Source of the DNA: Anaerolineales bacterium
GTDB taxonomy: Bacteria > Chloroflexota > Anaerolineae > Anaerolineales > Villigracilaceae
DNA length: 64,000 nucleotides
Assembly (NCBI GenBank): GCA_014860805.1
Contig: JACZJB010000056.1
Location: 1 to 64,000 of the forward strand
Reading direction: 5' to 3'
Positions 1 to 64,000 of this stretch are shown here, piece by piece (within the stretch, counting starts at the first letter, position 1; the number at the start of each line of letters is the position of its first letter). Below the pieces are notes generated by a model. It was not told the origin of the DNA and did not search any database. It saw nothing but the letters and a program-made list of their open reading frames with translations. A program made the translations under genes and the position numbers.

Positions 1-760
1 ATTCGCGTGTGCGCGTGGTGTGATCAAGATCGAGCATCTCTGTCATGAAGGTTTGATTTGTGCCAGCCTGCTGCAGAATGCGCCCATCGGGGTCAATGAT
101 GGTGGAACGTCCCCCGCCCCACGCGCCGATACCGTTGATACTGACAAAGTAGCATTGATTGAACAACGCGTTCGCGCGCGCCATCACCAACTCCAATTCT
201 CTATCAGAAGTCGGTGTCAGCGTCGGCTGGATGATAACTTCAGCGCCCATCCACGCCAGCGTGCGCGAGACCTCAGGGAACCACATATCGTAGCAAATGC
301 ACAAACCAAATCGCCCCACATTGGGAATATCGAACACACAGAATTGATCGCCTGCCGCCGTCCCTGCTTCGTATGGCAGCCACGGAAACATCTTGCGATA
401 CTTCGCCACAATATCGCCATCAGGGGAAATCACAACCGACGTGTTATACATTTTGTCATCTTCGATCTCCCACATTGAGCCGGGCACCAGCCACTGTCGA
501 GTCTTGCGCGCCAACTCACACAAACGATCCGTCATCGGCCCGGGCACGGGTCCGCTGTTTTTCTTGTACCAATTAACATCTACCGGGGTCTTGAATTGCA
601 CCAACCCCGGCACCACCAGCTCGTGATATACGATCATATTGACCCACGGCATCTGCTTGTGGATGTTTAACGCCACGTCAGACATTTTCTCAAACGTTCC
701 GTCCATATCCCACGCTTCTACGGACATTTGCACACCGGCGATTCCAAATAGACGACTCAT
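1..760 (-). CDS. Nitrilase-family carbon-nitrogen hydrolase (C-terminus cut by window edge)
   Basis: The frame opens at ATG 760-758 (MSRLFGIAGVQMS) and stays open to base 1, so about 253 residues are present and the stop lies outside. The catalytic triad of the family is visible in order: Glu in VYHELVVPG, Lys in KYRKMFPWLP and Cys in GLCICYDMWFPE. Family members hydrolyse C-N bonds of amides, nitriles or N-carbamoyl compounds. It lies 21 bp downstream of the peptide-importer ATPase on the same strand, which suggests that it acts on an imported amide-containing compound; the substrate cannot be read from sequence. Confidence 0.88.
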   Translation of the reverse strand, partial: MSRLFGIAGVQMSVEAWDMDGTFEKMSDVALNIHKQMPWVNMIVYHELVVPGLVQFKTPVDVNWYKKNSGPVPGPMTDRLCELARKTRQWLVPGSMWEIEDDKMYNTSVVISPDGDIVAKYRKMFPWLPYEAGTAAGDQFCVFDIPNVGRFGLCICYDMWFPEVSRTLAWMGAEVIIQPTLTPTSDRELELVMARANALFNQCYFVSINGIGAWGGGRSTIIDPDGRILQQAGTNQTFMTEMLDLDHTTRTRE

Positions 761-781
761 AATTTTCTCCGACGGATAAAT

Positions 782-1747
782 TTAATCAACAAAATGACAA
801 GCAACCTGCCGCCCGCCTCTTACCTGACGCAAAACTGGTTCTGTCTCCTGACACAGTTTCTGTGCGAGCGGGCACCTCGTATGGAAGCGACACCCCGAAG
901 GCGGGTTGACAGGACTTGGCACATTTCCCTCCAGTATTTTCAGTTCACGTTTATCTCCGACAACAGGCATGGGAATTGCGCCAAACAATGCCTGTGTATA
1001 TGGATGCAGAGGCGCGTTGTATATCTCTTCTGCTGAACCGACTTCCACCAATTTACCCAAATACATTACACCAATACGGTCGCTGATATGTTGCACCACA
1101 TTTAAATCGTGTGAAATGAAGAGATACGTGAGTCCTAGTGACCTTTTAAGATCGTCCAATAGATTGATGATCTGCGCCTGCACCGACACATCCAACGCGG
1201 ACGTTGGTTCGTCCAGCACGATCAGTTTGGGATTCAATGCCAATGCCCGCGCCACCGCCACGCGCTGGCATTGTCCGCCGGACATTTCATGCGGGAAGCG
1301 GTCGAGATGCTGCCTACCCAGCCCGACTTGTTCCAGCAATTCGATCACCCGCGGACGAATTCCATCCTTTGCCAAAATATTATGTGTCGTCAACGGCTCG
1401 GCAACAATTTGTTCCACTTTTAACCGAGGGCTGAGTGATGAAAGCGGGTTTTGGAACACGATCTGCATTTCACGGCGGACGGGTTTCATATCTCGCCTAC
1501 CAACCGCCGTGATGTCTTTTCCATCGAATACAATGCTGCCGGAGGTCGGGTCAATCAACCGCAGGATCATCCGCCCGAGCGTAGTCTTCCCGCATCCGGA
1601 TTCACCGACCAGCCCAAACGTCTCGCCAGAGGCGATGGAAAGGTCAACTCCATCCACCGCATAGACATGTTTGATGTCGCCCGAAAGCCATCCGCCGGGC
1701 AATCGGAAATATTTTTTGAGAGAGCGTGCTTCAACAAGATAATTCAT
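782..1747 (-). CDS. dppF: Di/oligopeptide ABC importer ATPase, DppF/OppF type
   Basis: A 321-residue nucleotide-binding subunit. Walker A (GESGCGKTTLGR), signature (MSGGQCQRVAVARAL) and Walker B (LIVLDEPTSALD) are intact. The C-terminal cysteine-containing extension typical of peptide importers is present (CRFHTRCPLAQKLC). The open frame extends to a TTG at 1765, but the ATG at 1747 overlaps the stop of the preceding gene as ATGA, so I chose it. It forms an ATPase heterodimer with the DppD-like subunit. Last ABC gene of the five-gene importer operon; specificity (di-, oligopeptide, nickel, other) is unknown. Confidence 0.92.
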   Translation of the reverse strand: MNYLVEARSLKKYFRLPGGWLSGDIKHVYAVDGVDLSIASGETFGLVGESGCGKTTLGRMILRLIDPTSGSIVFDGKDITAVGRRDMKPVRREMQIVFQNPLSSLSPRLKVEQIVAEPLTTHNILAKDGIRPRVIELLEQVGLGRQHLDRFPHEMSGGQCQRVAVARALALNPKLIVLDEPTSALDVSVQAQIINLLDDLKRSLGLTYLFISHDLNVVQHISDRIGVMYLGKLVEVGSAEEIYNAPLHPYTQALFGAIPMPVVGDKRELKILEGNVPSPVNPPSGCRFHTRCPLAQKLCQETEPVLRQVRGGRQVACHFVD

Positions 1748-2709
1748 TGGCTGATAAGGAAACAAGCTGACTGATGTCTTTCACTTACATTAAAAAGGGA
1801 AGGCGCTTCGGTCTGGCATCGCTCAAACACAAATTCGCAGCGCGGCGCGAATGGGCATCCCTGTACAGCGCCCGGATTGGATGGAACTGTGCCAGAAATT
1901 GCTTCCATTCGTTTGCCGCGTGAGCCGGGTTTTGGAATGGCGTTCATAAGTCCGCGTGTGTAAGGATGCTGGGGCTTGTTGAAAATGTCCTGCGTGGAAC
2001 CGATCTCTGCCACGCGCCCGGCGTAAAGGACTGCGAGACGGTCACAGGTTTGCGCGACAACACCAAGGTTATGCGTGATGAGAATAACGGAAAAATCGAA
2101 TTGCGTTTGCAACTCGCGCAACAGCCGCAGGATCTGCGCCTGAATGGTGACATCGAGCGCAGTGGTCGGTTCGTCTGCGATGAGCAGGCGCGGCTCACAA
2201 GAAAGTGCCATAGCGATCATCACCCGCTGCTGCTGCCCGCCCGAAAGTTGATGCGGATACGCCGACAACATGCGTTTGATGTCGGGCAAGCCCACAGCCG
2301 TCAACATTTGTGCGGCGCGTTCGCTGGCATCTTTTTTACTCATGCCTTTATGCTGGCGAAGCACACGCTCCATTTGCGAGCCAATGGTGAAAACCGGGTT
2401 AAGCGATGAAGACGGGTCCTGAAAGATCATCGCGATGTCACCACCGCGAATGGATTCCATTTCCTTGGCCGGCAGTGTCAGCAGATTCTTATCCCAAAAT
2501 ACGATCTCGCCATTTGTGATATGTGCAGAACGGGGAAGCAGTCGCAGGATCGAAAGCCCGGTCACGGTTTTGCCGCAGCCGGTTTCGCCAACCAAGCCGA
2601 ATATTTCACGCGTGAGCACATCAAACGAAATACCGTTCAATGCTTTGAGCGTGCCACGCTCGGTCTTGAATTCCAACGAAAGGTCTTTGACTTCGAGGAG
2701 TTTACTCAT
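1744..2709 (-). CDS. dppD: Di/oligopeptide ABC importer ATPase, DppD/OppD type
   Basis: A 321-residue ATPase with Walker A GETGCGKTVTGLS, signature LSGGQQQRVMIAMAL and Walker B LLIADEPTTALD. The C-terminal peptide-transporter domain carries CPFAPRCEFVFERC. Start and stop both overlap the neighbouring genes by ATGA, showing translational coupling within the importer operon. It powers uptake together with the DppF-like subunit at the cytoplasmic face of the two permeases. Confidence 0.93.
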   Translation of the reverse strand: MSKLLEVKDLSLEFKTERGTLKALNGISFDVLTREIFGLVGETGCGKTVTGLSILRLLPRSAHITNGEIVFWDKNLLTLPAKEMESIRGGDIAMIFQDPSSSLNPVFTIGSQMERVLRQHKGMSKKDASERAAQMLTAVGLPDIKRMLSAYPHQLSGGQQQRVMIAMALSCEPRLLIADEPTTALDVTIQAQILRLLRELQTQFDFSVILITHNLGVVAQTCDRLAVLYAGRVAEIGSTQDIFNKPQHPYTRGLMNAIPKPGSRGKRMEAISGTVPSNPGAVQGCPFAPRCEFVFERCQTEAPSLFNVSERHQSACFLISQ

Positions 2710-3596
2710 TTGTATTGCCTTGGGTCAAAGATGTCGCGCAATGTGTCACCCAGCAGGTTGAACGCCAGCACCACAACAAAGATCGCAATGCCGGGATACG
2801 TCGCAACCCACCACTGATTCAAAATCAGCTCGCGCCCCTCGCTCACCATCAAACCCCAATCGGGAGCGGGCGGTTGTGTGCCAAGCCCGAGAAACGCCAA
2901 CCCGCCCATCGCAAGGATGACTGTCCCAAAATCGACGGTCGCTTGCACAAGGATTGGAGAAATGGTATTGGGCAGGATGTGCCGAATGATAATAACCGCA
3001 TCAGACACACCCACAGCTTGAGCGGCCTCTACGAAATATCTTTCCCTCAAACTGACCGCCACCCCGCGCGCGATGCGCGTGTACCACGGCCACCACGAAA
3101 TGACCAACGCGATGGCGGCGTTATCCAGCCCGCGCCCCATAGCGGAGGTGATCGCCATTGCCAGTAATAATGAAGGAAAGGCGAGGAATAAATCTGTGAC
3201 GCGCATGATGGTTTCATCCACCCAGCCGCCTTTATAGCCTGCCAATGCCCCAAGCGGAGTGCCGATCAATACCGCGAAGAAGACCACACCCATCGGCACG
3301 ATCAATGCCGCGCGTGAACCCATGATAATGCGGCTGAGCATATCACGCCCGAGTTTATCGGTGCCAAGCGGATGTTCCAATGAGGGAGCCAGCAGGGAAT
3401 TGGACGCATTCGTCTTGCCTGCGCCTTCCAGCGGATTCGGCGCGATCTGCGCCGCGAAAACTGCAATAAAAATGAAAAGAATAATAATGACAGTACTTGC
3501 CAGCGCAAGTGGGTCACGCAAGATGACTGTGAGTACGTGACGAGATGTCCGCGTACGTTCGTTCTCTGGCGCGGGGATGATCGGAATGCTGGTCAT
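2706..3596 (-). CDS. dppC: Di/oligopeptide ABC importer permease, DppC type
   Basis: A 296-residue integral membrane protein with about six hydrophobic segments. The hydrophilic N-terminus (MTSIPIIPAPENERTRTSR), the HPLGTDKLGRDMLSRI segment and the EAA-type ATPase-contact loop (EAAQAVGVSDAVIIIRHILP) are hallmarks of the DppC/OppC family. The ATG at 3594-3596 overlaps the TAA of the upstream permease as TAATG. It pairs with the DppB-like protein to form the peptide channel. Confidence 0.93.
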   Translation of the reverse strand: MTSIPIIPAPENERTRTSRHVLTVILRDPLALASTVIIILFIFIAVFAAQIAPNPLEGAGKTNASNSLLAPSLEHPLGTDKLGRDMLSRIIMGSRAALIVPMGVVFFAVLIGTPLGALAGYKGGWVDETIMRVTDLFLAFPSLLLAMAITSAMGRGLDNAAIALVISWWPWYTRIARGVAVSLRERYFVEAAQAVGVSDAVIIIRHILPNTISPILVQATVDFGTVILAMGGLAFLGLGTQPPAPDWGLMVSEGRELILNQWWVATYPGIAIFVVVLAFNLLGDTLRDIFDPRQYK

Positions 3597-4618
3597 TAGT
3601 GGAGACTCACTCGCGGATCCACCCAGGATTGGACAACGTCCACGATCAGGTTGATGATGACGTATCCTGCCGCGCCGAGCAGGGTCATGCCCATGATGGC
3701 GGGATAATCAAGATTCAACAACGAGCGGGTGGTGAAAAGTCCCAGCCCGGGCCAGGTGAAAATAATTTCAACAAAGAATGTACCCGTCAATGCAAAGGCG
3801 AAGGTCAAACCGATGACTGTCAGCGTGGGGGAGATGGCGTTTTTCAACGCGTATAGATAGGTGATGACGCTGTCCCGAATTCCATAAGCGCGGGCGGTAC
3901 GGATGTAATCCTGCTCCAGTACTTCGAGCATGGTGGCACGTGTCATGCGTGCAATGAGTCCGATGGGGTAGGCAGCAAGCGTAAAGGCGGGGAGGATCAA
4001 GTGTAGGAGAGCGTCTTTAAGGGCAACCCAGTTTTGTGTTAAGAAAGAATCGAGCACGATGAAGCGCGTGATCTCGGTCACAGGGCTGACGAAGCGCATA
4101 TCCGAATCCAGCCTGCCAATAAGCGGAAGCCATTCCAAATTGCGGAAGAAAATGATCTGAAGTAGAAGTCCAAGAAAAAAGGCGGGCATCGAAACGCCGA
4201 TGATGGACACGAGGCGGACGATGAGATCGGGGAGTCTGCCTTGCCATCTGGCGCTGATCACGCCGAGCGGAACGCCGATGAGCATGGCAATGAACATGCC
4301 AGCCAAAAGCAGTTCGAGCGTGGCTGGCAGACGTTCGGCAATCTCTTGTGTGATCGGACGTTTGGTGGAAATAGAGTTACCCAGATCGCCTTGCAAGAGT
4401 TCGCCAATGTAAATTGCATATTGCATGGGGAGAGGTTTATCCAGTCCGAGTTTAATGCGCACCCGTTCAAGTTCTTCTTCACGCGCTTTCGGACCGGCAT
4501 ACAACGAGGCGGCGTCAGCGGGAACCACCCTTGCAATCAAGAAGGTGATGATGGAGACTCCCAAAAGGACGAACAGGGAAATCAACAGGCGGCGCAGGAT
4601 GAATTCGAGATGACGCAT
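3596..4618 (-). CDS. dppB: Di/oligopeptide ABC importer permease, DppB type
   Basis: A 340-residue permease starting MRHLEFILRRLLISLFVLLG, the classic DppB/OppB N-terminal helix. The EAA-like loop (RTARAYGIRDSVITYLYALK) and an ending around WVDPRVSLH are also typical. The open frame extends to 4663, but residues MSGRRKVPSAQTPNV ahead of the ATG at 4618 do not fit the family and the gap to the binding-protein gene is otherwise short, so I chose 4618. Second gene of the importer operon. Confidence 0.93.
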   Translation of the reverse strand: MRHLEFILRRLLISLFVLLGVSIITFLIARVVPADAASLYAGPKAREEELERVRIKLGLDKPLPMQYAIYIGELLQGDLGNSISTKRPITQEIAERLPATLELLLAGMFIAMLIGVPLGVISARWQGRLPDLIVRLVSIIGVSMPAFFLGLLLQIIFFRNLEWLPLIGRLDSDMRFVSPVTEITRFIVLDSFLTQNWVALKDALLHLILPAFTLAAYPIGLIARMTRATMLEVLEQDYIRTARAYGIRDSVITYLYALKNAISPTLTVIGLTFAFALTGTFFVEIIFTWPGLGLFTTRSLLNLDYPAIMGMTLLGAAGYVIINLIVDVVQSWVDPRVSLH

Positions 4619-4669
4619 CACATTGGGAGTCTGGGCGGAGGGTACCTTCCTCCGCCCAGACAAAATGGA

Positions 4670-6310
4670 TTAATTGGCGGGGCGCAGTTCGTAGAAGAAG
4701 TACTGCACGAATGGATAGTTCAGATTGTACTGGAAGCCTTCGATATTCTTCGGGATGATGAAGACAGCTTTGGTATCGAAGAAGAACAAGCCGGGTGCTT
4801 CTTCCACGAGCAGGTTCATCGCTTCCACATACTTCGCCTGCGAAGCCGAGGGGTCGGTGACGGTCAGACCAATGGCTTCATCAACCAGTGCATTAAAGTC
4901 GGGATTGTTCCAGTAGGAGAGGTTGAAGAAAGGCTTTTCGGTGTAGTAGAACATCGACCAAAGGTTATCCGAACCGGCATCGGAGTAAGTGGGCCAGTAG
5001 AGGAGGAGGAACATATCCTGAGCATTGGCGGGATCGCTCTTGGCTTCTTCCCATTGCTGGCTGAAGGCAATTGGCTCAATGGTTACGTCCACACCGAGTT
5101 CGGCATAGGCATCCTTGATAAGCGGAGCGTAGGCTTCGTGGGTGGCGTTTTCTGCGGCATAGGTCAGGCGCAGGCTAAATCCGCCGCCTTCATAACCCGC
5201 TTCTGCAAGCAGCTCTTTGGCTTTATCAATATCGTAGGTGTATTGGTTCACATCCGGCGACCAGGGCCACACACCAGCAGGGACGGGTCCACGGCTTTGT
5301 GTGCCAAGGCCTTTGACACTTAAGGCAATGATGTCATCGTAGGGGATAGCGTAGGAAAGCGCCTGGCGGACTTTTGCGTTATCGAGAGGCGGGCGCAGAG
5401 TGTTGAAGAAGCCCACGTAGTTAAAGAAGGAAGGTTCTTCAAGATAGGTGTAATCGGGGTTGTCTTTGAACGTGCCATAGTTATCGCGTGGAATGCTGGT
5501 GACCAGGTCCACGTCGCCGGCTTCGAGCAATTGTTGCTGGGTCAACGCTTCGGGGATGATCTGCACGAGGACGGTATCGTATTGTCCAGCTTCCCAGCCG
5601 CCCCAATAATTTTCATATTTCTGGAAGACGATCTCTTGATCAGGGACATAGGATTCGATCACATACGGACCGGTTCCTGCTTCTATGCCATTTGACCAGT
5701 AGTTTTCGTCGGCTGCAGCGGCATCCAAAGCCTTGGGGCTGACGATCCAGGCTCCGTAGAGGGAAGAAGCGATCAAGTCAATGGGGGCAGACGCGCTCAG
5801 GTTGAATTGAACGGTCAAGTCGTCCACCGCTTCGATGCTGTCCACCATCCACCAAATGAAGGAAGCACCACCAGAGGTGCGGGCCGCATCCAGCGATTTG
5901 ATCACGGCATCCGCGTTCATTGGCTCACCGTCGTGGAACGTCACACCAGGGCGCAGGTTGAATGTCCATACGGTGCCGTCAGCGTTGGATTGCCAACTCT
6001 CGGCAAGCAGGGGCGTGAATTGCTCGGCAGAACCGGGCGGGTTAATGCGTAACAACTGCTCGTACACATTCGCCATGTACGCCGCTTCGGTTGAGAACGA
6101 CGCGATGGGATCCCAGGTGGTGATGTTGGCGGTGTTGGCAACTTTCAACACCGATGGCGCAGCAGGCTCTTCCACAACAGGTGCAGGGGCATCTGTTGCG
6201 GCAGATTCTGCCGGCTCAGCGGGCGCTTCGGTGACGGCTCCCCCGCCACAAGCGCTCAAGACAAGTGAAAGTGCAACCAGCAGGGACAGGAACAAGGTAA
6301 TGCGTTTCAT
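4670..6310 (-). CDS. Peptide ABC transporter substrate-binding lipoprotein (family 5)
   Basis: A 546-residue extracytoplasmic solute-binding protein. The N-terminus MKRITLFLSLLVALSLVLSA is followed by Cys (SACGGG lipobox), then an Ala/Pro/Glu-rich linker of about 30 residues. The body shows the family-5 motifs WQSNADGTVWTFNLRPGVTF and YVGFFNTLRPPLDNAKVRQAL. It captures ligand and delivers it to the permeases encoded downstream. First gene of the importer operon, with a strong ribosome-binding site (GAGGAGATACT) before the ATG. Its promoter region is shared with the divergent regulator gene. Confidence 0.94.
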   Translation of the reverse strand: MKRITLFLSLLVALSLVLSACGGGAVTEAPAEPAESAATDAPAPVVEEPAAPSVLKVANTANITTWDPIASFSTEAAYMANVYEQLLRINPPGSAEQFTPLLAESWQSNADGTVWTFNLRPGVTFHDGEPMNADAVIKSLDAARTSGGASFIWWMVDSIEAVDDLTVQFNLSASAPIDLIASSLYGAWIVSPKALDAAAADENYWSNGIEAGTGPYVIESYVPDQEIVFQKYENYWGGWEAGQYDTVLVQIIPEALTQQQLLEAGDVDLVTSIPRDNYGTFKDNPDYTYLEEPSFFNYVGFFNTLRPPLDNAKVRQALSYAIPYDDIIALSVKGLGTQSRGPVPAGVWPWSPDVNQYTYDIDKAKELLAEAGYEGGGFSLRLTYAAENATHEAYAPLIKDAYAELGVDVTIEPIAFSQQWEEAKSDPANAQDMFLLLYWPTYSDAGSDNLWSMFYYTEKPFFNLSYWNNPDFNALVDEAIGLTVTDPSASQAKYVEAMNLLVEEAPGLFFFDTKAVFIIPKNIEGFQYNLNYPFVQYFFYELRPAN

Positions 6311-6336
6311 AGTATCTCCTCTTTTTGCATGGGTGA

Positions 6337-6378
6337 TTTTGCAATCTTAACATAGGCAATTTGCAAAAAGTTTGCAAA
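6337..6378. promoter_or_regulatory. Three TTTGCAA direct repeats in the divergent promoter
   Basis: The heptamer TTTGCAA occurs at 6338-6344, 6360-6366 and 6371-6377. Starts are 22 and 11 bp apart, exactly two turns and one turn of the helix. SARP-family activators are known to bind heptameric direct repeats with an 11-bp period near the -35 element, and the divergent regulator has a SARP/BTAD C-terminus. Inference: this is its binding site, controlling both its own gene and the peptide-import operon. Confidence 0.5.
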
Positions 6379-6401
6379 TTAGCTTTTTCGCCGACTATAA
6401 T
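6372..6401 (+). promoter_or_regulatory. Promoter of the SARP/MalT-type regulator
   Basis: A perfect TATAAT lies at 6396-6401, with TTGCAA at 6372-6377 as the -35 (18-bp spacer). That -35 is also the last heptamer of the operator repeats. Transcription would start near 6408, only about 14 nt before the ATG at 6422. This excludes the in-frame TTG at 6401, which lies inside the -10, as the start codon. Confidence 0.55.
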
Positions 6402-6421
6402 TGGCAAGCCCGACCTTCTTT

Positions 6422-9400
6422 ATGAAACCTTCCATACTTCTTCGCACCAAGTTTCTCGTTCCGCGCCCGCGCCCTGAACTCCTCCCCCGCCCGCGGCTTC
6501 TGGACTGGCTTAATTCCACATCGGATAAACGCCTGACCTTGCTCTCTGCCCCGGCGGGATATGGCAAAACCACCCTGCTCGCCGATTTCATCCACGCCTC
6601 AGACTCCGCCTATGCCTGGTACACCATGGATGCTGGCGATTCCGACCCGACCGTTTTCCTCACCTATTTAATAGAAGCCTTGCGCAGTATGAAGCGCATC
6701 CCCGAACCACTCACGCGCGCCATCGGTCAGACCGCCCAATCCCTGCTCGATAGCGCCGATACAACCGTTTCTCCTCAACGCGTGTTGACCGTCCTCGTCA
6801 ATGAACTTGCCGAAGAGATTGAAACGCCCTGGCTGATCGTGCTCGAAGATTATCACTACGTCACCAGCCCGGTCGTTCATCAACTAGTGGACTTTCTGCT
6901 CAAGAACGCGCCAGAAGGGTTGCGCCTGATCATCTCCACCCGCATGGATCCGCCGTTGGCGTTAGCTCGTTTACGTGCTCGTGGCCAGCTCGCAGAATTA
7001 CGCGCCTCATCCCTGCGCTTTCGCGATGATGAGGTCGCGAATTGGATGCAGTCCAATCTGCCCAATATCTCTACTGAAAATCTAAACCTGCTCAGCGAAA
7101 AGACCGAAGGCTGGGTGGCGGCATTACAGATCATCCGTTCCTCCCTCAGCGGACGCAATGCCCGCGATGTGGACGCCATGCTGGCAGGGTTGAGCGGCTC
7201 ACAGCAATTCGTCTTTGACTATCTGGCAGAAGAGGTTTTCAAACGATTGCCGGAAGATATACAAAAGTTCTTATTGCAAACTTCCATTCTCAGCCAAATG
7301 GATGCATCCGCCTGCAATGCTGTGGCGGGGGTGAAGAACGCCCAATCCATTCTGGAGGAGTTGGAAAAACAAAACCTTTTCCTCTCGTCGTTGGATTCGC
7401 AAAAACGCTGGTATCGCTATCACTATCTCTTTCGTCAATTTCTCCACAGCCGCTTGGAGCGGGACGGGACAGAATCGATCATCAGCGTGGAAAAAAGCGC
7501 AGGCACACACTATGAGTCGCAGGGCGAGTTGGAGGCGGCGCTGTCGCATTATCTCAATTCGGGGGATTTTGAATCCGCCGCGCGAGTCGTGTCAGTTTTT
7601 GCTGCTGATTACGTCGAGCGGGGACGCGTGGAGGTTTTGCATCACTATTTGAGCGCATTGCCAGATGACGTAATGAAATGCAACCCCGAGTTGTTATTGC
7701 AGCACGGCAACGCACACTGGCGGCTTGGTCAGACCGGTGCAGCGATTGCCGCCTATGAAGATGCGCGTTCATCTTTTTCATCACAAAACAATTCGAGCGG
7801 AGTCTGCCGCGCCCTGACTCATTTGGCGGAGGTCAACCGCGCGCAAGGCAATTATCGTCAGGCTGAGACCTTGTCCACTGAAGCGCTTTCTTTTGCGGAT
7901 GAAGATCATGCCGCGCGTGCAGAAGCTTTGATGGCGCTTGCGAAAAGCGTTGGTTTTCTCACCGGGATGGACAAAGGACGTCAACTTGCCGAGGAAGCCG
8001 TGGAAGAAGCACGCCTCGCCAAAGACAAAGTGAGCGCATTGGCGCGCGCGAACTTTCTGCAATCGCTCGGTCAGATCTGCTGGTGGCATGGCGACCCGCA
8101 GGCGACGGTGCGCTATTGTCAGGAAGCCTTGCAGATCGCACCGGAAGAGTTTTCCCCCATCGGTGCACAGGCGTATATCTCACTGGTCACGCCGTATTTG
8201 TATTGGCGCGAATTGGATAAATCCCTGCAATATGCCGAGCGGGGGTTGCAGATCGCGCAGACGCTCCACCTGAAAGAACTGCTTCCAAGCGCGTACACAG
8301 CACTGGGAAATGTGCTTACGCGTTTGGGGGAAACCGCGCGCGCAGAAGCCAGTTTGCGGCAGGGCATGGAGATCGGTCAGCAGTTGGGACTGGCTTCGTA
8401 TGAGCAGTTGATGGCGACGGGCTATCTCGCCTACAACCTGTGCGGACAGGGTCGCGTGGAGGAAGCTCACCAACTGGCGGAAGGTGCGTTGTGGTCGTAT
8501 ACAGGCAATCCCGATACCTATGAGGCGTATGTCTGCCGCAGTGTGCTGGCTGATGTTGCGCTGGAAAATCGTCAGCTTGAAAAAGCGGAACATTTATATA
8601 CCGACCTGGTGGAAGTTGGGGAGAGGCGTCAATTCCGCATTCCGCTGGCAATGGTGTATTTTGGGCTGGCTTATATTCATCTCGAAACCAAACGTCCAGA
8701 AAGCGGGTTGGAATACGCGCGCAAGGCGTTGCGTCTTATCGAAGCCTCCCGCACCTTTCAACTCTTCCTCGATCAAGGGATCCGCTCGCAGGTCGTGAGC
8801 GAGGCGCTGATCCGCGAGGGCGAGAAGAGTCCATTTCTTGAGCGCGTGCTGGAAAATCTGCCAGAGATGCCCATCGAAGTTTTGATTCAGGATCGTTACT
8901 CGATTCAAGTGCAGTGTTTTGGTAATTTTCGCGTTTTGCTAAATGGAGAGGAAGTTTCCCAGGATCGCTGGGTCTCTGCCAAGGCGCGTGATCTGTTAGC
9001 GTATTTTGTTACCATGCGCGGCGAAAAAAGCCCTGCGGATAAAGTCTTCGATGCCATCTGGGGAGAAAAGGAACGCACCAGCCGTACTGCTTTTCATACT
9101 GCGCTCTCACGGCTCCGCAACGCCCTCAAAGTTGGGGACGACAGCCCGAGGTTGATCCTCGTTGAAGTGGGGGAATACTGGCTGGATTCCGCCCGGTTCA
9201 GTATCGATGTGGATGAATTTAACCTATCCATCGCCAAGGCGCGTTCTGCTACGAGTCATGAAACCGCCGCTGAGTGGCACGAGCGGGCGGTCGCTTCCTA
9301 TCAGGGTGAATACCTGCAGAATCTGTATTACGAGTGGGTCTTCCCCGAACGCCGCAGGCTGGCGCAATCTTACCTGAACGCGTTGCAAGAACTGGCGACC

Positions 9401-9640
9401 TATTACCTGTCAACTCACGCCTCCAAACAGGCCGCTGTCTGTGCCGAAAAAGCCATCGCCCTCGACCCGCTGAACGAAGACATGTACTGCCTGTCCATGC
9501 GCGCGCACGCTGATCAGGGCGACCGCGCCGGTGTGGCAAGGGTCTACACCGAGTTGAAGTTACACTTGCAAACAGAGTTAAATGCCAAGCCCATGGCTGA
9601 AACGGCAAAACTTTACCGCGAAATGATGAATTTGAAATAA
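6422..9640 (+). CDS. SARP/MalT-type transcriptional regulator: NTPase, TPR, winged helix, BTAD
   Basis: A 1072-residue cytoplasmic regulator. A MalT-like N-terminus (MKPSILLRTKFLVP) leads to Walker A (SAPAGYGKTTLL, about residues 42-53) and Walker B (WLIVLEDYHYV, about 130-140). A long TPR-like helical repeat region fills about 400-800. A winged-helix domain follows (VQCFGNFRVLLNGEEVSQD, about 835), then a bacterial transcriptional activator domain to the end. This order matches AfsR/SARP-like activators, except that the DNA-binding part is C-terminal. It is probably a signal-gated ATPase switch. It is divergent from the peptide importer, whose promoter region it likely controls. Confidence 0.88.
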   Translation: MKPSILLRTKFLVPRPRPELLPRPRLLDWLNSTSDKRLTLLSAPAGYGKTTLLADFIHASDSAYAWYTMDAGDSDPTVFLTYLIEALRSMKRIPEPLTRAIGQTAQSLLDSADTTVSPQRVLTVLVNELAEEIETPWLIVLEDYHYVTSPVVHQLVDFLLKNAPEGLRLIISTRMDPPLALARLRARGQLAELRASSLRFRDDEVANWMQSNLPNISTENLNLLSEKTEGWVAALQIIRSSLSGRNARDVDAMLAGLSGSQQFVFDYLAEEVFKRLPEDIQKFLLQTSILSQMDASACNAVAGVKNAQSILEELEKQNLFLSSLDSQKRWYRYHYLFRQFLHSRLERDGTESIISVEKSAGTHYESQGELEAALSHYLNSGDFESAARVVSVFAADYVERGRVEVLHHYLSALPDDVMKCNPELLLQHGNAHWRLGQTGAAIAAYEDARSSFSSQNNSSGVCRALTHLAEVNRAQGNYRQAETLSTEALSFADEDHAARAEALMALAKSVGFLTGMDKGRQLAEEAVEEARLAKDKVSALARANFLQSLGQICWWHGDPQATVRYCQEALQIAPEEFSPIGAQAYISLVTPYLYWRELDKSLQYAERGLQIAQTLHLKELLPSAYTALGNVLTRLGETARAEASLRQGMEIGQQLGLASYEQLMATGYLAYNLCGQGRVEEAHQLAEGALWSYTGNPDTYEAYVCRSVLADVALENRQLEKAEHLYTDLVEVGERRQFRIPLAMVYFGLAYIHLETKRPESGLEYARKALRLIEASRTFQLFLDQGIRSQVVSEALIREGEKSPFLERVLENLPEMPIEVLIQDRYSIQVQCFGNFRVLLNGEEVSQDRWVSAKARDLLAYFVTMRGEKSPADKVFDAIWGEKERTSRTAFHTALSRLRNALKVGDDSPRLILVEVGEYWLDSARFSIDVDEFNLSIAKARSATSHETAAEWHERAVASYQGEYLQNLYYEWVFPERRRLAQSYLNALQELATYYLSTHASKQAAVCAEKAIALDPLNEDMYCLSMRAHADQGDRAGVARVYTELKLHLQTELNAKPMAETAKLYREMMNLK

Positions 9641-9713
9641 CTGAACTACAGCTTTACAGATTAACTTATCTAAATCTCCATATTCCTGATTTCAAAACAA
9701 AACCGGCAATTTT

Positions 9714-9738
9714 GAACCTTTTCCAACCTGGGCGGTAC
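9714..9738 (+). promoter_or_regulatory. Candidate ECF-type promoter for the sigma-factor operon
   Basis: GAACC at 9714-9718 and CGGTA at 9733-9737 resemble the GAAC -35 and CGT-type -10 elements recognised by ECF sigma factors, separated by about 15 bp. They lie just upstream of the sigma gene, which is where an autoregulatory ECF promoter is normally found. This is pattern recognition only; no second copy of the motif was found. Confidence 0.35.
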
Positions 9739-9760
9739 ATATAGATGAGAAGCAGAAACA

Positions 9761-10363
9761 ATGCCAACAGCCGACCTTGCCCTTCCCTGGAAATCGCAAG
9801 AGACACAAGCCGCCATGACGCAACCCGTTGACGACCTCGACCTTATTCGCCGCTTGCAAGCAGGTGACGACGATGCCGTGCGTGACCTGTACGCGCAGTA
9901 CGGTCAGCGACTCTATGCGTATGCCTTACGCCTCACCAATGATCCCGCCACCGCCGAGGACATAACTCAAAACACACTCGTCACCGCATGGCGCACAGCT
10001 CGTACCTTTCGCGGCGAGGGACGTCTCATTGCGTGGCTGTTGGGCATCGTCCATCACACGGCGATGAAAGCGATTCGGAACAGCACAAACTATCTCGACG
10101 ACGTGGCAGAAGAAACCATCAGCGAAGATCAGCCGTCGCCGGAGGAACAGGCGCAGGTTAAGGATGAGAGGCGTTGGGTGCGTCAGGGCATTCAGAGTCT
10201 TTCGTCCGAACATCGCGCCGTGCTTGAACTTGTCTTCTATCAAGAGTTATCGCTCAACGAAGCCGCGCAAGTGTTGAACATTCCCGTTGGTACGGTCAAG
10301 AGCCGCCTGAGTTATGCGCGCAATCATCTGCGCGGCGTGTTGGCGCGCACGGAGGAACGATGA
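9761..10363 (+). CDS. ECF-type RNA polymerase sigma factor
   Basis: A 200-residue sigma-70 family protein. Region 2 reads LYAQYGQRLYAYALRLTNDP then EDITQNTLVTAWRTARTF; region 4 reads ALNEAAQVL-like helix-turn-helix sequence (LSLNEAAQVLNIPVGTVKSR). The first ATG (9761) gives an 18-residue extension before a second in-frame ATG at 9815 (MTQPVDDLDL), which could be the true start. The stop overlaps the anti-sigma ATG as ATGA. It is the first gene of an operon with an anti-sigma/permease fusion and an ABC exporter. Confidence 0.93.
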   Translation: MPTADLALPWKSQETQAAMTQPVDDLDLIRRLQAGDDDAVRDLYAQYGQRLYAYALRLTNDPATAEDITQNTLVTAWRTARTFRGEGRLIAWLLGIVHHTAMKAIRNSTNYLDDVAEETISEDQPSPEEQAQVKDERRWVRQGIQSLSSEHRAVLELVFYQELSLNEAAQVLNIPVGTVKSRLSYARNHLRGVLARTEER

Positions 10364-11229
10364 ATCACGAAGAACAACTCATTCGCTACGCCGCGAATCA
10401 ATTGAGTGAAAACGAACGCGCAGAGTTTGAACAACATCTCGCGAATTGTGCCGACTGCCAAACGGATTTGCTTCTCTGGAAAAGCGTTGCGGATGAAATT
10501 CACGCTTCAAACGCAACCGTACCTGCTCCTGTCCATTTAGCAGATTCTGCTCTGGAAGCGATTCACGCTCCCTCGAAGTTGACGCGCGCCTTCAAGAGTA
10601 TGACTCAATTGCTGCGTATGCAACTACTTCTCATACACAACGAGTTGTGGGTCGGCTCGGCGGCGTTGATGTTCATCTTTTTAGCGATGGCGTTGCTCGT
10701 GGCGCGCGTGGAAGTATTGCACTTCTTCGTACCGATAGTCGCCGCTGGAACTGTGACTTTGATCTATGGCTCCGAGCATGACCCCGCCGCCGAGTTGACT
10801 TTTGCCACGCCCATCTCACCATGGAAGATTTTGCTGGCACGCCTGACGCTCGTCTCTGCCTATAACGTGTTTCTCGCTCTGTGCGCCACGGTTGGACTGC
10901 TTCTCATCTTGCCGCCACAAGCCCTCGGTGAACTCATTCTCGGCTGGCTCGCGCCGATGACATTTCTCTCAGCGTTGGCGCTTCTACTTTCATTGTGGAT
11001 CGGCACAAGCAACGCCTTGTTCATTTCATACACGCTGTGGGCGGCGCAATATCTTGCGTTGACTTCTGTGGGCGAGTGGTTTGCCTTCCTCGCTCCGTGG
11101 CTTGAGTCGTATCGTCAGTTCTGGAATGACCCTGCTCTGCTTTTCATCTTTGGCTTTGCGTTGGTTCTGTTCGCGCTCTGGTCTGCTGGGCGTGAACAAG
11201 TGCAATGGCGTAGAACGATTGCATTATAA
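10360..11229 (+). CDS. Zinc-finger anti-sigma factor fused to an ABC-2-permease-like membrane domain
   Basis: A 289-residue protein. Residues 1-45 form a ZAS-type anti-sigma domain with the H26-x3-C30-x2-C33 signature (EQHLANCADC). About residues 85-285 form six hydrophobic segments. The core segment AAELTFATPISPWKILLARL aligns with AIELRFATPIRAAQILFERI in the ABC-2 permease gene at 12113, so the membrane half looks like an ABC-2 permease rather than the single helix common in anti-sigma factors. ATGA-coupled to the sigma gene. Inference: sigma release is tied to the state of the exporter. Confidence 0.85.
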   Translation: MNHEEQLIRYAANQLSENERAEFEQHLANCADCQTDLLLWKSVADEIHASNATVPAPVHLADSALEAIHAPSKLTRAFKSMTQLLRMQLLLIHNELWVGSAALMFIFLAMALLVARVEVLHFFVPIVAAGTVTLIYGSEHDPAAELTFATPISPWKILLARLTLVSAYNVFLALCATVGLLLILPPQALGELILGWLAPMTFLSALALLLSLWIGTSNALFISYTLWAAQYLALTSVGEWFAFLAPWLESYRQFWNDPALLFIFGFALVLFALWSAGREQVQWRRTIAL

Positions 11230-11244
11230 AAAACCTTTTTGACC

Positions 11245-11292
11245 ACAAAGGGTCACAAAAGTACACGAAGGTTTTCCTTTGTGACCCTTTGT
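11245..11292. repeat. Inverted repeat with 15-bp perfect arms
   Basis: ACAAAGGGTCACAAA (11245-11259) is the exact reverse complement of TTTGTGACCCTTTGT (11278-11292), with an 18-nt loop. The surroundings carry the CCACAAAGG/ACACGAAGG wording that recurs in shortened form near 39380 (CCACAAAGAACACGAAG). It sits between the anti-sigma gene and the first permease. It may be a REP-like element or an intra-operonic hairpin; no T-run follows on the plus strand. Confidence 0.7.
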
Positions 11293-11323
11293 CTCCTTCG
11301 TGGTAAAGAATTTGGAGAATATA

Positions 11324-12103
11324 ATGTCTCGATTTTTCGGCGTCTTACGCCATGAATTCAATATGTCCCTTCGCCGCCCTGGCATGTGGTTCGCTTATGG
11401 ACTGCTCTTCCTCTTCTATTCGGTTGCGGTCATGTACCCCGTGCCCGAAGAAAAAGTGACCATTCTCACCGACAAACAGATCTGGCAATATGCCGGTCAG
11501 ATGGCATTCACCTTTAATCTGTTTCTGCCCGTTATGGTTGGCATCCTCTCTGCAGATCGCTTGCAGCGCGACTTCCGCATGGGAGTACGCGAGCTGCAAG
11601 AAAGCACCCCACTCAGCATCCTCGAATATACGCTTGGAAAATATTTAGGTGTATTGCTCGCCTCGCTCACCCCTGTACTCATTTGGCTATGGCTCATCAC
11701 ATGCTTGTTCATCGCCTTTGGTAATGCGCCCATCGATTTCTTCTTCACGATGACTCTGGCTTTCTTTGCCATCATGGTGCCTACCTTCGCCTTTGTTATC
11801 GCCTTCTCATTAGCCTGTCCGCTCATCATGCCGTTGCGTGTCTACCAAATTCTGTTCACAGGCTATTGGTTCTGGGGCAACTACATCAACCCGGAAATGT
11901 TCCCCACTCTCAACGGGACCCTGCTCACCGTCAGCGGGATGTATGTCTATCAGGGATATTTTCTCGGCTTCATTAACGCCACCGAACCGTTGACCTACTC
12001 CGCCTCAGACGCGACCCTGAACTTGATCGTGCTCGGACTCTGTATTGCCGCTGTGATGGTTGTCCTCAACTATTACCTGCAATGGCAGTCCCGCCGCGCA
12101 TAG
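11324..12103 (+). CDS. ABC-2 type transporter permease
   Basis: A 259-residue membrane protein starting MSRFFGVLRHEFNMSLRRPG, a typical ABC-2 permease N-terminus, with about six hydrophobic segments. The ATG at 11324 has GGAG seven bases upstream; the longer frame from a GTG at 11300 would run into the repeat region, so I rejected it. It is likely one half of the exporter channel together with the next gene and the ATPase at 12788. Substrate unknown. Confidence 0.85.
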   Translation: MSRFFGVLRHEFNMSLRRPGMWFAYGLLFLFYSVAVMYPVPEEKVTILTDKQIWQYAGQMAFTFNLFLPVMVGILSADRLQRDFRMGVRELQESTPLSILEYTLGKYLGVLLASLTPVLIWLWLITCLFIAFGNAPIDFFFTMTLAFFAIMVPTFAFVIAFSLACPLIMPLRVYQILFTGYWFWGNYINPEMFPTLNGTLLTVSGMYVYQGYFLGFINATEPLTYSASDATLNLIVLGLCIAAVMVVLNYYLQWQSRRA

Positions 12104-12112
12104 GAAGGTAGA

Positions 12113-12775
12113 ATGAAACGATTTTCGTTGAAATACACCTTGCTTACCTACCGCCTTGACCAACTTTGGTTCCCGCTGGCATTTTGGGCATTCTTCGTCA
12201 TCCTGACACTGCTCTTGAGTAATGAAGAACAGAATTTCGACATCGCGCGTGGATATATCGGAGTCGCAGTTCCGCTTATTGGTGGGATCATGGCAGCCTA
12301 CGCAATCCTCGATGACCCGGCCATTGAGTTGCGCTTTGCGACTCCCATCCGTGCCGCGCAAATCCTCTTTGAAAGAATCTCTCTGATTTTTTTCATCCAA
12401 GCCGTGAGCGCGCTCGCTTTCATCGTCTTTGCCCTGCTCATCGGCGTGGACTTCTATCCGCTTGGCGATTCGCTCAACTTGCATCTCTCATGGCTCGTCC
12501 CCACCGTGGTGATGATCGCCCTCGGAACTTTCGGCGCGATCCTCGGCGCACAGACCATGATCGGTTCTTTCCTCGTCGGTTTGGTCTGGATCATCGAGAT
12601 CATCATCCGTGATGCGATGACATTCAACAACTGGAAGTATGCCTATATCTTCATGGGTATTCTTAACCCCGAACACCCCGACCTTGTGTCGAATCAAATT
12701 GCACTCTTTGTCACTTCAGCCGCTTTTCTTTTCTTCACATGGCTGTTGTTGCATCGGCAGGAACGTTATATCTAA
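12113..12775 (+). CDS. ABC-2-type permease-like membrane protein
   Basis: A 220-residue protein with about six transmembrane segments, 9 bp after the previous permease. It shares the segment AIELRFATPIRAAQILFERI with the membrane half of the anti-sigma fusion (AAELTFATPISPWKILLARL), so the two are paralogous domains. It is probably the second channel subunit of the exporter, or a partner that competes with the anti-sigma membrane domain for the same site. Confidence 0.78.
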   Translation: MKRFSLKYTLLTYRLDQLWFPLAFWAFFVILTLLLSNEEQNFDIARGYIGVAVPLIGGIMAAYAILDDPAIELRFATPIRAAQILFERISLIFFIQAVSALAFIVFALLIGVDFYPLGDSLNLHLSWLVPTVVMIALGTFGAILGAQTMIGSFLVGLVWIIEIIIRDAMTFNNWKYAYIFMGILNPEHPDLVSNQIALFVTSAAFLFFTWLLLHRQERYI

Positions 12776-12787
12776 AAGGACGCACTC

Positions 12788-13693
12788 ATGATTCAAATTA
12801 ATGGACTCACCAAAACCTATGGCTCTGGAAACAAAGCCGTTCACGCCCTCAACGGCATAGACTTGCAAATCAACTCAGGCATGTTCGGCTTACTCGGTCC
12901 GAACGGCGCGGGCAAGACCACTTTCATGCGCATCCTGGCGGGCATCGTCAACCCTAGTGGCGGATCCATCCGCGTGGATGGGCACGACCTCACCACCGAA
13001 GCGGGCAAGCATACCGTCAAGTCCATGCTTGGGTATTTGCCGCAGGAACTCGGCATGTACACCGAACTGACCGCCGAACAATTTGTAGATTATATGGCCA
13101 TCCTCAAAGGCTTGGATGATTCAAAGAAACGCAACAAGCGCGTGACCGAAGTGCTGGAGATGGTTGGCTTGCGCGACGTGGCGAAACGCAAAATCAAAGG
13201 CTTCTCTGGCGGGATGAAACGCCGCGTCGGAATCGCTCAAGCCTTGGTCAACAATCCGAAGATTCTCATCGTGGATGAGCCAACAGCGGGGCTTGACCCC
13301 GAAGAACGGATTCGCTTCCGCAATTTACTCGTCAATCTTGCCACGGATCGTGTCGTATTGCTATCCACACACATCGTCGAAGACATCGGTCAGACCTGCC
13401 GCGACCTGGCTGTGCTTGCCAGAGGACGCATTCTCTTCCGTGGCAGTCCATCGGATTTACTCACGGCCACTGAAGGTCATGTGTGGACCTTGACTATGTC
13501 TGGCCTGGAGAAACCCAACCACGATCTGACCGTTGTTTCCATGCTACACCTTGCAGAAGGGACGCAGTACCGCCTCGTTGGCAGATCAGCACAGGAATAT
13601 CCTTCCGCGCAGCCGACCCAGCCGGGCTTGGAAGATGGTTATGTGTGGCTGATGAAGCAGTCAAATCAGGAAGTCCTTGCAGGCGATCCATAA
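12788..13693 (+). CDS. ABC transporter ATP-binding protein (ABC-2 exporter type)
   Basis: A 301-residue ATPase with Walker A (GPNGAGKTTFMR), signature (FSGGMKRRVGIAQAL), Walker B (ILIVDEPTAGLDP) and switch histidine (STHIVEDIGQT). The roughly 80-residue C-terminal extension is typical of ABC-2/drug-exporter ATPases. Last gene of the sigma/anti-sigma/permease operon. It converges on the minus-strand gene ending at 13762, and I saw no clear terminator in the 68-bp gap. Confidence 0.92.
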   Translation: MIQINGLTKTYGSGNKAVHALNGIDLQINSGMFGLLGPNGAGKTTFMRILAGIVNPSGGSIRVDGHDLTTEAGKHTVKSMLGYLPQELGMYTELTAEQFVDYMAILKGLDDSKKRNKRVTEVLEMVGLRDVAKRKIKGFSGGMKRRVGIAQALVNNPKILIVDEPTAGLDPEERIRFRNLLVNLATDRVVLLSTHIVEDIGQTCRDLAVLARGRILFRGSPSDLLTATEGHVWTLTMSGLEKPNHDLTVVSMLHLAEGTQYRLVGRSAQEYPSAQPTQPGLEDGYVWLMKQSNQEVLAGDP

Positions 13694-13761
13694 CGATATG
13701 TACCTTGACGGTCAAATCAAACTGTGGCTCTGAATCGAAATTTGACAATTGGTTGCAATCC

Positions 13762-14220
13762 CTACACCTTCGCTCCTCTGTGAATCTCGGGAGACCCATT
13801 GTTCCATAAGATCTTTTGTGTAATGCCGCCAATTTTCCATGTCCCTGCTTCATTCACAAGGCGGAACGTGTAAAGGCAATGCGTGTTAAATTCGCCTGCC
13901 GCATCCCGAAGGGTTCGACCCTTCGGGATGCTTTGTATGCGCCAGATGAGCATGGATGCGCGGCAAATGGCCTGGTCTGGGGCGGAAAAATCAATTTCCA
14001 GATTACCCAGCAGGTGATGGGTTGTCAGTGACGCAAGCGCCTCCGTTCGCAGACGAACGTATTCGGCGGCGGGGAGTGTTTCGGGCGGCGTGCCGCGCAG
14101 ATCGGAGTAGTCGGTAAAAACCTGCGGGGCGAGACAACCCTCCAACGCCGACCAGTCTTTCAGGTCAAATGAAGAGGCGAAGCGGGCAATCAAGTTTTGG
14201 ATGGCGAGGGCGTCGTTCAT
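13762..14220 (-). CDS. SnoaL-like / NTF2-fold protein
   Basis: A 152-residue protein of the nuclear-transport-factor-2 fold. It has the typical N-terminal helix IQNLIARFASSFDLKDW, then LEGCLAPQVFTDYSDLRG and a C-terminal LVNEAGTWKIGGITQKILW strand. The ATG at 14220 overlaps the protease stop as ATGA; the longer open frame upstream is antisense noise inside the protease gene. Members are small hydrolase/isomerase-like or ligand-binding proteins, and no specific role can be assigned. Confidence 0.82.
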   Translation of the reverse strand: MNDALAIQNLIARFASSFDLKDWSALEGCLAPQVFTDYSDLRGTPPETLPAAEYVRLRTEALASLTTHHLLGNLEIDFSAPDQAICRASMLIWRIQSIPKGRTLRDAAGEFNTHCLYTFRLVNEAGTWKIGGITQKILWNNGSPEIHRGAKV

Positions 14221-15071
14221 GCTGCCTGCGCTTCCATTTTTCCCATTTGATTCCAGACATACCATGCCATGACCAGCAAGATGGGAAGTAATGCTGCGCC
14301 AAATTCGCCGGTGAAGTAGGCGGTCTTGCCCGTGTCGAAGGTGATGCGATCCAAAAAGGTTTGAATGACGCCGTTGTGTGTGGCGTGCATGATGGCAACC
14401 GGGATGATGCTGCCCGATTTCATCCTGATCCACGCCATGACCATGCCGCTGGCAATCACCATCAGGGCAAAGCAGGCAAGCCGGTATGCAAGGGGCATTG
14501 CCTGTGCGCCATAATCACCGGAGAGGATGCCCGGCAAATGCCATGCTGCCCATATCACTCCGCTCAACCAGGCGGCGTTTCGCAAGCCCAGCCACTTTGT
14601 CAGTTCGGGAACGAGAAAGCCGCGCCAGCCGATCTCTTCACCCAGGCTCAACAACATGGATGGAATCAGGTTAACGAGCGTGATGTAGAAAAAGGCGGCG
14701 ATAATGAGCAAATTGTTGGGGGCGTCTGGCATGTTGAGCGTGAAACGGGCGCGTTCTAAAAAGGTTAGGTTGGGGACTCCGCCCAGTCCCGTCAGCCAGA
14801 TCAACGCGTATGCAGGGAGGGCATAGAAGATGGGCAAAATCCAGCCCAGGCCCAACCATTTGAGCGGCGTGACACGCCAGCCAATATCTTTCATCGAACG
14901 GCGGGTGATCAGGCTTGTCAACAGGGCAGCCAGTGCCGGACTGGTCATCAAGATTAACGCAGCAAGAGGCGAATCTGCCAGCCGGGAGGCAAGGAGATTG
15001 GCGATGATCGTGGCAAGCAGCAGTAATACAAGGTAAATGGTAACGCGCCATTGGGGAGATTGTTGTTTCAT
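14217..15071 (-). CDS. CPBP-family intramembrane metalloprotease
   Basis: A 284-residue, about eight-helix protein with all CPBP (CAAX protease / bacteriocin-processing) motifs: EEIGWRGFLVPEL, WHLPGI and HATHNGV. The start is taken at MKQQSPQWR (15071); an upstream in-frame start would add only seven residues. Family roles include prenyl-protein processing and self-immunity to peptides. It is translationally coupled to the SnoaL-like gene. Five CPBP genes occur in this window. Confidence 0.88.
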   Translation of the reverse strand: MKQQSPQWRVTIYLVLLLLATIIANLLASRLADSPLAALILMTSPALAALLTSLITRRSMKDIGWRVTPLKWLGLGWILPIFYALPAYALIWLTGLGGVPNLTFLERARFTLNMPDAPNNLLIIAAFFYITLVNLIPSMLLSLGEEIGWRGFLVPELTKWLGLRNAAWLSGVIWAAWHLPGILSGDYGAQAMPLAYRLACFALMVIASGMVMAWIRMKSGSIIPVAIMHATHNGVIQTFLDRITFDTGKTAYFTGEFGAALLPILLVMAWYVWNQMGKMEAQAA

Positions 15072-15105
15072 GGTTGTTCCTTTTTTGGGCAAGTCAAAGA
15101 ATCTT

Positions 15106-15222
15106 CTACTTAAGCCGCCAGCCGAAGTTGGCGGTTTCTTCTCTCACAGGGCGGACGGTGATTTGCCGGGCAGAGGAAAGAGTCATCGGGAAAAGCAAGA
15201 GCACCAGCAAAATGCGGGGCAT
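15106..15222 (-). CDS. Tiny ORF, 38 residues, secreted-peptide-like
   Basis: ATG at 15222-15220 gives MPRILLVLLLFPMTLSSARQ followed by ITVRPVREETANFGWRLK and a TAG at 15108-15106. The first 18 residues resemble a short signal peptide ending SSA. A purine-rich AAAGG lies about ten bases upstream, immediately after the stop of the deacylase-like gene at 15239. I recognise no family. It could be a real small exported peptide, a truncated gene, or chance. Confidence 0.3.
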   Translation of the reverse strand: MPRILLVLLLFPMTLSSARQITVRPVREETANFGWRLK

Positions 15223-15238
15223 TCTTTTTTTTCCTTTC

Positions 15239-15721
15239 TTACGAGATTTGAGTCAACACAGGCTTGGCAATCTTAAGATAATCATCCTTGTGAAGAAAAA
15301 TCGAGCGGTCGAGTCTTCCGGCGTTAAAGACCAATTCTTCATGTTCCAGCAAAGCGGGATCAAGGACAAGCGTCAATTGGGCGTTGAACGAAAACGGCGG
15401 AACAGCGCCCATTTCACAGCCGGTCAATTCGCGGGCTTTTTCGGCAGGCGCAAACATGACGTGCGTTCCGCTGCACAGAGCTTTGACGGCGTTCAGGTCA
15501 GCGCGGCGGTCGCCGGGGATGTTGACGAGATAGTAGCGGCTCTCTTTTTTGCCGACCTTGACCAGCACGACCAGCGATTTAACAGCTTGCGAAAGCAGGT
15601 TGCCGCGCATATGACTCACGAGTTCGGTTTGCCCTTCGGGGGCGTGTTCCACCACGCGGTAGCGGGCGTTGGTTTCATTCAGCAAGGAGATGAGTTTTTG
15701 GTAGATGTCTTGGAATTCCAT
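15239..15721 (-). CDS. YbaK/ProX-type aminoacyl-tRNA deacylase-like protein
   Basis: A 160-residue YbaK/prolyl-tRNA-synthetase-associated domain. Seen are RYRVVEHAPEG near the N-terminus, VKSLVVLVKVGKKESRYYL in the middle (Lys at the usual catalytic position) and CEMGAVPPF, the conserved Gly-x-Pro-Pro region. Family members hydrolyse misacylated tRNAs in trans (Cys-tRNAPro, Ala-tRNAPro and similar). Part of a loose minus-strand run with the peroxiredoxin gene (29-bp gap). Confidence 0.85.
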   Translation of the reverse strand: MEFQDIYQKLISLLNETNARYRVVEHAPEGQTELVSHMRGNLLSQAVKSLVVLVKVGKKESRYYLVNIPGDRRADLNAVKALCSGTHVMFAPAEKARELTGCEMGAVPPFSFNAQLTLVLDPALLEHEELVFNAGRLDRSIFLHKDDYLKIAKPVLTQIS

Positions 15722-15750
15722 AAAAAATCCTTTTTATAACAAACTTGCAT

Positions 15751-16335
15751 TTAGACGATATCGCACGATTTTTGTTTCCCGCGCAGCCAGGTAATCACTT
15801 CTTCGGCGTTTTTGTCGGGCGGAAAGACGGGATAAAAGACTTTCTGAATGACGCCATCGCGGGCAATCAGTGTGACGCGCTTGAGGAGCTTCATGCTGGC
15901 AATTTCAAAAGTTGGCAGGTTCAGATGAGTAGCAAAGGTCAGCGCGGAATCACTCAACAATTCAAAAGGAAGGTGTAATCGCGCAACAGCTTCCTTTTGA
16001 TAAGGTGTATCTTGTGCGCTGAGACCAAATACCTGCGCCCCAAGTTGCCGCAAATCTTGATGATGGTCGCGGAACGCGCAGGTTTGCGGGGTGCAACCTC
16101 GCGCGCCAGGGATGTCGTTCCAGCCAGATGGCGGGTCTTGATCGGGCTGTCCAGTTCTGGGATAGCAGTAGATCACCACCCAGCCCTGGAGTTTCGCCAG
16201 ATTGACGGCTCGCTCGCGGGTGGATGGCAGCGCCAAAGATGGCAGAGACGATCCCGTCAGATGACTGCACGCGCCATCATCGGCGGGGATGGGAAGATTT
16301 TCGGGAAGGGTGTAAAGGTTATCACTGCGTGACAT
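15751..16335 (-). CDS. Peroxiredoxin, BCP/PrxQ-like
   Basis: A 194-residue AhpC/TSA-fold protein. The active site GARGCTPQTCAFRDHHQDL contains the GCTxxxC pair of PrxQ-like enzymes (peroxidatic and nearby resolving Cys), followed by GAQVFGLSAQDTPYQKE and LPFELLSDSALTFA. It reduces hydroperoxides with thioredoxin-type donors in the cytoplasm. The first 40 residues are longer than in typical BCP. It sits 21 bp after the PEP-mutase-like gene in the same direction. Confidence 0.88.
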   Translation of the reverse strand: MSRSDNLYTLPENLPIPADDGACSHLTGSSLPSLALPSTRERAVNLAKLQGWVVIYCYPRTGQPDQDPPSGWNDIPGARGCTPQTCAFRDHHQDLRQLGAQVFGLSAQDTPYQKEAVARLHLPFELLSDSALTFATHLNLPTFEIASMKLLKRVTLIARDGVIQKVFYPVFPPDKNAEEVITWLRGKQKSCDIV

Positions 16336-16356
16336 GCTGAATACTCCAATCGAAAT

Positions 16357-17184
16357 TTAGGATTCTTTTCCAGACTGCAAATAGGGTTGTACGTCTGCAC
16401 CGCTCCAGAGACTACCCATGACCATCGCACAGCCGCCCTGTTGGATTTCATCGAACATGGTCGACATTCGCGCCAGCAGCGCGCGGAAAATGTACGGCCC
16501 AAAACTAACGCGGTTAATGCCAATCTCCTGCAATACTTTCAAGCGAGGCGCTTGGGCAGTGGCAAGTACGTTGATGGGCGCCTGGACGCGCTGGCGTAAA
16601 CTGACGAGCGTTTCTTTATCCGAACAACCGATGGGATAAATACAGTCTGCGCCTGCCTGAATGTAGGCGTTTGCCCGGCGGACGGCATCTTCCATGCGTT
16701 CTTGATGCGTGGCAAAAATATCTGCCAGAAAACTATCGGCGCGGGCGTTGATGACAAGGTGTATGCTACGCTTTTCAGCAACACTGCGGATGGCTTCGAT
16801 GCGCCGCGCCTGTTCCACGATGGGACGCAGTTGTGCGCCGTCCTGCCAACTGTCTTCGATGTTGATTCCCGCCGCACCCGCATCCAACAATTGAGCGGCA
16901 TTCTCCTTCAAGCCGTGAAGGGATTCGGCGTATCCCGATTCAAAATCAACCGAAACGGGAATATTGACGCTGCGGGCGATGCGTGCAACTACATCCAGCA
17001 TGGTCTTCCATTTGATTTGTTCGCCGTCAGCATACCCCAGCGATTCGGCAATGGCGGCGCTGGCGGTGGCAACGGCAGGAAAGCCTTTCGCTTCCAATAG
17101 CCGTGCGCCAATTGGATTCCACACGTTTGGCAGAATCAGCAACGTGGGCTGATGATGCAGATCGAGCAGGGTTTGGGCTTTCAT
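16357..17184 (-). CDS. Isocitrate lyase / PEP-mutase superfamily protein
   Basis: A 275-residue TIM-barrel protein of the PEP-mutase-like group. Motifs: LPNVWNPIGARLLEAKGF, the metal-binding SVDFESGYAES, GINIEDSW and LVINARADSFL. The KKCGHL signature of true isocitrate lyases is absent. Members act on C-C or C-P bonds of 2-oxo acids (oxaloacetate decarboxylase-, methylisocitrate lyase- or phosphonopyruvate-related); which reaction applies here is not determined. Confidence 0.87.
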   Translation of the reverse strand: MKAQTLLDLHHQPTLLILPNVWNPIGARLLEAKGFPAVATASAAIAESLGYADGEQIKWKTMLDVVARIARSVNIPVSVDFESGYAESLHGLKENAAQLLDAGAAGINIEDSWQDGAQLRPIVEQARRIEAIRSVAEKRSIHLVINARADSFLADIFATHQERMEDAVRRANAYIQAGADCIYPIGCSDKETLVSLRQRVQAPINVLATAQAPRLKVLQEIGINRVSFGPYIFRALLARMSTMFDEIQQGGCAMVMGSLWSGADVQPYLQSGKES

Positions 17185-17273
17185 GTTTTATTTCCAATTC
17201 TTTGGCTTCTTTTTACTGTAGACAGAAATTCCATCAATTGTCCTGGTTCGCTTGTCAGGTATTTCAAACAAGC

Positions 17274-17642
17274 TCAGCCACGGTCATGGACAGTAATAAG
17301 GTAACCGTCTGGGTCACGAAATGTGAATGTCTGACCAAATGGGCTGTCTGTCAATTCACGGACAATGGGGACATTGCAATTTTTCATGTGCAAATGCAAG
17401 GTGGCGGAGTCTTCGACTCGAAACCATATTGCGACGCCATGCCCAAGTTGGGTGACCGCATCCAGATCCACGAATGGCTTTCGAATGGCAAAGGGAACTG
17501 GGGTTATCATAAAGACTATTGCCTCTGGCGGGCTGGAAGGTGCAACAGCGAGACCGATGATTTCAGTGTAAAAGCGGCGGGATTCTTCCATGTCCCGGAC
17601 CTGCAGTACAATAAAATCAGGACCTTTAACATAGTTTGTCAT
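17274..17642 (-). CDS. VOC-family (glyoxalase/bleomycin-resistance fold) protein
   Basis: A 122-residue single VOC domain: FIVLQVRDMEESRRFYTEII at the start and FTFRDPDGYLITV at the end, with the metal-site-like Glu of EDSATLHLH in the middle. The fold covers isomerases, dioxygenases and drug-binding proteins, and the short length suggests a homodimer. No substrate can be assigned. Confidence 0.87.
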   Translation of the reverse strand: MTNYVKGPDFIVLQVRDMEESRRFYTEIIGLAVAPSSPPEAIVFMITPVPFAIRKPFVDLDAVTQLGHGVAIWFRVEDSATLHLHMKNCNVPIVRELTDSPFGQTFTFRDPDGYLITVHDRG

Positions 17643-17671
17643 TACGCTTCTCCTTGATTTATTGTTGCTCC

Positions 17672-17707
17672 TATGTGACCGTCACTTGGCCAAGTGACGG
17701 TCACATA
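17672..17707. repeat. 36-bp perfect palindrome
   Basis: The half TATGTGACCGTCACTTGG (17672-17689) is followed immediately by its exact reverse complement, with no loop, in the gap between the VOC gene and the lipoprotein gene. The core GACGGTCAC is shared with the larger inverted repeat at 55531-55592, suggesting a dispersed REP-like family. No T-run follows, so it is not a standard terminator. Confidence 0.85.
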
Positions 17708-17716
17708 TTTGTTAAC

Positions 17717-19288
17717 TTACTCTTGCGGCGTATGCATCAGTGTGAAGGACGTGTCCGAAGTGACCGTGCCACCTTCAATGGTTCCGCTGCGGTTGAGATA
17801 AAAAGCTTCGGCGTAGATCTGCCCGCCGGTATATTCCCAATTTTGAATCAGGTAACTCTGGTTTTCCTTGCGTAACAGGTCGGGATGCACATACCAGAAA
17901 TAGGTGTTCCAATCCAGTGGAATTTCCACCGGCGGGGCGCTGGGGCAGTTCATGATGAGTTTTTCCGTAACCGGGTTGGGCCAGAAATATAGGCGGATGC
18001 GCATGGTGTTGTAGTAAATCTTCAACGTGGAATACTCCTGCACACGCAGAACGCTGTTCGCCGTTTCGGTGGTGGAGGTGCAGCCGGGTGGCAGGGGCAT
18101 ATCAGGAGTAAATTCCGTCACCGTCAGTTCGCCTTCCACAGGTGCAACCAGTTTTCCGTTGTGGTCAAATTGCAGCTTCAGCACATCGCCGCTGACCTTG
18201 CTTGTCCAACTCAGGGCTGACGAACCCTGCTGGCTGCCGGTCAGGATTAACTCAAACGTGCCGCATTGCTTCACCTGCTCGCGCACGGTTTGCAATGCGG
18301 CATCGCCCAACACCCTGCGCATATAGATTCGGTTTGGGTCCAACAGGAAATGAGCAAAATACATCACGTTGTACACTTGGCGGGCGTCGCCTTCCATACA
18401 GCGGTTGTAAGCGCGGTTGAATTTACGCATGGAGTGGCTGGCAATAAATTCTTCCATCGCTTTCATGTCCAACTCAATATCTGCATCGTTTTCAGACGTG
18501 AGCGGGGTGATCATCGGATCATCATCTTTATTGCTGTTGGTTGTGACAGGGGCAGCCAGCGGTGTAATTTCAACGCCGTTTTCGTCCAGCACGGGCTGAG
18601 CGGGTTGTGGCTTTGATTCGGCAGTCATCCGCACGCTGACGGTTTCACTCGCCGCCGCGTGGACTGTCTCACTGGTGGTCGCCGCCACTGTGCCGGTCAA
18701 CATCCGCACCTTCATCTCGCCATTTGGCTGGGAAGTTGCCACTGCTGTCGAGCCGAGAGTCAGCCCTACGCCATTGACTTCCAGCGAGAGCAGATCCTCT
18801 TCACTTTCGTTGATGATCACCAGTCCGCTGCCGAAATCCGCACCATCAGTGGCGGAAAAGACCAAACGCGGTAAGTTCTGGTTGGTCTCGTCGCGACCGA
18901 TGAAAATCTCATCAAAGCGAACTTCGGTGTTGCCGGCCGCAAGAATCAGTAGACTTTCGAAGTCGCTGTCCACACCGGGGGCTTGCAGGCGGAATACCCA
19001 AATATCATAGGAATCGAGGGCAGACGATTCGACGCGGAAACTCTGACCGGCGGACAAATCGCTCATCTCGCCGCGATGACAGGCTTGATTCAACCCGGCG
19101 CCCTTACACTGCTCGATGGCGTTGGTGATGACTTCGCCAAATAATGGCTGGTCGGATATTTCCGGCTTGATAGGGGTCGACTCCCCGTCCAATGGCGCAG
19201 GCACTTCAGTCGCGGTCATAGTGGGAATGTGCATACATGCAGTGGTCATCAGGCTAAAAAGAAAAAGCAGAGACAATAATTTTTTCAT
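17717..19288 (-). CDS. Large secreted lipoprotein of unknown function
   Basis: A 523-residue protein. MKKLLSLLFLFSLMTTAC is a lipoprotein signal with the lipobox Cys at residue 18. A low-complexity Thr/Pro segment follows, then a beta-rich region that includes GSTAVATSQPNGEMKVRMLTG, resembling FecR-type surface domains. The C-terminal half is Trp/Tyr-rich and ends TSFTLMHTPQE. The ATG overlaps the cupin stop as ATGA, so the two genes are translationally coupled. I do not recognise a specific family. Confidence 0.75.
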   Translation of the reverse strand: MKKLLSLLFLFSLMTTACMHIPTMTATEVPAPLDGESTPIKPEISDQPLFGEVITNAIEQCKGAGLNQACHRGEMSDLSAGQSFRVESSALDSYDIWVFRLQAPGVDSDFESLLILAAGNTEVRFDEIFIGRDETNQNLPRLVFSATDGADFGSGLVIINESEEDLLSLEVNGVGLTLGSTAVATSQPNGEMKVRMLTGTVAATTSETVHAAASETVSVRMTAESKPQPAQPVLDENGVEITPLAAPVTTNSNKDDDPMITPLTSENDADIELDMKAMEEFIASHSMRKFNRAYNRCMEGDARQVYNVMYFAHFLLDPNRIYMRRVLGDAALQTVREQVKQCGTFELILTGSQQGSSALSWTSKVSGDVLKLQFDHNGKLVAPVEGELTVTEFTPDMPLPPGCTSTTETANSVLRVQEYSTLKIYYNTMRIRLYFWPNPVTEKLIMNCPSAPPVEIPLDWNTYFWYVHPDLLRKENQSYLIQNWEYTGGQIYAEAFYLNRSGTIEGGTVTSDTSFTLMHTPQE

Positions 19289-19767
19289 GGTTTATGGTTC
19301 CTGTTATACGTGTCATATTTCTCGTACAGCGCCAAAACTTTGCTCATATCCTGTGGCGGCCAGACTGGCTCCGATTGCGCCATTGCCGCCAGTTCTTTGA
19401 AATATTCTTCAAAGCCGCCAGGCGAAAGGAAGGTCAGAAAACGCGCAGGCTTATCTTCATTGTTGGAAAACGTATGCAGCACACCCGTTGGGATGTACAC
19501 CATCGCGCCAGGTTCGCCTTTGAATAGCTCATGCTCCCTGCGGAAAGTCACCGTGCCTTCCAAAACATAAAAGACTTCATTCGTCACCTTGTGCCAATGC
19601 AATGGCGGACCCGCAAACTTTGGAGGCGCAACATATTCCAGCAATGCCCACGCGCCGTTCGTATCGGCGCTTGAAACTTTGAACGCCAAATTCACGCCTA
19701 AAAATGAAAGCGTTGGCCCTGCGCCCGGTTTCAATAAACGTGCTTGTAGTTGAGTAACGTTATTCAT
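19285..19767 (-). CDS. Cupin-domain protein (first cupin/regulator module)
   Basis: A 160-residue cupin. Motif 1 (PPLHWHKVTNEVFYVLEG) and motif 2 (GAMVYIPTGVLHTFSN) supply the usual His/Glu metal ligands. The ATG at 19767 is preceded by AAGGAGACGAAG, a strong ribosome-binding site; the longer open frame upstream has none and would cross the promoter region. It is divergent from a MalT/LuxR regulator and coupled to the lipoprotein gene. Similar cupins include quercetinase-like dioxygenases and sensors; activity unknown. Confidence 0.9.
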   Translation of the reverse strand: MNNVTQLQARLLKPGAGPTLSFLGVNLAFKVSSADTNGAWALLEYVAPPKFAGPPLHWHKVTNEVFYVLEGTVTFRREHELFKGEPGAMVYIPTGVLHTFSNNEDKPARFLTFLSPGGFEEYFKELAAMAQSEPVWPPQDMSKVLALYEKYDTYNRNHKP

Positions 19768-19827
19768 CTTCGTCTCCTTTCGATGGCGGCATGATACGCG
19801 CTGTGTTCGCGCAGTAGGTGGCGCTCG

Positions 19828-19861
19828 GTGACACAAAAAGCGACACAATTGGGTGATACAA
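19828..19861 (+). promoter_or_regulatory. Triple direct repeat GTGAYACAA between cupin and regulator
   Basis: GTGACACAA (19828-19836), GCGACACAA (19840-19848) and GTGATACAA (19853-19861) are spaced 12 and 13 bp and read toward the regulator. The divergent region of the second cupin/regulator pair (52362-52382) holds two copies of GTGTTACAA, 12 bp apart and also reading toward its regulator. A shared operator is inferred. Confidence 0.5.
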
Positions 19862-19987
19862 TCCGCCTCGATATAAAACTTACTGGCAAAGAACGTGAAG
19901 CAGATCATCGAATAACTCCAAAAGAAAAAGAAACTCCCCAACTTTGAAAAGCATGGGATGAGAATTTTCACCTTTATAATTGCTCCT

Positions 19988-22609
19988 ATGCCGTTTCCAA
20001 TCCTGTTAACGAAACTGTATCCACCGCTGCCAGCAGAGGGATTTGTTCATCGACACAGCTTGATGGATCGTGTGCAAGCAGGCATAAACGGCAGGATAAC
20101 CATCATCTCCGCTCCGCCTGGGTTTGGAAAAACGACGCTGCTCTCGGTGTGGATTTCGAATAAACAAAATAAAAAAGTGGCTTGGTATTCATTGGACGAA
20201 GACGACAATGAACCAGGTCGCTTTTTTGCATATATTGCCGCTTCTCTGCGTCCGCTCGAACCTGATTCCGTTCTCACGCTAGACTCCCTGCTGGAAGCTG
20301 GTTTCACAAACCCGCGCGAATTGACCGTTGCGCTCCTCCATGATCTGTCCGAGTTTGTGAGTACAAGCGTCGTCCTGGTGTTGGACGATTATCATCACAT
20401 CACATCGCAGGCCATCCATGATGCGGTCGCCTACCTGATCGACCATCTGCCATCCAACATCCACCTGGTTTTCATCAGCCGCGTGGACCCACCGCTCCCG
20501 CTTGGACGCTGGCGCGTGCGTGGACAGTTGACCGAGATCCGAGCCGATGACTTGCGTTTCAAAAAAGAAGAAGCCGCGCAGTTCCTCATTCAAACGATGG
20601 GGCTTTCGTTGAGCGCCGAAGACATTCGCACGCTGGAAGCGCGCACCGAAGGCTGGGTGGCAGGACTGCAACTTGCCGCGCTCACCCTGCAAAAATCCAC
20701 AAATTCTAGTGAAATCATTTCTGCGTTCGCGGGCAGCAACCGCTATGTAGCAGACTATCTTACCGATGAAGTGCTTTCGCGTCAGCCCGAGACCCTGCGT
20801 GATTTTCTGTTGAAGACTTCCATCCTGGAACGCTTCAACGCCTCGCTGTGTGACCAGGTTCTACAAAGCGAACAATCGGAATCTCTGCTTGCGGAATTGG
20901 AACGTGCCAACCTGTTCATCATCCCACTTGACTCTGAATCGAATTGGTATCGTTATCACCATCTCTTCGCCGATCTGCTCAAACGCCGTGCTTCAACAGA
21001 AACCACAGACCTGCACCGTCGCGCCGCGGAATGGTTCGAGAAAAATAATTTTCTACTCGACGCCATCCGTCACTGGATCGCGGCAGATGAGCCTGACCGC
21101 GTGGCTTCGTTGGTGGAACACTCCATTGCTCATACCTGGGGGCAGGCGGAACTTGCGGGTCTCATGCGCCGCATTGAGTCCCTGCCCGAACCCATCCTTG
21201 CAAAATACCCTGCTCTCAGCGCCTTTCTTGGTTGGATGTGGCTATGGCTCGGCTATGGCAGTGAGCGTATTCTTCCATTGCTTGACCGCGCTGAAAAAAA
21301 TTTGGGGGCCGAATCGGACACCGCGCTGGGACGCTTCAACGTCATCCGCAGTTTTATCGTCCGCATCAGGGATAACGACGCCTCAGACTCCGTTCGGCTG
21401 GGCCGCCTTTCCTTGAGCCAACTCTCCGCTGACGATTCGCTCTGGCGCGGCTTCGCCAACATGAGCATCGCCATATCCCTGCATTCATCGGGTCATCTGA
21501 TCGAAGGCGAGGATGCGTACAAGGAGACCATCCGTTTATGTGAGCAGGGCGGAGATCCGATCACTGCCTTGATGGCTGCCTGCGCGATGACCCAATTGCT
21601 CTTCGACTGCGGCGACCTGCAACGTGCATTATCGTTCAGCCAGCAAATGGCGAATGGATTACGTGAGAAAACCAGCACAAGCCTTGTTCGCGGCTGGGTA
21701 CACATCAACAAGGCACGGGCATATTATCTGGTCAATGACTTGAAGAACGCCTGGCTGGAAGCCAATCGTACATTGGACCTGGAGACCCAAACAGGCGGCA
21801 TGCCCGATGTGGGTCTGCGCCTGTATGCGTTATTGACCAAACTCGAATTGCTGAATGGAAATGAATCCGCCGCCTGTAAAGCTGCCGATGATTTGGTGGC
21901 TCTTGCCAACCGCGGCGGTGTGACCAACGCCATTGACTGGGCTCATGCCGTCCATGCTGAGTTGATGTTCAGGCTCAAGGACTGGGCTGCCTTCGATTCG
22001 TATGCGCGGATGTATCGTCCGCCGCAGCAGCCGCTATTTTTTCCCTATCGCTTGCAGACGTTGTTACAAGTCCGCTATTTGGCGCGGCAAAAGGCTTGGG
22101 ATGAGGGTCGCCGTCTGGTGGAGGAGCAGGTTCGATTGGCGCGTGAAGCGGGGTACGTCGAATATGAAATGGAACTTCACATCGTCCACGCGTTGATGGA
22201 GCAGGAGGCAGGCAAGTCGTCCGTTGCCTTCAAAACACTCGAACGCGCCTTGGAAATTGGCAAGACAAACGGCTATGTGCGTGTCTTTCTTGATGAAGGC
22301 GATGGGATGAAAAGTCTTCTTGCGCAGATTCAGAAATCACGCAAAGACGATTTTGTAGCAGATCTGCTTTCTGCGTTTGGCAAGTCTGTGCATATTGACC
22401 AATCTTCCTTGATCGAACCGCTGACGGAGCGTGAGATCGACGTGTTGAAGTTGATCGCCGAAGGATTGTCGAACCCTGAGATCGCGGAAAAACTATTCCT
22501 GTCGGTCGGCACGGTCAAGACACACGTCAAACATATCTATGGAAAGTTGAATGTAGATGACCGCGTCAAAGCGGCGAGTAAGGCACGCGAGTTAAAGCTG
22601 CTCGGCTAG
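19988..22609 (+). CDS. MalT-like LuxR-family regulator (STAND ATPase, TPR, LuxR HTH)
   Basis: An 873-residue regulator. The N-terminus MPFPILLTKLYPPLPAEGF is typical of the family. Walker A is ISAPPGFGKTTLL (about 40-52) and Walker B VVLVLDDYHHIT. A helical repeat region lies at about 380-790, and a C-terminal LuxR helix-turn-helix reads LTEREIDVLKLIAEGLSNPE. The ATG at 19988 is preferred over an in-frame ATG ten codons earlier because the family motif begins there. It is probably a ligand-gated ATP-dependent activator for the divergent cupin/lipoprotein operon and perhaps its own gene. Confidence 0.9.
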   Translation: MPFPILLTKLYPPLPAEGFVHRHSLMDRVQAGINGRITIISAPPGFGKTTLLSVWISNKQNKKVAWYSLDEDDNEPGRFFAYIAASLRPLEPDSVLTLDSLLEAGFTNPRELTVALLHDLSEFVSTSVVLVLDDYHHITSQAIHDAVAYLIDHLPSNIHLVFISRVDPPLPLGRWRVRGQLTEIRADDLRFKKEEAAQFLIQTMGLSLSAEDIRTLEARTEGWVAGLQLAALTLQKSTNSSEIISAFAGSNRYVADYLTDEVLSRQPETLRDFLLKTSILERFNASLCDQVLQSEQSESLLAELERANLFIIPLDSESNWYRYHHLFADLLKRRASTETTDLHRRAAEWFEKNNFLLDAIRHWIAADEPDRVASLVEHSIAHTWGQAELAGLMRRIESLPEPILAKYPALSAFLGWMWLWLGYGSERILPLLDRAEKNLGAESDTALGRFNVIRSFIVRIRDNDASDSVRLGRLSLSQLSADDSLWRGFANMSIAISLHSSGHLIEGEDAYKETIRLCEQGGDPITALMAACAMTQLLFDCGDLQRALSFSQQMANGLREKTSTSLVRGWVHINKARAYYLVNDLKNAWLEANRTLDLETQTGGMPDVGLRLYALLTKLELLNGNESAACKAADDLVALANRGGVTNAIDWAHAVHAELMFRLKDWAAFDSYARMYRPPQQPLFFPYRLQTLLQVRYLARQKAWDEGRRLVEEQVRLAREAGYVEYEMELHIVHALMEQEAGKSSVAFKTLERALEIGKTNGYVRVFLDEGDGMKSLLAQIQKSRKDDFVADLLSAFGKSVHIDQSSLIEPLTEREIDVLKLIAEGLSNPEIAEKLFLSVGTVKTHVKHIYGKLNVDDRVKAASKARELKLLG

Positions 22610-22706
22610 TGCTCATTTGGGGGGCAACACAGTATGTGGCGGATATACCCCACATATACCTCCAATGGGAGATGTGGGAACTTGCTTTCAAGCATAAGAT
22701 GGGGGC

Positions 22707-22967
22707 ATGAACACAAACCAACGCCCGATTTTCTACAAGATCCGCCTGCGCGGCAAACTGGACCTCGAACAGGCAACGTGGTTCCCGGAGTTGATCCAAG
22801 CCGAAGATGACAACGGCAATACGCTGCTGGTTGGCGAGTTGTCCGATCAAGCCGCGCTGATGGGTGTTCTATTCCGCGCTCACAATCTCAATTTGACGAT
22901 TTTGTGTGCGAAGATGAAGTTCCCCCGCGCGTATATTGAAAGAGATAAAGATGAGCAGGCTGTCTGA
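22707..22967 (+). CDS. Small soluble protein of unknown function
   Basis: An 86-residue, hydrophilic protein (MNTNQRPIFYKIRLRGKLD). No membrane segment or recognised motif. Its 3' end overlaps the start of the next gene by 17 bp, so the pair is probably co-transcribed. A phrase like GELSDQAALMGVLFRAHNLN suggests the small uncharacterised proteins often found beside membrane proteins in this phylum, but I cannot assign a function. Confidence 0.65.
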   Translation: MNTNQRPIFYKIRLRGKLDLEQATWFPELIQAEDDNGNTLLVGELSDQAALMGVLFRAHNLNLTILCAKMKFPRAYIERDKDEQAV

Positions 22968-23400
22968 TTTCCTTCCCGTCTTGATCGAACATTTCGGTTC
23001 GCAGCGACTGCGACGAATCGCAGACCTGCTCCTTGCCATTCCATGGGCTATGATGGCAATTGTTGCGGCACTGTATTTCCTACTCTGGCACACGGATCCA
23101 CTAATTCGTTTCACGCATATGTTCTGGGTTCTTGGGTTTTGGATGATTGGAACCATTGCGATGTTCGCCTTCATTACCGCTGTACGGCTGAGACTCGGCA
23201 TGCGATTTCAAATATTGCTCCTTTTTGCCATCACCATCGCGATTGCGATCTATTTCACGCCTTTATCTATATTTACAAGCATGTTTCCAAGACAGATAAG
23301 TTTGATCTTGCCTGCCTTGATTGGTGTGTTGAACCTCACGATATGTTGGTTTGTGGTTCTTCGTTTTCGAAATAAAGTGATTGAAACTCAAAGTCATTGA
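22951..23400 (+). CDS. Four-helix membrane protein of unknown function
   Basis: A 149-residue protein starting MSRLSDFLPVLIEHFGSQ; the frame also opens at a TTG five codons earlier, but ATG 22951 is more plausible. Four hydrophobic segments are visible (LLAIPWAMMAIVAALYFLL, FWVLGFWMIGTIAMFAFI, ILLLFAITIAIAIYF, LILPALIGVLNLTICWFVVL). It belongs to a run of small membrane-protein genes after the MalT-like regulator. No catalytic motif seen. Confidence 0.7.
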   Translation: MSRLSDFLPVLIEHFGSQRLRRIADLLLAIPWAMMAIVAALYFLLWHTDPLIRFTHMFWVLGFWMIGTIAMFAFITAVRLRLGMRFQILLLFAITIAIAIYFTPLSIFTSMFPRQISLILPALIGVLNLTICWFVVLRFRNKVIETQSH

Positions 23401-23412
23401 AAGGAAAAACTA

Positions 23413-23752
23413 ATGGAATTACTTAAATTCATCAATATCGGACTTCGCTTTCTGCTTGAACTCTGCATCCTCGCTATTTTCGGACACTGGGGGATTCAAG
23501 ACAGGCAATAACGCCTTGATGAAATTCCTGCTTGGATTAGGCAGTCCGATCCTGTTCGCTATAGTGTGGGGAACATTCCTTGCCCCAAAGTCCTCCATGC
23601 GGTTGGACGAACCGTGGCTGTTCCTGCTCGAACTCATCGTGTTTGTTCTTACGTGTTGGGCGTTATTCAGCACAGGCAAAGTTGATCTGACCGTCGCTTT
23701 TGGCGGTATCTATGTTCTAAACAAAATTTTGATGGTGATCTGGAGGCAGTAA
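23413..23752 (+). pseudogene. DUF2568 (YrdB-like) membrane protein gene with a frameshift in a G run
   Basis: The ATG at 23413 starts MELLKFINIGLRFLLELCIL and AIFGHWG, then terminates at a TAA about 33 codons in. The continuation (FKTGNNALMKFLLGLGSPIL, then WGTFLAPKSSMRLDEPWLF) is in the next frame and runs to 23752. Reading four rather than five G in the TGGGGGATT run (about 23488-23492) joins the halves into one protein of normal DUF2568 length. It may be a sequencing error, a real inactivating indel, or phase variation. Its stop overlaps the next ATG as TAATG. Confidence 0.8.
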
Positions 23753-24390
23753 TGAACAAAAGAAATTGGCTCGCGTTTTTCGGTTTTCTCTATGTCGCAG
23801 TGTGGGTAATCGGACTGTTGATCCCCACAGGGACGCTCTCTCCGTCCATGAGCAATGCGGAACTTCAGCAAGTCCTTCTTGCCAATCAACAGGCACGCTT
23901 GATACAGGTATATCTCATTGACGGAGTGGCAGGCATATCCATCCTTCTCTTTGCGGTGGCAACAGCCAGCCTGTTCCAATCCGCAGAGGATAGGAATCTT
24001 GCCCGCGTGGCCATGAGCGCAGGAGTCGTTGCAGGTACGATTTCACTCGTGCAGGCAGGTATTCAGCAAACCCTCGTCAGCACCGACCTGCTTGCCTCGA
24101 CAGAGACTCCCTTTCGCATGTTGCTGGTGTTGGTCAACCAAATCGACACCTTCAAGTTAATGGCACTGGCACTGCTCAGCATTTCCACATCCATCCTTGG
24201 CTTACGTACTCGCCTCACTTCAGCATGGATTAACGGTCTGGGAATCATCCTTGCCATCGCCCTCATCCTCGGCGGACTTAGTTTCGCCTTCGCAAACTCC
24301 CTGCTTACTGCCATCTTGTACGCTTCCCTGCCCATGTTGCTCGTGTGGGTGGGAGCGGTCAGCGCTGTTGGATTGAGACAAATAAAATAA
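23752..24390 (+). CDS. Six-helix membrane protein (DUF4386-like)
   Basis: A 212-residue integral membrane protein (MNKRNWLAFFGFLYVAVWVI) with about six hydrophobic segments and an extracytoplasmic loop SPSMSNAELQQVLLANQQAR after the first. The pattern resembles DUF4386-type proteins, but this is a weak call. Translation is coupled to the frameshifted DUF2568 gene. Confidence 0.65.
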   Translation: MNKRNWLAFFGFLYVAVWVIGLLIPTGTLSPSMSNAELQQVLLANQQARLIQVYLIDGVAGISILLFAVATASLFQSAEDRNLARVAMSAGVVAGTISLVQAGIQQTLVSTDLLASTETPFRMLLVLVNQIDTFKLMALALLSISTSILGLRTRLTSAWINGLGIILAIALILGGLSFAFANSLLTAILYASLPMLLVWVGAVSAVGLRQIK

Positions 24391-24411
24391 AATGAAAGGA
24401 AAGGATTGCCT

Positions 24412-24963
24412 ATGGAAAAACTTTCTCAAAATACTGCCCTGATCATTATCGATGTTCAAAGAGGATTTGATGAACCTGTCTGGGGCAAAAGGAACAATCC
24501 ACAAGCCGAGGATAATATCGCCAAGTTGTTGGATGCATGGCGCAAGCACAGACGCCCTGTCTTCCATATTCAGCACATGTCCCTCTCGCCAGCGTCACCG
24601 TTGAATCCCGCTTATCCTGGCAATGCCATCAAAGACGCACTGCAACCACGGGCAGGAGAACCGTTGATCCAGAAAAACGTCAACAGCGCGTTTATTGGAA
24701 CGGATCTGGAACAGCAACTTCGGGAAATCGGATGTAACTCGCTTGTCATCGTGGGTCTCACTACTCCGCACTGTGTCTCCACGACGACGCGAATGGCAGG
24801 CAATCTTGGCTTTGAAACATACCTTGTCTCTGATGCTACTGCCGCCTTCGAACTCACTGGTCACGATGGATGGAAATACTCCGCGCAAGAGATCCATGTT
24901 GTGACACTGGCTACCCTGAATAGTGAATTTGCCACAATTGTAGATACTGCTTCATTAATTTAG
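24412..24963 (+). CDS. Isochorismatase-family cysteine hydrolase
   Basis: A 183-residue cysteine hydrolase. The triad is visible: Asp in LIIIDVQRGFDEP, Lys in PLIQKNVNSAFIG and Cys in GLTTPHCVSTTTRMAGN. The ATG at 24412 has AAAGGA upstream; a TTG two codons earlier is rejected. Family members hydrolyse amides (nicotinamide, biuret, carbamoyl compounds) or vinyl ethers; the substrate is not clear here. Confidence 0.9.
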   Translation: MEKLSQNTALIIIDVQRGFDEPVWGKRNNPQAEDNIAKLLDAWRKHRRPVFHIQHMSLSPASPLNPAYPGNAIKDALQPRAGEPLIQKNVNSAFIGTDLEQQLREIGCNSLVIVGLTTPHCVSTTTRMAGNLGFETYLVSDATAAFELTGHDGWKYSAQEIHVVTLATLNSEFATIVDTASLI

Positions 24964-25075
24964 ATTTTCGCAATCTGAAAAGGATCTGCCGGAATTCCGA
25001 TAAATTAGAGATTGTTGTAGTTCAACTGGGTCTTTTACCGTATTGGATGATCATATCTCATAACAATATAAAAAT

Positions 25076-25099
25076 GCCCTGACAGAATTCTCTCAGGGC
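25076..25099 (-). terminator. Rho-independent terminator for the CPBP gene at 25260 (candidate)
   Basis: GCCCTGA and TCAGGGC form the outer stem around an AGAATTCT self-complementary core. On the minus strand it is followed by ATTTTTAT. A second hairpin (GCAGGCGG 25205-25212 with CCGCCTGC 25230-25237) lies nearer the gene stop but lacks a T-run. The remainder of 24964-25259 shows nothing else. Confidence 0.6.
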
Positions 25100-25259
25100 A
25101 AAAAGTCTTACATCCGCTGATTATGCAGTGATGGGCGGATGATTATGTGTATGCGAACTCAAACAAATTCAGTTTTTAGATGGGATGCAACAATGGGTTA
25201 AAGCGCAGGCGGCATCCCTTACTTAGAGACCGCCTGCATATTCTTCGTGATTGGAACAT

Positions 25260-26006
25260 TTACACTTCAGGATTCCTCCAACCTCGCAACAGATAAATAC
25301 CATAGATCATCAACAATGTGACCTGTACAACATCGAGTGGAATAACAGGGAAGTTGGTGTACTTCAGAGCCAAGTCGTGCAGTCCGTGCAGGATGACGGG
25401 GAACCAGATCGTGTTGGTTCGCAGACGGATGGCACTGAGTCCAATTCCATGCACGAAGGCACCTATCATTTGAGCGAATACGATCATGGGATTGCGATAG
25501 AGCAGGTTGCCGATGTGCATCAATCCGAAAAGCAGGGAGGAGATGACCACACTGCGAGTCGTGCCTGTTGGCTTGAGCACACGTAGTACGATGCCGCGCA
25601 TCAGGCCTTCTTCCATGAAACCTGTCAGGGCGTAGCCGATCAAGAGGTAGATGAGAGTACCTGCATCGGTTGTTTTGATTCCTTTAAGAAAAGGTAATCC
25701 AAGGACAATGATGAATGGGATTATCAGACGGGATTCGCGCCATTCGGTTGGGAGATTGAAGCCCGCGACCTTCCACCATCCCAGCATAGATAAGGCGACC
25801 GCAACCAATACCGAAAGAGCGATCGTCGCAATAAATTCAGGCTGGTACTGTGGGAAGAGAGCTTTGGCGGAAAGACCACACAAGGCGGAGACAACTACAA
25901 AGGTGGCAAAGATAAGTATGGCGGAAAGGATGGGGTGTTGTTCAAAGAACACGTTCGATGTGTTGCGCGGATTGTTGGACGATGAAACAGAAATTTTGGT
26001 TTGCAT
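25260..26006 (-). CDS. CPBP-family intramembrane protease
   Basis: A 248-residue membrane protein. Motifs: MEEGLMRGIVLRVL (EExxxR), FGLMHIGNLL (FxxxH) and HGLHDLAL. The start is placed at MQTKISVSSS (ATG 26006), with GGAG nine bases upstream; the longer frame to 26156 crosses the promoter and the terminator of the upstream operon. Its promoter carries the same operator as the NarL-type response-regulator operon, so it is a likely regulon member. Confidence 0.85.
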   Translation of the reverse strand: MQTKISVSSSNNPRNTSNVFFEQHPILSAILIFATFVVVSALCGLSAKALFPQYQPEFIATIALSVLVAVALSMLGWWKVAGFNLPTEWRESRLIIPFIIVLGLPFLKGIKTTDAGTLIYLLIGYALTGFMEEGLMRGIVLRVLKPTGTTRSVVISSLLFGLMHIGNLLYRNPMIVFAQMIGAFVHGIGLSAIRLRTNTIWFPVILHGLHDLALKYTNFPVIPLDVVQVTLLMIYGIYLLRGWRNPEV

Positions 26007-26046
26007 AGGTTTCTCCAGGAAAATAATGATTTGAGATCTTGAGGTC

Positions 26047-26091
26047 ATTGTAGCCAATACAATTATTTTTATCTTCGGTCTTAAGGCGGAG
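26047..26091 (-). promoter_or_regulatory. Promoter and NarL-type operator of the CPBP gene
   Basis: Minus-strand TACAAT (26052-26047) is a good -10. The imperfect dyad TTCGGTCTTAAGGCGGAG (26074-26091) is centred 33 bp upstream of the -10 centre. The same dyad (CTCAGACTTAAGACGGAG) stands exactly 33 bp from a TATAAT in front of the response-regulator gene at 28869. The equal spacing suggests activation by the same regulator. Confidence 0.55.
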
Positions 26092-26128
26092 GCAGCTGAC
26101 CCACCTTCGTCGGATGAACGGAAATAAA

Positions 26129-26153
26129 AAACGCTCCAAATCAAGGAGCGTTT
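26129..26153 (-). terminator. Rho-independent terminator of the histidine kinase/response regulator operon
   Basis: AAACGCTCC (26129-26137) pairs with GGAGCGTTT (26145-26153) around a 7-nt loop. On the minus strand, the direction of transcription leaving the kinase gene at 26178, the stem is followed by TTTATTT. Confidence 0.8.
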
Positions 26154-26177
26154 CAAATAACTTACTATTTCTCAATG

Positions 26178-28223
26178 TTACAGGCTTACTGTGATCGTGG
26201 TTCCTTCACCCGTCTGACTTTGAATTCTGAACTGAGCCCCAATCTGCGCAGCACGTTCAGGCATGGATTTTATGCCAAGATGACCAGGGAACTCGCGGTT
26301 CGTGTCAAAGCCTTTACCGTTGTCGTGGATTTCCAGAGTTAATTTTCCAACTCTTTCCTCCAAGGTTAATTCGACGTGTGTGGCGTGAGCGTGTTTGACA
26401 ACGTTGTGCATGGCTTCCTGCGTGATGCGATACAGGGCTTCTTTGGCTTCGAGTGAAATCTCAGGTTCGGAGTCGAAGCGGGTAACTACATCCAGTTTAT
26501 AGCGGGCACGCAGGGCATCGGATTGTTTCGTCAGCGCAGCAACCAGCCCTTCGTTCTTGAGTGACTCGGGACGTAACTCAAAGATCAGGGCACGCATTTC
26601 GGAGAGTCCTGCCTCGGCAAGGGAAAGTATGTAATCGAGCGGCTCCGCCAGTTTGGCAGGATCACGCTCAAGTTGAGTCTGAGCCGTACGCGCGCCCAGC
26701 GCGATCCCATATAAGGCTTGGGAAACCGAGTCATGTAATTCGCGCGCCAGTCTTTGTCGTTCTTCCAGCGCAGCGACCTTGACCTGCGTATCTTTGAGTT
26801 GCAGTTCAGCGCTGGTTTGGGCAAGTTCATTTGTACGGCGATTCAGCTCATTGGTCATCTGATTAAATGAAGTTGCCAATTCACCGAGTTCGTCATTCGC
26901 TGCCACAGGCACAGACACGTTCAGGTCGCCCGACGTGATGGCACGCACGCCGTTCAACATTTGCGCGATAGGCCGCGCAAGAAAACTCTGACTAAGCCAA
27001 ATAGTGACAAGCGCCGCGCCAATGAAGAAGAGCGCCATCGTTAGCAAGGTGTTTCGCACAGTGAGAATACCGTCGCTTTGGATGGAGAGTGCCACCTTCT
27101 GCGACTCGGCAGTGACTTCGTTGAGCGGGACCACAATGGACAGAGTCCAGCCCAGGCTGGGGAGAGAAGCGTGCGTGATGAGGACGGGCTGTCCATTGAG
27201 ATTCATTTCCAGCGCGTCACTCGCGGACGATTTGATTGATTCCGTTATAGTTGCCAGTTGCGGGTTGATGTCTGTCAGCGCTGATCCTAGCAAACCATTC
27301 GGCGCCTGCTCTTGTGCGGTCAACGCGCGGTTGGCAAGTTTCACAGCGCCATCCTGCGGAACCGCGATCAGGCGCCCATCCGCATCCATCAGGAATGCAA
27401 AACTGTTTTCAGTCGGTTTGAGCTCATTCAATCGTTCGATCAGGCGCATCAGTGAAACGTCAATGCCAATGAACCCTTGAAAATCACTGCCATAGTAGAT
27501 CGGTGTATTCGCGCTGATGAGCAGTCCCTGACCCGCATCGTCAAGATACGGTGGAAGCCAGACAGTCTTGCGTTCGGGATTATTATTCGGTGCAACGGGG
27601 AAGTCTTCGATGCGCGCGGTCTGCGCCGCCTCCGCCGCGCCATTCTGCAATTCGAGTTCGGGCAATCCACGTACGGGATAGTAGCGAAAGGTCAGTTGTG
27701 GCCCCTGAAAATATATGCCAACGCCGGTTTGGGTTTGCGCCAGCAGAGATGGGAAGATATCTTCGAGCACCGCCGAGTCGCGCAGGCTTTGATCGGTGAT
27801 ATCGTCTGGCTTGATGCTGCCAATGTGCAGGATTTCCGTGCGGCGATTGGGATTGGCGTCGTAATATAACAAGCCGTTATCGCTCAGACTCAACTGAGAT
27901 GCTTGATAGACTACATCCGGCGCGGTAGACCAATCTATGATTTTGTCGGAGCTGTGTGATTGCACTACAAAGTCGGCGGCGATCTTCGTCACGCGCGCAG
28001 CTTGTTCCATTTCCAAATCGTAGAGCAGCGCTTCCTGTTCCGTGAGTTGGATCAATGTAGTGCGGCTTTGTTTCTGCAAACTGTCGGCACTGCGCTGAAC
28101 GGCAGCGCGCTCTGCCTGATCAAAGCCGCGCGTCAAGAGCAGGCTGGTCGCAACAGCCAGCAACAGGACGAACGCCATCACGCCTGCGGTGATCTTGATA
28201 CTGATACGGTTCATTCGCAACAT
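26178..28223 (-). CDS. Sensor histidine kinase with extracytoplasmic sensor (NarX/DesK type)
   Basis: A 681-residue kinase. A first membrane helix at about 10-30 (ITAGVMAFVLLLAVATSLLL) precedes a roughly 350-residue periplasmic region resembling a dCache sensor (YYGSDFQGFIGIDVSLMRLI). A second helix is near 395, followed by HAMP and a HisKA_3 dimerisation helix with the phospho-acceptor His in QRLARELHDSVSQALYGIAL. The HATPase has N box QEAMHNVVKHA and G box IHDNGKGFD. Start chosen at MLRMNRISIK, just after the response-regulator stop (4-bp gap); earlier starts overlap that gene. Its partner is the response regulator encoded upstream. Confidence 0.9.
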   Translation of the reverse strand: MLRMNRISIKITAGVMAFVLLLAVATSLLLTRGFDQAERAAVQRSADSLQKQSRTTLIQLTEQEALLYDLEMEQAARVTKIAADFVVQSHSSDKIIDWSTAPDVVYQASQLSLSDNGLLYYDANPNRRTEILHIGSIKPDDITDQSLRDSAVLEDIFPSLLAQTQTGVGIYFQGPQLTFRYYPVRGLPELELQNGAAEAAQTARIEDFPVAPNNNPERKTVWLPPYLDDAGQGLLISANTPIYYGSDFQGFIGIDVSLMRLIERLNELKPTENSFAFLMDADGRLIAVPQDGAVKLANRALTAQEQAPNGLLGSALTDINPQLATITESIKSSASDALEMNLNGQPVLITHASLPSLGWTLSIVVPLNEVTAESQKVALSIQSDGILTVRNTLLTMALFFIGAALVTIWLSQSFLARPIAQMLNGVRAITSGDLNVSVPVAANDELGELATSFNQMTNELNRRTNELAQTSAELQLKDTQVKVAALEERQRLARELHDSVSQALYGIALGARTAQTQLERDPAKLAEPLDYILSLAEAGLSEMRALIFELRPESLKNEGLVAALTKQSDALRARYKLDVVTRFDSEPEISLEAKEALYRITQEAMHNVVKHAHATHVELTLEERVGKLTLEIHDNGKGFDTNREFPGHLGIKSMPERAAQIGAQFRIQSQTGEGTTITVSL

Positions 28224-28227
28224 GAAT

Positions 28228-28869
28228 TTATTTCTCCCCATCAATGGATACCAATCCGATTCGCACGGCATATAACGCCGCCTGCGTTCGGCTGGGCACA
28301 CCCAGTTTTCGCAAGATACTGCTGACATGCGTCTTGACCGTCTTCTCGCCAATGTTGAGTTCGAGCGCGATCTCCTTGTTGGCGCGTCCCAAAGCCAGCA
28401 GGCGCAGCACGTCCGTTTCGCGCTCGGTCAATTTCTCGGGACTTTCGGGCGCGCGCACTTCACGCATGAGTCTTGCCGCGGCTTGAGGCGAGAGCTGCAC
28501 CTGTCCTGCCGCCGCGGCCTTGATGGCACGCCGCAATTCTTCCGCCTGTGTATCTTTGAGCAGATATCCAATTGCGCCGGCGCGCATGGCTTTCATCACG
28601 GCTTCGTCTTCAAGCACGCTTGTCAGCGCAATGATTTCCGAGTCTGGAAAATCACGGCGGATGATGGAAATGGCAGTAATGCCATCCATGACGGGCATGA
28701 GCAGATCCATGAGGATAACATCAGGATTTAATTCCTGCGTCAGGCGGATGGCTTCCTCTCCATTTTCCGCTTCGCCTACAACCTCCAGGTCTGAATCCAG
28801 ACCGAAGAACATTTTCAACCCCTGACGGACCACTGCATGGTCATCAACAAGCAATATACGAATGGACAT
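28228..28869 (-). CDS. NarL/LuxR-type response regulator
   Basis: A 213-residue regulator. The receiver domain has acidic pocket LLVDDHAVVRQG, phospho-acceptor Asp in VILMDLLMPVMDG and Lys in YLLKDTQAEE. The C-terminal HTH is LTERETDVLRLLALGRANKE then EKTVKTHVSSILRKL. ATG 28869 with AGGAG upstream. First gene of the operon with the kinase. It is probably autoregulated through the dyad at 28920-28937 and probably also activates the CPBP gene at 25260. Confidence 0.93.
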   Translation of the reverse strand: MSIRILLVDDHAVVRQGLKMFFGLDSDLEVVGEAENGEEAIRLTQELNPDVILMDLLMPVMDGITAISIIRRDFPDSEIIALTSVLEDEAVMKAMRAGAIGYLLKDTQAEELRRAIKAAAAGQVQLSPQAAARLMREVRAPESPEKLTERETDVLRLLALGRANKEIALELNIGEKTVKTHVSSILRKLGVPSRTQAALYAVRIGLVSIDGEK

Positions 28870-28892
28870 AAGTATCTCTCCTGACAACCTTG

Positions 28893-28937
28893 ATTATAGT
28901 TTTTATTTTGCAAAATCATCTCAGACTTAAGACGGAG
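28893..28937 (-). promoter_or_regulatory. Promoter and operator of the response regulator/kinase operon
   Basis: Minus-strand TATAAT (28898-28893) lies 33 bp, centre to centre, from the imperfect 18-bp palindrome CTCAGACTTAAGACGGAG (28920-28937; half-site CTCnGnCTT). ATTTTGCAAAAT, a perfect 12-bp palindrome, lies between them at 28905-28916. The dyad is also 57 bp upstream of a TACACT at 28983-28988 that could serve the divergent plus-strand receiver gene. Confidence 0.6.
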
Positions 28938-28994
28938 ATGGTTGCATAGCCTTTTACCGATGTGCAACTCTGCACCATTGGCTACACTGGGGGC

Positions 28995-29375
28995 ATGATC
29001 AAAATCCTACTCGTCGACGACGATCCCAATATCCGCCGCGGGGTGAGAATGCATCTCGCGCTCGAACCAGATCTCTCAGTAGTCGGTGAAGCGCGAGACG
29101 GCTGGGAGTCCCTCCGTCTCGCGCGCGAGCTCCAACCCGATGTGGTTGTGATGGATATCCGCCTGCCCGATCTTGACGGTTTATCTGCCGCAGAACGTTT
29201 GCGTGAATCCCAGCCGCATTGCAAGGTCATCATCCTGACCTTATATGATGAGCCTCTCAATCGAAAGCGAGCCGAGCAGGCTGGCGTGTCGGCGTTTATC
29301 CCCAAACAAAAAACGGACGGCGAGTTGGTGAATGCCATCCGAAAAGTGATTTTAGAAAAAGGAGAGAACAAATGA
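28995..29375 (+). CDS. Stand-alone receiver-domain protein
   Basis: A 126-residue receiver only: ILLVDDDPNIRRGV, phospho-acceptor Asp in VVVMDIRLPDLDG, Thr in VIILTLYDEP and Lys in FIPKQKTDGEL. There is no output domain. It is divergent from the kinase/regulator operon and its stop overlaps the next ATG as ATGA. The ATG at 28995 is the conserved receiver start. It may compete for phosphate from the neighbouring kinase or act on the small membrane protein it is coupled to. Confidence 0.88.
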   Translation: MIKILLVDDDPNIRRGVRMHLALEPDLSVVGEARDGWESLRLARELQPDVVVMDIRLPDLDGLSAAERLRESQPHCKVIILTLYDEPLNRKRAEQAGVSAFIPKQKTDGELVNAIRKVILEKGENK

Positions 29376-29668
29376 ATACCAAACGTACAAAATCTGGCAT
29401 AGCAGGTGGAATCTTTTTAATTGGTCTCGGTGTGCTTGTCATCACAGGAAGCTGGTGGCCCGGTATCATGTTCGTTATCGGTTTGGCAGTCGGCGCCGAC
29501 CGTGCTTTCCACGGCAATTACATGCAGGCATTGACTGCTTTTGCAGTTTGTTCCGCCGTCGGGTTGATCTCTGCAACAGATATTCCATGGAATATCTTTG
29601 GCCCATTCATCTTGATCTCCTTAGGTGCAGTGGTCTTGGCGCAAGGAATTTTGTCAAAACAGAATTGA
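29372..29668 (+). CDS. Small membrane protein of unknown function, coupled to the receiver gene
   Basis: A 98-residue protein with about four short hydrophobic segments (IAGGIFLIGLGVLVITGSWW, GIMFVIGLAVGADRAF, ALTAFAVCSAVGLISA, GPFILISLGAVVLAQGI). The GGIFLIGLGVL...WWPG pattern resembles the DUF5668/LiaF-N type domains associated with envelope-stress two-component systems; this is a weak similarity. Its translational coupling to a receiver gene is notable. Confidence 0.7.
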   Translation: MNTKRTKSGIAGGIFLIGLGVLVITGSWWPGIMFVIGLAVGADRAFHGNYMQALTAFAVCSAVGLISATDIPWNIFGPFILISLGAVVLAQGILSKQN

Positions 29669-29700
29669 TCGTCGCTTTTCATTATTAAGAGGAGATCGCC

Positions 29701-30444
29701 ATGACAGCTTTGCCTCGATCCATGGAAACACCAGCCATTCGTATTGCCTGGGCAGGTCCACTTTTCATGCTCTTTGCCCGCTTCCTATTCGCCTTACTCT
29801 TTCAAGGTCTTACAACCATATTCTTATCCTTGCGCGGCGACGCAACACCGCTCCAATCCGCTGCGCCATGGTGGACGGTTTATGGCTCATTGATCGACAT
29901 CGCCTGCCTGATTTCCATCACTTTTTTGTTACACGGTGAAGGTTTGAAGATTTCAGCATTGATCGATTTCAAGCGCAAATTCTTCTGGAGAGATATTCGC
30001 ATGGCGCTTTTGCTTGTGTTCATCTTTCTCGTGGTCGGGGTTATTGGAGGAAGACTGACAGGGATTTTGATTTACGATGGGCCGCCGCCTGCGGCCATGG
30101 GCGCGCTTCCGTTATGGGGAGCTTTGTACAGTTTGATAATTTGGCCTGCGCTATGGGGCTTTACCGAACAATTGACCTATCAAGGGTATGTGCTACCTCG
30201 CTTGCAAAGTTTGAGCAGAAGCACATGGCTGACAGTTCTCATTCTTGGGTTTGGATATGCATTTCAACACACTGCCCTACCTCTGATATTTGACTGGAAA
30301 TTTATTCTTTTCCGATTTCTGTCCTCTCTGCCCTTCATCATTATGTTTCCAGTTTACCTGCGCACAAAAAGACTGGCACCTTTCATGATTGCCCATTGGG
30401 TCACAGATGCGCTTTCGGTAGCAGCTGCAATCTTTATGCACTAG
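29701..30444 (+). CDS. CPBP-like membrane protein with altered catalytic motif
   Basis: A 247-residue protein with about seven or eight hydrophobic segments and the CPBP layout. Motif 1 reads TEQLTYQGYVLPRL, so the second Glu and the Arg of EExxxR are both Gln. Motif 2 is YAFQHTALPL and motif 3 AHWVTDALSV. It is either a catalytically altered paralogue or an inactive scaffold. It follows the receiver/small-membrane-protein pair by 32 bp with AAGAGGAGA upstream of the ATG. Confidence 0.75.
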   Translation: MTALPRSMETPAIRIAWAGPLFMLFARFLFALLFQGLTTIFLSLRGDATPLQSAAPWWTVYGSLIDIACLISITFLLHGEGLKISALIDFKRKFFWRDIRMALLLVFIFLVVGVIGGRLTGILIYDGPPPAAMGALPLWGALYSLIIWPALWGFTEQLTYQGYVLPRLQSLSRSTWLTVLILGFGYAFQHTALPLIFDWKFILFRFLSSLPFIIMFPVYLRTKRLAPFMIAHWVTDALSVAAAIFMH

Positions 30445-30479
30445 AAAGTTAATAAGATATCAATCCCACGGAGGTACAA

Positions 30480-31094
30480 ATGCACAAAAAGTCCCAACGT
30501 CATTTTTCCATCGAGGATGAAAAAGGTTTGGAACGGATTGTATTTTTTAGCGACGCGGTCTTTGCCATTGCCATCACATTGCTGGCGCTTGAAATCCGCC
30601 TGCCTGACATTGCTGGGTTGGGCAGCGCTGAATTGCTAAAGGAACTTTTATCCATTTGGCCTAAGTATCTCAGTTTCATGGTCAGCTTTTTGGTCATTGG
30701 CAATTTCTGGCTGATCCATCATCGGCAATTTCGTTACATTGAACGCTATGACACGCGCCTGATTTTCATTAACTTGTTCGTTTTGATGGCAATTGCGTTC
30801 ATTCCCTTTCCAACCGTTGTCATCAGCGAGAACGGCAATCGAACTGCAACCATCTTTTACGCAATGACAATGTGTGTAGTGGGATTACTCCTCACGTTGC
30901 TCTGGCTACACGCTTCGAGCAGACACCACCTTGTCTCCCCCGACCTGGATTCCGCCATCGTTCGTCGCAGCATTCTTCGCAACCTAAGCGTGCCTGCCGT
31001 CTTTTTGCTCTCAATAGCTGTAGCATATATCGATCCCGACTTTGCCAAGTATTCGTGGACATTGATCGCACCTGCTGTTTTTCTGGTCAAATAG
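30480..31094 (+). CDS. TMEM175-family (DUF1211) potassium-channel-like protein
   Basis: A 204-residue, six-helix protein with the family signature RIVFFSDAVFAIAITLLALE (the R-x-x-x-FSD motif of TM1). Bacterial TMEM175 homologues are K+-permeable channels. The start has a good GGAGG seven bases upstream. Downstream (31095-31342) I see no confident gene; a minus-strand stretch ending at 31092 encodes DWKYQLILSVGFGELIEQ without a start codon and may be a relic. Confidence 0.87.
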   Translation: MHKKSQRHFSIEDEKGLERIVFFSDAVFAIAITLLALEIRLPDIAGLGSAELLKELLSIWPKYLSFMVSFLVIGNFWLIHHRQFRYIERYDTRLIFINLFVLMAIAFIPFPTVVISENGNRTATIFYAMTMCVVGLLLTLLWLHASSRHHLVSPDLDSAIVRRSILRNLSVPAVFLLSIAVAYIDPDFAKYSWTLIAPAVFLVK

Positions 31095-31342
31095 GATATC
31101 CCTCCTTTAACCTTCGCATGGGCTTTTTATCCTTTTCCTGCTCTATCAGCTCGCCGAAGCCAACGGACAGGATCAGCTGATATTTCCAGTCAAGAGGTAT
31201 CCCAAGTTTAAACGCACAAGTTCAAGAAAGCGAAATCACCCTAATGCTATGCTGAAGCAATCAGTCCCGTTTAGTGGCAAGCAATACAGATCAGGCTCGA
31301 TTCATTCCCAACACATGCGTCATTCGCATCATAGATTTCGCA

Positions 31343-31846
31343 TCAATACCAAGACCAGCCAAATCCACCTGCGATGACCGATGAGCCGTAGACAGCCAAT
31401 CCTCTTAGTAAGCTGCCTGGCATATAGAGTAGATATCGCGTCCAGATTTCGATCGGGATTTCGATCGGCGATGGGGTAATGAACGTTGTCGTCGCATACG
31501 TGATGACAAAGGCAATCGGGACAATTAAAATTCCCGGAATAAAAATACTCCACGCTGGAAGTGGATTCAAATTATTGAGCATTCCCCAGCCGAACCTTAA
31601 AAGAAGGAGTCCGGTCAAGAGATGCAACGTGACCCGTAAAATACTTAGAATATTTGCGATCTCTTGGAGTGACCCGCTCGCAAGGAACATATCCACCCAG
31701 CCTGCTGCGCCCCCGACAAAGCCAAAGGAAGCCAGCCACGGCAGTTCTTTTTTTAGGGGAAAATCTCCCTCTCGTCTCAACTGCAAATACGCGGCAAGCC
31801 CCAACCCCTCAAATGCCAAACCGTAAAAGAAAAAGAGAAGTATCAC
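31343..31846 (-). pseudogene. Membrane sensor domain, probable truncated histidine-kinase remnant
   Basis: A 167-residue reading frame opening at a GTG, with five or six hydrophobic segments: FFFYGLAFEGLGLAAYLQLR, ELPWLASFGFVGGAAGWVD and WTRYLLYMPGSLLRGLAVYG. This matches the multi-helix N-terminus of histidine kinases common in this phylum (helix, Gly-Leu-Ala, short Arg-rich loop, then RYLLYxPGxLL), but the frame stops right after it and no kinase domain follows. It may also be a free-standing membrane protein. Confidence 0.5.
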
Positions 31847-32009
31847 AGGTTTTGTAGCCTGAAGACCAGGAGGATCTTTGTGTTTGTGAATATTTTCTCA
31901 AATATTCTAGTGTTTTTTTCTATAACTGGCAACTGACTAAAATCCCCATTTAGATATTGTTTGTCATGTACAGTTACCAACAAACCGTCCCTTTCGAAAA
32001 TTATTATTC

Positions 32010-32146
32010 CCTATCATGATCTTCGGATGGTGTTGCAGCGCCTCCGCCAAATGCGTGGACTGATCTCTTCACTCCCCACAAAGTCCGCGATGGTGCGTGA
32101 TATTTTCAGGATGCGGTGATAGCAAGTGCCGACAAATTGAGCTAAC
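32010..32146 (-). pseudogene. Decayed 3' end of a comM/yifB-like (Mg-chelatase-like ATPase) gene, copy 1
   Basis: Translated on the minus strand it reads CYHRILKISRTIADFVGSEE then, after a frameshift, THLAEALQ and HHPKIMIG. This matches the C-terminal end of ComM/YifB proteins (AYHRxLKxARTIADLxGSExI...HLAEALQYR). No upstream part of the gene is present. A second decayed copy in the same orientation lies at 57783-57921. The rest of 31847-32213 holds nothing else I can name. Confidence 0.7.
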
Positions 32147-32213
32147 CATGAACAGCGCGATTTATCTTTTTTACAGTATTTATATTTGAAATAAAACAGT
32201 CGGAGATAAGAAG

Positions 32214-33647
32214 TTAGCTAACCAATAGAGCTTTCAAGAACTCCCAAGTATTCATAAGCGACGGCACATACAATCTCTCATCAGGCGAATGCAAATCTTT
32301 GATAGTCGGTCCCATTGAGATCGTATCCAACCCGCCGCAGCGGTCACTGATAATGCCGCATTCAAGTCCGCCATGGGTGAGTTCCACTTTTGGGTCTTCT
32401 TCTTTGATGGATCGATAAGTCTCGGCACATTTCTTTAAGAGGGATGATTCCATGTTCGGCTGCCAGGGGGGGAATATCTTCGTTCTTTCGGTCTTTGCGC
32501 CTGCCAGCCATGCGACAGTTTCGACTCGTCTGGTAATTTCTTCCAGTCTCGAAAAGACCGAGCTGCGGTGATTCGAGATGATGGACAGCCCATCTTCTTT
32601 TAATTCCATCACACCAATATTGTTGGATGTTTCTACAAACTCAGGCATGTCCGCAGACATGGACGAGACTCCATGCGGCAGCGCCGCCAGCAGGCGGATC
32701 ACTGCCTGAGTTTCGGCATGGCTAATGGCGCGGATGGCTTCGCTCTTGATCTCATTCAGAGATAACACAAGTCCCGTTTCTGTTTTGGCAAGTTCACTTT
32801 GGACGGTAGCCTGAAGTGCAGTGAAAATTTCTTTACATAATTCTTTTTTATCGGTTGCACAAACGAACACCGCTTCCGCGTCACGCGGAATGGCATTACG
32901 TGCCGTTCCGCCTTTGAGTGTGGATAATCGAATGGGAACATTGCGTTGAATTTCATCTAATATGCGAGTGATGAGTTTGTTGGCGTTGGTGCGGAATTTG
33001 TTGATGTCTTCGCCTGAATGTCCGCCCTGCAAGCCGCTGACTTTCAATTTAAAGGCAACTTCATTTTGATTCTGCGCATCCCATGTGACAGGGAGTGTAA
33101 TATTAACACTCCCGCCACCCGCACAGCCAACGGTGAATACGCCTTCGGTTTCCGAATCGATGTTTATGAGTGTTTTACCAGAAAGCAAAGCAGGATCGAG
33201 ATCGTCCGCGCCGACCACGCCCATTTCCTCTTCGACGGTCAACAGCAACTCCAGCGGCGGATGTTTAACTGTCTCATCTTCCACAATGGACATCATCAAC
33301 GCAATGCCAATGCCGTTGTCCGCGCCGAGGGTGGTGCCGTTGGCGCAAATCCAATCGCCGTCGCGGATGAGTTGAATCGGGTCATGCTCAAAGTCATGCA
33401 TGGACTCATTTGTCTTTTGCCAGACCATGTCCATGTGACCTTGCAGAATCAATGTGGGACGATCTTCGTAGCCAGCACTGGATGGGACGTAGATAACCAA
33501 ATTCCCCGCCGCGTCGGTCTTGGATGTGCAATTGTGTTCCGCCGCCCAAGCGATAAGCCAGTTGCGAATCCCTGCTTCGTATTTTGTGCCTCGTGGGATG
33601 GAGGAAACTTTCTCAAAATTTGAGAGGATGAGTTCGGTTGGGTTCAT
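32214..33647 (-). CDS. pepD: Aminoacyl-histidine dipeptidase (PepD, M20 metallopeptidase)
   Basis: A 477-residue cytosolic dinuclear-zinc dipeptidase. Metal ligands are visible: LQGHMDMVW, LGADNGIGIA, TVEEEMGVVGA, INIDSETEG and THGGLECGI. Length and order match PepD (beta-Ala-His/X-His dipeptidase, broad dipeptide activity). The ATG overlaps the stop of the serine-hydrolase gene. Last gene of the long co-directional cluster starting at 45552. Confidence 0.93.
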   Translation of the reverse strand: MNPTELILSNFEKVSSIPRGTKYEAGIRNWLIAWAAEHNCTSKTDAAGNLVIYVPSSAGYEDRPTLILQGHMDMVWQKTNESMHDFEHDPIQLIRDGDWICANGTTLGADNGIGIALMMSIVEDETVKHPPLELLLTVEEEMGVVGADDLDPALLSGKTLINIDSETEGVFTVGCAGGGSVNITLPVTWDAQNQNEVAFKLKVSGLQGGHSGEDINKFRTNANKLITRILDEIQRNVPIRLSTLKGGTARNAIPRDAEAVFVCATDKKELCKEIFTALQATVQSELAKTETGLVLSLNEIKSEAIRAISHAETQAVIRLLAALPHGVSSMSADMPEFVETSNNIGVMELKEDGLSIISNHRSSVFSRLEEITRRVETVAWLAGAKTERTKIFPPWQPNMESSLLKKCAETYRSIKEEDPKVELTHGGLECGIISDRCGGLDTISMGPTIKDLHSPDERLYVPSLMNTWEFLKALLVS

Positions 33648-35101
33648 GAAGATTTCCTATATTCCGCTCTATCGTTGAGCAAAGTCATTGTCTTGCCATC
33701 AGGCGAGAATGCAATCATCGAGTCATCCATAAACGCGCCGAGATTCCAATGCGCGAGGAAGGTATCGCCTTGCCAATGTTCGAGCATGGCGGTGTTGGCG
33801 CCGTAGGTGAGTTGTAAAGCGTTGTCTTTGTGGGTCACGGTCATCTCGCCGTAGAGGTCGTTGGAAAATGCCCCAGTAAAAGAATCCAGCCCGATGGACG
33901 GAGGCAGGTTCAGGTCACGTTTGAGGCGCATTTCGTCCACTTGATTTTTGACTTCTGCCATGTATCCCTGCGCGACCATCTGAAATTCGGTTGACCAATC
34001 GCGGTCATTTTTATCGAGCAGAATATCTGAAATCGCATAAAAGAGCGCGGCGTGGGCGAGGGTTTGATGGACGTTGACCATAACGGCGAGCGCGAGTTTG
34101 CGCTGGGGGAAAAACGCGACGGCGGAATTGTAGCCAGGCATTTGACCGCCGTGCATGAGAACTTTTTCGCCGCGATAATCCATCGCCCACCAACCGAGCG
34201 CGTACGTCCAAAAATGCGTGGCGGGTTGAAGATAGGCGAGCGGCGCAAGTTCGGAGTTGAGCACATCTTGCATGACGATTTGTGGAGAAGTTATCTCGTT
34301 GAAGGTGGCGGTTTGCAGGACGGGCGCGCCGTTGTTGAGCAGAGCCTTGAGCCATTTTGCGAGGTCGTTGGCGGTGGTGTGAATCGAGCCAGCGGGTTCG
34401 TGGACAATTTTGAATTGGTGGGTGGGACGCTGCTCACCAAGGAATCGCACGCCCGCGGGATAGGTTTCATCGGCGACGGCGTGAGGCGAGGAAAAATTTT
34501 TGTAGTCGGTGAGTCTGTCATAGCCGCTGAAGGTGCGGGACATGTTCAATGCGTTGAAGATTCTTTCGGTGATGAAATCGTCCCATGACTTGCCTGTGAC
34601 CGCTTCAACAAGCAAGCCCGTCACGCCGTATTGTTGATTGGCATATTGAAACGCAGTGCGGAAATTAGATGTCGGTCTGAGATAACGCATGCGGTGGATG
34701 ATTTCGCGTTGGTCGTATCCGCGATGATAATAGAGGCGTTGGGCACGTTCGAGTCCTAGACGATGACAGAGCAAATCGCGCACGGTGACGTTCTTCGTGA
34801 CCCAATCATCGTAGAGTTGAAAATCGGGCAGGTACTTGATGACGAGGTCATCCCAATTAAGTTTGCCTTCGTCCACCAACATGCCAATGAGCGCAGAAGT
34901 GAAGGCTTTGGTGGTCGAGCCGATGGCGAAGACGGTGTCCGTGTTCACCGCTTCGGGCTTGTCCGCTTCGAGTACGCCGTAGCCTTGTGTAAAAATCTCA
35001 TCTCCTTGGGCAACTGCCACTGCGCCGCCAGGGATGTTCCATGCGGTGAGTGTTTTTGAAATTGTTTCATTGAGTTGTTGTGTGTTCATGGTTTTATCCA
35101 T
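33644..35101 (-). CDS. Beta-lactamase-class-C-like serine hydrolase
   Basis: A 485-residue protein. The SxxK catalytic motif (AIGSTTKAFTSALIG) and the Tyr of FQYANQQYG are present, and HGGQMPGYNSA gives the third motif. A C-terminal lipocalin-like domain (about 380-485) follows. No signal peptide is evident, so it may be cytoplasmic. The family includes D-aminopeptidases, esterases and penicillin-binding-like proteins. Start is taken as ATG 35101 (MDKTMNTQQL); the ATG at 35089 is equally possible. Confidence 0.85.
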   Translation of the reverse strand: MDKTMNTQQLNETISKTLTAWNIPGGAVAVAQGDEIFTQGYGVLEADKPEAVNTDTVFAIGSTTKAFTSALIGMLVDEGKLNWDDLVIKYLPDFQLYDDWVTKNVTVRDLLCHRLGLERAQRLYYHRGYDQREIIHRMRYLRPTSNFRTAFQYANQQYGVTGLLVEAVTGKSWDDFITERIFNALNMSRTFSGYDRLTDYKNFSSPHAVADETYPAGVRFLGEQRPTHQFKIVHEPAGSIHTTANDLAKWLKALLNNGAPVLQTATFNEITSPQIVMQDVLNSELAPLAYLQPATHFWTYALGWWAMDYRGEKVLMHGGQMPGYNSAVAFFPQRKLALAVMVNVHQTLAHAALFYAISDILLDKNDRDWSTEFQMVAQGYMAEVKNQVDEMRLKRDLNLPPSIGLDSFTGAFSNDLYGEMTVTHKDNALQLTYGANTAMLEHWQGDTFLAHWNLGAFMDDSMIAFSPDGKTMTLLNDRAEYRKSS

Positions 35102-35109
35102 ATTCTGGT

Positions 35110-35231
35110 GGTTGAGTAGCAAGCGTTCTTTGCGAGCGTATCGAAACCACCGCGTTATCAAAATATTTTCTGTTGCTTCATCAACTGTTGGTTTCGATAC
35201 GCCTTCGGCTGTCGCCTCAGGCTACTCAACC
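35110..35231. repeat. Two-stem palindromic element between serine hydrolase and CoA ligase
   Basis: Outer arms GGTTGAGTAGC (35110-35120) and GCTACTCAACC (35221-35231) are perfect, and inner arms GCGTATCGAAACC (35136-35148) and GGTTTCGATACGC (35190-35202) are perfect. This is a cruciform-like REP element filling the whole gap. Confidence 0.88.
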
Positions 35232-35243
35232 AACGGATTACTC

Positions 35244-36809
35244 TCACCGCCAAACCTTTTCAGCCGCGTCATAACTTCCAACGCGTAAATCCGCTTTCAT
35301 CTTCACTAACTTATGTTTCTCCACTCGCTCCGATGGCGTTCTCGGCAGATCATCGGCATACTCGATAAACCGTGGAACTTTGAAGTATGCCAACTGCTCA
35401 CGGGCATAATCCAAAATCGATTCGGGCGAAGCGTTTTCTTTTGTGTACCCTTCCTTCAATACGATATACGCCTTCACCTCTTCGCCGCGCAACTCGTCAG
35501 GGACGGGAACCACAGCCGCCACTTTCACAGCGGGATGTTCCATCAACACGCCTTCCACTTCCACCGATGAAATATTTTCTCCCGCGCGTCGGATCGTATC
35601 TTTCAATCGCGCCTGCCAATGGAAATATCCCTTCTCATCTTTTGTGACCATGTCGCCTGTGTGCAGCCAGCCGTTCTTCATTGTTTCAGCAGTCGCTTCG
35701 GGTTTGTTCCAGTACCCCATCATCATCGGCTCACCGCGCAATATCAACTCACCAACTTCACCATCTGCTACATCGTTTCCATTCGTATCCACCACCCGCG
35801 CTTCTTTTGTTGAGATCGGTTTGCCCATCGCGCCACTGCCCACAGTCTCCACATCATCGAGCGGCACGATCAAATCCACGCCTGTTTCGGTCATGCCAAA
35901 CGCTTCACGCCACGGCACATTCCAACGCCTTTCAAACTCAGCATGGAACTTCGGATGGATTCCCGAACACAGGATCATGCGCAATTTATGTCCGCGCTCT
36001 AAAGTAGCATCTTCTGGCATCTTCAACAAAAAGAATGGCATCGTACCAATTAGATACAACACGGTCACGTTATGTCGAATCACTTCGCCCCAAAAATGCG
36101 AAGGCGAAAATCTCGGAAGAATCACCAAAGGAGCGCCACCAATTAAACTCGCCACCGTGTTCCATTGCGGATCCATGTAATAGAACGATTGCGCAGTCAG
36201 GTTACATTCGGATGGTGTCAGCCCAAAATAATCCGCCGCGATTTCCCCGATCTGAATCCAATATTTTTGTTGCAACATGCAGCCCTTCGGAAATCCCGTT
36301 GTGCCAGATGTGTATTGGATGTTGAGCAAGTCTTCGCCTGTGACATTGGATATTTCAAACGAGTCGGATGACTCATCCACCAACCGCCTCCACTCTGACC
36401 CGTTGCCTGATTCAGTCACGAGCAGCGTTTCCTTCACGGATGGCAAGTGCGCGCGCACGCGCTCCCATTGCTCCAGATAATTTTCATGGACGACGAAGAA
36501 TCCCGCCTGCGAATCATCGAGTGTGTAGGTCAGGTCATGGTCGTGGTAGTTGATGTTGACAGGTACGATGACCGCGCCCACCTTCGCCAGCGCAAACCAG
36601 ACGATGGGGAAGTCCACGCCGTTGGGCAGCATGACCGCCACGCGCTCGCCCTTCGTCACGCCGATGGAACGCAATGCGTTCGCAGTCTTATTCGCCAGTT
36701 TGTTAACTTCCACGAACGAAAGCAGCTTGTCTTCAAAGATGAACAGCGGTTTCTCCCCAAACCGCTCTGCTGCGCTTTCTACCAATTGACCCAGACTCTT
36801 CCACTCCAT
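35244..36809 (-). CDS. Acyl-CoA synthetase, crotonobetaine/carnitine-CoA-ligase-like
   Basis: A 521-residue ANL-superfamily enzyme: P-loop IQYTSGTTGFPKGCMLQQ, hinge GWLHTGDMVTKDEKGYFHWQ and KDTIRRAGENISSVEVE. The C-terminal LPRTPSERVEKHKLVK carries the catalytic lysine region in the form typical of CaiC-like ligases. It activates a carboxylic acid to its CoA thioester via an adenylate. Together with the enoyl-CoA hydratase-like gene at 40673, it suggests catabolism of an acyl or betaine-like side chain; substrate unknown. Confidence 0.9.
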   Translation of the reverse strand: MEWKSLGQLVESAAERFGEKPLFIFEDKLLSFVEVNKLANKTANALRSIGVTKGERVAVMLPNGVDFPIVWFALAKVGAVIVPVNINYHDHDLTYTLDDSQAGFFVVHENYLEQWERVRAHLPSVKETLLVTESGNGSEWRRLVDESSDSFEISNVTGEDLLNIQYTSGTTGFPKGCMLQQKYWIQIGEIAADYFGLTPSECNLTAQSFYYMDPQWNTVASLIGGAPLVILPRFSPSHFWGEVIRHNVTVLYLIGTMPFFLLKMPEDATLERGHKLRMILCSGIHPKFHAEFERRWNVPWREAFGMTETGVDLIVPLDDVETVGSGAMGKPISTKEARVVDTNGNDVADGEVGELILRGEPMMMGYWNKPEATAETMKNGWLHTGDMVTKDEKGYFHWQARLKDTIRRAGENISSVEVEGVLMEHPAVKVAAVVPVPDELRGEEVKAYIVLKEGYTKENASPESILDYAREQLAYFKVPRFIEYADDLPRTPSERVEKHKLVKMKADLRVGSYDAAEKVWR

Positions 36810-36832
36810 GCATGCTTCTCCTTTGGTTATTC

Positions 36833-36847
36833 AGACCTGACAGGTCT
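36833..36847. repeat. Short palindrome AGACCTGACAGGTCT
   Basis: A 15-bp hairpin with one-base centre between the CoA ligase and the TetR gene, followed on the plus strand by TTTTAC. A relative, AAAGACC-TGA-GGTCTTT, lies at 58870-58886, pointing to a dispersed family. Confidence 0.7.
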
Positions 36848-36852
36848 TTTAC

Positions 36853-37470
36853 TTATTTTTTCACACGTTTCACAAACATTTCACTTAACTCACGGCTGGC
36901 TTCCTGTAAATTGACTGCCTTCGGATCAAAGACCCATTGCAGCATAATTCCGTCAATTGCTCCCTGAATCACGGATGCCATGTTCTGCTCATCGAACTTG
37001 CCAAATTCCTTTTTCTCCACACCCACGCGGAATATCTTCTTGAGATGAGCACGGCACGGGTCATACGCCGAGTCGCTGAATGCTTTTTTTTCTTCAGGTG
37101 AAGTAAAACTTCCCCACAAATCCACAAGTGCCACGAACTGCGAACGGTTTTGTGAGATGTATTCAAAGCTTGATTCAATATAAGCGCGCAGTTTCTCACT
37201 GCCTTTGGTTTCCTCTTCAACACGTCCACGAATGTAGGCACCTTGTCGATTCAAGATCGTATGAATTGCGGACGTAATCAAATCATGTTTGCCGTTGAAG
37301 TGATAGGCGATCAGTCCCTTGGTGATTCCCAGACTCTTGGCGATCTCTGCAAAGGATGTTTGGGTGTAGCCTTGCTCGGCAATCGTCTGCAACGCCGCGT
37401 CAATAATCTGCTTGCGGCGGGCTTCTTCGATGAAGGTTTTCTTTTCTTCGGTAGGTTTTTTTGTTGGCAT
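36853..37470 (-). CDS. TetR-family transcriptional regulator
   Basis: A 205-residue repressor: QIIDAALQTIAEQGYTQTSF then EIAKSLGITKGLIAYHFNGK is the classic TetR N-terminal HTH. The C-terminal ligand domain shares the BetI/fatty-acid-type length. Start at MPTKKPTEEKKTF (ATG 37470) with AAGGAAAT upstream. It sits inside the catabolic cluster, next to the CoA ligase, and probably controls it in response to an acyl-CoA or substrate. Confidence 0.92.
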   Translation of the reverse strand: MPTKKPTEEKKTFIEEARRKQIIDAALQTIAEQGYTQTSFAEIAKSLGITKGLIAYHFNGKHDLITSAIHTILNRQGAYIRGRVEEETKGSEKLRAYIESSFEYISQNRSQFVALVDLWGSFTSPEEKKAFSDSAYDPCRAHLKKIFRVGVEKKEFGKFDEQNMASVIQGAIDGIMLQWVFDPKAVNLQEASRELSEMFVKRVKK

Positions 37471-37490
37471 TTTTATTTCCTTTTCCATAT

Positions 37491-37575
37491 CATTGCGAGG
37501 GCGAAGCCCAAAGCAATCTCGTGGATTTTGTTGGAGATTGCTTCGCCGCAAAGAACAAGAGCGCGGCTCGCAATG
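37491..37575. repeat. Palindromic element, CATTGCGAG/AAGCAATCTC type
   Basis: Outer arms CATTGCGAG (37491-37499) and CTCGCAATG (37567-37575), inner arms AAGCAATCTC (37511-37520) and GAGATTGCTT (37534-37543). It fills the gap between the TetR gene and the uroporphyrinogen-decarboxylase-like gene. The wording is the widespread TCATTGCGAGG...AAGCAATCTC intergenic palindrome seen in many bacteria. Confidence 0.88.
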
Positions 37576-37578
37576 ACA

Positions 37579-38559
37579 TCATCCGCCAAATTCTACCTGA
37601 CAGCGGAAGAACTCGCGCAACGCTTCGGGATTCATCCCAGGGTAAATGCTGTTGCACGATGACAGCATGTATCCGCTTTTGCCGCCTTGCTCGTAACTGC
37701 GCTTCACATCAGCGCGGATAAGTTTAATGTTCGGCTCGAAGAATAGGTTGATGTCCACATTTCCCATCAAGATTAATCGGTCACCATAGTCGCGCTTGAT
37801 TTCATCCAACTTATTGCCAGATAAAGTTTCGAGTCCATGTACGCCAGCAAAGCCGGCTTCAACGGTGAAGGGCAGAAGCTTGTCCATCTTTCCATCGCTA
37901 TGCCAGATGACGGGCAGAGAAAGTTCTCGCGTCACGCGTTGATGATAAGGCAGCACCAACTCGCGCCACATCTGCGGGGAAATCATCGAACCGCCGCGGT
38001 GGGCAGCGTCATCGCCCATCACGATCAACTCTGCGCCAAGTTCTGTTGCGCGTTTGTATATCTCAATACACCAGTCCGTGCGCGCTTCCATCACGGCACG
38101 GACAAAAGACATATCCTTCTTGAACATGCGGAACATGTTCTCCATGCCCATTGCCATATACGTCCCCATGAATGGACCGATATGCGTGCCGAAGAAAAGG
38201 CAGAGGTGTGGATAATTCGTCCGAATGTCTGCCACCCGCTTCTCGTCGAAGAAACGAAGCGCGTACTCCATCGGCGGGGTGTAGCGAATCAAATCATCAG
38301 GCGTTTGAATCGCGCCGTAGAAATACATCCCCTTTTTCCACACGCGCCCGAATTCATCCACGCCATCCTTCCAAGCGTTGCTATCTTTTGGAGTTTGGTA
38401 TGGCATGAGAATTCCATCCTGACCCAACTCGGCATAGGCGCGATACGGATCCGTGACACCAAGTTCATCGAACATGCCGTCTATCCAAACCTCAAAGCGC
38501 GGAACACGGTCTGGAGTTTTTCCTGCGAGCACAGCCTGGACTAATTCGCGTGAATTCAT
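37579..38559 (-). CDS. Uroporphyrinogen-decarboxylase (MtaA/CmuA)-family protein
   Basis: A 326-residue URO-D-fold protein (LAGKTPDRVPRFEVW, LIVMGDDAAHRGGSMISPQM, PVIWHSDGKMDKLL, MGNVDINLFFEP). The HSDGK...GN pattern and catabolic neighbourhood point to the corrinoid or zinc methyltransferase-like branch rather than heme synthesis. It is ATGA-coupled to the agmatinase-like gene. Substrate unknown; demethylation of a methylated compound is one possibility. Confidence 0.85.
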   Translation of the reverse strand: MNSRELVQAVLAGKTPDRVPRFEVWIDGMFDELGVTDPYRAYAELGQDGILMPYQTPKDSNAWKDGVDEFGRVWKKGMYFYGAIQTPDDLIRYTPPMEYALRFFDEKRVADIRTNYPHLCLFFGTHIGPFMGTYMAMGMENMFRMFKKDMSFVRAVMEARTDWCIEIYKRATELGAELIVMGDDAAHRGGSMISPQMWRELVLPYHQRVTRELSLPVIWHSDGKMDKLLPFTVEAGFAGVHGLETLSGNKLDEIKRDYGDRLILMGNVDINLFFEPNIKLIRADVKRSYEQGGKSGYMLSSCNSIYPGMNPEALREFFRCQVEFGG

Positions 38560-39371
38560 AACATCTTCGCCACAATCTCTTTGAACACTTTTGCCGCCAC
38601 CATTTCAGTGACATCCGAAACATCTTGCGTTGGATTTAATTCCACCACGTCTGCGCCGGTGATGTTTGCAGTGAGCGACTGAATCACGCTCAATGCTTCA
38701 CGGGTCGAAAGCCCGCCAGGTTCGCGGTGAGAAATGCCAGGCGCAAAGGCGGGGTCGAGACAATCCATGTCGAAGGTGATGTAAAGTGGCGAGTCAAATT
38801 TCAAATTGAAGACATCGCGCCAGCGTTGCATGGTCAACACTTCCACGCCAAAGCGCTTGGCTTGCTCGCGTTGATGTCCGTTGATGGTGCGAATGCCCAC
38901 TTGCACAAGCCGCTTCGCCAAACCCGCTTCCATGATCCGCGCAAAAGGGCTGGCATGTGAATACGGGTTGCCTTCAAAGTCATCGTATAAATCGGGATGT
39001 GCGTCGAAGTGCAGGATGGTGAGGTTGGGATGATTCTTTGCTGCGGCTTTTACCAGCGGATACGTGACGGAGTGGTCGCCGCCGAATGCCATGACTTTCA
39101 GCCCCGCTTCATACAATTGACCTGCGGCTTGCTCGGTCTCTATTGGCATTCTCTCCGCTGACGGTGTGATGTTGCCCATATCCGCGAAGAGTCCATCTGC
39201 GCCGAGATAGGTTTCGTTCTCCGTCCACAGATTGGACGAGTCACAGAAAAAGGCTTCGCGGATTCTTTTCGGCGCCAATGCCGAGCCGCGTTTGTAGGAT
39301 GAATTTTCATCGAACGCCACGCCGAGTAAGCCGATTTTTGCAGGAGAGGGAAAGGGAGGAAATTTATTCAT
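38556..39371 (-). CDS. speB: Agmatinase/arginase-family ureohydrolase
   Basis: A 271-residue binuclear-manganese ureohydrolase. Ligand motifs are intact: FGGDHSVTYPLVKA, LHFDAHPDLYDD and ITFDMDCLDPAFAPGI. Members split agmatine, arginine, guanidinobutyrate or formiminoglutamate. The exact substrate is not certain and the symbol is by family only. A CCACAAAGAACACGAAG repeat precedes the next gene in the 39372-39420 gap. Confidence 0.88.
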   Translation of the reverse strand: MNKFPPFPSPAKIGLLGVAFDENSSYKRGSALAPKRIREAFFCDSSNLWTENETYLGADGLFADMGNITPSAERMPIETEQAAGQLYEAGLKVMAFGGDHSVTYPLVKAAAKNHPNLTILHFDAHPDLYDDFEGNPYSHASPFARIMEAGLAKRLVQVGIRTINGHQREQAKRFGVEVLTMQRWRDVFNLKFDSPLYITFDMDCLDPAFAPGISHREPGGLSTREALSVIQSLTANITGADVVELNPTQDVSDVTEMVAAKVFKEIVAKML

Positions 39372-39420
39372 AATTTTTTATCCACAAAGAACACGAAGTT
39401 TCACGAAGGAAAGCCACTGT

Positions 39421-40533
39421 TTATTTTTCACTGATTACTATCTTTTTACTTCTCTCCATCCACTCAGGGCTCACATCCGCGCCGTGACCGTGATCGTCGG
39501 AGAGAGTCACCGTGCCGTTGGGTTGGAAATCCACACCGCCAATGGAGGGTTCTTCGGTGAAGTGGAAAGGAGAGTCGAGGTCGTGCAGGGAAATGTTCGG
39601 GCAGGCGCAAATCAGGTGCGCGCCCGCGCCGACTCCGATTAGCGACTCGGACATGCCGCCGAGCATACATTTGATTCCTGCTACTTCACCAATGGCATTG
39701 ATTTTCATGGCACCGTGAATCCCCGCAGACTTGGCGAGTTTGATATTGAAGTAATCCACTGCGCCGTGGGAGGCGAGACGAAACGCGTCATGCGCATCGA
39801 AGATGGATTCGTCCGCCATGATGGCGATGGGACTGCGCTCGCGGACGCGCTTCAAGCCTTCGATATTCCAATAAGGCAGCGGTTGTTCGCAGACTTCAAT
39901 TTCGTATTCTGCCAGCGCGGTGAGGATGTTTATAGTAGTGATTTCGTCCCAAGCTTGGTTGGCGTCCAACCGCAGGGGAACGCCGTTACCAATGGCTTCA
40001 CGGATGGCGCGGATTCTTTCAATGTCTTCCGCTTTGCCTGTGCCAACTTTGACCTTGATGGCTTTCGTGCCGTTCTCAACGTGCTGTTTGGCGATGGCTG
40101 CCATTTTGTCGGGTGAGTCAATGCCGATGGTGCGGTTGGAGTAGATGACTTTCTTTTCGCCGCCGAGCAAGGCATATAAAGGAAGTTCGGCATGTTTGGC
40201 GAGCAGGTCATACAGCGCAAGGTCATACGCGCAACGGATGGCGGGATTCTTGAGCATGTATTGTTCAAGTTCGCGCAGGCGCGTGTCAATCTCCATTGGA
40301 TTTTTACCAATCAGAATCTGGGCGTACAGTTTGGCGGCTTCAAATGCTGTCTCTGGCGCTTCGCCTGTCACAAAGCGCGGCGGACAGCCTTCGCCCACGC
40401 CCACCAACCCGTCACTATCATGCACGCGGATAACGATATTGCGGGCGCTGTTCATCACTGCTAACGCAATTTTGAACGGGTGCGGATATGGAATGTCAAG
40501 TTCGATGATTTCGATTTTGGTGATGGTTGGCAT
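39421..40533 (-). CDS. Enolase-superfamily dipeptide epimerase / muconate-cycloisomerase-like
   Basis: A 370-residue MLE-subgroup enolase-superfamily enzyme. Catalytic Lys pair KVKVG (about 161-163), metal ligands RLDANQAW, CEQPLPYW and MADESIF, and the second lysine NIKLAKSAG are visible. These and the neighbouring peptidases favour an L-Ala-D/L-Glu epimerase-type dipeptide epimerase over a cycloisomerase; this is an inference from context. Confidence 0.88.
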   Translation of the reverse strand: MPTITKIEIIELDIPYPHPFKIALAVMNSARNIVIRVHDSDGLVGVGEGCPPRFVTGEAPETAFEAAKLYAQILIGKNPMEIDTRLRELEQYMLKNPAIRCAYDLALYDLLAKHAELPLYALLGGEKKVIYSNRTIGIDSPDKMAAIAKQHVENGTKAIKVKVGTGKAEDIERIRAIREAIGNGVPLRLDANQAWDEITTINILTALAEYEIEVCEQPLPYWNIEGLKRVRERSPIAIMADESIFDAHDAFRLASHGAVDYFNIKLAKSAGIHGAMKINAIGEVAGIKCMLGGMSESLIGVGAGAHLICACPNISLHDLDSPFHFTEEPSIGGVDFQPNGTVTLSDDHGHGADVSPEWMERSKKIVISEK

Positions 40534-40548
40534 AAAAACCTACTTCGC

Positions 40549-40667
40549 CCTGAGCGGAGCCGCTTGTTTTTGCGGCGAAGTCGAAGGGCAGGTGAATAGA
40601 GAAAATAATTTTAGAAAATGTCCTTCGACTACGAGCCTCACAACGAACGTTCGGCTCTCCGCTCAGG
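40549..40667. repeat. Two-stem palindromic element
   Basis: CCTGAGCGGAGCCG (40549-40562) faces CGGCTCTCCGCTCAGG (40652-40667; one 2-nt bulge), and GTCGAAGG (40580-40587) faces CCTTCGAC (40622-40629). It fills the gap between the enoyl-CoA hydratase-like and epimerase genes. Confidence 0.85.
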
Positions 40668-40672
40668 ACTGA

Positions 40673-41461
40673 CTACTTTCCTTTATACACAGGCACGCGC
40701 TTTTCCAAAAACGCAGTCACGCCTTCTTTCAAATCTTCACTGGCGATACATTCCAGCGTGCCTTCGGTTTCGAGCGCCATGACCGCTTCCAGATCCAGGT
40801 CATACGATTTATGCAAGACCTGTTTCACCAAGCGCATGGAGATGGGCGCATTCGCCGCCAGCGCCTTCGCCATTTCCAACGCTTCGCGCATGAGCATTTC
40901 AGTCGGCAGTACACGAGTCACCAAGCCCATATCCAACGCCTGTTGCGCGGATATTTTTTCGCCCGTCAACATCACTTGCGCGGCGCGTCCCATGCCGATG
41001 AGTCGCGGCAGGCGGTGCATGACTCCGTTGGTCTCAAACAGTCCGCGCTTGACTTCGGCAAATTCAAAACTCGCCATTTGCGAAGCAATACGGATGTCAC
41101 TTGAGATCGCAACTTCCGCGCCGACGCCAACCGCCACGCCATTGATTGCAGATATGATCGGCTTTGGCAGGCTCACCATACGGCGCGTCAACTCTTGCAT
41201 TTCGTTCAATTCGGCGCGCGCCTGTTCCATCGTCATCGCACCATCGAACAGGTGCGACACTTCGTCCAGGTCAATGCCCGCCGAGAACGCCCGCCCCGCG
41301 CCCGTCAACAAAATCACGCGGATGGAATCGTCCCGCTCAATTCGCTCGAACAAATCAAGCAAATTCTGAAACATACTGCGCCGAAACACATTCAACACAT
41401 CGGGGCGGTTGAAGGTGATAACGGCAATTTGGTCTTTGGTTTCGTAAAGAATGTCTGTCAT
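40673..41461 (-). CDS. Enoyl-CoA hydratase/isomerase-family protein
   Basis: A 262-residue crotonase-fold enzyme: oxyanion-hole motifs GRAFSAGIDLDEV and INGVAVGVGAEVAISSDIRI. The FEFAEVKRGLFETNGVMHRL segment shows a non-standard catalytic loop, so hydration is not certain. It probably acts on the CoA ester made by the ligase at 35244. It is 5 bp downstream of the CocE-like hydrolase gene. Confidence 0.88.
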   Translation of the reverse strand: MTDILYETKDQIAVITFNRPDVLNVFRRSMFQNLLDLFERIERDDSIRVILLTGAGRAFSAGIDLDEVSHLFDGAMTMEQARAELNEMQELTRRMVSLPKPIISAINGVAVGVGAEVAISSDIRIASQMASFEFAEVKRGLFETNGVMHRLPRLIGMGRAAQVMLTGEKISAQQALDMGLVTRVLPTEMLMREALEMAKALAANAPISMRLVKQVLHKSYDLDLEAVMALETEGTLECIASEDLKEGVTAFLEKRVPVYKGK

Positions 41462-41466
41462 GTTTT

Positions 41467-43179
41467 TTAGGATAATTGGGAGTCTGGTCTGACCTTTAGC
41501 GGAATCTCGATGAAGGAGCCTTGCTCACCCCCAAGCATTATCACCACGCTCGGACTACCCGTGAGCGGGATTCGTCCAAAGGTGTCTTTGTCTGCGCCTG
41601 AAATGGAGACTCGCACCTTCCACCCGCAGCGAATCAGCGCCGAGATGGGATTCAAGCCGAAGGTGATCTCTGCCACTTCGTCAGGGATGAGCGGCATGGC
41701 GTCGGCACGTTTGAAGGAATGATACGGGATAAATTGTTTGTAGGGCGGCATATCTGTTGAAACTTTGCGATGAATTGCGCGAAGCATTCCTTCGGTGAGG
41801 TAACGCGCGTTGCCTTGCTCATCAATCGTTTCGAGATAGACGAAGAAGTTGCCATCGTCATGTGTTGATTTGACGAACAACGTCACAACGGGATAGCCTG
41901 TGATTTCGGTATCCTGTTCGAGCGGCGCGGATGTGTACGCGAGTTGACCTTTGATGGGCGCGTACTTTACAGGGCGCTGGTCAAGTTCAGTTTGCCAGCG
42001 GTTGTTGAGTCCTGTTGAGGCGTTGAAATCTGTCTGGTAGCGGTCAGCAGGCTGGGGCGGAGGGAGAAGCGAGGAGAGTCCGCTTTGGGGTTGGAAAAAG
42101 AATCGGGTGTTGGAAAAATCCGCAGGTGGAAACGAATCTCCCGATTTCCAAACATTTTCAAAAATGGTGAAGTAGTGCAACTCGCGGGTCGTGGGCGGAT
42201 TATCGAAGAAGCGCAACGATTCTTTCATCTGCGCGAGAAGTGGAAAAGGATTTTCCTTCGCGCAGATGTGTTGGGTCGCGCCGTGATTCCACGCACCGAT
42301 GACGGCTCGCTGCGGGCGGGGATTGTCCGCGAAGCGATGAATGACGGCATTCGCGGTGGCGGCGTCGAACCAACTGCCCCAATGGTCGAGCGCGTGCGCG
42401 GTGGGACGATTGAACATGCTGATGTCATCCATGCGGATGGCGAGTTCGGGGTCGAGGTCATCGCGGAAGGTGATGTGACGCAGAGCGGAATCAACTTGCT
42501 GATTGTAGTGCGTGGGAATGGGATTGTTGCTAACGGGCTTGACACCTTTGACAAGAATCTTTTCGAGTGCGCTCATGCTCTTTGGAAGTTGATTGGCGTC
42601 GAGCGCGCGGTTGTAGTCTGCCCATTGCGTGAGCATGAACTCGTTGGGCACGCCGCCAGGAAACGCGATATCGGTGTAAACGTCGTACTCGTTGAAACGC
42701 ACGAGCGCGGAGGTGACGGCGGGATGTCCGCACGCCCCAAGCATTTCAGCAGTGGTGGCTTGATACGAATTGCCGAAGCCGCCAACTTGTCCGTTGCTCC
42801 ACGGTTGCTGGGTGACCCATTCGGTTAAGTCGTAAAGGTCGGCGAGGTCGGCGGCTGACCACGGGTGCGGATGATTTCCTTCCGACGCGCCCGTGCCGCG
42901 CATGTCAATGCGAAGGACGGCGTACCCAAAGGCGGTGAAAAAATTGCGAGCGGAATCGGGGAGCGAGAGAAACCAAGAGAACGGCGCTTTGAGTTGTTGC
43001 GCGCGCCAATAACGCGTGGCGGCAAACAGCACGGGGATTTTGGTTTCGGGCGCAAGTCCGCGCGGGAGGTAGATGTCAACGGCGAGACGAGTCCCATCGC
43101 GCATGGGGATGTACAACGTCTGCTCGGTGGAGCCTTTGTATGAAGGAGGGCGGAGGGGAGTGGTGGATGGGAAAGTCAT
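41467..43179 (-). CDS. CocE/NonD-family (X-Pro dipeptidyl-peptidase S15-like) hydrolase
   Basis: A 570-residue alpha/beta hydrolase with C-terminal jelly-roll domain. The nucleophile motif is GGFGNSYQATTAEML (G-x-S), the second core motif RIDMRGTGASEG, and the His region GAWNHGATQH. No signal peptide, so probably cytoplasmic. Members cleave esters or amides such as beta-lactam ester side chains and X-Pro dipeptides. Confidence 0.88.
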   Translation of the reverse strand: MTFPSTTPLRPPSYKGSTEQTLYIPMRDGTRLAVDIYLPRGLAPETKIPVLFAATRYWRAQQLKAPFSWFLSLPDSARNFFTAFGYAVLRIDMRGTGASEGNHPHPWSAADLADLYDLTEWVTQQPWSNGQVGGFGNSYQATTAEMLGACGHPAVTSALVRFNEYDVYTDIAFPGGVPNEFMLTQWADYNRALDANQLPKSMSALEKILVKGVKPVSNNPIPTHYNQQVDSALRHITFRDDLDPELAIRMDDISMFNRPTAHALDHWGSWFDAATANAVIHRFADNPRPQRAVIGAWNHGATQHICAKENPFPLLAQMKESLRFFDNPPTTRELHYFTIFENVWKSGDSFPPADFSNTRFFFQPQSGLSSLLPPPQPADRYQTDFNASTGLNNRWQTELDQRPVKYAPIKGQLAYTSAPLEQDTEITGYPVVTLFVKSTHDDGNFFVYLETIDEQGNARYLTEGMLRAIHRKVSTDMPPYKQFIPYHSFKRADAMPLIPDEVAEITFGLNPISALIRCGWKVRVSISGADKDTFGRIPLTGSPSVVIMLGGEQGSFIEIPLKVRPDSQLS

Positions 43180-43206
43180 TTGGAATGAAGAATGATGAAT
43201 GCGGAA

Positions 43207-44157
43207 TTAGGAATTAGGGATTAGGAAATCGGTGATGATTTGCTGAAACTTTTCTGGTTCTTCGAGGAATGCCCAGTGTCCGCTTTGGGTAAATTCTACG
43301 GATCGGCAGTTGGGAAGCGTGGCGCAGAGTTCATCGGCGACAGGTTTGCCTGTGTAGGGTGAGTCGGCTGCACCATAGATGAAGAGGGTCGGCGTTTGTA
43401 GTTGGTTGAGTTCTCTTTTGTAGTCGCAGCCTATGATGGAGAGCGAAATCTCACGCCACGGAGCAAAAGATAAGGCGCCTGTGTCCTTGAGTAAATCCGT
43501 TTTCGTTTTATCAAACAGCCTTTGCAGATTATCCTTTTCGGATGACTGGGTAAACCACTCGTCAGCAGATTTTGAATCCGCAGGCGGGAAGCCGAGCGCA
43601 GTGGAGTACAACGCGCCGCCAAACCATTTCCAGATGAAGCGATTACTCATGCCGTTGTTGATTCGAATCCCGCCAGCAATAACTATCTTCTCAACGTTTT
43701 GCGGATATTTGAGTGCATATCTCTGCACCAACGCGCTGCCGAAGGAATGACCGACGAGGATAACCTTGTCCGCTTTGACCGCGTCACGGCGCAGGGCTTC
43801 GAGTTCTTCCACCAATTGCTCGATGGTGTAATCTTCGGGATTGGGCTTGATTTGCGAGTTGCCCGAACCACGCTGGTCGTAATAGATAATGCGGGTCTGC
43901 TCGGCGAGGAAGTCAAATCCGTTCTTGAAACTCAGGCTCGAGTGACCAGGTCCGCCGTGGACGAGGATGACGGGCGGCAAACCTTTGTCTGTGCCGAGTT
44001 CGCGGTAGTACAAGTCATAGCCGTTGACATGGGTGGGAGTGGCACAGTCCACACATGGGCGGGATTGGGGCAGGACGCGATTGTAGGCGTGGTTGGCATA
44101 CACCACATAAATGGCTAATAGGATGAGAATGGCAAGAACAACGTAAATGACAATCAT
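43207..44157 (-). CDS. Alpha/beta hydrolase, proline-iminopeptidase-like, membrane-anchored
   Basis: A 316-residue S33-like hydrolase. An N-terminal hydrophobic stretch (MIVIYVVLAILILLAIYVVY) is probably a membrane anchor. The oxyanion motif HGGPGHSSLSF and nucleophile GHSFGSALVQRYAL fit proline iminopeptidases. The His comes from FTQSGHWAFLEEPE. It would free N-terminal proline or other residues from small peptides at the membrane. Confidence 0.86.
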   Translation of the reverse strand: MIVIYVVLAILILLAIYVVYANHAYNRVLPQSRPCVDCATPTHVNGYDLYYRELGTDKGLPPVILVHGGPGHSSLSFKNGFDFLAEQTRIIYYDQRGSGNSQIKPNPEDYTIEQLVEELEALRRDAVKADKVILVGHSFGSALVQRYALKYPQNVEKIVIAGGIRINNGMSNRFIWKWFGGALYSTALGFPPADSKSADEWFTQSSEKDNLQRLFDKTKTDLLKDTGALSFAPWREISLSIIGCDYKRELNQLQTPTLFIYGAADSPYTGKPVADELCATLPNCRSVEFTQSGHWAFLEEPEKFQQIITDFLIPNS

Positions 44158-44173
44158 GTTTGAAGGTTGGAAA

Positions 44174-44221
44174 GTTGGCAGGTTGAAGGTGGGTTGAACT
44201 TGTAACCTTCAACCTGCCAAC
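44174..44221. repeat. Inverted repeat with 17-bp perfect arms
   Basis: GTTGGCAGGTTGAAGGT (44174-44190) and ACCTTCAACCTGCCAAC (44205-44221), 14-nt loop, just downstream of the MFS gene. It may act as a terminator or attenuator after the transporter gene, though the following T-run is short. Confidence 0.88.
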
Positions 44222-44229
44222 CTGTAACT

Positions 44230-45552
44230 TTACACTTCTTTCTTCGCTTCACCCTTTGTCACGGGCAAAATCGCAACGGTGGCAAGGATAAGGAACACAA
44301 ACATGATGAGCCAGACCCAGCGGTAGTCGTTGCCCATGGCTTCGACGAGAGTCCCACCGAGGATGGGGCCGATAATGAAGCCGAGGGTCACGGCGATTTG
44401 GCGCAAGCCCGTGTAGGTTCCCATCAGCGTTTCGACGGGGGCGCTGTCCACGATCATGGCAACTTGGACGACGTTGGCGAGGGGCCAGGTCAGACCGCAG
44501 ATGAGCAGTCCCACGTTGAGCATGGTCGCGTCGGGAAAGAGGTAGATGACAAGGGCGCCGATGGCGTAGCCAACCAAGCCAATGATCTGCGTGTTCTTGC
44601 GTCCGATCTTATTCGAGATTAGACCAGAGGGTATAGCCATCACCATGAACGCCAACGCAGGGATGGCAACCAGCATGGCAGCGGATGATTCTTCCATACC
44701 GAGGGCGAAGACACCGTAGGAACTGAGAAATGCCTGCATTTGTGACAGCGCGACATACGCAAGCAGGTTACTGAGCAGCAGATACATCAAGCTGCTGGCA
44801 TGTTCTTTGGGGAGTCCGCGCAGGAAGGCGATAATTCCTTTCAGGTTGAACGGTTCACCAGCAAGCTCCTTGGCACTAGCAAGTTCTTCAGGTTCTTTGA
44901 CAAATGCCCAGGTGAGGAAAAAGATCAGAAGCGCAAGACCCGCTGCGATCCAGAAAGGAAGCGGTCCGTACACGTCATAGAGCGCCGCGCCTGCCAGGGC
45001 GGTAATCACCACCAGCAGCCCCGCAATCGCACCTGCGATCCCATTGGCGGTAGCGCGTTGGGGAGACGGTGTCACATCAAACATCAACACATCCGCAACG
45101 GGACGGACAACCGCGAAGGCAAACAATACAAGGAAGAGCGAAATGATGAAAGGAACGAGCAAGCCCGTGAGCTGACCCGTCTGCCCGTTGAGTTCGGGGG
45201 CGATGCCCATTGGAATGAGAGGGATGAATATGAAGGCGGCAATGGCAACAGGTACGCCAAAGAGGATGAAGGGCATACGGCGTCCCCATTTCGAACGCAT
45301 ACTGTCGCTCCACGCTCCGACGATGGGACTGATGAACAAGCCTGCGATGTTATCGAAAACGAGGATGAAACCTGTTAGTGCGGGTCCAAGACCGAAGCCA
45401 ACGGTGGTGGCTCCCGCTTCAGTGAAAGCAGGGTTGCCCGCCTGCAAATAGATGGGAACGTACGTGTTGTACAACTGCCAGATGACTTCCATCACAGCGG
45501 GCAGGGTCGCTGCGATGATGATGTTGCGCCAGCTCAACTTGATATGGGACAT
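44230..45552 (-). CDS. MFS transporter
   Basis: A 440-residue, about 12-helix transporter. The loop GAWSDSMRSKWGRRMPFILF is the MFS motif in the GPH/SLC45-like form. Start at MSHIKLSWRNIIIAAT (ATG 45552) with CAGGAGAAG upstream; residues ahead of it in the open frame do not fit. First gene of the co-directional catabolic cluster; likely importer of its substrate. Confidence 0.9.
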   Translation of the reverse strand: MSHIKLSWRNIIIAATLPAVMEVIWQLYNTYVPIYLQAGNPAFTEAGATTVGFGLGPALTGFILVFDNIAGLFISPIVGAWSDSMRSKWGRRMPFILFGVPVAIAAFIFIPLIPMGIAPELNGQTGQLTGLLVPFIISLFLVLFAFAVVRPVADVLMFDVTPSPQRATANGIAGAIAGLLVVITALAGAALYDVYGPLPFWIAAGLALLIFFLTWAFVKEPEELASAKELAGEPFNLKGIIAFLRGLPKEHASSLMYLLLSNLLAYVALSQMQAFLSSYGVFALGMEESSAAMLVAIPALAFMVMAIPSGLISNKIGRKNTQIIGLVGYAIGALVIYLFPDATMLNVGLLICGLTWPLANVVQVAMIVDSAPVETLMGTYTGLRQIAVTLGFIIGPILGGTLVEAMGNDYRWVWLIMFVFLILATVAILPVTKGEAKKEV

Positions 45553-45579
45553 TTTCTCTTCTCCTGTAGAATTTGAACG

Positions 45580-45608
45580 ATTGTACAAAAAATTGTCCTA
45601 TCGTTAAA
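45580..45608 (-). promoter_or_regulatory. Candidate promoter of the MFS/catabolic cluster
   Basis: Minus-strand TACAAT (45585-45580) with TTTAAC (45608-45603) 17 bp upstream. The -10 sits inside the palindrome TTGTACAA (45581-45588), a possible site for the cluster's TetR protein. The rest of 45609-45852 holds no feature I can support. Confidence 0.35.
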
Positions 45609-45852
45609 ACAGCATACAGGAAAAATAGTTGCGAGTCAAGAGGGAAAATTGGCAAATCAAGGCGGGGATAAATCAACACGACCAAACCTTATACCCACAT
45701 TCCAGATTTGTATCTCGTCGAGCAGATTCGATTGCGGTTATAAAATTCAGGCTGGTAATTCTATTTTATTGTGGAGGAAACAGTTATAGAAGATGTGGGA
45801 GAAGGATATACTGGCCGTCGTGGGAACCTAGTTTTGTTGTGGCAAGCTATAT

Positions 45853-46488
45853 TCACACCAATCCCTGTTTCCTCGCAATGTCGGCGGCTTGCGTGCGATT
45901 TTCAGCCTGTAATTTTGCGAGAATGTTCGAGACATGGTTTTTCACCGTCCCTTCGGTGATGAAGAGTTTCTCGGCCATATCTTTGTTGGAGGCGCCTTGT
46001 GCCAATAGAACCAGCACCTCTCGTTCACGGTCGGAGAGCGATTCAATGGTGGATGTGGTCGGGCGCATCATTTCGCGCAAGGCACGCGAGGCGATCTCCG
46101 GTTGAATAAAAACTTCACCTTCGTGCACCCGCCGAATCGTTTGGATCAATTGATCGGCAGGCGTATCTTTAAGAAGATAACCCATTGCGCCTGCTCGCAC
46201 ACCCTGATAGACATAATCGTCACGGTCAAAGGTGGTCAGGATAATGACCTTCGCCGCAGGCCACTGACGGCACAATTGCGCCGTTGCTTCGACACCGTTG
46301 AGCACAGGCATTTGCACATCCATGAGAATGACATCGGGACGGAGTTTCAGCGCCAGGCGGATTCCGTTTTCACCATCCCCCGCTTCACCGACGACGTGCA
46401 GGCCTGGTTCGAGATCGAGAATCGTTTTCAGCCCCTGACGCATCAGAGTCTGGTCTTCGACGAGGAGGAGTTTGATGGGATCAGGCAT
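45853..46488 (-). CDS. NarL/LuxR-type response regulator (second system)
   Basis: A 211-residue regulator. Receiver: LLVEDQTLMRQGLKTIL, phospho-acceptor Asp in VILMDVQMPVLNG, Lys in YLLKDTPADQL. HTH: LSDREREVLVLLAQGASNKD then EGTVKNHVSNILAKL. Gap of 17 bp after the kinase gene. Together they form a two-component system likely to control the adjacent ABC-2 exporter, as in many LiaR/DesR-type arrangements (inference). Confidence 0.92.
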   Translation of the reverse strand: MPDPIKLLLVEDQTLMRQGLKTILDLEPGLHVVGEAGDGENGIRLALKLRPDVILMDVQMPVLNGVEATAQLCRQWPAAKVIILTTFDRDDYVYQGVRAGAMGYLLKDTPADQLIQTIRRVHEGEVFIQPEIASRALREMMRPTTSTIESLSDREREVLVLLAQGASNKDMAEKLFITEGTVKNHVSNILAKLQAENRTQAADIARKQGLV

Positions 46489-46505
46489 GGGTGGAGAAAA
46501 ACCTC

Positions 46506-47729
46506 TTAAAGGATGGGCAATTTCACGTCGACGCGTGAGCCGTTGTTGTTGCCAGTTAATGTCAATGTGCCGCCGAGTCCTTCCACACGTTCGCGCATCC
46601 CGCGCAGACCGTAGTGTCCGGGTTGTTTCTCTGCATCGGGCGGCAGGCCGCGTCCGTCATCCTGAATCGAAAGCAGCGCGGCATTGGATTCGATATCGAG
46701 TTGAAGTTGAACGGTGCGCGCAGCGGCATGATGCTCAATGTTCGTCAACGCCTCCTGTGCCACCCGCCAAAGTGTTTCTGCGTGCGTGATGGAAAGACCA
46801 TCCACTCCTTCTGCGATGTGACAATGAATTTGAAGATGGGCGCGTTGACCCAAATCCACACTGAGAGTTTGGAGAGCTTCGCTCAAACGTCGTTCACCCA
46901 AGCCCGGCGCGCGCAGACCTGCCAGGGAGCGGCGCAGGTCGTCCATGCTGGCGCGGGTAAGGTTCTTGAGTTCATCTATCTGTTTGGAGGCTTGCCCGGA
47001 GTCTACTTTATAGAGGCGCTGTATGGCTTCCAGTTGCACAGAGATCGCAACGAGGGCATGACCGAGGCTGTCGTGCAAATCGCGGGCGAGGCGTTCACGT
47101 TCTTGAAGTGTTGCCAGTTCAGCATCCCGTTGGCGGGCTAACTCCAATTCTTTTTGAGTGGCTTCCAATTTTTTGATGAGTTTCGCGCGCTCTCCGCTGG
47201 TACGGATGATGCCAGAAATGAAGAGAAAGATCGTCATGCCGCCAATCCATTGGAACGTAAATCCAATCACGGCGCCAAGCGGAATCTGCCTGAGGTTCCA
47301 ATCCGAAGTAATCAGGGCGATCAGAAATGTAACAATGGCTGTTCCAGGCAGGACCGCCCGAAGCGGCAACAATCCAAACATTTGTCCAAAGTAGGTGAAA
47401 CCCAGCCACCATGTAAATGGATCGAGCCAACATGCCACTCCCCACATACAAACTCCACCCACAAAATACAAGGCAAGATTTCGGCGTGAAACGGGCCAGC
47501 CACCACGCGTGATGCAGAAAAAATATAACAGCCCTTGTCCAATGGACAATGCCGCAATCGTCCACTCCCGCCAAGTCAGTTCATTCCCATTTGCAATGAG
47601 AACCGCGGCGGCAGCAAGGCTGAATATCAATAAGGATGCCACATCCCAAAATCTGCCATAGAGTTTAAAGTATTGAGCAGGTATTGGGAGTTCGCTATCA
47701 GCCAGATGAGATGGGCGAGTTTCCGTCAT
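46506..47729 (-). CDS. Sensor histidine kinase, HisKA_3 type with multi-helix membrane sensor
   Basis: A 407-residue kinase. Five or six hydrophobic segments cover residues 25-190 without a large external domain. Next come a coiled-coil linker (KKLEATQKELELARQRDAEL) and the H box RERLARDLHDSLGHALVAI. The ATPase has N box QEALTNIEHHA and G box QDDGRGLPP. Start at MTETRPSHLADS (ATG 47729); the longer frame passes through the upstream terminator. Partner of the response regulator at 45853. Confidence 0.9.
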   Translation of the reverse strand: MTETRPSHLADSELPIPAQYFKLYGRFWDVASLLIFSLAAAAVLIANGNELTWREWTIAALSIGQGLLYFFCITRGGWPVSRRNLALYFVGGVCMWGVACWLDPFTWWLGFTYFGQMFGLLPLRAVLPGTAIVTFLIALITSDWNLRQIPLGAVIGFTFQWIGGMTIFLFISGIIRTSGERAKLIKKLEATQKELELARQRDAELATLQERERLARDLHDSLGHALVAISVQLEAIQRLYKVDSGQASKQIDELKNLTRASMDDLRRSLAGLRAPGLGERRLSEALQTLSVDLGQRAHLQIHCHIAEGVDGLSITHAETLWRVAQEALTNIEHHAAARTVQLQLDIESNAALLSIQDDGRGLPPDAEKQPGHYGLRGMRERVEGLGGTLTLTGNNNGSRVDVKLPIL

Positions 47730-47772
47730 GTGGAAAGTGTACTCTGGAAGAAGGAAAGTGGAAAGTGAGTGC

Positions 47773-47812
47773 AAGAAAACCTCAACCCGCTCCGAGTGGG
47801 AGTGGGCTGAGG
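47773..47812 (-). terminator. Rho-independent terminator of the ABC-2 exporter operon
   Basis: CCTCAACCCGCTC and GAGTGGGCTGAGG (stem 47780-47812; one mismatch, one wobble) sit directly after the permease stop at 47824. On the minus strand they are followed by TTTTCTT. It separates the exporter from the downstream kinase gene. Confidence 0.75.
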
Positions 47813-47823
47813 GACGAGAACAA

Positions 47824-48552
47824 TTACGCCTTCGGCTCCCAGCGGAACAACTTTGCGGCGATAAAGGTCGCGCTGATGCCATAGATGCCGAGCAATAACA
47901 GGTGCATCAGCCATTTGGGATCAAGCGCAGTTTCCAACAGGGAAGAACGCACCAGTTGAACCACCGGATAAGCTGGCAGATAAGGCACTATATTTCGGAG
48001 CCAGTTCGGCAGCATATCAAGGGGAAAGACTAGGTCACTGATGAACATCAACAAGAAGTAGATCGTCATACCGATAGCAGTGGCGGTTCCAGATTTGGTC
48101 ACCATGCCGCTGATGATGCCGCCCAGCGCCATGAAAGCGAGCAAGCCAGCGAGAATCATGGGATAGGCGAGAAGAAGACTGGTTGCAGTCACTGGCACAT
48201 CATAAAGCAAAACACCTGCCAGAATGATGAGCGTACTTTGCAGAACGCCAATAATGACATTCACCACCAGATACGAACCGATCAACTGCCCGGCGGGTAA
48301 AGGTGTCGCTTGCAACCTGCGTAAAACGCTCTTCTCGCGCATCTCAAGCATCATGGTCGAACTGCTAACCAATCCGAAACTGAGGGCGTTAAGCACAATG
48401 ACGCCGGGGGTCATATAGTCCATGTACTGACTCATCACCACGCCGTAAATGAGCATGAGCAAAACTGGGAACACAAAGTTCCAGAACAACACATACCCGT
48501 TGCGCAGGTGCATGAGAGTCATGGCTTTGGTAAGGATAAGAAATCGTTTCAT
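47824..48552 (-). CDS. ABC-2 type transporter permease
   Basis: A 242-residue, six-helix permease of the DrrB/ABC-2 type (MKRFLILTKAMTLMHLRNGY; RRLQATPLPAGQLIGSYLVV is the characteristic loop). It forms the channel for the ATPase at 48576. Likely exports a lipid, drug or peptide; the two-component system immediately downstream may sense the same agent. Confidence 0.9.
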   Translation of the reverse strand: MKRFLILTKAMTLMHLRNGYVLFWNFVFPVLLMLIYGVVMSQYMDYMTPGVIVLNALSFGLVSSSTMMLEMREKSVLRRLQATPLPAGQLIGSYLVVNVIIGVLQSTLIILAGVLLYDVPVTATSLLLAYPMILAGLLAFMALGGIISGMVTKSGTATAIGMTIYFLLMFISDLVFPLDMLPNWLRNIVPYLPAYPVVQLVRSSLLETALDPKWLMHLLLLGIYGISATFIAAKLFRWEPKA

Positions 48553-48575
48553 GGGTAATTCCTTTCAGAGTACTA

Positions 48576-49505
48576 TTAATTAGATTCAGATAGCGCGTGG
48601 CCGGTCAATTTTAAGAAGACATCCTCCAGATTGGGTTGGCGCAACATCACATCACGGATGGAACTTCCTGAGCGGGCGGCTAATTCATGGAGGGCGGTTA
48701 ATGTCACTTCGGGCTTGGCAGTTTCCATTTCCAGGTGCTGACCGGTGTAACGCGCATTGTTCACGCTGGGCAACGACCGCACTTGTTCCAATGGCAGTTC
48801 AACGGTTGCTTTCAGCATCGAGCTCAATTGCAGATTGGCAATCAGAGCGGAGGGCGTATCAGAGGCTACGATCTGACCACGGTCAATGATGGCGATGCGT
48901 CCGCATAATGCCTCGGCCTCCTCCATTGCGTGAGTGGTGAGGACAATGGTGCGTCCTTCATTGTGCAACTGGCGGACGATGTCCCATACTGCGCGGCGGG
49001 CATGCGGGTCAAGCGCGGAGGTGGGTTCATCGAGCAGGACGATCTGCGGGTCGTTGGCAATGGCAACAGCCAGTGCAAGGCGTTGTTGCTGTCCACCGGA
49101 GAGGCGGCGCGCCAGTGTATTACGTTTTTCGACCAGGTCAAATCGCGCTAAGAGTTTGTTGATTTGCCCAGAGGTAAGATACACCTCATAGAGTGCGGCA
49201 TAGACTTCAACAAGCTCAGCGACGGTCAAGTCGTCCATCAAGGCGGTCCTTTGCAGTTGGATACCCAACTGACGTTTGGTCGCCGTTGAGTCAACTTGAA
49301 CGTTAATTCCGCCAATGTGAACACTTCCCTGACTGGGTTTATGCAATCCTTCCACGCAGGCAAGCAAGGTAGTCTTGCCTGCGCCGTTGGGACCCAGCAA
49401 GCCAAAGATTTCGCCCTTTTCCACTGTCAGGCTTACATCTTTAAGGGCCTGCATGGAACCATAGGCAGCTATTAAATTTCGTGCGTCGATAATCGGTTTA
49501 GACAT
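48576..49505 (-). CDS. ABC transporter ATP-binding protein (DrrA-like)
   Basis: A 309-residue ATPase: Walker A GPNGAGKTTLLACVEG, signature LSGGQQQRLALAVAI, Walker B IVLLDEPTSALDP, switch TTHAMEEAEALCG. The C-terminal extension is typical of drug/lipid exporters. It precedes the permease by 23 bp, and its ATG lies 2 bp after the stop of the small membrane-protein ORF. Confidence 0.93.
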   Translation of the reverse strand: MSKPIIDARNLIAAYGSMQALKDVSLTVEKGEIFGLLGPNGAGKTTLLACVEGLHKPSQGSVHIGGINVQVDSTATKRQLGIQLQRTALMDDLTVAELVEVYAALYEVYLTSGQINKLLARFDLVEKRNTLARRLSGGQQQRLALAVAIANDPQIVLLDEPTSALDPHARRAVWDIVRQLHNEGRTIVLTTHAMEEAEALCGRIAIIDRGQIVASDTPSALIANLQLSSMLKATVELPLEQVRSLPSVNNARYTGQHLEMETAKPEVTLTALHELAARSGSSIRDVMLRQPNLEDVFLKLTGHALSESN

Positions 49506-49507
49506 TT

Positions 49508-49777
49508 TTAAACTCCTTTGTTGATGAACCTATGGTACGAGAAAACCACGCTCAACCCCAGTCCCCAAAGCACGATTATGGATATGTCAAAAGTCATGGT
49601 GTGGAGTATGGCGAAATATAAGGAGACTGGCTCATCGCCAGTCTCCTTATATTTCGCCTCTCCGCCGTTTACTATCATATGATATATGCCATACTGGGCA
49701 GATCCGCCTATAGTTGTGATGTAGAAGATAATTATTTTTGATATCGATACTATCTCCTTTATCGATAGTTTATTCAC
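49508..49777 (-). CDS. Small two-helix membrane protein (uncertain), AT-rich
   Basis: An 89-residue frame with a GTG start (MNKLSIKEIV) and two hydrophobic segments (IIIFYITTIGGSAQYGIYHM and FDISIIVLWGLGLSVVFSYH). No ribosome-binding site is obvious. The codon use is more AT-rich than its neighbours. The middle third is a perfect 22-bp-arm hairpin (49610-49658), so it may be a gene interrupted by a mobile palindrome or not a gene at all. Confidence 0.4.
   Translation of the reverse strand: MNKLSIKEIVSISKIIIFYITTIGGSAQYGIYHMIVNGGEAKYKETGDEPVSLYFAILHTMTFDISIIVLWGLGLSVVFSYHRFINKGV
49610..49658. repeat. Hairpin with 22-bp perfect arms and 5-nt loop
   Basis: The arm begins GGCGAAATATAAGGAGACTG (49610) and ends at 49631; the complementary arm is 49637-49658, loop TCATC. 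It lies inside a small ORF in a region of otherwise unique sequence. The RNA hairpin would be very stable on either strand. Confidence 0.9.
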
Positions 49778-49802
49778 TTATTTTGAAAACAAATTTATAG
49801 GT

Positions 49803-52352
49803 TCAGGCATTCAACAATATTTTTCTAGCGACATCCTCAAACTGGTCATCGGTTTTGAAACGCGAGGCAGCATCCATCTCACGGGGAGATACTTTATCTT
49901 TCAATTCCTCTGCCAATCTTTCAGCGCGAGCTCTGGTCTTCAACAAAGCAAAAGAATTGATGAGGCAATAATGTGACAATTGCAGAGCATACGAATAATT
50001 ACCGCGCCTGGCCTGCAAGTCTGCGATATCAACGAGCACATCCAACGCCGTGAGTGGCCCCTGCGTATCCAATGAAAGCTTCAGGGATTCATGCCAGAGA
50101 GCCTCAGCTTCGAGATCATTTCCCAAGGCAAGGGCGCTGCGTCCCATCTCTGAAAGCAGGCGCGCAATATCCCAGCGCGCGCCAAGTTCATTGAAGTAGT
50201 GCAGGCTTTTTTGAAAGGCTTCATAGGCTTCAACATGTTTTTCTTGCGCCTGTGCCAAAAGCCCCAAGCTGCGATAGGCATTCCCCAACCCCATGCGATC
50301 TCCGATCATCGCGTTAATCTCAATGCTTTCTTCCAACGCAGCTTGGGCTTCATCGTATTCTTGTGCATCCTTCGCGCTCAAACTGAGGGAGGTGAGCCCA
50401 AATGCGGTGAATCGCAAGTCGCCGGTTTTTCGCCAGGCTTCCACGGCGGCTTGAAATTGTTCATGCATTGTTTCAGTTTTTCCAAGCAGCATATCCACGC
50501 CGACGAGTTCCGTCAGGCAAAGCGCTTCATACCATTTATCGTTGATACTGCGGGCTGTCTTCAATCCTTCTTCGAATAGATTTGCAGCCCGGGCAAGGTT
50601 GCCCATGATGATGTTGATAATCCCTAAAAAGGTAAGAGCCTCTTCCAACGTATTTGGGTCGTGAACAGATTTCAATAACTCCAGACTTTCTTCAAGCATG
50701 AGTTGGGTTTCTTCATGTTGTGACGTTCGCAAGGCAAAGAGTGAACGTGCAGTCAGTACATGTGCCAGAGATTTCTTTTCTTCATCGCTTAGAGACCGAT
50801 TCGACAAGACATCTTGAACACATTTGAGGTAATCCAACCCTTCTTGATACCAACCCAGCATATCGTATAACGTCGAGTAGGCGCGCAACCCGGTTTCGAT
50901 GAGCACAAATTCTTGACGCGCCAATGCCCATTCCAATGCGCTGCGGATGTTGTCAATATCCGCGACGAGTTTTGCCAGTGACTCGCGCTGTGTCGAACTT
51001 CGTAATGGCAGATCTTCTTGGCCAAGGAAGTTGATAAAGTATCGCCCATGAAGAGCCTGCGCCTCTTCCTTGACCTCGGGCTGGTCTGCCAACCGTTCAG
51101 CCGCGTACTGTCTGATGATCTCGTGTAGATCATATCGCCCCATTCCATTTCTGCGGATCAATGATTTCGAAACTAACGCTGAGAGCGCAGGCAAGGCTGC
51201 ATTCGCGATTTCTTGCGCGGCTTCGCGTGAAAACCCACCCTGGAAGATGGCAAGATGGAGCAATATTTTCTGCTCTTCCTCAGTTAGAAGTTTCCATGAA
51301 TGGTCAAAGACCGCACGAATAGAACGGTGACGGGTTGGCACATCTTTGGCTGAGATGGATAGAAAATCCAATCCATGCTCGATCTCACTGGCGATCTCAC
51401 GGCAGGATAACGTCCGCACCCACGCGGCAGCGAGTTCAATGCCAAGCGGCATGCCATTCACCAGGTTGCAAATGCGAACAATGGCAGGATAGTCTTCCAT
51501 GGTGGCATCAAAGCTGACATGTGCGCGGCGGGCGCGCTGCAGAAACAACTCTACAGATGTTCCATCAATGTCCGTCCCTTCGGGAATGGGAAGTCCATGA
51601 ATTTCATACATCCACTCGCCCTGCAAGCCAATCGACTCGCGCGATGTGACCAAAAGTTTGAGTTTGGATGTTTTTTCTAATAGCTCTGCAAAGAATTCTG
51701 GGACAGTTGCATCGCCGAGAAGGTGTTCAAGATTATCGATCAGCAGAAGGGTGTGTTTATCTTTGAGATAATTGAACAACTGCTCTTTTGGCTGGTGCTC
51801 GCCTTGAAGCGTAAAGCCCATCGAGTCTGCAATTACGGGGATGAGGAAACGGGAAGAGTGAATCGGCGCGAGAGGGACAAAATAAACACCATCTTCATAA
51901 TCGGTTTGAGAACGAGATGCAGTTTCGAGTGCAAGGCGGGTTTTGCCCATGCCGCCGGGACCCGCTATAGTCAACATGCGGCAATGCGGGTCGGTTAAAA
52001 GTTTGCAGAGTTCATCCACTTCCTGCTGACGCCCGATGAGAGGAGTGGGCAGAATGGGGAGGTTGGAAGATGAGGTTTGAGTTGGGGGAAAGTTTGGGGG
52101 CTGAACCCGCTGCGATACGGGAGAGAGGCGATCTGTTGTCCATTCACCTCGGGCTACTTTGACGAAGGTTTCCCGATCATCAATTTCCAAACAATTGGCG
52201 ATCAATTCAGCGATCTGTGCAGAGGGACGGCGTTCATCGTCTTCGATCTTGCGCAGCATGGCAGTTGAACAGCCAACGCGGCTGGAAAATTCCTCGCGCG
52301 TCAGCCTGCGTGCTGTGCGTTGCTCACGAAGCCATTCGCCAAATGTTTTCAT
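49803..52352 (-). CDS. XRE-type HTH, NB-ARC-like ATPase and TPR regulator
   Basis: An 849-residue regulator. The N-terminal XRE-type HTH reads GEWLREQRTARRLTREEFSS then STAMLRKIEDDERRPS. The linker is Pro/Ser/Gln-rich. The P-loop is TIAGPGGMGKTRLALE (about 127-142), with LLLIDNLEHLL as Walker B; a STAND/NB-ARC winged-helix part and TPR-like repeats (about 430-849) follow. ATG 52352 is preferred over an upstream start 15 codons earlier because the HTH starts here. It is divergent from the second cupin operon, whose promoter it probably controls. Confidence 0.9.
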   Translation of the reverse strand: MKTFGEWLREQRTARRLTREEFSSRVGCSTAMLRKIEDDERRPSAQIAELIANCLEIDDRETFVKVARGEWTTDRLSPVSQRVQPPNFPPTQTSSSNLPILPTPLIGRQQEVDELCKLLTDPHCRMLTIAGPGGMGKTRLALETASRSQTDYEDGVYFVPLAPIHSSRFLIPVIADSMGFTLQGEHQPKEQLFNYLKDKHTLLLIDNLEHLLGDATVPEFFAELLEKTSKLKLLVTSRESIGLQGEWMYEIHGLPIPEGTDIDGTSVELFLQRARRAHVSFDATMEDYPAIVRICNLVNGMPLGIELAAAWVRTLSCREIASEIEHGLDFLSISAKDVPTRHRSIRAVFDHSWKLLTEEEQKILLHLAIFQGGFSREAAQEIANAALPALSALVSKSLIRRNGMGRYDLHEIIRQYAAERLADQPEVKEEAQALHGRYFINFLGQEDLPLRSSTQRESLAKLVADIDNIRSALEWALARQEFVLIETGLRAYSTLYDMLGWYQEGLDYLKCVQDVLSNRSLSDEEKKSLAHVLTARSLFALRTSQHEETQLMLEESLELLKSVHDPNTLEEALTFLGIINIIMGNLARAANLFEEGLKTARSINDKWYEALCLTELVGVDMLLGKTETMHEQFQAAVEAWRKTGDLRFTAFGLTSLSLSAKDAQEYDEAQAALEESIEINAMIGDRMGLGNAYRSLGLLAQAQEKHVEAYEAFQKSLHYFNELGARWDIARLLSEMGRSALALGNDLEAEALWHESLKLSLDTQGPLTALDVLVDIADLQARRGNYSYALQLSHYCLINSFALLKTRARAERLAEELKDKVSPREMDAASRFKTDDQFEDVARKILLNA

Positions 52353-52361
52353 GTAAAAAAA

Positions 52362-52383
52362 TTGTAACACTTTTTGTAACACT
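52362..52383 (-). promoter_or_regulatory. Direct repeat GTGTTACAA between XRE-regulator and cupin
   Basis: Two copies of GTGTTACAA on the minus strand (52382-52374 and 52370-52362), 12 bp apart, reading toward the regulator, only 10 bp upstream of its ATG. They match the GTGAYACAA repeats of the first cupin/regulator pair in wording, period and orientation relative to the regulator gene. TTGACA at 52387-52392 may be the -35 of the divergent cupin promoter. Confidence 0.5.
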
Positions 52384-52426
52384 GAATTGACACCCAAAGG
52401 GCGGCTGGAAAGCGTTTAATGTGCGC

Positions 52427-52906
52427 ATGTCAAATTTATCTCTTCAAACAAAACCTTATTCGCTCGACGACGAGTGCCAGCGATTTGAGTCGGTGGGCGC
52501 GTCCATCTGTATCAAGGCGAGCGTGGAACAGACTGGAGGTGTGTTCAATTTATTCGATGTGCTATGCCCGCCTGGGTACGAAACACCGCTGCATATCCAT
52601 TATGCGGAAGATGTGGCGATCTATGTATTGGCAGGCGTGCTGGATATTTTTTGGGGTGAAGAAAGCAAACGTGCAAAACCTGGCTCGTACTTTTTTCAGC
52701 CGAAAGGCACGCCGCATGGGTTTCGTGTGAACGGGACGGAACCTGTGCGCATGTTGTATCTGACCTTCCCGGCAGGCTTCGATGCGTTTGTGATGGAGCG
52801 GGCCAAGCCATTTACAGACTTTGATGCGATGATGCTGGAAGCCCGTCATAAGATCGAGATTCTAGGTTCATTACCCGCTTTAGAAAAAGGAGAAGACGAT
52901 GAGTAA
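52427..52906 (+). CDS. Cupin-domain protein (second cupin/regulator module)
   Basis: A 159-residue single-cupin protein: motif 1 TPLHIHYAEDVAIYVLAGVL, motif 2 GSYFFQPKGTPHGFRVN. Motif 1 has PLHIH-x3-E/D-like ligands. It is divergent from the XRE/NB-ARC regulator and overlaps the next gene by 8 bp. Similar in length and layout to the cupin at 19285. Activity unknown; the family includes quercetinase-like dioxygenases and small-molecule-binding proteins. Confidence 0.88.
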   Translation: MSNLSLQTKPYSLDDECQRFESVGASICIKASVEQTGGVFNLFDVLCPPGYETPLHIHYAEDVAIYVLAGVLDIFWGEESKRAKPGSYFFQPKGTPHGFRVNGTEPVRMLYLTFPAGFDAFVMERAKPFTDFDAMMLEARHKIEILGSLPALEKGEDDE

Positions 52907-53894
52907 ATTTTTGAAATGGATGAAAAGGATGTTGACCGGATTGTTGATCTTCGTATTGGTCTTGGTTGCGTTGACCTGGGTGGCTGGAAGCATTGCCAAG
53001 AACAGCCTCGCCGCGCAATACCCCGCGCCCGGAAAGTTGGTGGATGTTGGCGGATACCGCATGCACATCCATTGCATCGGTGAAGGCAGCCCCGCTGTGG
53101 TGATGGAAGCAGGCTTGAACGACTTTTCCGTGCAATGGTCTGCAGTGCAGGCGGAGATCGGTCAGTTCGCGAGAGTCTGCGTGTATGACCGGGCAGGCTT
53201 CGGGTGGAGTGAGGCGAGTCCGCATCCGCGTACGGTGGAGACGATGGTGAGCGAGTTACATACTTTGCTTCAGAATGCAGAGGTGGAAGCTCCGTATGTG
53301 ATGGTCGGTCATTCCTTTGGTGGGATTGTGGTGCGGGAATTTACGCATCAATATCCGAACGAAGTGGCCGGCATGCTGTTGGTGGACTCAGCGCATGAAC
53401 AGCATTTTGTGCGCATCCCTGCCTTTGCCACATTGACGGAAGCAATGGCGAGCCAGTTTAAGTTGTTTGCCACGCTTAATTCGTTTGGGATCATGGCTTT
53501 ATCCCCCGCACAAATCCCTGCACGCGGATTGGAAGGCGAAGCGCTTGAACAGTATCGCGCCCTGCTGGCAACGACAGATTACTTCAATACAGCTGTGATC
53601 GAGTCTTCATCTTTCCTGGCAGAGTTCGGGAATGGTCCAATTCAAAAATTGAAAAGCCTTGGCAACTTACCCCTGATTGTGTTGACGCGCGGCTTGCCCG
53701 ACTCGTTACCCATCCTTTCGGAGCAGGAAAACGCTCAATACGATGCGACCTGGCACCAATTGCAATTTGAGCTGGTTGGCTTGTCTTCAAATAGCAAGCA
53801 AGTCATGGCACAGCACAGCGGACATTACATCCAATTGGATGAACCGAATTTAGTCGTCGATGCGGTTCGTGAATTAGTTGATAACAAAAAATAA
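52899..53894 (+). CDS. Membrane-anchored alpha/beta hydrolase
   Basis: A 331-residue hydrolase with an N-terminal anchor (LTGLLIFVLVLVALTWVAGS), conserved MHIHCIGEGSPAVVMEAG strand and nucleophile motif MVGHSFGGIVVREFTHQYP. The His comes from AQHSGHYIQLDEP. Co-translated with the cupin. The VCVYDRAGFGWSE segment is typical of epoxide-hydrolase/haloalkane-dehalogenase-like families; substrate unknown. Confidence 0.9.
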   Translation: MSKFLKWMKRMLTGLLIFVLVLVALTWVAGSIAKNSLAAQYPAPGKLVDVGGYRMHIHCIGEGSPAVVMEAGLNDFSVQWSAVQAEIGQFARVCVYDRAGFGWSEASPHPRTVETMVSELHTLLQNAEVEAPYVMVGHSFGGIVVREFTHQYPNEVAGMLLVDSAHEQHFVRIPAFATLTEAMASQFKLFATLNSFGIMALSPAQIPARGLEGEALEQYRALLATTDYFNTAVIESSSFLAEFGNGPIQKLKSLGNLPLIVLTRGLPDSLPILSEQENAQYDATWHQLQFELVGLSSNSKQVMAQHSGHYIQLDEPNLVVDAVRELVDNKK

Positions 53895-53906
53895 AAGGAG
53901 ACTCTT

Positions 53907-54572
53907 ATGTTTGCTGGACATTTAGCTGCTGGTTTGGTTCTTAAGAAAATGGAACGACGGATCAATTTAGGCTGGCTGTTCTTCGCCGCCCTGTTCCATG
54001 ATTTTCTGCTCGGCATTCTCGTGCTGGCTGGTCTGGAGCAGATCCACATCCCCGCGAACTTCGCGCAGACACATTACCTGACCTTTACCTTCCCATATTC
54101 GCACGGGCTGACTGCTTCGATCATCTGGTCCTTGCTGGGTTTCGCCATCACCTACGCCGTTCTACCACGTTGGTCAAGCAAGGAGCGTAAGCAGGCAGGC
54201 TTGGCGATCGCATTGGCAATCTTCTCACATTTTGTTCTGGATTGGTTCGTCCACATCCCTGAGATGCCTTTGCTCGGCGAGAACTCTCCAAAACTTGGAT
54301 TAAGTCTCTGGAATAACCTTCCGCTCGCGCTCGGACTTGAAGTTGGTCTGGTCCTCATCGGCTTTGTCTACTACCTGAGCATGGTCAAGCCCAAAACGAA
54401 CCTTGCGAAGTATGGCATCGCAGTCCTCATGCTTTTGGTCACTGTGTTGACGGTCACAGGGCAACTATTCTCCGAAACCCCTCCCCCCGCAAACGGCGCC
54501 GCCATGTCGTGGATATTTCAACCCTTCCTTCTCTGCGGACTGGCATATTGGTTCGACCGAAAGGAAAAGTAA
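53907..54572 (+). CDS. YdjM/DUF457-like membrane metal-dependent hydrolase
   Basis: A 221-residue, about five-helix protein. The histidine/aspartate pattern (FAALFHDFLLGI, FPYSHGLTASI, FSHFVLDWFVHIPEMPL) is the DUF457/YdjM signature. Such proteins are annotated as membrane-bound metal-dependent hydrolases; true function unknown. Twelve bp after the hydrolase gene, in the cupin operon. Confidence 0.8.
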   Translation: MFAGHLAAGLVLKKMERRINLGWLFFAALFHDFLLGILVLAGLEQIHIPANFAQTHYLTFTFPYSHGLTASIIWSLLGFAITYAVLPRWSSKERKQAGLAIALAIFSHFVLDWFVHIPEMPLLGENSPKLGLSLWNNLPLALGLEVGLVLIGFVYYLSMVKPKTNLAKYGIAVLMLLVTVLTVTGQLFSETPPPANGAAMSWIFQPFLLCGLAYWFDRKEK

Positions 54573-54641
54573 CCAAATAGAGATATGTTCTTCACCTGCC
54601 ATTTAATCGTATTCAAAAAACTTTAGAAAAGGAAAAACATA

Positions 54642-55520
54642 ATGTCGACTTCAGTTTTGACCGCAAATAAAACCAGTTCCAACTCACTGGCATCAAAGTA
54701 TCCGATCCTCCTGTTTATCTTTCTTGCGTACGCACTGACCTGGCCCTTTTTCATCCTGGAAGTGATGGTGTCGTATGAGATGCTGCCTTTCGAACTCCCC
54801 ATGCCGCTCATGATCCTTCAGGGATTTATGCCAGGCTTGGCAGCCGTGATCGTCACTGGCTTGATCTCAGGGAAGGCAGGCATTCGAGCCTTGCTCAGTA
54901 AACTCCTGATCGCTCGAGTCGGTTTTCGATGGTACACCTTTGCGATCTTCAGCCTGGCGGCTGTCTGTGTAACTGCGATTGCCCTGAATAATCTATTTGG
55001 CACGTCTATTGCCCCGTTTCTCTCGACCAAAATGCCGCCTTTTTCTGGACCGATCGAATTGTTGATCAATATCGTGGTGCTCCTGATCTTCTCAGCCATT
55101 TTCAATAGTGAAGAAATTGGCTGGCGTGGTTTTGCCCTGCCTCGGTTGCAGTCAAAGTACAACGCTTTTACATCCAGCTTGATCCTCAGCATTCCCTGGC
55201 TGTTTTTTCACCTGCCGCTCTTCTTCAAGCTGGGTTCATCGCAGGCAGACTCCTCTTTCATCGGCTATGGAATCGGGATCATTGCCCAAACGGTGATCTT
55301 CACATGGATGTACAACAATACACGCGGAAGTGTCCTGCTTGCCACTTTGCTTCATGCCTCTTCAAACACATGGACACAGATCTTTTCGATCAACAGTGAA
55401 GGCACCAATCAATTTCTTGCCTGGATGATGACTCTTGTGCTTGTGGTCATTGCGGTGATCGTAAATCTGATATCCGGCGCTGAAAACCTCTCTCGAAAGA
55501 ATCAAAGAATTCAAGAGTAA
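54642..55520 (+). CDS. CPBP-family intramembrane protease
   Basis: A 292-residue membrane protein with complete motifs: SEEIGWRGFALPRL, WLFFHLPLFF and HASSNTWTQI. It is closely related to the CPBP protein at 56808 (shared KAGIRALLSKLLIARVGFRW-like segment: GIR...R VGFRWY). The two flank a serine hydrolase and are best explained by tandem duplication. Confidence 0.88.
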   Translation: MSTSVLTANKTSSNSLASKYPILLFIFLAYALTWPFFILEVMVSYEMLPFELPMPLMILQGFMPGLAAVIVTGLISGKAGIRALLSKLLIARVGFRWYTFAIFSLAAVCVTAIALNNLFGTSIAPFLSTKMPPFSGPIELLINIVVLLIFSAIFNSEEIGWRGFALPRLQSKYNAFTSSLILSIPWLFFHLPLFFKLGSSQADSSFIGYGIGIIAQTVIFTWMYNNTRGSVLLATLLHASSNTWTQIFSINSEGTNQFLAWMMTLVLVVIAVIVNLISGAENLSRKNQRIQE

Positions 55521-55530
55521 CGTAATCGAA

Positions 55531-55592
55531 GGGGACGGTCACTTTTGCGAAACATCCCGTAGCATAGTGGAGTGGGCAAAGTGACCGTCCCC
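55531..55592. repeat. Inverted repeat with GACGGTCAC core
   Basis: GGGGACGGTCACTTTTGC (55531-55548) faces GCAAAGTGACCGTCCCC (55576-55592), one-base bulge, 27-nt loop, in the gap between CPBP and serine-hydrolase genes. The core GACGGTCAC is shared with the palindrome at 17672-17707. The wording resembles the GGGGACGGTCAC-type REP elements associated in other bacteria with Y1 (REP-associated tyrosine) transposases. Confidence 0.85.
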
Positions 55593-55609
55593 TGACTTGA
55601 AAGGTAAAA

Positions 55610-56794
55610 ATGAAAAGGCAAGCCATGTTGATTCTCTTTATTGTTTTCCTTATTGGTTTAACTTTATACACTTTCACTCCTCACGTTCCACCTGTTCCAA
55701 AAGAAGTTGAAAGCGTCCCTAAAATGGAAGCCTATTTGAATCGATTGACCGCTTCGGGAAACCCGCCCGGCTTATCCGTGGTCGTAGTCAGGGATGGCAA
55801 AATCATTTACAACAATGCCTTTGGGGTCGCGGACGGTCCGCGCAACATCAAAGCCACGCCGGAAACCGTTTATCACTGGTGGTCAATGACCAAGATCCCT
55901 ACCGCCATTGCCATCATGCAGTTGCAGGAAAAGGGGAAATTAAGTCTCGATGACGAGGTCACCAAACATCTGCCTTGGTTCAAAGTTACCTATCCATCGA
56001 ATGATAGCCCAGCCATCACCATTCGTCACCTGATGCAGCATACATCCGGGCTGCCCAATCCTGTCCCTGCCATGATCGGTTGGGTTCACTACGATGACGT
56101 GACGCCGAATCAAACCGAAGTGCTGAAAAAATATCTACCGACTTTCAACAAGGTTAAATTCGAACCTGGTTCACAGGCAGCATATGGCAATCTGAATTAC
56201 ATGGTCCTGGGTGCTGTGATCGAAGCTGCATCCGGGCAAACTTATGAAGAATATATTGTTGAGAATATTTTGGCACCGCTTGGCATGAACCAAACGAATT
56301 TCATCTATACCCTTGAGATGTCCGTACATGAAGCGGCAGGCAGCATCCCTCTTGTCCATTTTTTTACGCCACTATTGCCAACCCTTCTGGACACGAACGC
56401 ACTCATCCGCGAACGAGAAGGCAAACTGCTTTGGTTAAATCGCGTGTACATCGAAGCGACACCATCTACCGGCTTGATCGGATCCGCGCCGGATGCCGCA
56501 AAGTTGATGATCGCATATCTCAATCGCGGCACACTTAACGGACAGCTGATCCTGTCTCCCCAATCCATTGCCACGCTGACAAATACTCCACCCATCAACG
56601 GGCGCGGACTTGGCTGGGCAGTGAGCGAATCAGATGGAGAACGCTACCTCGAACACGGCGGAGGCGGTCCTGGTTTCGCCACCACGATGCGGCTTTATCC
56701 CGAAAGCGGGATAGGCATTGCCATCCTCACCAATGGCACTGACCTGAACCGCGATGATCTCGCCGATTTATTCAAAAGGATAAACTATCAATAA
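55610..56794 (+). CDS. Beta-lactamase-like serine hydrolase, membrane-anchored
   Basis: A 394-residue class-C-like serine hydrolase. The N-terminal helix ILFIVFLIGLTLYTF is an uncleaved anchor or signal. Motifs: SMTKIPTAIAIMQ (SxxK), YGNLNYMVLGA (YxN) and YLEHGGGGPGFAT (HGG). Likely extracytoplasmic. Flanked by two CPBP proteases, with the remnant of a second copy at 57679. Members act as esterases or D-peptidases. Confidence 0.88.
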   Translation: MKRQAMLILFIVFLIGLTLYTFTPHVPPVPKEVESVPKMEAYLNRLTASGNPPGLSVVVVRDGKIIYNNAFGVADGPRNIKATPETVYHWWSMTKIPTAIAIMQLQEKGKLSLDDEVTKHLPWFKVTYPSNDSPAITIRHLMQHTSGLPNPVPAMIGWVHYDDVTPNQTEVLKKYLPTFNKVKFEPGSQAAYGNLNYMVLGAVIEAASGQTYEEYIVENILAPLGMNQTNFIYTLEMSVHEAAGSIPLVHFFTPLLPTLLDTNALIREREGKLLWLNRVYIEATPSTGLIGSAPDAAKLMIAYLNRGTLNGQLILSPQSIATLTNTPPINGRGLGWAVSESDGERYLEHGGGGPGFATTMRLYPESGIGIAILTNGTDLNRDDLADLFKRINYQ

Positions 56795-56807
56795 AAGGAT
56801 TAATAAT

Positions 56808-57653
56808 ATGTCTGTAAATACCTCTTCAACGGAAAACCGAATCATTTCTTTTATAAAACAAAACCCATTGATTTCGATATACATCATCATGTTCACGATA
56901 GCCTGGTCGGTCATGATTCCGCAAGCGTTGTACGCACAAGGAATCATATCAGTTCAGCTTCCTGGAATCCTTGAGATCTTTATAGGCTGGTCTCCGGCGA
57001 TTGCTGCTTTGATCGTCTATGGTGTACTGGCAGGGCGAACTGGCATTCGGGAAATCTTCGGTCGCTTCTTGATCTGGAGAGTCGGATTCCGATGGTACTT
57101 TATTGGAATATTCCTGCTGGCAGTCATCATTCTCGGTGGCATCGGTCTGCATGTACTGTTTGGCGGCGCGAGGCCAGTCATCCCAGCGGCAGGCAAACCT
57201 TTATGGGAAGTTGCCGTAACCGTTCTCGTCTTTTTACTGTTGCTTTCCCTGTTCAACACGGAGGAGATCGTTTGGCGGGGCATTGCCATCCCGCGCCTTC
57301 GAGATCGATTTGGAATGCTGGTTACAGTTCTTCTCATTGCCATTCCCGAAGTCATCCTCCATCTGCCCTTATTTTGGGACACGTCCATTCCGTTCTATCA
57401 AACCGTTGGTATATACTGGTTCTCTGCCTTCTCGATTGCCATGGTGGTTATCTACGTATACGTTTTCAACATGACGAAAGGAAGTCTGATCATCGTAACA
57501 CTCTTGCATGCCTCACAAAATGCCTGGTCCACCCTGCTTTCAGATAACAGCGCCCGACCTTTCCATTTCACCGTTGCCTTGGCGTGGGTGATTGCTCTTA
57601 TCTTAATTGTGGCTACGCGCAGTCATCTGGGGCATCAAAGAGACAAGGAATAA
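56808..57653 (+). CDS. CPBP-family intramembrane protease (paralogue of 54642)
   Basis: A 281-residue membrane protein: TEEIVWRGIAIPRL, VILHLPLFWDT, HASQNAWSTLL. The segment GIREIFGRFLIWRVGFRWY aligns with GIRALLSKLLIARVGFRWY in the 54642 protein. Start 13 bp after the hydrolase stop, with AAAGGATTAATA upstream. Confidence 0.88.
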   Translation: MSVNTSSTENRIISFIKQNPLISIYIIMFTIAWSVMIPQALYAQGIISVQLPGILEIFIGWSPAIAALIVYGVLAGRTGIREIFGRFLIWRVGFRWYFIGIFLLAVIILGGIGLHVLFGGARPVIPAAGKPLWEVAVTVLVFLLLLSLFNTEEIVWRGIAIPRLRDRFGMLVTVLLIAIPEVILHLPLFWDTSIPFYQTVGIYWFSAFSIAMVVIYVYVFNMTKGSLIIVTLLHASQNAWSTLLSDNSARPFHFTVALAWVIALILIVATRSHLGHQRDKE

Positions 57654-57678
57654 AGAGTACACACCATCCCTACTGACA

Positions 57679-57780
57679 GGATGCAGCAAAGTTGATGATG
57701 ACATATCTCAACCGAGCCGTTCTTAATAGAGAGTTGATCCTACAATCCAAAACGATTTCTACACTGACGAATACTCTACT
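57679..57780 (+). pseudogene. Fragment of a duplicated serine hydrolase
   Basis: The frame DAAKLMMTYLNRAVLNRELI then LQSKTISTLTNT aligns over about 100 bp with DAAKLMIAYLNRGTLNGQLI of the 55610 gene. No flanking hydrolase sequence remains. The order CPBP, hydrolase, CPBP, hydrolase fragment suggests decay of the second half of a tandem duplication. Confidence 0.75.
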
Positions 57781-57782
57781 CG

Positions 57783-57921
57783 CCTATCATGATCTTCAGG
57801 CGCTATTGCAGCGCCTCTGCCAAGTACGTGAACTGGATCGCTTAACTATCCCGCCAGATCTGCGATGGTACGCGCTCACTTGAGAATGCGATGATAGGCG
57901 CGCACTGACAGATTGAGTTAC
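57783..57921 (-). pseudogene. Decayed 3' end of a comM/yifB-like gene, copy 2
   Basis: On the minus strand it reads LNLSVRAYHRILK, stop, ARTIADLAG, stop, then after frameshifts LAEALQ: the ComM/YifB C-terminus. It aligns with copy 1 (32010-32146) along its whole length, including the end CTATCATGATCTTC. The copies are in the same orientation, about 25.8 kb apart. The rest of 57654-58148 holds the hydrolase fragment and one terminator, no gene. Confidence 0.72.
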
Positions 57922-57970
57922 TTCAATCGACAGATATCAAAAGCGGAATGATCGTTTAAGGGAATTGTTG

Positions 57971-58019
57971 AAAAACCCAAAAAGCACCCCTATAGACAGG
58001 GGTGCTTTTTGGGTTTTTT
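57971..58019 (+). terminator. Strong bidirectional rho-independent terminator
   Basis: A 20-bp perfect stem, AAAAACCCAAAAAGCACCCC (57971-57990), with loop TATAGACA and its complement at 57999-58018. A T-run follows on the plus strand, and a T-rich 3' arm follows on the minus strand too. It separates the plus-strand CPBP/hydrolase genes from the minus-strand respiratory cluster. Confidence 0.92.
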
Positions 58020-58148
58020 CTCTGTTTAGCAGATATAAAATTTTGTTGTCTGAATTTATATCCGTATAAAATGATATATTCACTCTGGACAGATTTGATT
58101 GCGGTTGTAAGAAAGGCATCTCTCTTTATGCAAGCATTAATTTGTCAA

Positions 58149-58850
58149 TCAATACTGTAAAGTTTTATATTGAGATTTCAACAAGGATATTTTCTTGACG
58201 ATTCCAGTATCGGACAATCGAACAAGGTATCCTACGCCACTTAATACAAGTGTGAAACCGACAAGCGTCATTGTCGTGTTAAACGCATCTGCATAATTAA
58301 TATTGCCCCAGGTATGTGTGGAAGACATTGTATACTGAATTGTGAGCGTGAATACCCCAAGCAGGATCGCCGCTGAACCGCCCGCCAAGCGGTTGCCATT
58401 GTTTTTACCGTTTTCGAAGTTGACGCCATTCCAAAGATACGGAATACGGAAAAGAAGAAAAACGACCAACGTCGCTAATGTTGTGTATACAACAGCGTCC
58501 ACTGGCATGGAACTTCCACGTAGCATGCGTGAGATATAGATATGAACGAAACCGACGACAACGCCTGCCGTCAGCACGTATAACGCATTACGGTAGGATT
58601 TGTCTGTACCCTTGACAAGCATGATCGTAGCGCGGATGCCGTATACTCCGATGGCAATTCCTGATAAAACAAAAAGAATATATAGCCATTGGAGTTTTGC
58701 CAGCGGAGCCATGCTTTCTCCAAATCCGGTTGGGTTGAATGCGGCGCAAGATGTGCCGATTCCGCCGAGGAGAGTGAAACCACCCGTGAAGGCCATCAGA
58801 AGAATGCCGATGAAGCGCAAGGTTTTTGCAAAAAAACTATTGTTGGACAT
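58149..58850 (-). CDS. Six-helix membrane protein of unknown function
   Basis: A 233-residue protein: FAKTLRFIGILLMAFTGGFT opens the first helix, followed by Cys-containing GGIGTSCAAFNPTGFG. About six hydrophobic segments, no catalytic motif. Last gene of the minus-strand run with the heme synthase, SUMF1 protein and oxidase-like protein, so it probably belongs to the same respiratory system. Confidence 0.75.
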   Translation of the reverse strand: MSNNSFFAKTLRFIGILLMAFTGGFTLLGGIGTSCAAFNPTGFGESMAPLAKLQWLYILFVLSGIAIGVYGIRATIMLVKGTDKSYRNALYVLTAGVVVGFVHIYISRMLRGSSMPVDAVVYTTLATLVVFLLFRIPYLWNGVNFENGKNNGNRLAGGSAAILLGVFTLTIQYTMSSTHTWGNINYADAFNTTMTLVGFTLVLSGVGYLVRLSDTGIVKKISLLKSQYKTLQY

Positions 58851-58869
58851 TATGTGCTCCTTTCAAAAT

Positions 58870-58886
58870 AAAGACCTGAGGTCTTT
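58870..58886. repeat. Short palindrome AAAGACC-TGA-GGTCTTT
   Basis: A 17-bp hairpin between the membrane-protein gene and the prenyltransferase gene, related to AGACCTGACAGGTCT at 36833-36847. Confidence 0.65.
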
Positions 58887-58908
58887 GAGTCTTTTAGCGG
58901 GACGCTAC

Positions 58909-59772
58909 TTATATTGATTCGATCACAACCAAGATCATTGCGGCAAGCATATACACCGACGCGTATTTGAATAGACCAAAGTTCACACGCTCCGATGGGT
59001 GGAAGACGACGGCAAAGGAGAGCAGGAGTAGACCCGCGGATAACGCGCCAAGCAAGCGCAGAAAGCCCCAGGCCATGCCGATGCCAACGCTCGCGACGAT
59101 CATGGATAATGCGGCGAGGATAGATGATATCGTAATGGTGGCTCGCGTTACAGCCATCCCGTAGGTGGAGGGAAAAGTTGGGATACAGGCTGTGGCGTAG
59201 TCTTTGGCATACTTCATGCTGAAAGTGAGGGTGTGGGTGGGAATCCAGAAGAGAATACCGAGGGCAAGAGTCAGACCGATCCAATCCACATTGCCAAGAC
59301 CGAGTGTGCGTCCTGCCAGAATGGGCATGGCTCCTGAAACGCCGCCCCAGATGATGCTCCAAGCGGTGCGGCGTTTGAGCCAGATGGAATACACGATCAC
59401 ATCGAAGAAGAGTCCCGCAAAGACGATCAGCCCGTAAATTGTGTCGATTATCGCCGCCCAGCCAACACCGAGTACCGACAAGATCAAGCCAAGCCATAAG
59501 ACCTCGTTGTCGCTCACCAGACCTGAAGAAGTGGCGCGTTGTTTTGTGCGTCCCATTTTGGCGTCGATGTCACAATCCCACCACATGTTGAGCACTGTAC
59601 TCCCTGCAATTGCAAGAAAGAGACTGCCAGCCGTGCCGAGAAGCGCCCCAATGTTGAACACGGGACAGCGCGCGCTCATGTAACCAGCCAGCCCTGTAGC
59701 AAGTAACAGTCCAGTTTGCAGCGGTTTGATAAGTGGCAGGTATAGGCGAATTTTTTCAACAAGGATGGACAT
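58909..59772 (-). CDS. ctaB: Heme O synthase-like prenyltransferase (UbiA family)
   Basis: A 287-residue, eight- or nine-helix UbiA-family enzyme. The first Asp-rich motif NMWWDCDIDAKMGRTKQR (N-x3-D-x3-D) and the second segment WLKRRTAWSIIWGGVSGAMP fit protoheme IX farnesyltransferase, which converts heme B to heme O. The location next to a heme-copper-oxidase-like gene supports this. A different aromatic prenyltransferase is a minor alternative. Confidence 0.87.
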   Translation of the reverse strand: MSILVEKIRLYLPLIKPLQTGLLLATGLAGYMSARCPVFNIGALLGTAGSLFLAIAGSTVLNMWWDCDIDAKMGRTKQRATSSGLVSDNEVLWLGLILSVLGVGWAAIIDTIYGLIVFAGLFFDVIVYSIWLKRRTAWSIIWGGVSGAMPILAGRTLGLGNVDWIGLTLALGILFWIPTHTLTFSMKYAKDYATACIPTFPSTYGMAVTRATITISSILAALSMIVASVGIGMAWGFLRLLGALSAGLLLLSFAVVFHPSERVNFGLFKYASVYMLAAMILVVIESI

Positions 59773-59824
59773 TGGAACTCCTAGGACGGGGTTGGAGCGT
59801 GGCGGCTGCTCCTCAAGCTCCCAA

Positions 59825-60724
59825 TTACTTCACACAGCGGAAGCCGACACCCGGGCTGAAATACATGGGCGGGGCGCTGTTGCGGACCCAGACGCGCAAG
59901 TCCATATCATAGGTATCTTTCGATCCGCCGTGCATGAGGCGGTCGCTAAAGCCCTCCTGTGGCTGGACATCGCCGATCCATTGCCAGACATTGCCAGCCA
60001 TGTCATAGAGCCCGTAGGGAGAGGCGGAGTCGAGCGTGGTGTAGCCGTTGTAGGTCTTGCCGTTGTAGAAACCGACGGGACTTGTGCGCGAGCCAAACGA
60101 TGACATATCTTCAAACGGGTCGCGGCTGGAATAGAAGTTGGCGTTTTCACGGGCAATCTCATCGCCCCAGGGGAAGGGACGATCATCCTCGCCGCGCGCG
60201 GCTTTGGTCCATTCTTTTTCGGATGGAAGGCGGTGGCTGTAGTATTCACAATAACCCCACGCGCCAAACCATGTGACCATCGTCATCGGATGGTTCTCGT
60301 ATCCTTTCTGGACCGTGAAGCGGATTCCGTCATATTTGATTCTCTGTGACGGGTCGTCGAGAGGAATGTATTGCCAGTCGCCCGCTTTGATTTCGATCTC
60401 ATGATTGATGCTGTTAAATGGGTCGCCAGGATAGTAGCCGAGCACGGAGGCGCCTTCGATCTTAAGCGTGCCATCCGCGACGGCTGCGTTAAGATAATCC
60501 GCGTATTGTTGGGTGGTTACGTCCGTGACCATGATTTCGTACGCGTCGGTGGATTCGATATCCTCGTGCTGGCCGAAGTAAAACTCTCCAGCAGGGATTT
60601 GCGCCCAGGCGGTCGGGTCAATGCCCGTGTCGTAGGCGGGAATCGGAGCGTTCAAATCTACGGGGGCGCACGAGGCGAGTAGCGCAGCAACCAGGATGAA
60701 GGGCAGGAGGAAGCGGTTCTTCAT
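59825..60724 (-). CDS. SUMF1/formylglycine-type-domain lipoprotein (NirV-like)
   Basis: A 299-residue lipoprotein: MKNRFLLPFILVAALLASCA has a lipobox Cys at about 19. The body is an FGE-sulfatase fold: VTTQQYADYLN, HPMTMVTWFGAWGYCEYYSH, LPSEKEWTKAARG, GLYDMAGNVWQWIGD and PGVGFRCVK. The region MHGGSKDTYDMDLRVWVRNS lacks the FGE active-site cysteines, so it is not a sulfatase activator. NirV proteins of this fold accompany nitrite reductases; that analogy is an inference. ATG overlaps the oxidase-like stop (ATGA). Confidence 0.88.
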   Translation of the reverse strand: MKNRFLLPFILVAALLASCAPVDLNAPIPAYDTGIDPTAWAQIPAGEFYFGQHEDIESTDAYEIMVTDVTTQQYADYLNAAVADGTLKIEGASVLGYYPGDPFNSINHEIEIKAGDWQYIPLDDPSQRIKYDGIRFTVQKGYENHPMTMVTWFGAWGYCEYYSHRLPSEKEWTKAARGEDDRPFPWGDEIARENANFYSSRDPFEDMSSFGSRTSPVGFYNGKTYNGYTTLDSASPYGLYDMAGNVWQWIGDVQPQEGFSDRLMHGGSKDTYDMDLRVWVRNSAPPMYFSPGVGFRCVK

Positions 60725-62187
60725 TTCGCCACCTCCTCCGCAAGTTCGTGAGTCGCTTCTTCCGTCCAGCGTCCTTTCGGTTTGAATAAATCTGTCAACC
60801 TCCACACCATGACAATGGCAAGCAGCACGAGCAGGAAACCAAGCCCGAAATCGATCATGTACATCAACGTGTTGACAAGCGGCTGCTGTTCGGCTTCGCT
60901 GATGAAGAGGCGTTTCATTTCAAAGACGGTTACCGCGCCGAGCGCGAGGTCGGAGAGGAAGATAATGCTCCAGCCATAGATCTGACGGACTTTGCCTTTC
61001 AGCCCGAGCATGTCGCCGTAATACATCAGGATGATGGTGGCAATGATGGCGGAAAGCGCGTGCCAGTGACCCGTCAGTTCGATGCGTTCTTCACGGGCGG
61101 GCCACATGCGGAAAATTTCGTCAAGGCGGATCGCCATGAAGATGCCGATGCCACTGGTTGTAAAGTTCATGAACAGCATTTGCCACGTCGGTCCAAACTT
61201 GAGCGGATCGTACACCAGCGCGCCGAGTTTTTGCAGGAAGGTCGGCTTGGCGAGGTGGGCGGTGCCTTCCTTGATAAGGTTGTTCCAACTCCAGATGAGC
61301 AGGAAGAGCGCCGCCAGCATGGACGGAGTCGCGCCGACATAGATGATCATGTGTGCAATGGGTTCGAGCGGAGTGACCACGCCCCACACGCCGAGGTTAA
61401 GCACGATACAACCGAGGATCATCAGCGGCATGGCAATCTTGTGCCAGATGCCTTTGAAATTAAGCCAGCGCCCGATGATGAGCGTAATCATGATGGCGAT
61501 CAGCGCCAGCATGATGTGCAGGTGCCCGATGACGGAATATTCCATCGTGGTTTTATGCGGCAAGCGGATGATGTTTTCCGCGAGGAAGGTCTCGAAGCCG
61601 TTTCCGTAGAACGAGCCAGGCACCGCGCCAAAGAGGGCGGAAATGACCGTGGTTACGGCGGTCGTGAAGAAGGCGACGCGCTCAAGGTCAACGCCCTTTT
61701 TCGTGCGGGCGTAGTCTTTATCGGTGATGTAATACTCTGGATTCCAAGGCCAAAGCGCGATGCACAACAGAACGCCTGCAAAGAAGATGAGCGAGAGTCC
61801 TGTGATGTACAGTCCGTGGAACGCCCAGTTGCGACCGAAGTACGCAAAGCCCATGCCAAAGACCATCGTCAAAATATAGCCGACAGTGATAAGCACACGC
61901 ACCGACAACTTGAAGAATTCCTTCATCTTCAAGAGTCCCGTCACCATGTAGGTCTCGATGGCAATGACAGCCATAGCAATGGAGTGATACAAAATGATGA
62001 TGCGCCCTTCGCGTTCGGCTTGGACAATGTCCATGCCAACTAGTTTGATCACCACCTCGCGCACACCCATCTCTGCCATGGGACCCGACAACATGCCCCA
62101 GACGGCGGTCTCGATGCCGATCATGGCGATGGCAACGAGGATAAGTCCCTTGGTGGAGTTGAATAGATAATTGAATCTTTCTTTCAT
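60721..62187 (-). CDS. Heme-copper-oxidase-subunit-I-like membrane protein (NOR-like, unusual)
   Basis: A 488-residue protein with about 12 hydrophobic segments. Start at ATG 62187 with AAGGA upstream (the TTG two codons earlier is rejected). Conserved-looking His residues fall in helices: YHSIAM (68), WAFHGL (124), IGHLHIML (222, 224), IAHMII (279) and TGHWHALSA (374, 376). The two H-x-H motifs resemble heme/copper ligands of heme-copper oxidases and NO reductases, but the usual HPEVY and HH motifs are missing. Translationally coupled to a NirV-like lipoprotein; probably a heme-binding NO or O2 enzyme. Confidence 0.72.
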   Translation of the reverse strand: MKERFNYLFNSTKGLILVAIAMIGIETAVWGMLSGPMAEMGVREVVIKLVGMDIVQAEREGRIIILYHSIAMAVIAIETYMVTGLLKMKEFFKLSVRVLITVGYILTMVFGMGFAYFGRNWAFHGLYITGLSLIFFAGVLLCIALWPWNPEYYITDKDYARTKKGVDLERVAFFTTAVTTVISALFGAVPGSFYGNGFETFLAENIIRLPHKTTMEYSVIGHLHIMLALIAIMITLIIGRWLNFKGIWHKIAMPLMILGCIVLNLGVWGVVTPLEPIAHMIIYVGATPSMLAALFLLIWSWNNLIKEGTAHLAKPTFLQKLGALVYDPLKFGPTWQMLFMNFTTSGIGIFMAIRLDEIFRMWPAREERIELTGHWHALSAIIATIILMYYGDMLGLKGKVRQIYGWSIIFLSDLALGAVTVFEMKRLFISEAEQQPLVNTLMYMIDFGLGFLLVLLAIVMVWRLTDLFKPKGRWTEEATHELAEEVAK

Positions 62188-62201
62188 GTGCAATCCTTGA
62201 T

Positions 62202-62242
62202 GTAACTGGTAATTGGAGGCTTGCGTGCTAATTACCAGTTAC
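62202..62242. repeat. 5'-leader hairpin of the oxidase-like gene
   Basis: GTAACTGGTAATT (62202-62214) and AATTACCAGTTAC (62230-62242): 13-bp perfect arms, 15-nt loop, ending about 15 nt before the ATG of the oxidase-like gene. It may modulate mRNA stability or ribosome access, or be a REP-like remnant. Confidence 0.8.
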
Positions 62243-62338
62243 CCTCTCTTTGTAAACCCCAGGGCGAACGTGCCACCGATATAGGAAGATGGTAATTATC
62301 AAGGCATTCTCCTTTTTATTCGACTGCCTTTATTGTGA

Positions 62339-62381
62339 ATTATTGCACATAGAAAAGGGGAATCCTGTAACTTAAGTCACA
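62339..62381 (-). promoter_or_regulatory. CRP/FNR-type class II promoter of the oxidase-like operon
   Basis: The near-perfect dyad TGTAACTTAAGTCACA (62366-62381, one mismatch from TGTGACTTAAGTCACA) is centred about 32 bp upstream of AATAAT (62344-62339), the spacing of a class II CRP/FNR activator site (centre near -41.5). Transcription would start near 62332. It fits control by the Crp/Fnr protein encoded at 63314. Confidence 0.6.
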
Positions 62382-62439
62382 CTTCCATTTTCCTGCTTCT
62401 TTCCTGACCTGAAAACTGGCTCGCGGACACAAGCCTTTT

Positions 62440-63237
62440 CTACCCTGCGGCACTCCACGTTTCGAGCATCTTCCGCGTGGATGGTAGCAGGAGGTAGATT
62501 AACAGCCCCGTGCTTAGAATGGGTGCAGGCAAGAACATCGAGAAGCGATGCACTTCGACAAACGCGTTATGCAGCCCCAGCGGATAGCCCGCCAGCATGG
62601 ACATCGTCCCCGCGAAAATTCCCAGCGGAATTGCCCAGGATTTCTTGCGCAGTACCGCAAAGATAAAAATTGCCCAAGCCGCCGCGCCCCACCAACTGAC
62701 CTGCTGACTCATCACATACATTCCATTCCAAAACGGGTCATCGTGCGAGGTGGTGTACTTGGCAATTGGCGCGACGCCGTCAATGAAGGTCAGCACATAA
62801 GCTAAACCTGTGACAAAGGTCAAGGTGATGATGCTCTTTTCCACACCGCCGATGATCAACATACCAAACCACAGGACGAGCGCGATCCCAAAGACGGAGA
62901 TCGTCGGTACGGGGAGGTGGCTGTCCATGGCAGGGATGGCAGGGAAGAACCCCGCCAGCAATTGGATGGTCGCTGCGATCACGCCCAAAAACCATGCCCA
63001 CTTTTCTTTGTGGAGGAATCCGTACAAAGTGGCAGCCCAGATCGCTGTCGTTGCGCCGCCTAGCCAACCCAGCACTGCGTATGTGATGCGGACGGAGGTC
63101 GCTTCATCGAGCCGACCATCGGCAGTCTTCGAAGCGATCAGCAGGTTGTACTGGCTGGCGATCAGGTAGAATGCCAGCAGTCCTGTCAGGATGCCTAGAA
63201 TGGCAAAGGCAGTTCCGATTTTGTGATTGTTTTTCAT
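62440..63237 (-). CDS. Eight-helix membrane protein of unknown function
   Basis: A 265-residue protein (MKNNHKIGTAFAILGILTGL) with about eight hydrophobic segments and an external loop containing TTSHDDPFWNGMYVMSQQ. Divergent from the Crp/Fnr gene and in the same direction as the oxidase-like operon. Function unknown; context suggests a link to respiration or nitrogen oxides. Confidence 0.7.
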   Translation of the reverse strand: MKNNHKIGTAFAILGILTGLLAFYLIASQYNLLIASKTADGRLDEATSVRITYAVLGWLGGATTAIWAATLYGFLHKEKWAWFLGVIAATIQLLAGFFPAIPAMDSHLPVPTISVFGIALVLWFGMLIIGGVEKSIITLTFVTGLAYVLTFIDGVAPIAKYTTSHDDPFWNGMYVMSQQVSWWGAAAWAIFIFAVLRKKSWAIPLGIFAGTMSMLAGYPLGLHNAFVEVHRFSMFLPAPILSTGLLIYLLLPSTRKMLETWSAAG

Positions 63238-63265
63238 GTTCGCTTCTCCTCAAAGGTATAATCTT

Positions 63266-63314
63266 TTGTGAAACATATCATAAACAGACAGTAAAGTCTT
63301 TGACTTAAAGCAAA
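63266..63314 (+). promoter_or_regulatory. Two CRP/FNR-type dyads between divergent genes
   Basis: TTGTGA-N6-TCATAA (63266-63283) is a near-canonical CRP-type site. TTTGACTTAAAGCAAA (63299-63314) shares the ACTTAA core with the site at 62366-62381 and resembles NnrR/Dnr-type TTGnC-N4-GnCAA sites. The second site runs into the ATG at 63314, which would fit autorepression or use of the ATG at 63329. Confidence 0.45.
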
Positions 63315-64000
63315 TGGATGTGCCCCCCATGGAAACCCTGAAAAACCTTCTCCACGCAAATTCGGTCTTCGCCTCCCTGACACCTGCCGAGTTGACTGTC
63401 CTGGCGCAACTCGCGTCCAGCCGCTCCTACGAAAAAGATGAAACGGTGATCCTTTATGGTGATGTATGGTCCTATCTTTTTCTGGTGAGTAAGGGAAGTG
63501 TGAATGCGGTGAAAGAGTCGGGCGAGGGGCGTAGTTTGATCGTCACGACGTTTTTGACGGGCGACCTGTTTTGGGGACTGGCATTCTTTCAAGACAACGC
63601 GCCAATGCCCGTCACTCTGAAAGCGCGCGAGGCAAGCCGCCTGCACTTGTGGTCGCGTGAAACGATAGCCCCCATCTTTGAACGTAACGGACGCGCAGGC
63701 TGGGAGTTGTGCCGCCTCATGGCGGGACGGATGCAGCGCGCCAGCGCGATCCTCGAAGAGATGGCATTCCACCCTGTGGCTGGGCGTCTGGCCCGCCTTC
63801 TGCTTGATCATTTTGAAATGGCGGGGGATGCGGCGATCTCACGCCATTTGACACTCGACGAAATGGCCGCGCGGATCGGTTCCACCCGCGAGATGGTCTG
63901 TCGCGCTTTATATGGTTTCTCGGATAAAAAACTGATCGAAGTAACCCGCACTGAATTTATCTTGACCGATCGTCAAGGTCTCTTTCGACTTGTCGAAAAT
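63314..64000 (+). CDS. Crp/Fnr-family transcriptional regulator (3' end cut by window edge)
   Basis: The frame opens at ATG 63314 (MDVPPMETLKNLLHANSVFA; an alternative ATG is 63329) and is open to the end of the window, 229 codons, probably only a few short of the stop. Cyclic-nucleotide-binding-like domain: YEKDETVILYGDVWSYLFLV. HTH: HLTLDEMAARIGSTREMVCR. No FNR-type N-terminal cysteine cluster is visible, so it is more like Dnr/NnrR or Crp. It probably regulates the divergent and oxidase-like operons. Confidence 0.88.
   Translation, partial: MDVPPMETLKNLLHANSVFASLTPAELTVLAQLASSRSYEKDETVILYGDVWSYLFLVSKGSVNAVKESGEGRSLIVTTFLTGDLFWGLAFFQDNAPMPVTLKAREASRLHLWSRETIAPIFERNGRAGWELCRLMAGRMQRASAILEEMAFHPVAGRLARLLLDHFEMAGDAAISRHLTLDEMAARIGSTREMVCRALYGFSDKKLIEVTRTEFILTDRQGLFRLVEN

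Follow-up and report, generated by a model that had tools for sequence, protein, structure and literature searches.

Many ECF sigma factor systems have no known signal, and a locus in an Anaerolineales genome raises the question of whether an ABC exporter could provide one. In the window (the whole analysed stretch of 64,000 nucleotides), a sigma factor gene is followed by the gene of an anti-sigma factor with a large membrane half and then by exporter genes. The original prediction was that the anti-sigma domain replaces or joins a permease subunit, so that sigma release reports the state of the transporter. If the anti-sigma factor were an exporter subunit, the signal would be the exporter's own substrate or its work cycle.

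A five-gene operon joins an ECF sigma factor to a predicted ABC exporter

Positions 9761-13693 of the window form a five-gene plus-strand operon encoding SIG, ASP, PERM1, PERM2 and an ABC ATPase (Table 1), and the open reading frame listing places all five in the order and at the positions originally given. Judged by its domains, SIG is an ECF sigma factor, since its 200 residues hold only Sigma70 regions 2 (residues 43-108) and 4 (residues 144-191); it also scores above the cut-off of TIGR02937 (sigma70-ECF). The SIG stop and the ASP start overlap by 4 nt (ATGA), and PERM1 has an alternative GTG start at 11300. The ATPase carries the catalytic motifs Walker A (GPNGAGKT), signature (FSGGM), Walker B (LIVDEP) and H-loop (LSTH). 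No histidine kinase is encoded by the operon according to the open reading frame listing and Pfam, its contents being the sigma factor, ABC-2-type permeases and the other products named above. The gap between ASP and PERM1 folds as RNA with a z of -3.6 against dinucleotide shuffles, and a strong hairpin is present there in 7/7 sequences (the window and six close relatives), built from four unrelated sequences. A convergent gene for a CAAX-type (Rce1-like) membrane protease (E 2e-16) lies downstream, at 14217-15092.

Table 1. Features of the operon, in window positions.
Feature	Position	Strand	Basis
Probable sigma self-promoter, TGAACCTTTT-N12-GTACATA	9713..9741	+	−35-like 9713-9722, −10-like 9735-9741; footprint
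SIG, ECF sigma factor, 200 aa	9761..10363	+	Sigma70_r2 E 3e-16, Sigma70_r4 E 4e-14
ASP, anti-sigma zinc-finger head and ABC-2 half-transporter membrane domain, 289 aa	10360..11229	+	
ZAS head (ASP residues 5-34), with H26, C30 and C33 as ligand motif	10372..10461	+	PF13490 zf-HC2
ASP ABC-2 membrane domain, residues 83-283	10606..11208	+	Fold and hhalign to PERM2
ELTFATPISPWKILLARL, ASP residues 145-162, TM2-TM3 short helix	10792..10845	+	Structure model
Hairpin-forming ASP-PERM1 gap	11230..11323		RNA fold
PERM1, ABC-2-like permease, 259 aa	11324..12103	+	ABC2_membrane_3 E 8e-5, below Pfam cut-off
PERM2, ABC-2-like permease, 220 aa, paralogous to the membrane half of ASP	12113..12775	+	BLASTP, hhalign, tree
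ELRFATPIRAAQILFERI, PERM2 residues 72-89, counterpart of ASP 145-162	12326..12379	+	BLASTP alignment
ABC ATPase, 301 aa	12788..13693	+	ABC_tran E 7e-34

Relatives of ASP were collected with a pattern in residues 196-204, where conservation is therefore by construction. This gave 59 loci (38 from Chloroflexota, 20 from Actinomycetota and one from a Proteobacteria MAG), many of them in MAGs. All 59 have a sigma gene at most 600 nt upstream of the ASP relative, overlap being allowed, and in 47 of them the two genes overlap by 4 nt, a count that is favoured by choosing the start nearest to the sigma stop. Using search profiles retrained on the same loci, we found PERM1 in 46/46, PERM2 in 46/46 and the ATPase in 43/46 loci that extend 4.5 kb or more downstream; the three without a nearby ATPase are L116 and L125, which belong to one MAG, and L123. 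All four ATPase motifs are present in 50/50 of the ATPases found, with a signature pattern that allows Y. The gene order is thus conserved among the relatives surveyed, and the ASP architecture is also found in named strain records such as Longilinea arvoryzae KOME-1, Phytohabitans flavus, Frankia canadensis and Actinoplanes.

The presence of the system is patchy (7/37 same-genus genomes). A survey of actinomycetes gave matches at E≤1e-20 in at least 4 of 197 genomes, one of these being the chosen centre; two of the loci, L209 and L210, show ASP, PERM1 and the ATPase, that is, at least 2 of the other 196 genomes, and the gene calls of L211 gave no ASP or permease match. We also considered L062 as a minimal SIG-ASP-ATPase operon, in which ASP would suffice as permease. 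This idea was rejected because the contig ends in the next gene, an alpha/beta-hydrolase frame that is cut there and resembles the N-terminal region of a hydrolase-PERM2 fusion observed in L058; in the genome G143, another contig carries a PERM2-like piece at its end, which also counts against the idea.

The head of ASP is a zinc finger of the anti-sigma type

The predicted H-x3-C-x2-C zinc-finger head is found at ASP residues 26-33, inside a zf-HC2 match over residues 5-34 (E 3.1e-8). With 34.0 bits for a cut-off of 22.2, this match places the head in Class I ZAS, and the family NF052375 (antisigma) matches at E 7.6e-12, below its own cut-off. The head superposes on RslA (3hug_P) with an rmsd of 1.3 over 48 columns and a TMt of 0.72, the Foldseek E being 3.0. 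Sequence searches of the PDB with ASP returned just anti-sigma heads (weak matches to ChrR 2q1z/2z2s, RslA and DdvA) and one chance enzyme. The Hx3Cx2C motif is present in 34/59 ASP relatives, and the zinc ligands are absent from the other 25 heads. In the window, ASP is encoded beside the ECF sigma gene, as are Class I ZAS anti-sigma factors, and it probably holds SIG inactive by a predicted binding of the sigma factor.

The membrane half of ASP is related to PERM2 and has an ABC-2 fold

The expected six or so membrane helices agree with the AlphaFold model of ASP (pLDDT 85.6), which is all helix, and with hydropathy, which gives six segments in the closest relatives (L013-L015). The segment said to be common to ASP and the permease encoded at 12113 was also found (ASP 145-162, PERM2 72-89), and the likeness spans the whole domain. 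BLASTP aligned ASP with PERM2 at E 4e-8 over 88 columns. The Smith-Waterman score was 107 (compare with 71 for the best of 1000 shuffles and 33 for the reversed sequence), and hhalign gave E 8.7e-16 over 188 columns, or 1.5e-15 when the 59-row ASP alignment was used (0.15 with reversed PERM2). Sequence comparison thus makes the membrane half a PERM2 paralogue, with a likeness beyond composition. ASP and PERM1 showed no significant similarity by sequence (hhalign 0.09).

ABC-2 permeases generally have a coupling helix at the TM2-TM3 loop. The model of ASP has helices at 118-135, 142-149 and 154-180, the second of which lies between TM2 and TM3, and we take the short helix of segment 145-162 to sit where other ABC-2 proteins have their coupling helix. 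Because of this location the segment alone would be weak evidence of kinship, which is carried by the whole-domain match. Within the segment E145 and R161 are invariant across the 59 rows. Compared with six close relatives, ASP is 82-95% identical in the membrane half, 71-79% in the head and 88-100% in the TM2-TM3 segment; compared with nine more distant ones, the membrane half (39-48%) is slightly ahead of the head (31-44%).

In the model, the membrane half adopts the predicted fold of ABC-2 (type V) exporters. It aligns with NosY (7o12_E) with a VIA Z of 15.0 and an rmsd of 3.8 over 196 residues, and the ASP model aligns with ABCG5/G8 with a Z of 15.9 and an rmsd of 4.0 over 208 residues, values to be read knowing that helical proteins without known kinship can reach a Z near 14 and that the best Foldseek E was just 0.027. 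The expected profile match to ABC-2 permeases held for hhalign with PERM2 but failed in Pfam, where at E≤1 the window ASP matched zf-HC2 alone and no ABC-2 family. Pfam scans of its relatives gave ABC2_membrane_2 in 4/59 members at E≤0.01 and in 5/24 at E≤0.1 (best 3.9e-7). PERM2 itself has no Pfam ABC-2 match at E≤1, and PDB sequence searches with PERM1 and PERM2 found nothing. Profile comparison, fold and homology make ASP a divergent member of the ABC-2 superfamily, although Pfam does not recognise it as one, and its membrane half is not a generic anti-sigma helix bundle unrelated to these permeases.

In a tree with 58 rows each, ASP and PERM2 lie on opposite sides of one branch (100/99; 0/500 shuffles). 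The ASP of L116 (fused) and of L089 (cut off) and the PERM2 of L070 and L089 (contig ends) were left out. As a single branch divides ASP from PERM2, ASP joins a permease and does not replace one; the proposed replacement found no support, each of the 46 loci with sufficient downstream sequence having PERM1 as well as PERM2.

In L116, ASP and PERM1 form a single open frame. The model of this chain matches two-domain exporters along both of their halves (8k1o_A with Z 17.4 and rmsd 4.9 over 441 residues; ABCA7 8eop_A with Z 13.0 and rmsd 5.5 over 447 residues), and its PERM1 half matches NosY with a Z of 18.2; the model is modest (pLDDT 73, pTM 0.58) and was made with a 10+10 alignment, a larger one being dropped as its PERM1 rows fell on the ASP half. 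Loss of a stop codon may explain the fusion, since the SD-like GGGAAAGG precedes the inner ATG.

The probable promoter occurs about once per genome

The probable promoter of the sigma gene is found upstream of it in 9/9 sequences (the window and eight relatives); in L074 its −10-like part differs at two positions. At 0-1 mismatch there is one site in 9/10 genomes and two in G009; the four sites with two mismatches are no excess (compare with nine for the reversed-pattern control). As the promoter occurs about once per genome, the sigma factor, if it uses this sequence, probably controls little beyond its own operon. The looser pattern GAAC-N16..18-GTA was present in 26/58 loci (L082, too short, was dropped), compared with a mean of 2.3 in shuffled sequence, and some of these 26 are probably due to chance. 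Patterns ending in CGTC did no better than shuffled sequence (6/58, compare with 5.9) and were rejected.

The second, perfect copy in G009 (17/17) precedes uppP, the gene of a bacitracin-resistance phosphatase. An M20 peptidase considered as the second regulon member of G009 was dropped, the gene behind the site being uppP. Among 15 genomes asked, 3 of them without a uppP match, in 11 of the 12 with the gene no site lies 250 nt or less from it, G009 being the sole case with one.

Comparison with known systems

Class I (ZAS/ASDI) anti-sigma factors of the RslA, ChrR, RsiW and RskA type have, like ASP, an Hx3Cx2C head, and their genes directly follow that of an ECF sigma factor; ASP differs by its membrane part, an ABC-2 permease domain. 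To our knowledge no type V ABC-2 exporter (NosFY, ABCG, the mycobacterial efflux pump 8k1o), whose fold is that of ASP and of the ASP-PERM1 chain, has an anti-sigma head, and we know of no exporter operon for CarR. The view that ZAS anti-sigma factors usually have at most one membrane helix holds fairly well but has exceptions, namely the six-helix CarR type (DUF1109), which sequesters an ECF sigma factor, is largely proteobacterial and includes CarR of light-induced carotenogenesis (PMC8156234). ASP resembles CarR by its six helices and by a predicted sequestration of its sigma factor; the DUF1109-type family was absent from Pfam scans of 24 and 59 ASP members.

The Bacillus subtilis SigY operon (sigY-yxlCDEFG) has an ECF sigma factor beside ABC transporter genes, and the negative regulators of SigY are small separate proteins, not permease fusions. 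Bce permeases, for their part, are of another structural type. ECF257 is another group with an ECF sigma factor adjoining ABC transporter genes, and it is counted with those that have no cognate anti-sigma factor (PMC8999054). In BceAB-BceRS, the ABC exporter is the sensor and controls its own genes (PMC6978683, PMC7828314, PMC10314905), through a separate histidine kinase and response regulator, whereas here a sigma/anti-sigma pair is present and the role of regulator falls to a paralogue of a permease. The operon is not a Bce module, though its function may resemble one, and by this analogy ASP could be a one-protein counterpart of Bce flux sensing. The available text of the ASDI survey names no ABC-2 fusion, its single "ABC transporter" mention being a reference (PMC7406223), and no ABC-2/anti-sigma fusion was among the literature matches listed, in a search that had the main ECF classification (10.1093/nar/gkaa1229) outside it.

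Discussion

The operon is a five-gene module in which an anti-sigma head is fused to a domain of ABC-2 homology and fold, with one split between ASP and PERM2, intact ATPase motifs and a promoter footprint of about one site per genome. We propose that ASP is a membrane anti-sigma factor anchored by a still functional-looking ABC-2 half-transporter and that the exporter, on engaging its substrate, frees the sigma factor, a proposal for which we see about even chances. In evolution, a PERM2-like gene would have been duplicated beside the sigma factor and one copy would have acquired the head; the tree gives the split, and which copy was ancestral and the gain of the head are our reading of it. 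At rest, the cytoplasmic ZAS head, near the docking place of the ATPase, would bind the sigma factor, while ASP would occupy the PERM2 position, paired with PERM1, and/or contact the ATPase through the conserved TM2-TM3 loop. Engagement of a substrate, perhaps an envelope-active compound, would change the state of the permease or ATPase and free the sigma factor; we infer this release step from the conserved coupling-loop motif, the intact ATPase and the probable autoregulation. The freed sigma factor would transcribe its own operon from the promoter of Table 1, giving more exporter and more anti-sigma factor, and the outcome would be a need-based, self-limiting induction. The pump may thus directly control its own production.

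Even without ASP, PERM1 and PERM2 seem to make up a whole exporter, which counts against sensing by the exporter. The ABC-2 domain of ASP could instead be a permease-derived receptor that frees the sigma factor on binding a ligand, independently of the ATPase, while PERM1, PERM2 and the ATPase export. Transporter-derived receptors exist elsewhere, a permease pair kept in 46/46 loci has no need of ASP, and three loci lack a nearby ATPase. The TM2-TM3 segment, the expected ATPase contact, should however decay in such a receptor, yet few parts of ASP are as well conserved, and ASP shares a frame with PERM1 in L116 (with the possible lost stop codon); we regard a receptor as possible but rather unlikely. 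A lower probability goes to feedback from assembly, in which free ASP binds the sigma factor and the incorporation of ASP into a complex with PERM1 and the ATPase frees it (or the reverse), the operon metering assembly and not substrate. A probably autoregulated operon co-producing anti-sigma factor and exporter subunits would suit such a counter, and the hairpin of the ASP-PERM1 gap (7/7 sequences) could skew subunit ratios, but a cell-autonomous counter explains neither the patchy presence among same-genus genomes nor the co-control of uppP in G009, and we find it improbable.

Proteolysis is a known route of release for membrane anti-sigma factors. It is described for some groups (PMC8999054). 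ASP would then be an ordinary anti-sigma factor under regulated proteolysis, with an ABC-2 domain serving mainly as anchor or stress-sensitive degron, and the CAAX-type protease gene of the window is in favour of it. Against this, conservation among close relatives is higher in the membrane domain than in the head, and ABC-2 features are kept over two phyla, beyond the needs of an anchor, so that we give this explanation little credence. As membrane proteins yield spurious similarity and many loci are MAGs, the fusion might even be due to chance or assembly error, or the likeness to mere hydrophobicity. The reversed and shuffled controls did not reproduce the likeness and the architecture recurs in named strain records, making such an artefact extremely improbable.

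Returning to sensing by the exporter, we tentatively extend it, with more doubt than confidence, to a class of Chloroflexota and Actinomycetota exporters in which a permease-type subunit is the anti-sigma factor. An ASP:PERM1:ATPase complex would sense and a PERM2:PERM1:ATPase complex would transport, with PERM1 common to both, and the state of the pump would gate transcription directly, with no need of a kinase, a protease or a distinct sensor; in G009, and possibly beyond it, this would serve defence against compounds acting on undecaprenyl pyrophosphate. If this is true, a 4-kb operon would unite sensor, response and regulon as a sensor module that is complete in itself and has a defined candidate promoter, and would give a direct route to asking how transcription reads out the ABC cycle. 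Flux sensing would be extended from two-component systems to sigma factors, and the kinship of ASP and PERM2 suggests that sensing subunits may evolve by permease duplication and the addition of a regulatory head.

The membrane half of ASP is an ABC-2 permease domain

ASP, the 289-residue protein with an anti-sigma zinc-finger (ZAS) head, is encoded in a five-gene operon with an ECF sigma factor, the permeases PERM1 and PERM2 and an ABC ATPase; the sigma stop codon shares nucleotides with the ASP start codon (ATGA). A Pfam scan of the window protein gave its membrane half no family of its own. The original prediction related this half to ABC-2 permeases, and pairwise, profile and fold comparisons uphold the claim: the membrane half is an ABC-2 permease domain. 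ASP matched PERM2 by BLASTP (E 4e-8), with a Smith-Waterman score of 107 (at most 71 in 1000 shuffles), and profile alignment gave E 8.7e-16 across 188 columns (reversed control, 0.15). Since PERM1, a remoter ABC-2-like protein, gave just E 0.09 by profile alignment, the PERM2 signal is more than hydrophobicity. PERM2, encoded nearby in the operon, was the sole other match to ASP at E<=0.001 in the window's genome. The AlphaFold2 model of ASP, built from 59 rows (mean pLDDT 85.6), had ABC exporter membrane domains as all of the 50 rows listed in VIA-align (NosY, Z 15.0; ABCG5/G8, Z 15.9); the best Foldseek E was only 0.027.

When 58 ASP membrane domains and 58 PERM2 proteins were placed in one tree, a single branch split the two sets (support 100/99; 0/500 shuffles); the tree is unrooted, this branch is long and several rows are long-branched. 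Broad groups occur again in both halves. We read this pattern as a single ancient duplication whose two copies would have been retained together in two phyla.

The ASP head and its zinc motif

A zf-HC2 match (E 3.1e-8) makes the head a ZAS zinc finger, which in the model fits onto the anti-sigma factor RslA. NCBIfam matches of ASP members at E<=0.001 were to anti-sigma models only, the generic one in 34/59; the window ASP scores under that model's cut-off. Hx3Cx2C is present in 34 of the 59 heads and, judged by this motif, zinc is optional. Twenty zinc-less Chloroflexota rows form one group (support 96/71), the others being three actinomycetes, a Proteobacteria MAG and L089. Most zinc-less Chloroflexota heads retain a helix preceded by a W-x-x-P-type stretch; this element may correspond to helix 4, which in class I domains contacts sigma region 2 (PMC7406223).

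Conservation of the operon

One peptide pattern, ASP residues 196-204, was run against the genome_contigs collection (described as covering 84,980 species): 68 stretches matched, 60 were confirmed and 59 ASP loci resulted, which their record titles place in Chloroflexota (38), Actinomycetota (20) and one Proteobacteria MAG. With a single pattern as query, there are at least 59 such loci, and these residues are conserved by construction. The predicted gene neighbourhood was kept in these relatives. A sigma gene lay <=600 nt upstream in 59/59; among the 46 loci with >=4.5 kb downstream, PERM1 and PERM2 were found in all and the ATPase in 43, with exactly one of each in 38. Permease order varies, being PERM1-PERM2 in the window's group and PERM2-PERM1 in actinomycetes. 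In two operons of one Chloroflexi MAG (L116, L125) no ATPase gene was found nearby; it may be shared from elsewhere.

ASP is carried by 7/37 genomes of the window's genus and is thus an accessory trait. Class-wide, 44/298 genomes matched at E<=0.001; the match extended well into the membrane half in 16 of 297 other genomes (rows judged by eye), the remainder being mostly zinc-finger heads alone.

Features in the window and at related loci (L numbers)
Feature	Location	Strand	Evidence
ECF sigma factor, ASP, PERM1, PERM2, ABC ATPase operon	window 9761-13693	+	gene calls, domain scans
ASP-PERM1 gap	window 11230-11323		strong hairpin
Rce1-like CAAX-type membrane protease gene, convergent with operon	window 14217-15092	-	PF02517 E 2e-16
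Large STAND/TPR regulator, BTAD	window 6401-9640
Large STAND/TPR regulator, LuxR-type	window 19958-22609
Large STAND/TPR regulator, HTH/NB-ARC	window 49803-52397
PERM2 fused to alpha/beta-hydrolase	L058 8262-10541		Abhydrolase_1 E 4e-23, TAP-like C-terminal domain
Sigma-PERM2-PERM1-ATPase operon, 807-aa protein in ASP's place	L022 5215-10963	-
uppP/bacA gene of G009	L172 10507-11328	-	PF02673 (BacA/UppP) E 1.5e-79
Second G009 promoter copy, directly upstream of uppP	L172 11357-11385	-	17/17 match

The ASP-PERM1 gap hairpin, also strong in six close relatives (L068-L073), has z -4.2 to -6.0 (mononucleotide shuffles) and is made by four unrelated palindromic sequences. Either this is the sole roomy gap and gathers REP-like repeats, or the hairpin is selected to set subunit ratios. 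The BTAD regulator ends ~70 nt ahead of the promoter; by frame size, no similar frame lies directly upstream in L068-L071, L073 and L075. In some zinc-less Chloroflexota operons (L058, L060/L088, L090, L123, L124) PERM2 is a 700-1084 aa protein, the Pfam scan covering L058, and in L088 PERM2 and PERM1 form a single frame. The 807-aa protein of L022 has a single membrane helix and matched nothing in Pfam.

A probable promoter before the sigma gene

The sequence TGAACCTTTT-N12-GTACATA, upstream of the sigma gene, is common to the window and eight relatives, whose surrounding sequence otherwise aligns poorly. Looser forms occur in 26/58 loci vs 2.3 expected by shuffling. With 0-1 mismatch, nine of ten genomes carry a single site, before this operon, and G009 carries two; two-mismatch sites were not commoner than in the reversed control. 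We infer that the sigma factor uses this promoter and, if so, about one site per genome means that it appears to control little beyond its own operon. The second G009 site precedes uppP, an arrangement absent from 11 other uppP-bearing genomes compared; this one case suggests an envelope-antimicrobial role.

Proposed exporter-coupled release of sigma

The membrane half of ASP looks like part of a functioning exporter. Compared with six close relatives, it is 82-95% identical, the head 71-79% and the TM2-TM3 segment (residues 145-162) 88-100%; against nine remoter ones the membrane half has a small lead (39-48%, head 31-44%) and the segment is still ahead (50-69%). E145 and R161 are invariant across 59 rows, in what we take to be the coupling helix, the part touching the ATPase. 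Walker A, signature, Walker B and H-loop are present in 50/50 ATPases found. In L116, ASP and PERM1 share a 612-aa open frame whose model matches two-domain exporters over both halves (8k1o_A, Z 17.4, 441 residues); we give it little weight because of an SD-like site ahead of the inner ATG and a pTM of 0.58.

Among known systems, CarR/DUF1109 proteins are anti-sigma factors with six helices (PMC8156234), and BceAB is an exporter that senses (PMC6978683, PMC10314905 and PMC7828314). The ABC-2 fusion is unmentioned in section 6, part 1 of 2, of the ASDI survey (PMC7406223) and in part of the non-canonical ECF review (PMC8999054); it is not certainly unpublished, as the 2021 ECF classification is outside this comparison.

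Because PERM1 and PERM2 look complete by themselves, the serious rival is that ASP acts as a receptor, which we consider rather improbable, at perhaps half the standing of an even bet. Proteolysis, for which the convergent CAAX-type protease gene could speak, is less likely, as is assembly feedback. We favour exporter-coupled sigma release, at about even chances: ASP would sequester sigma, contact PERM1 or the ATPase, and let go of sigma once the pump engages substrate, every step beyond the fusion of an anti-sigma head to an ABC-2 domain being putative.
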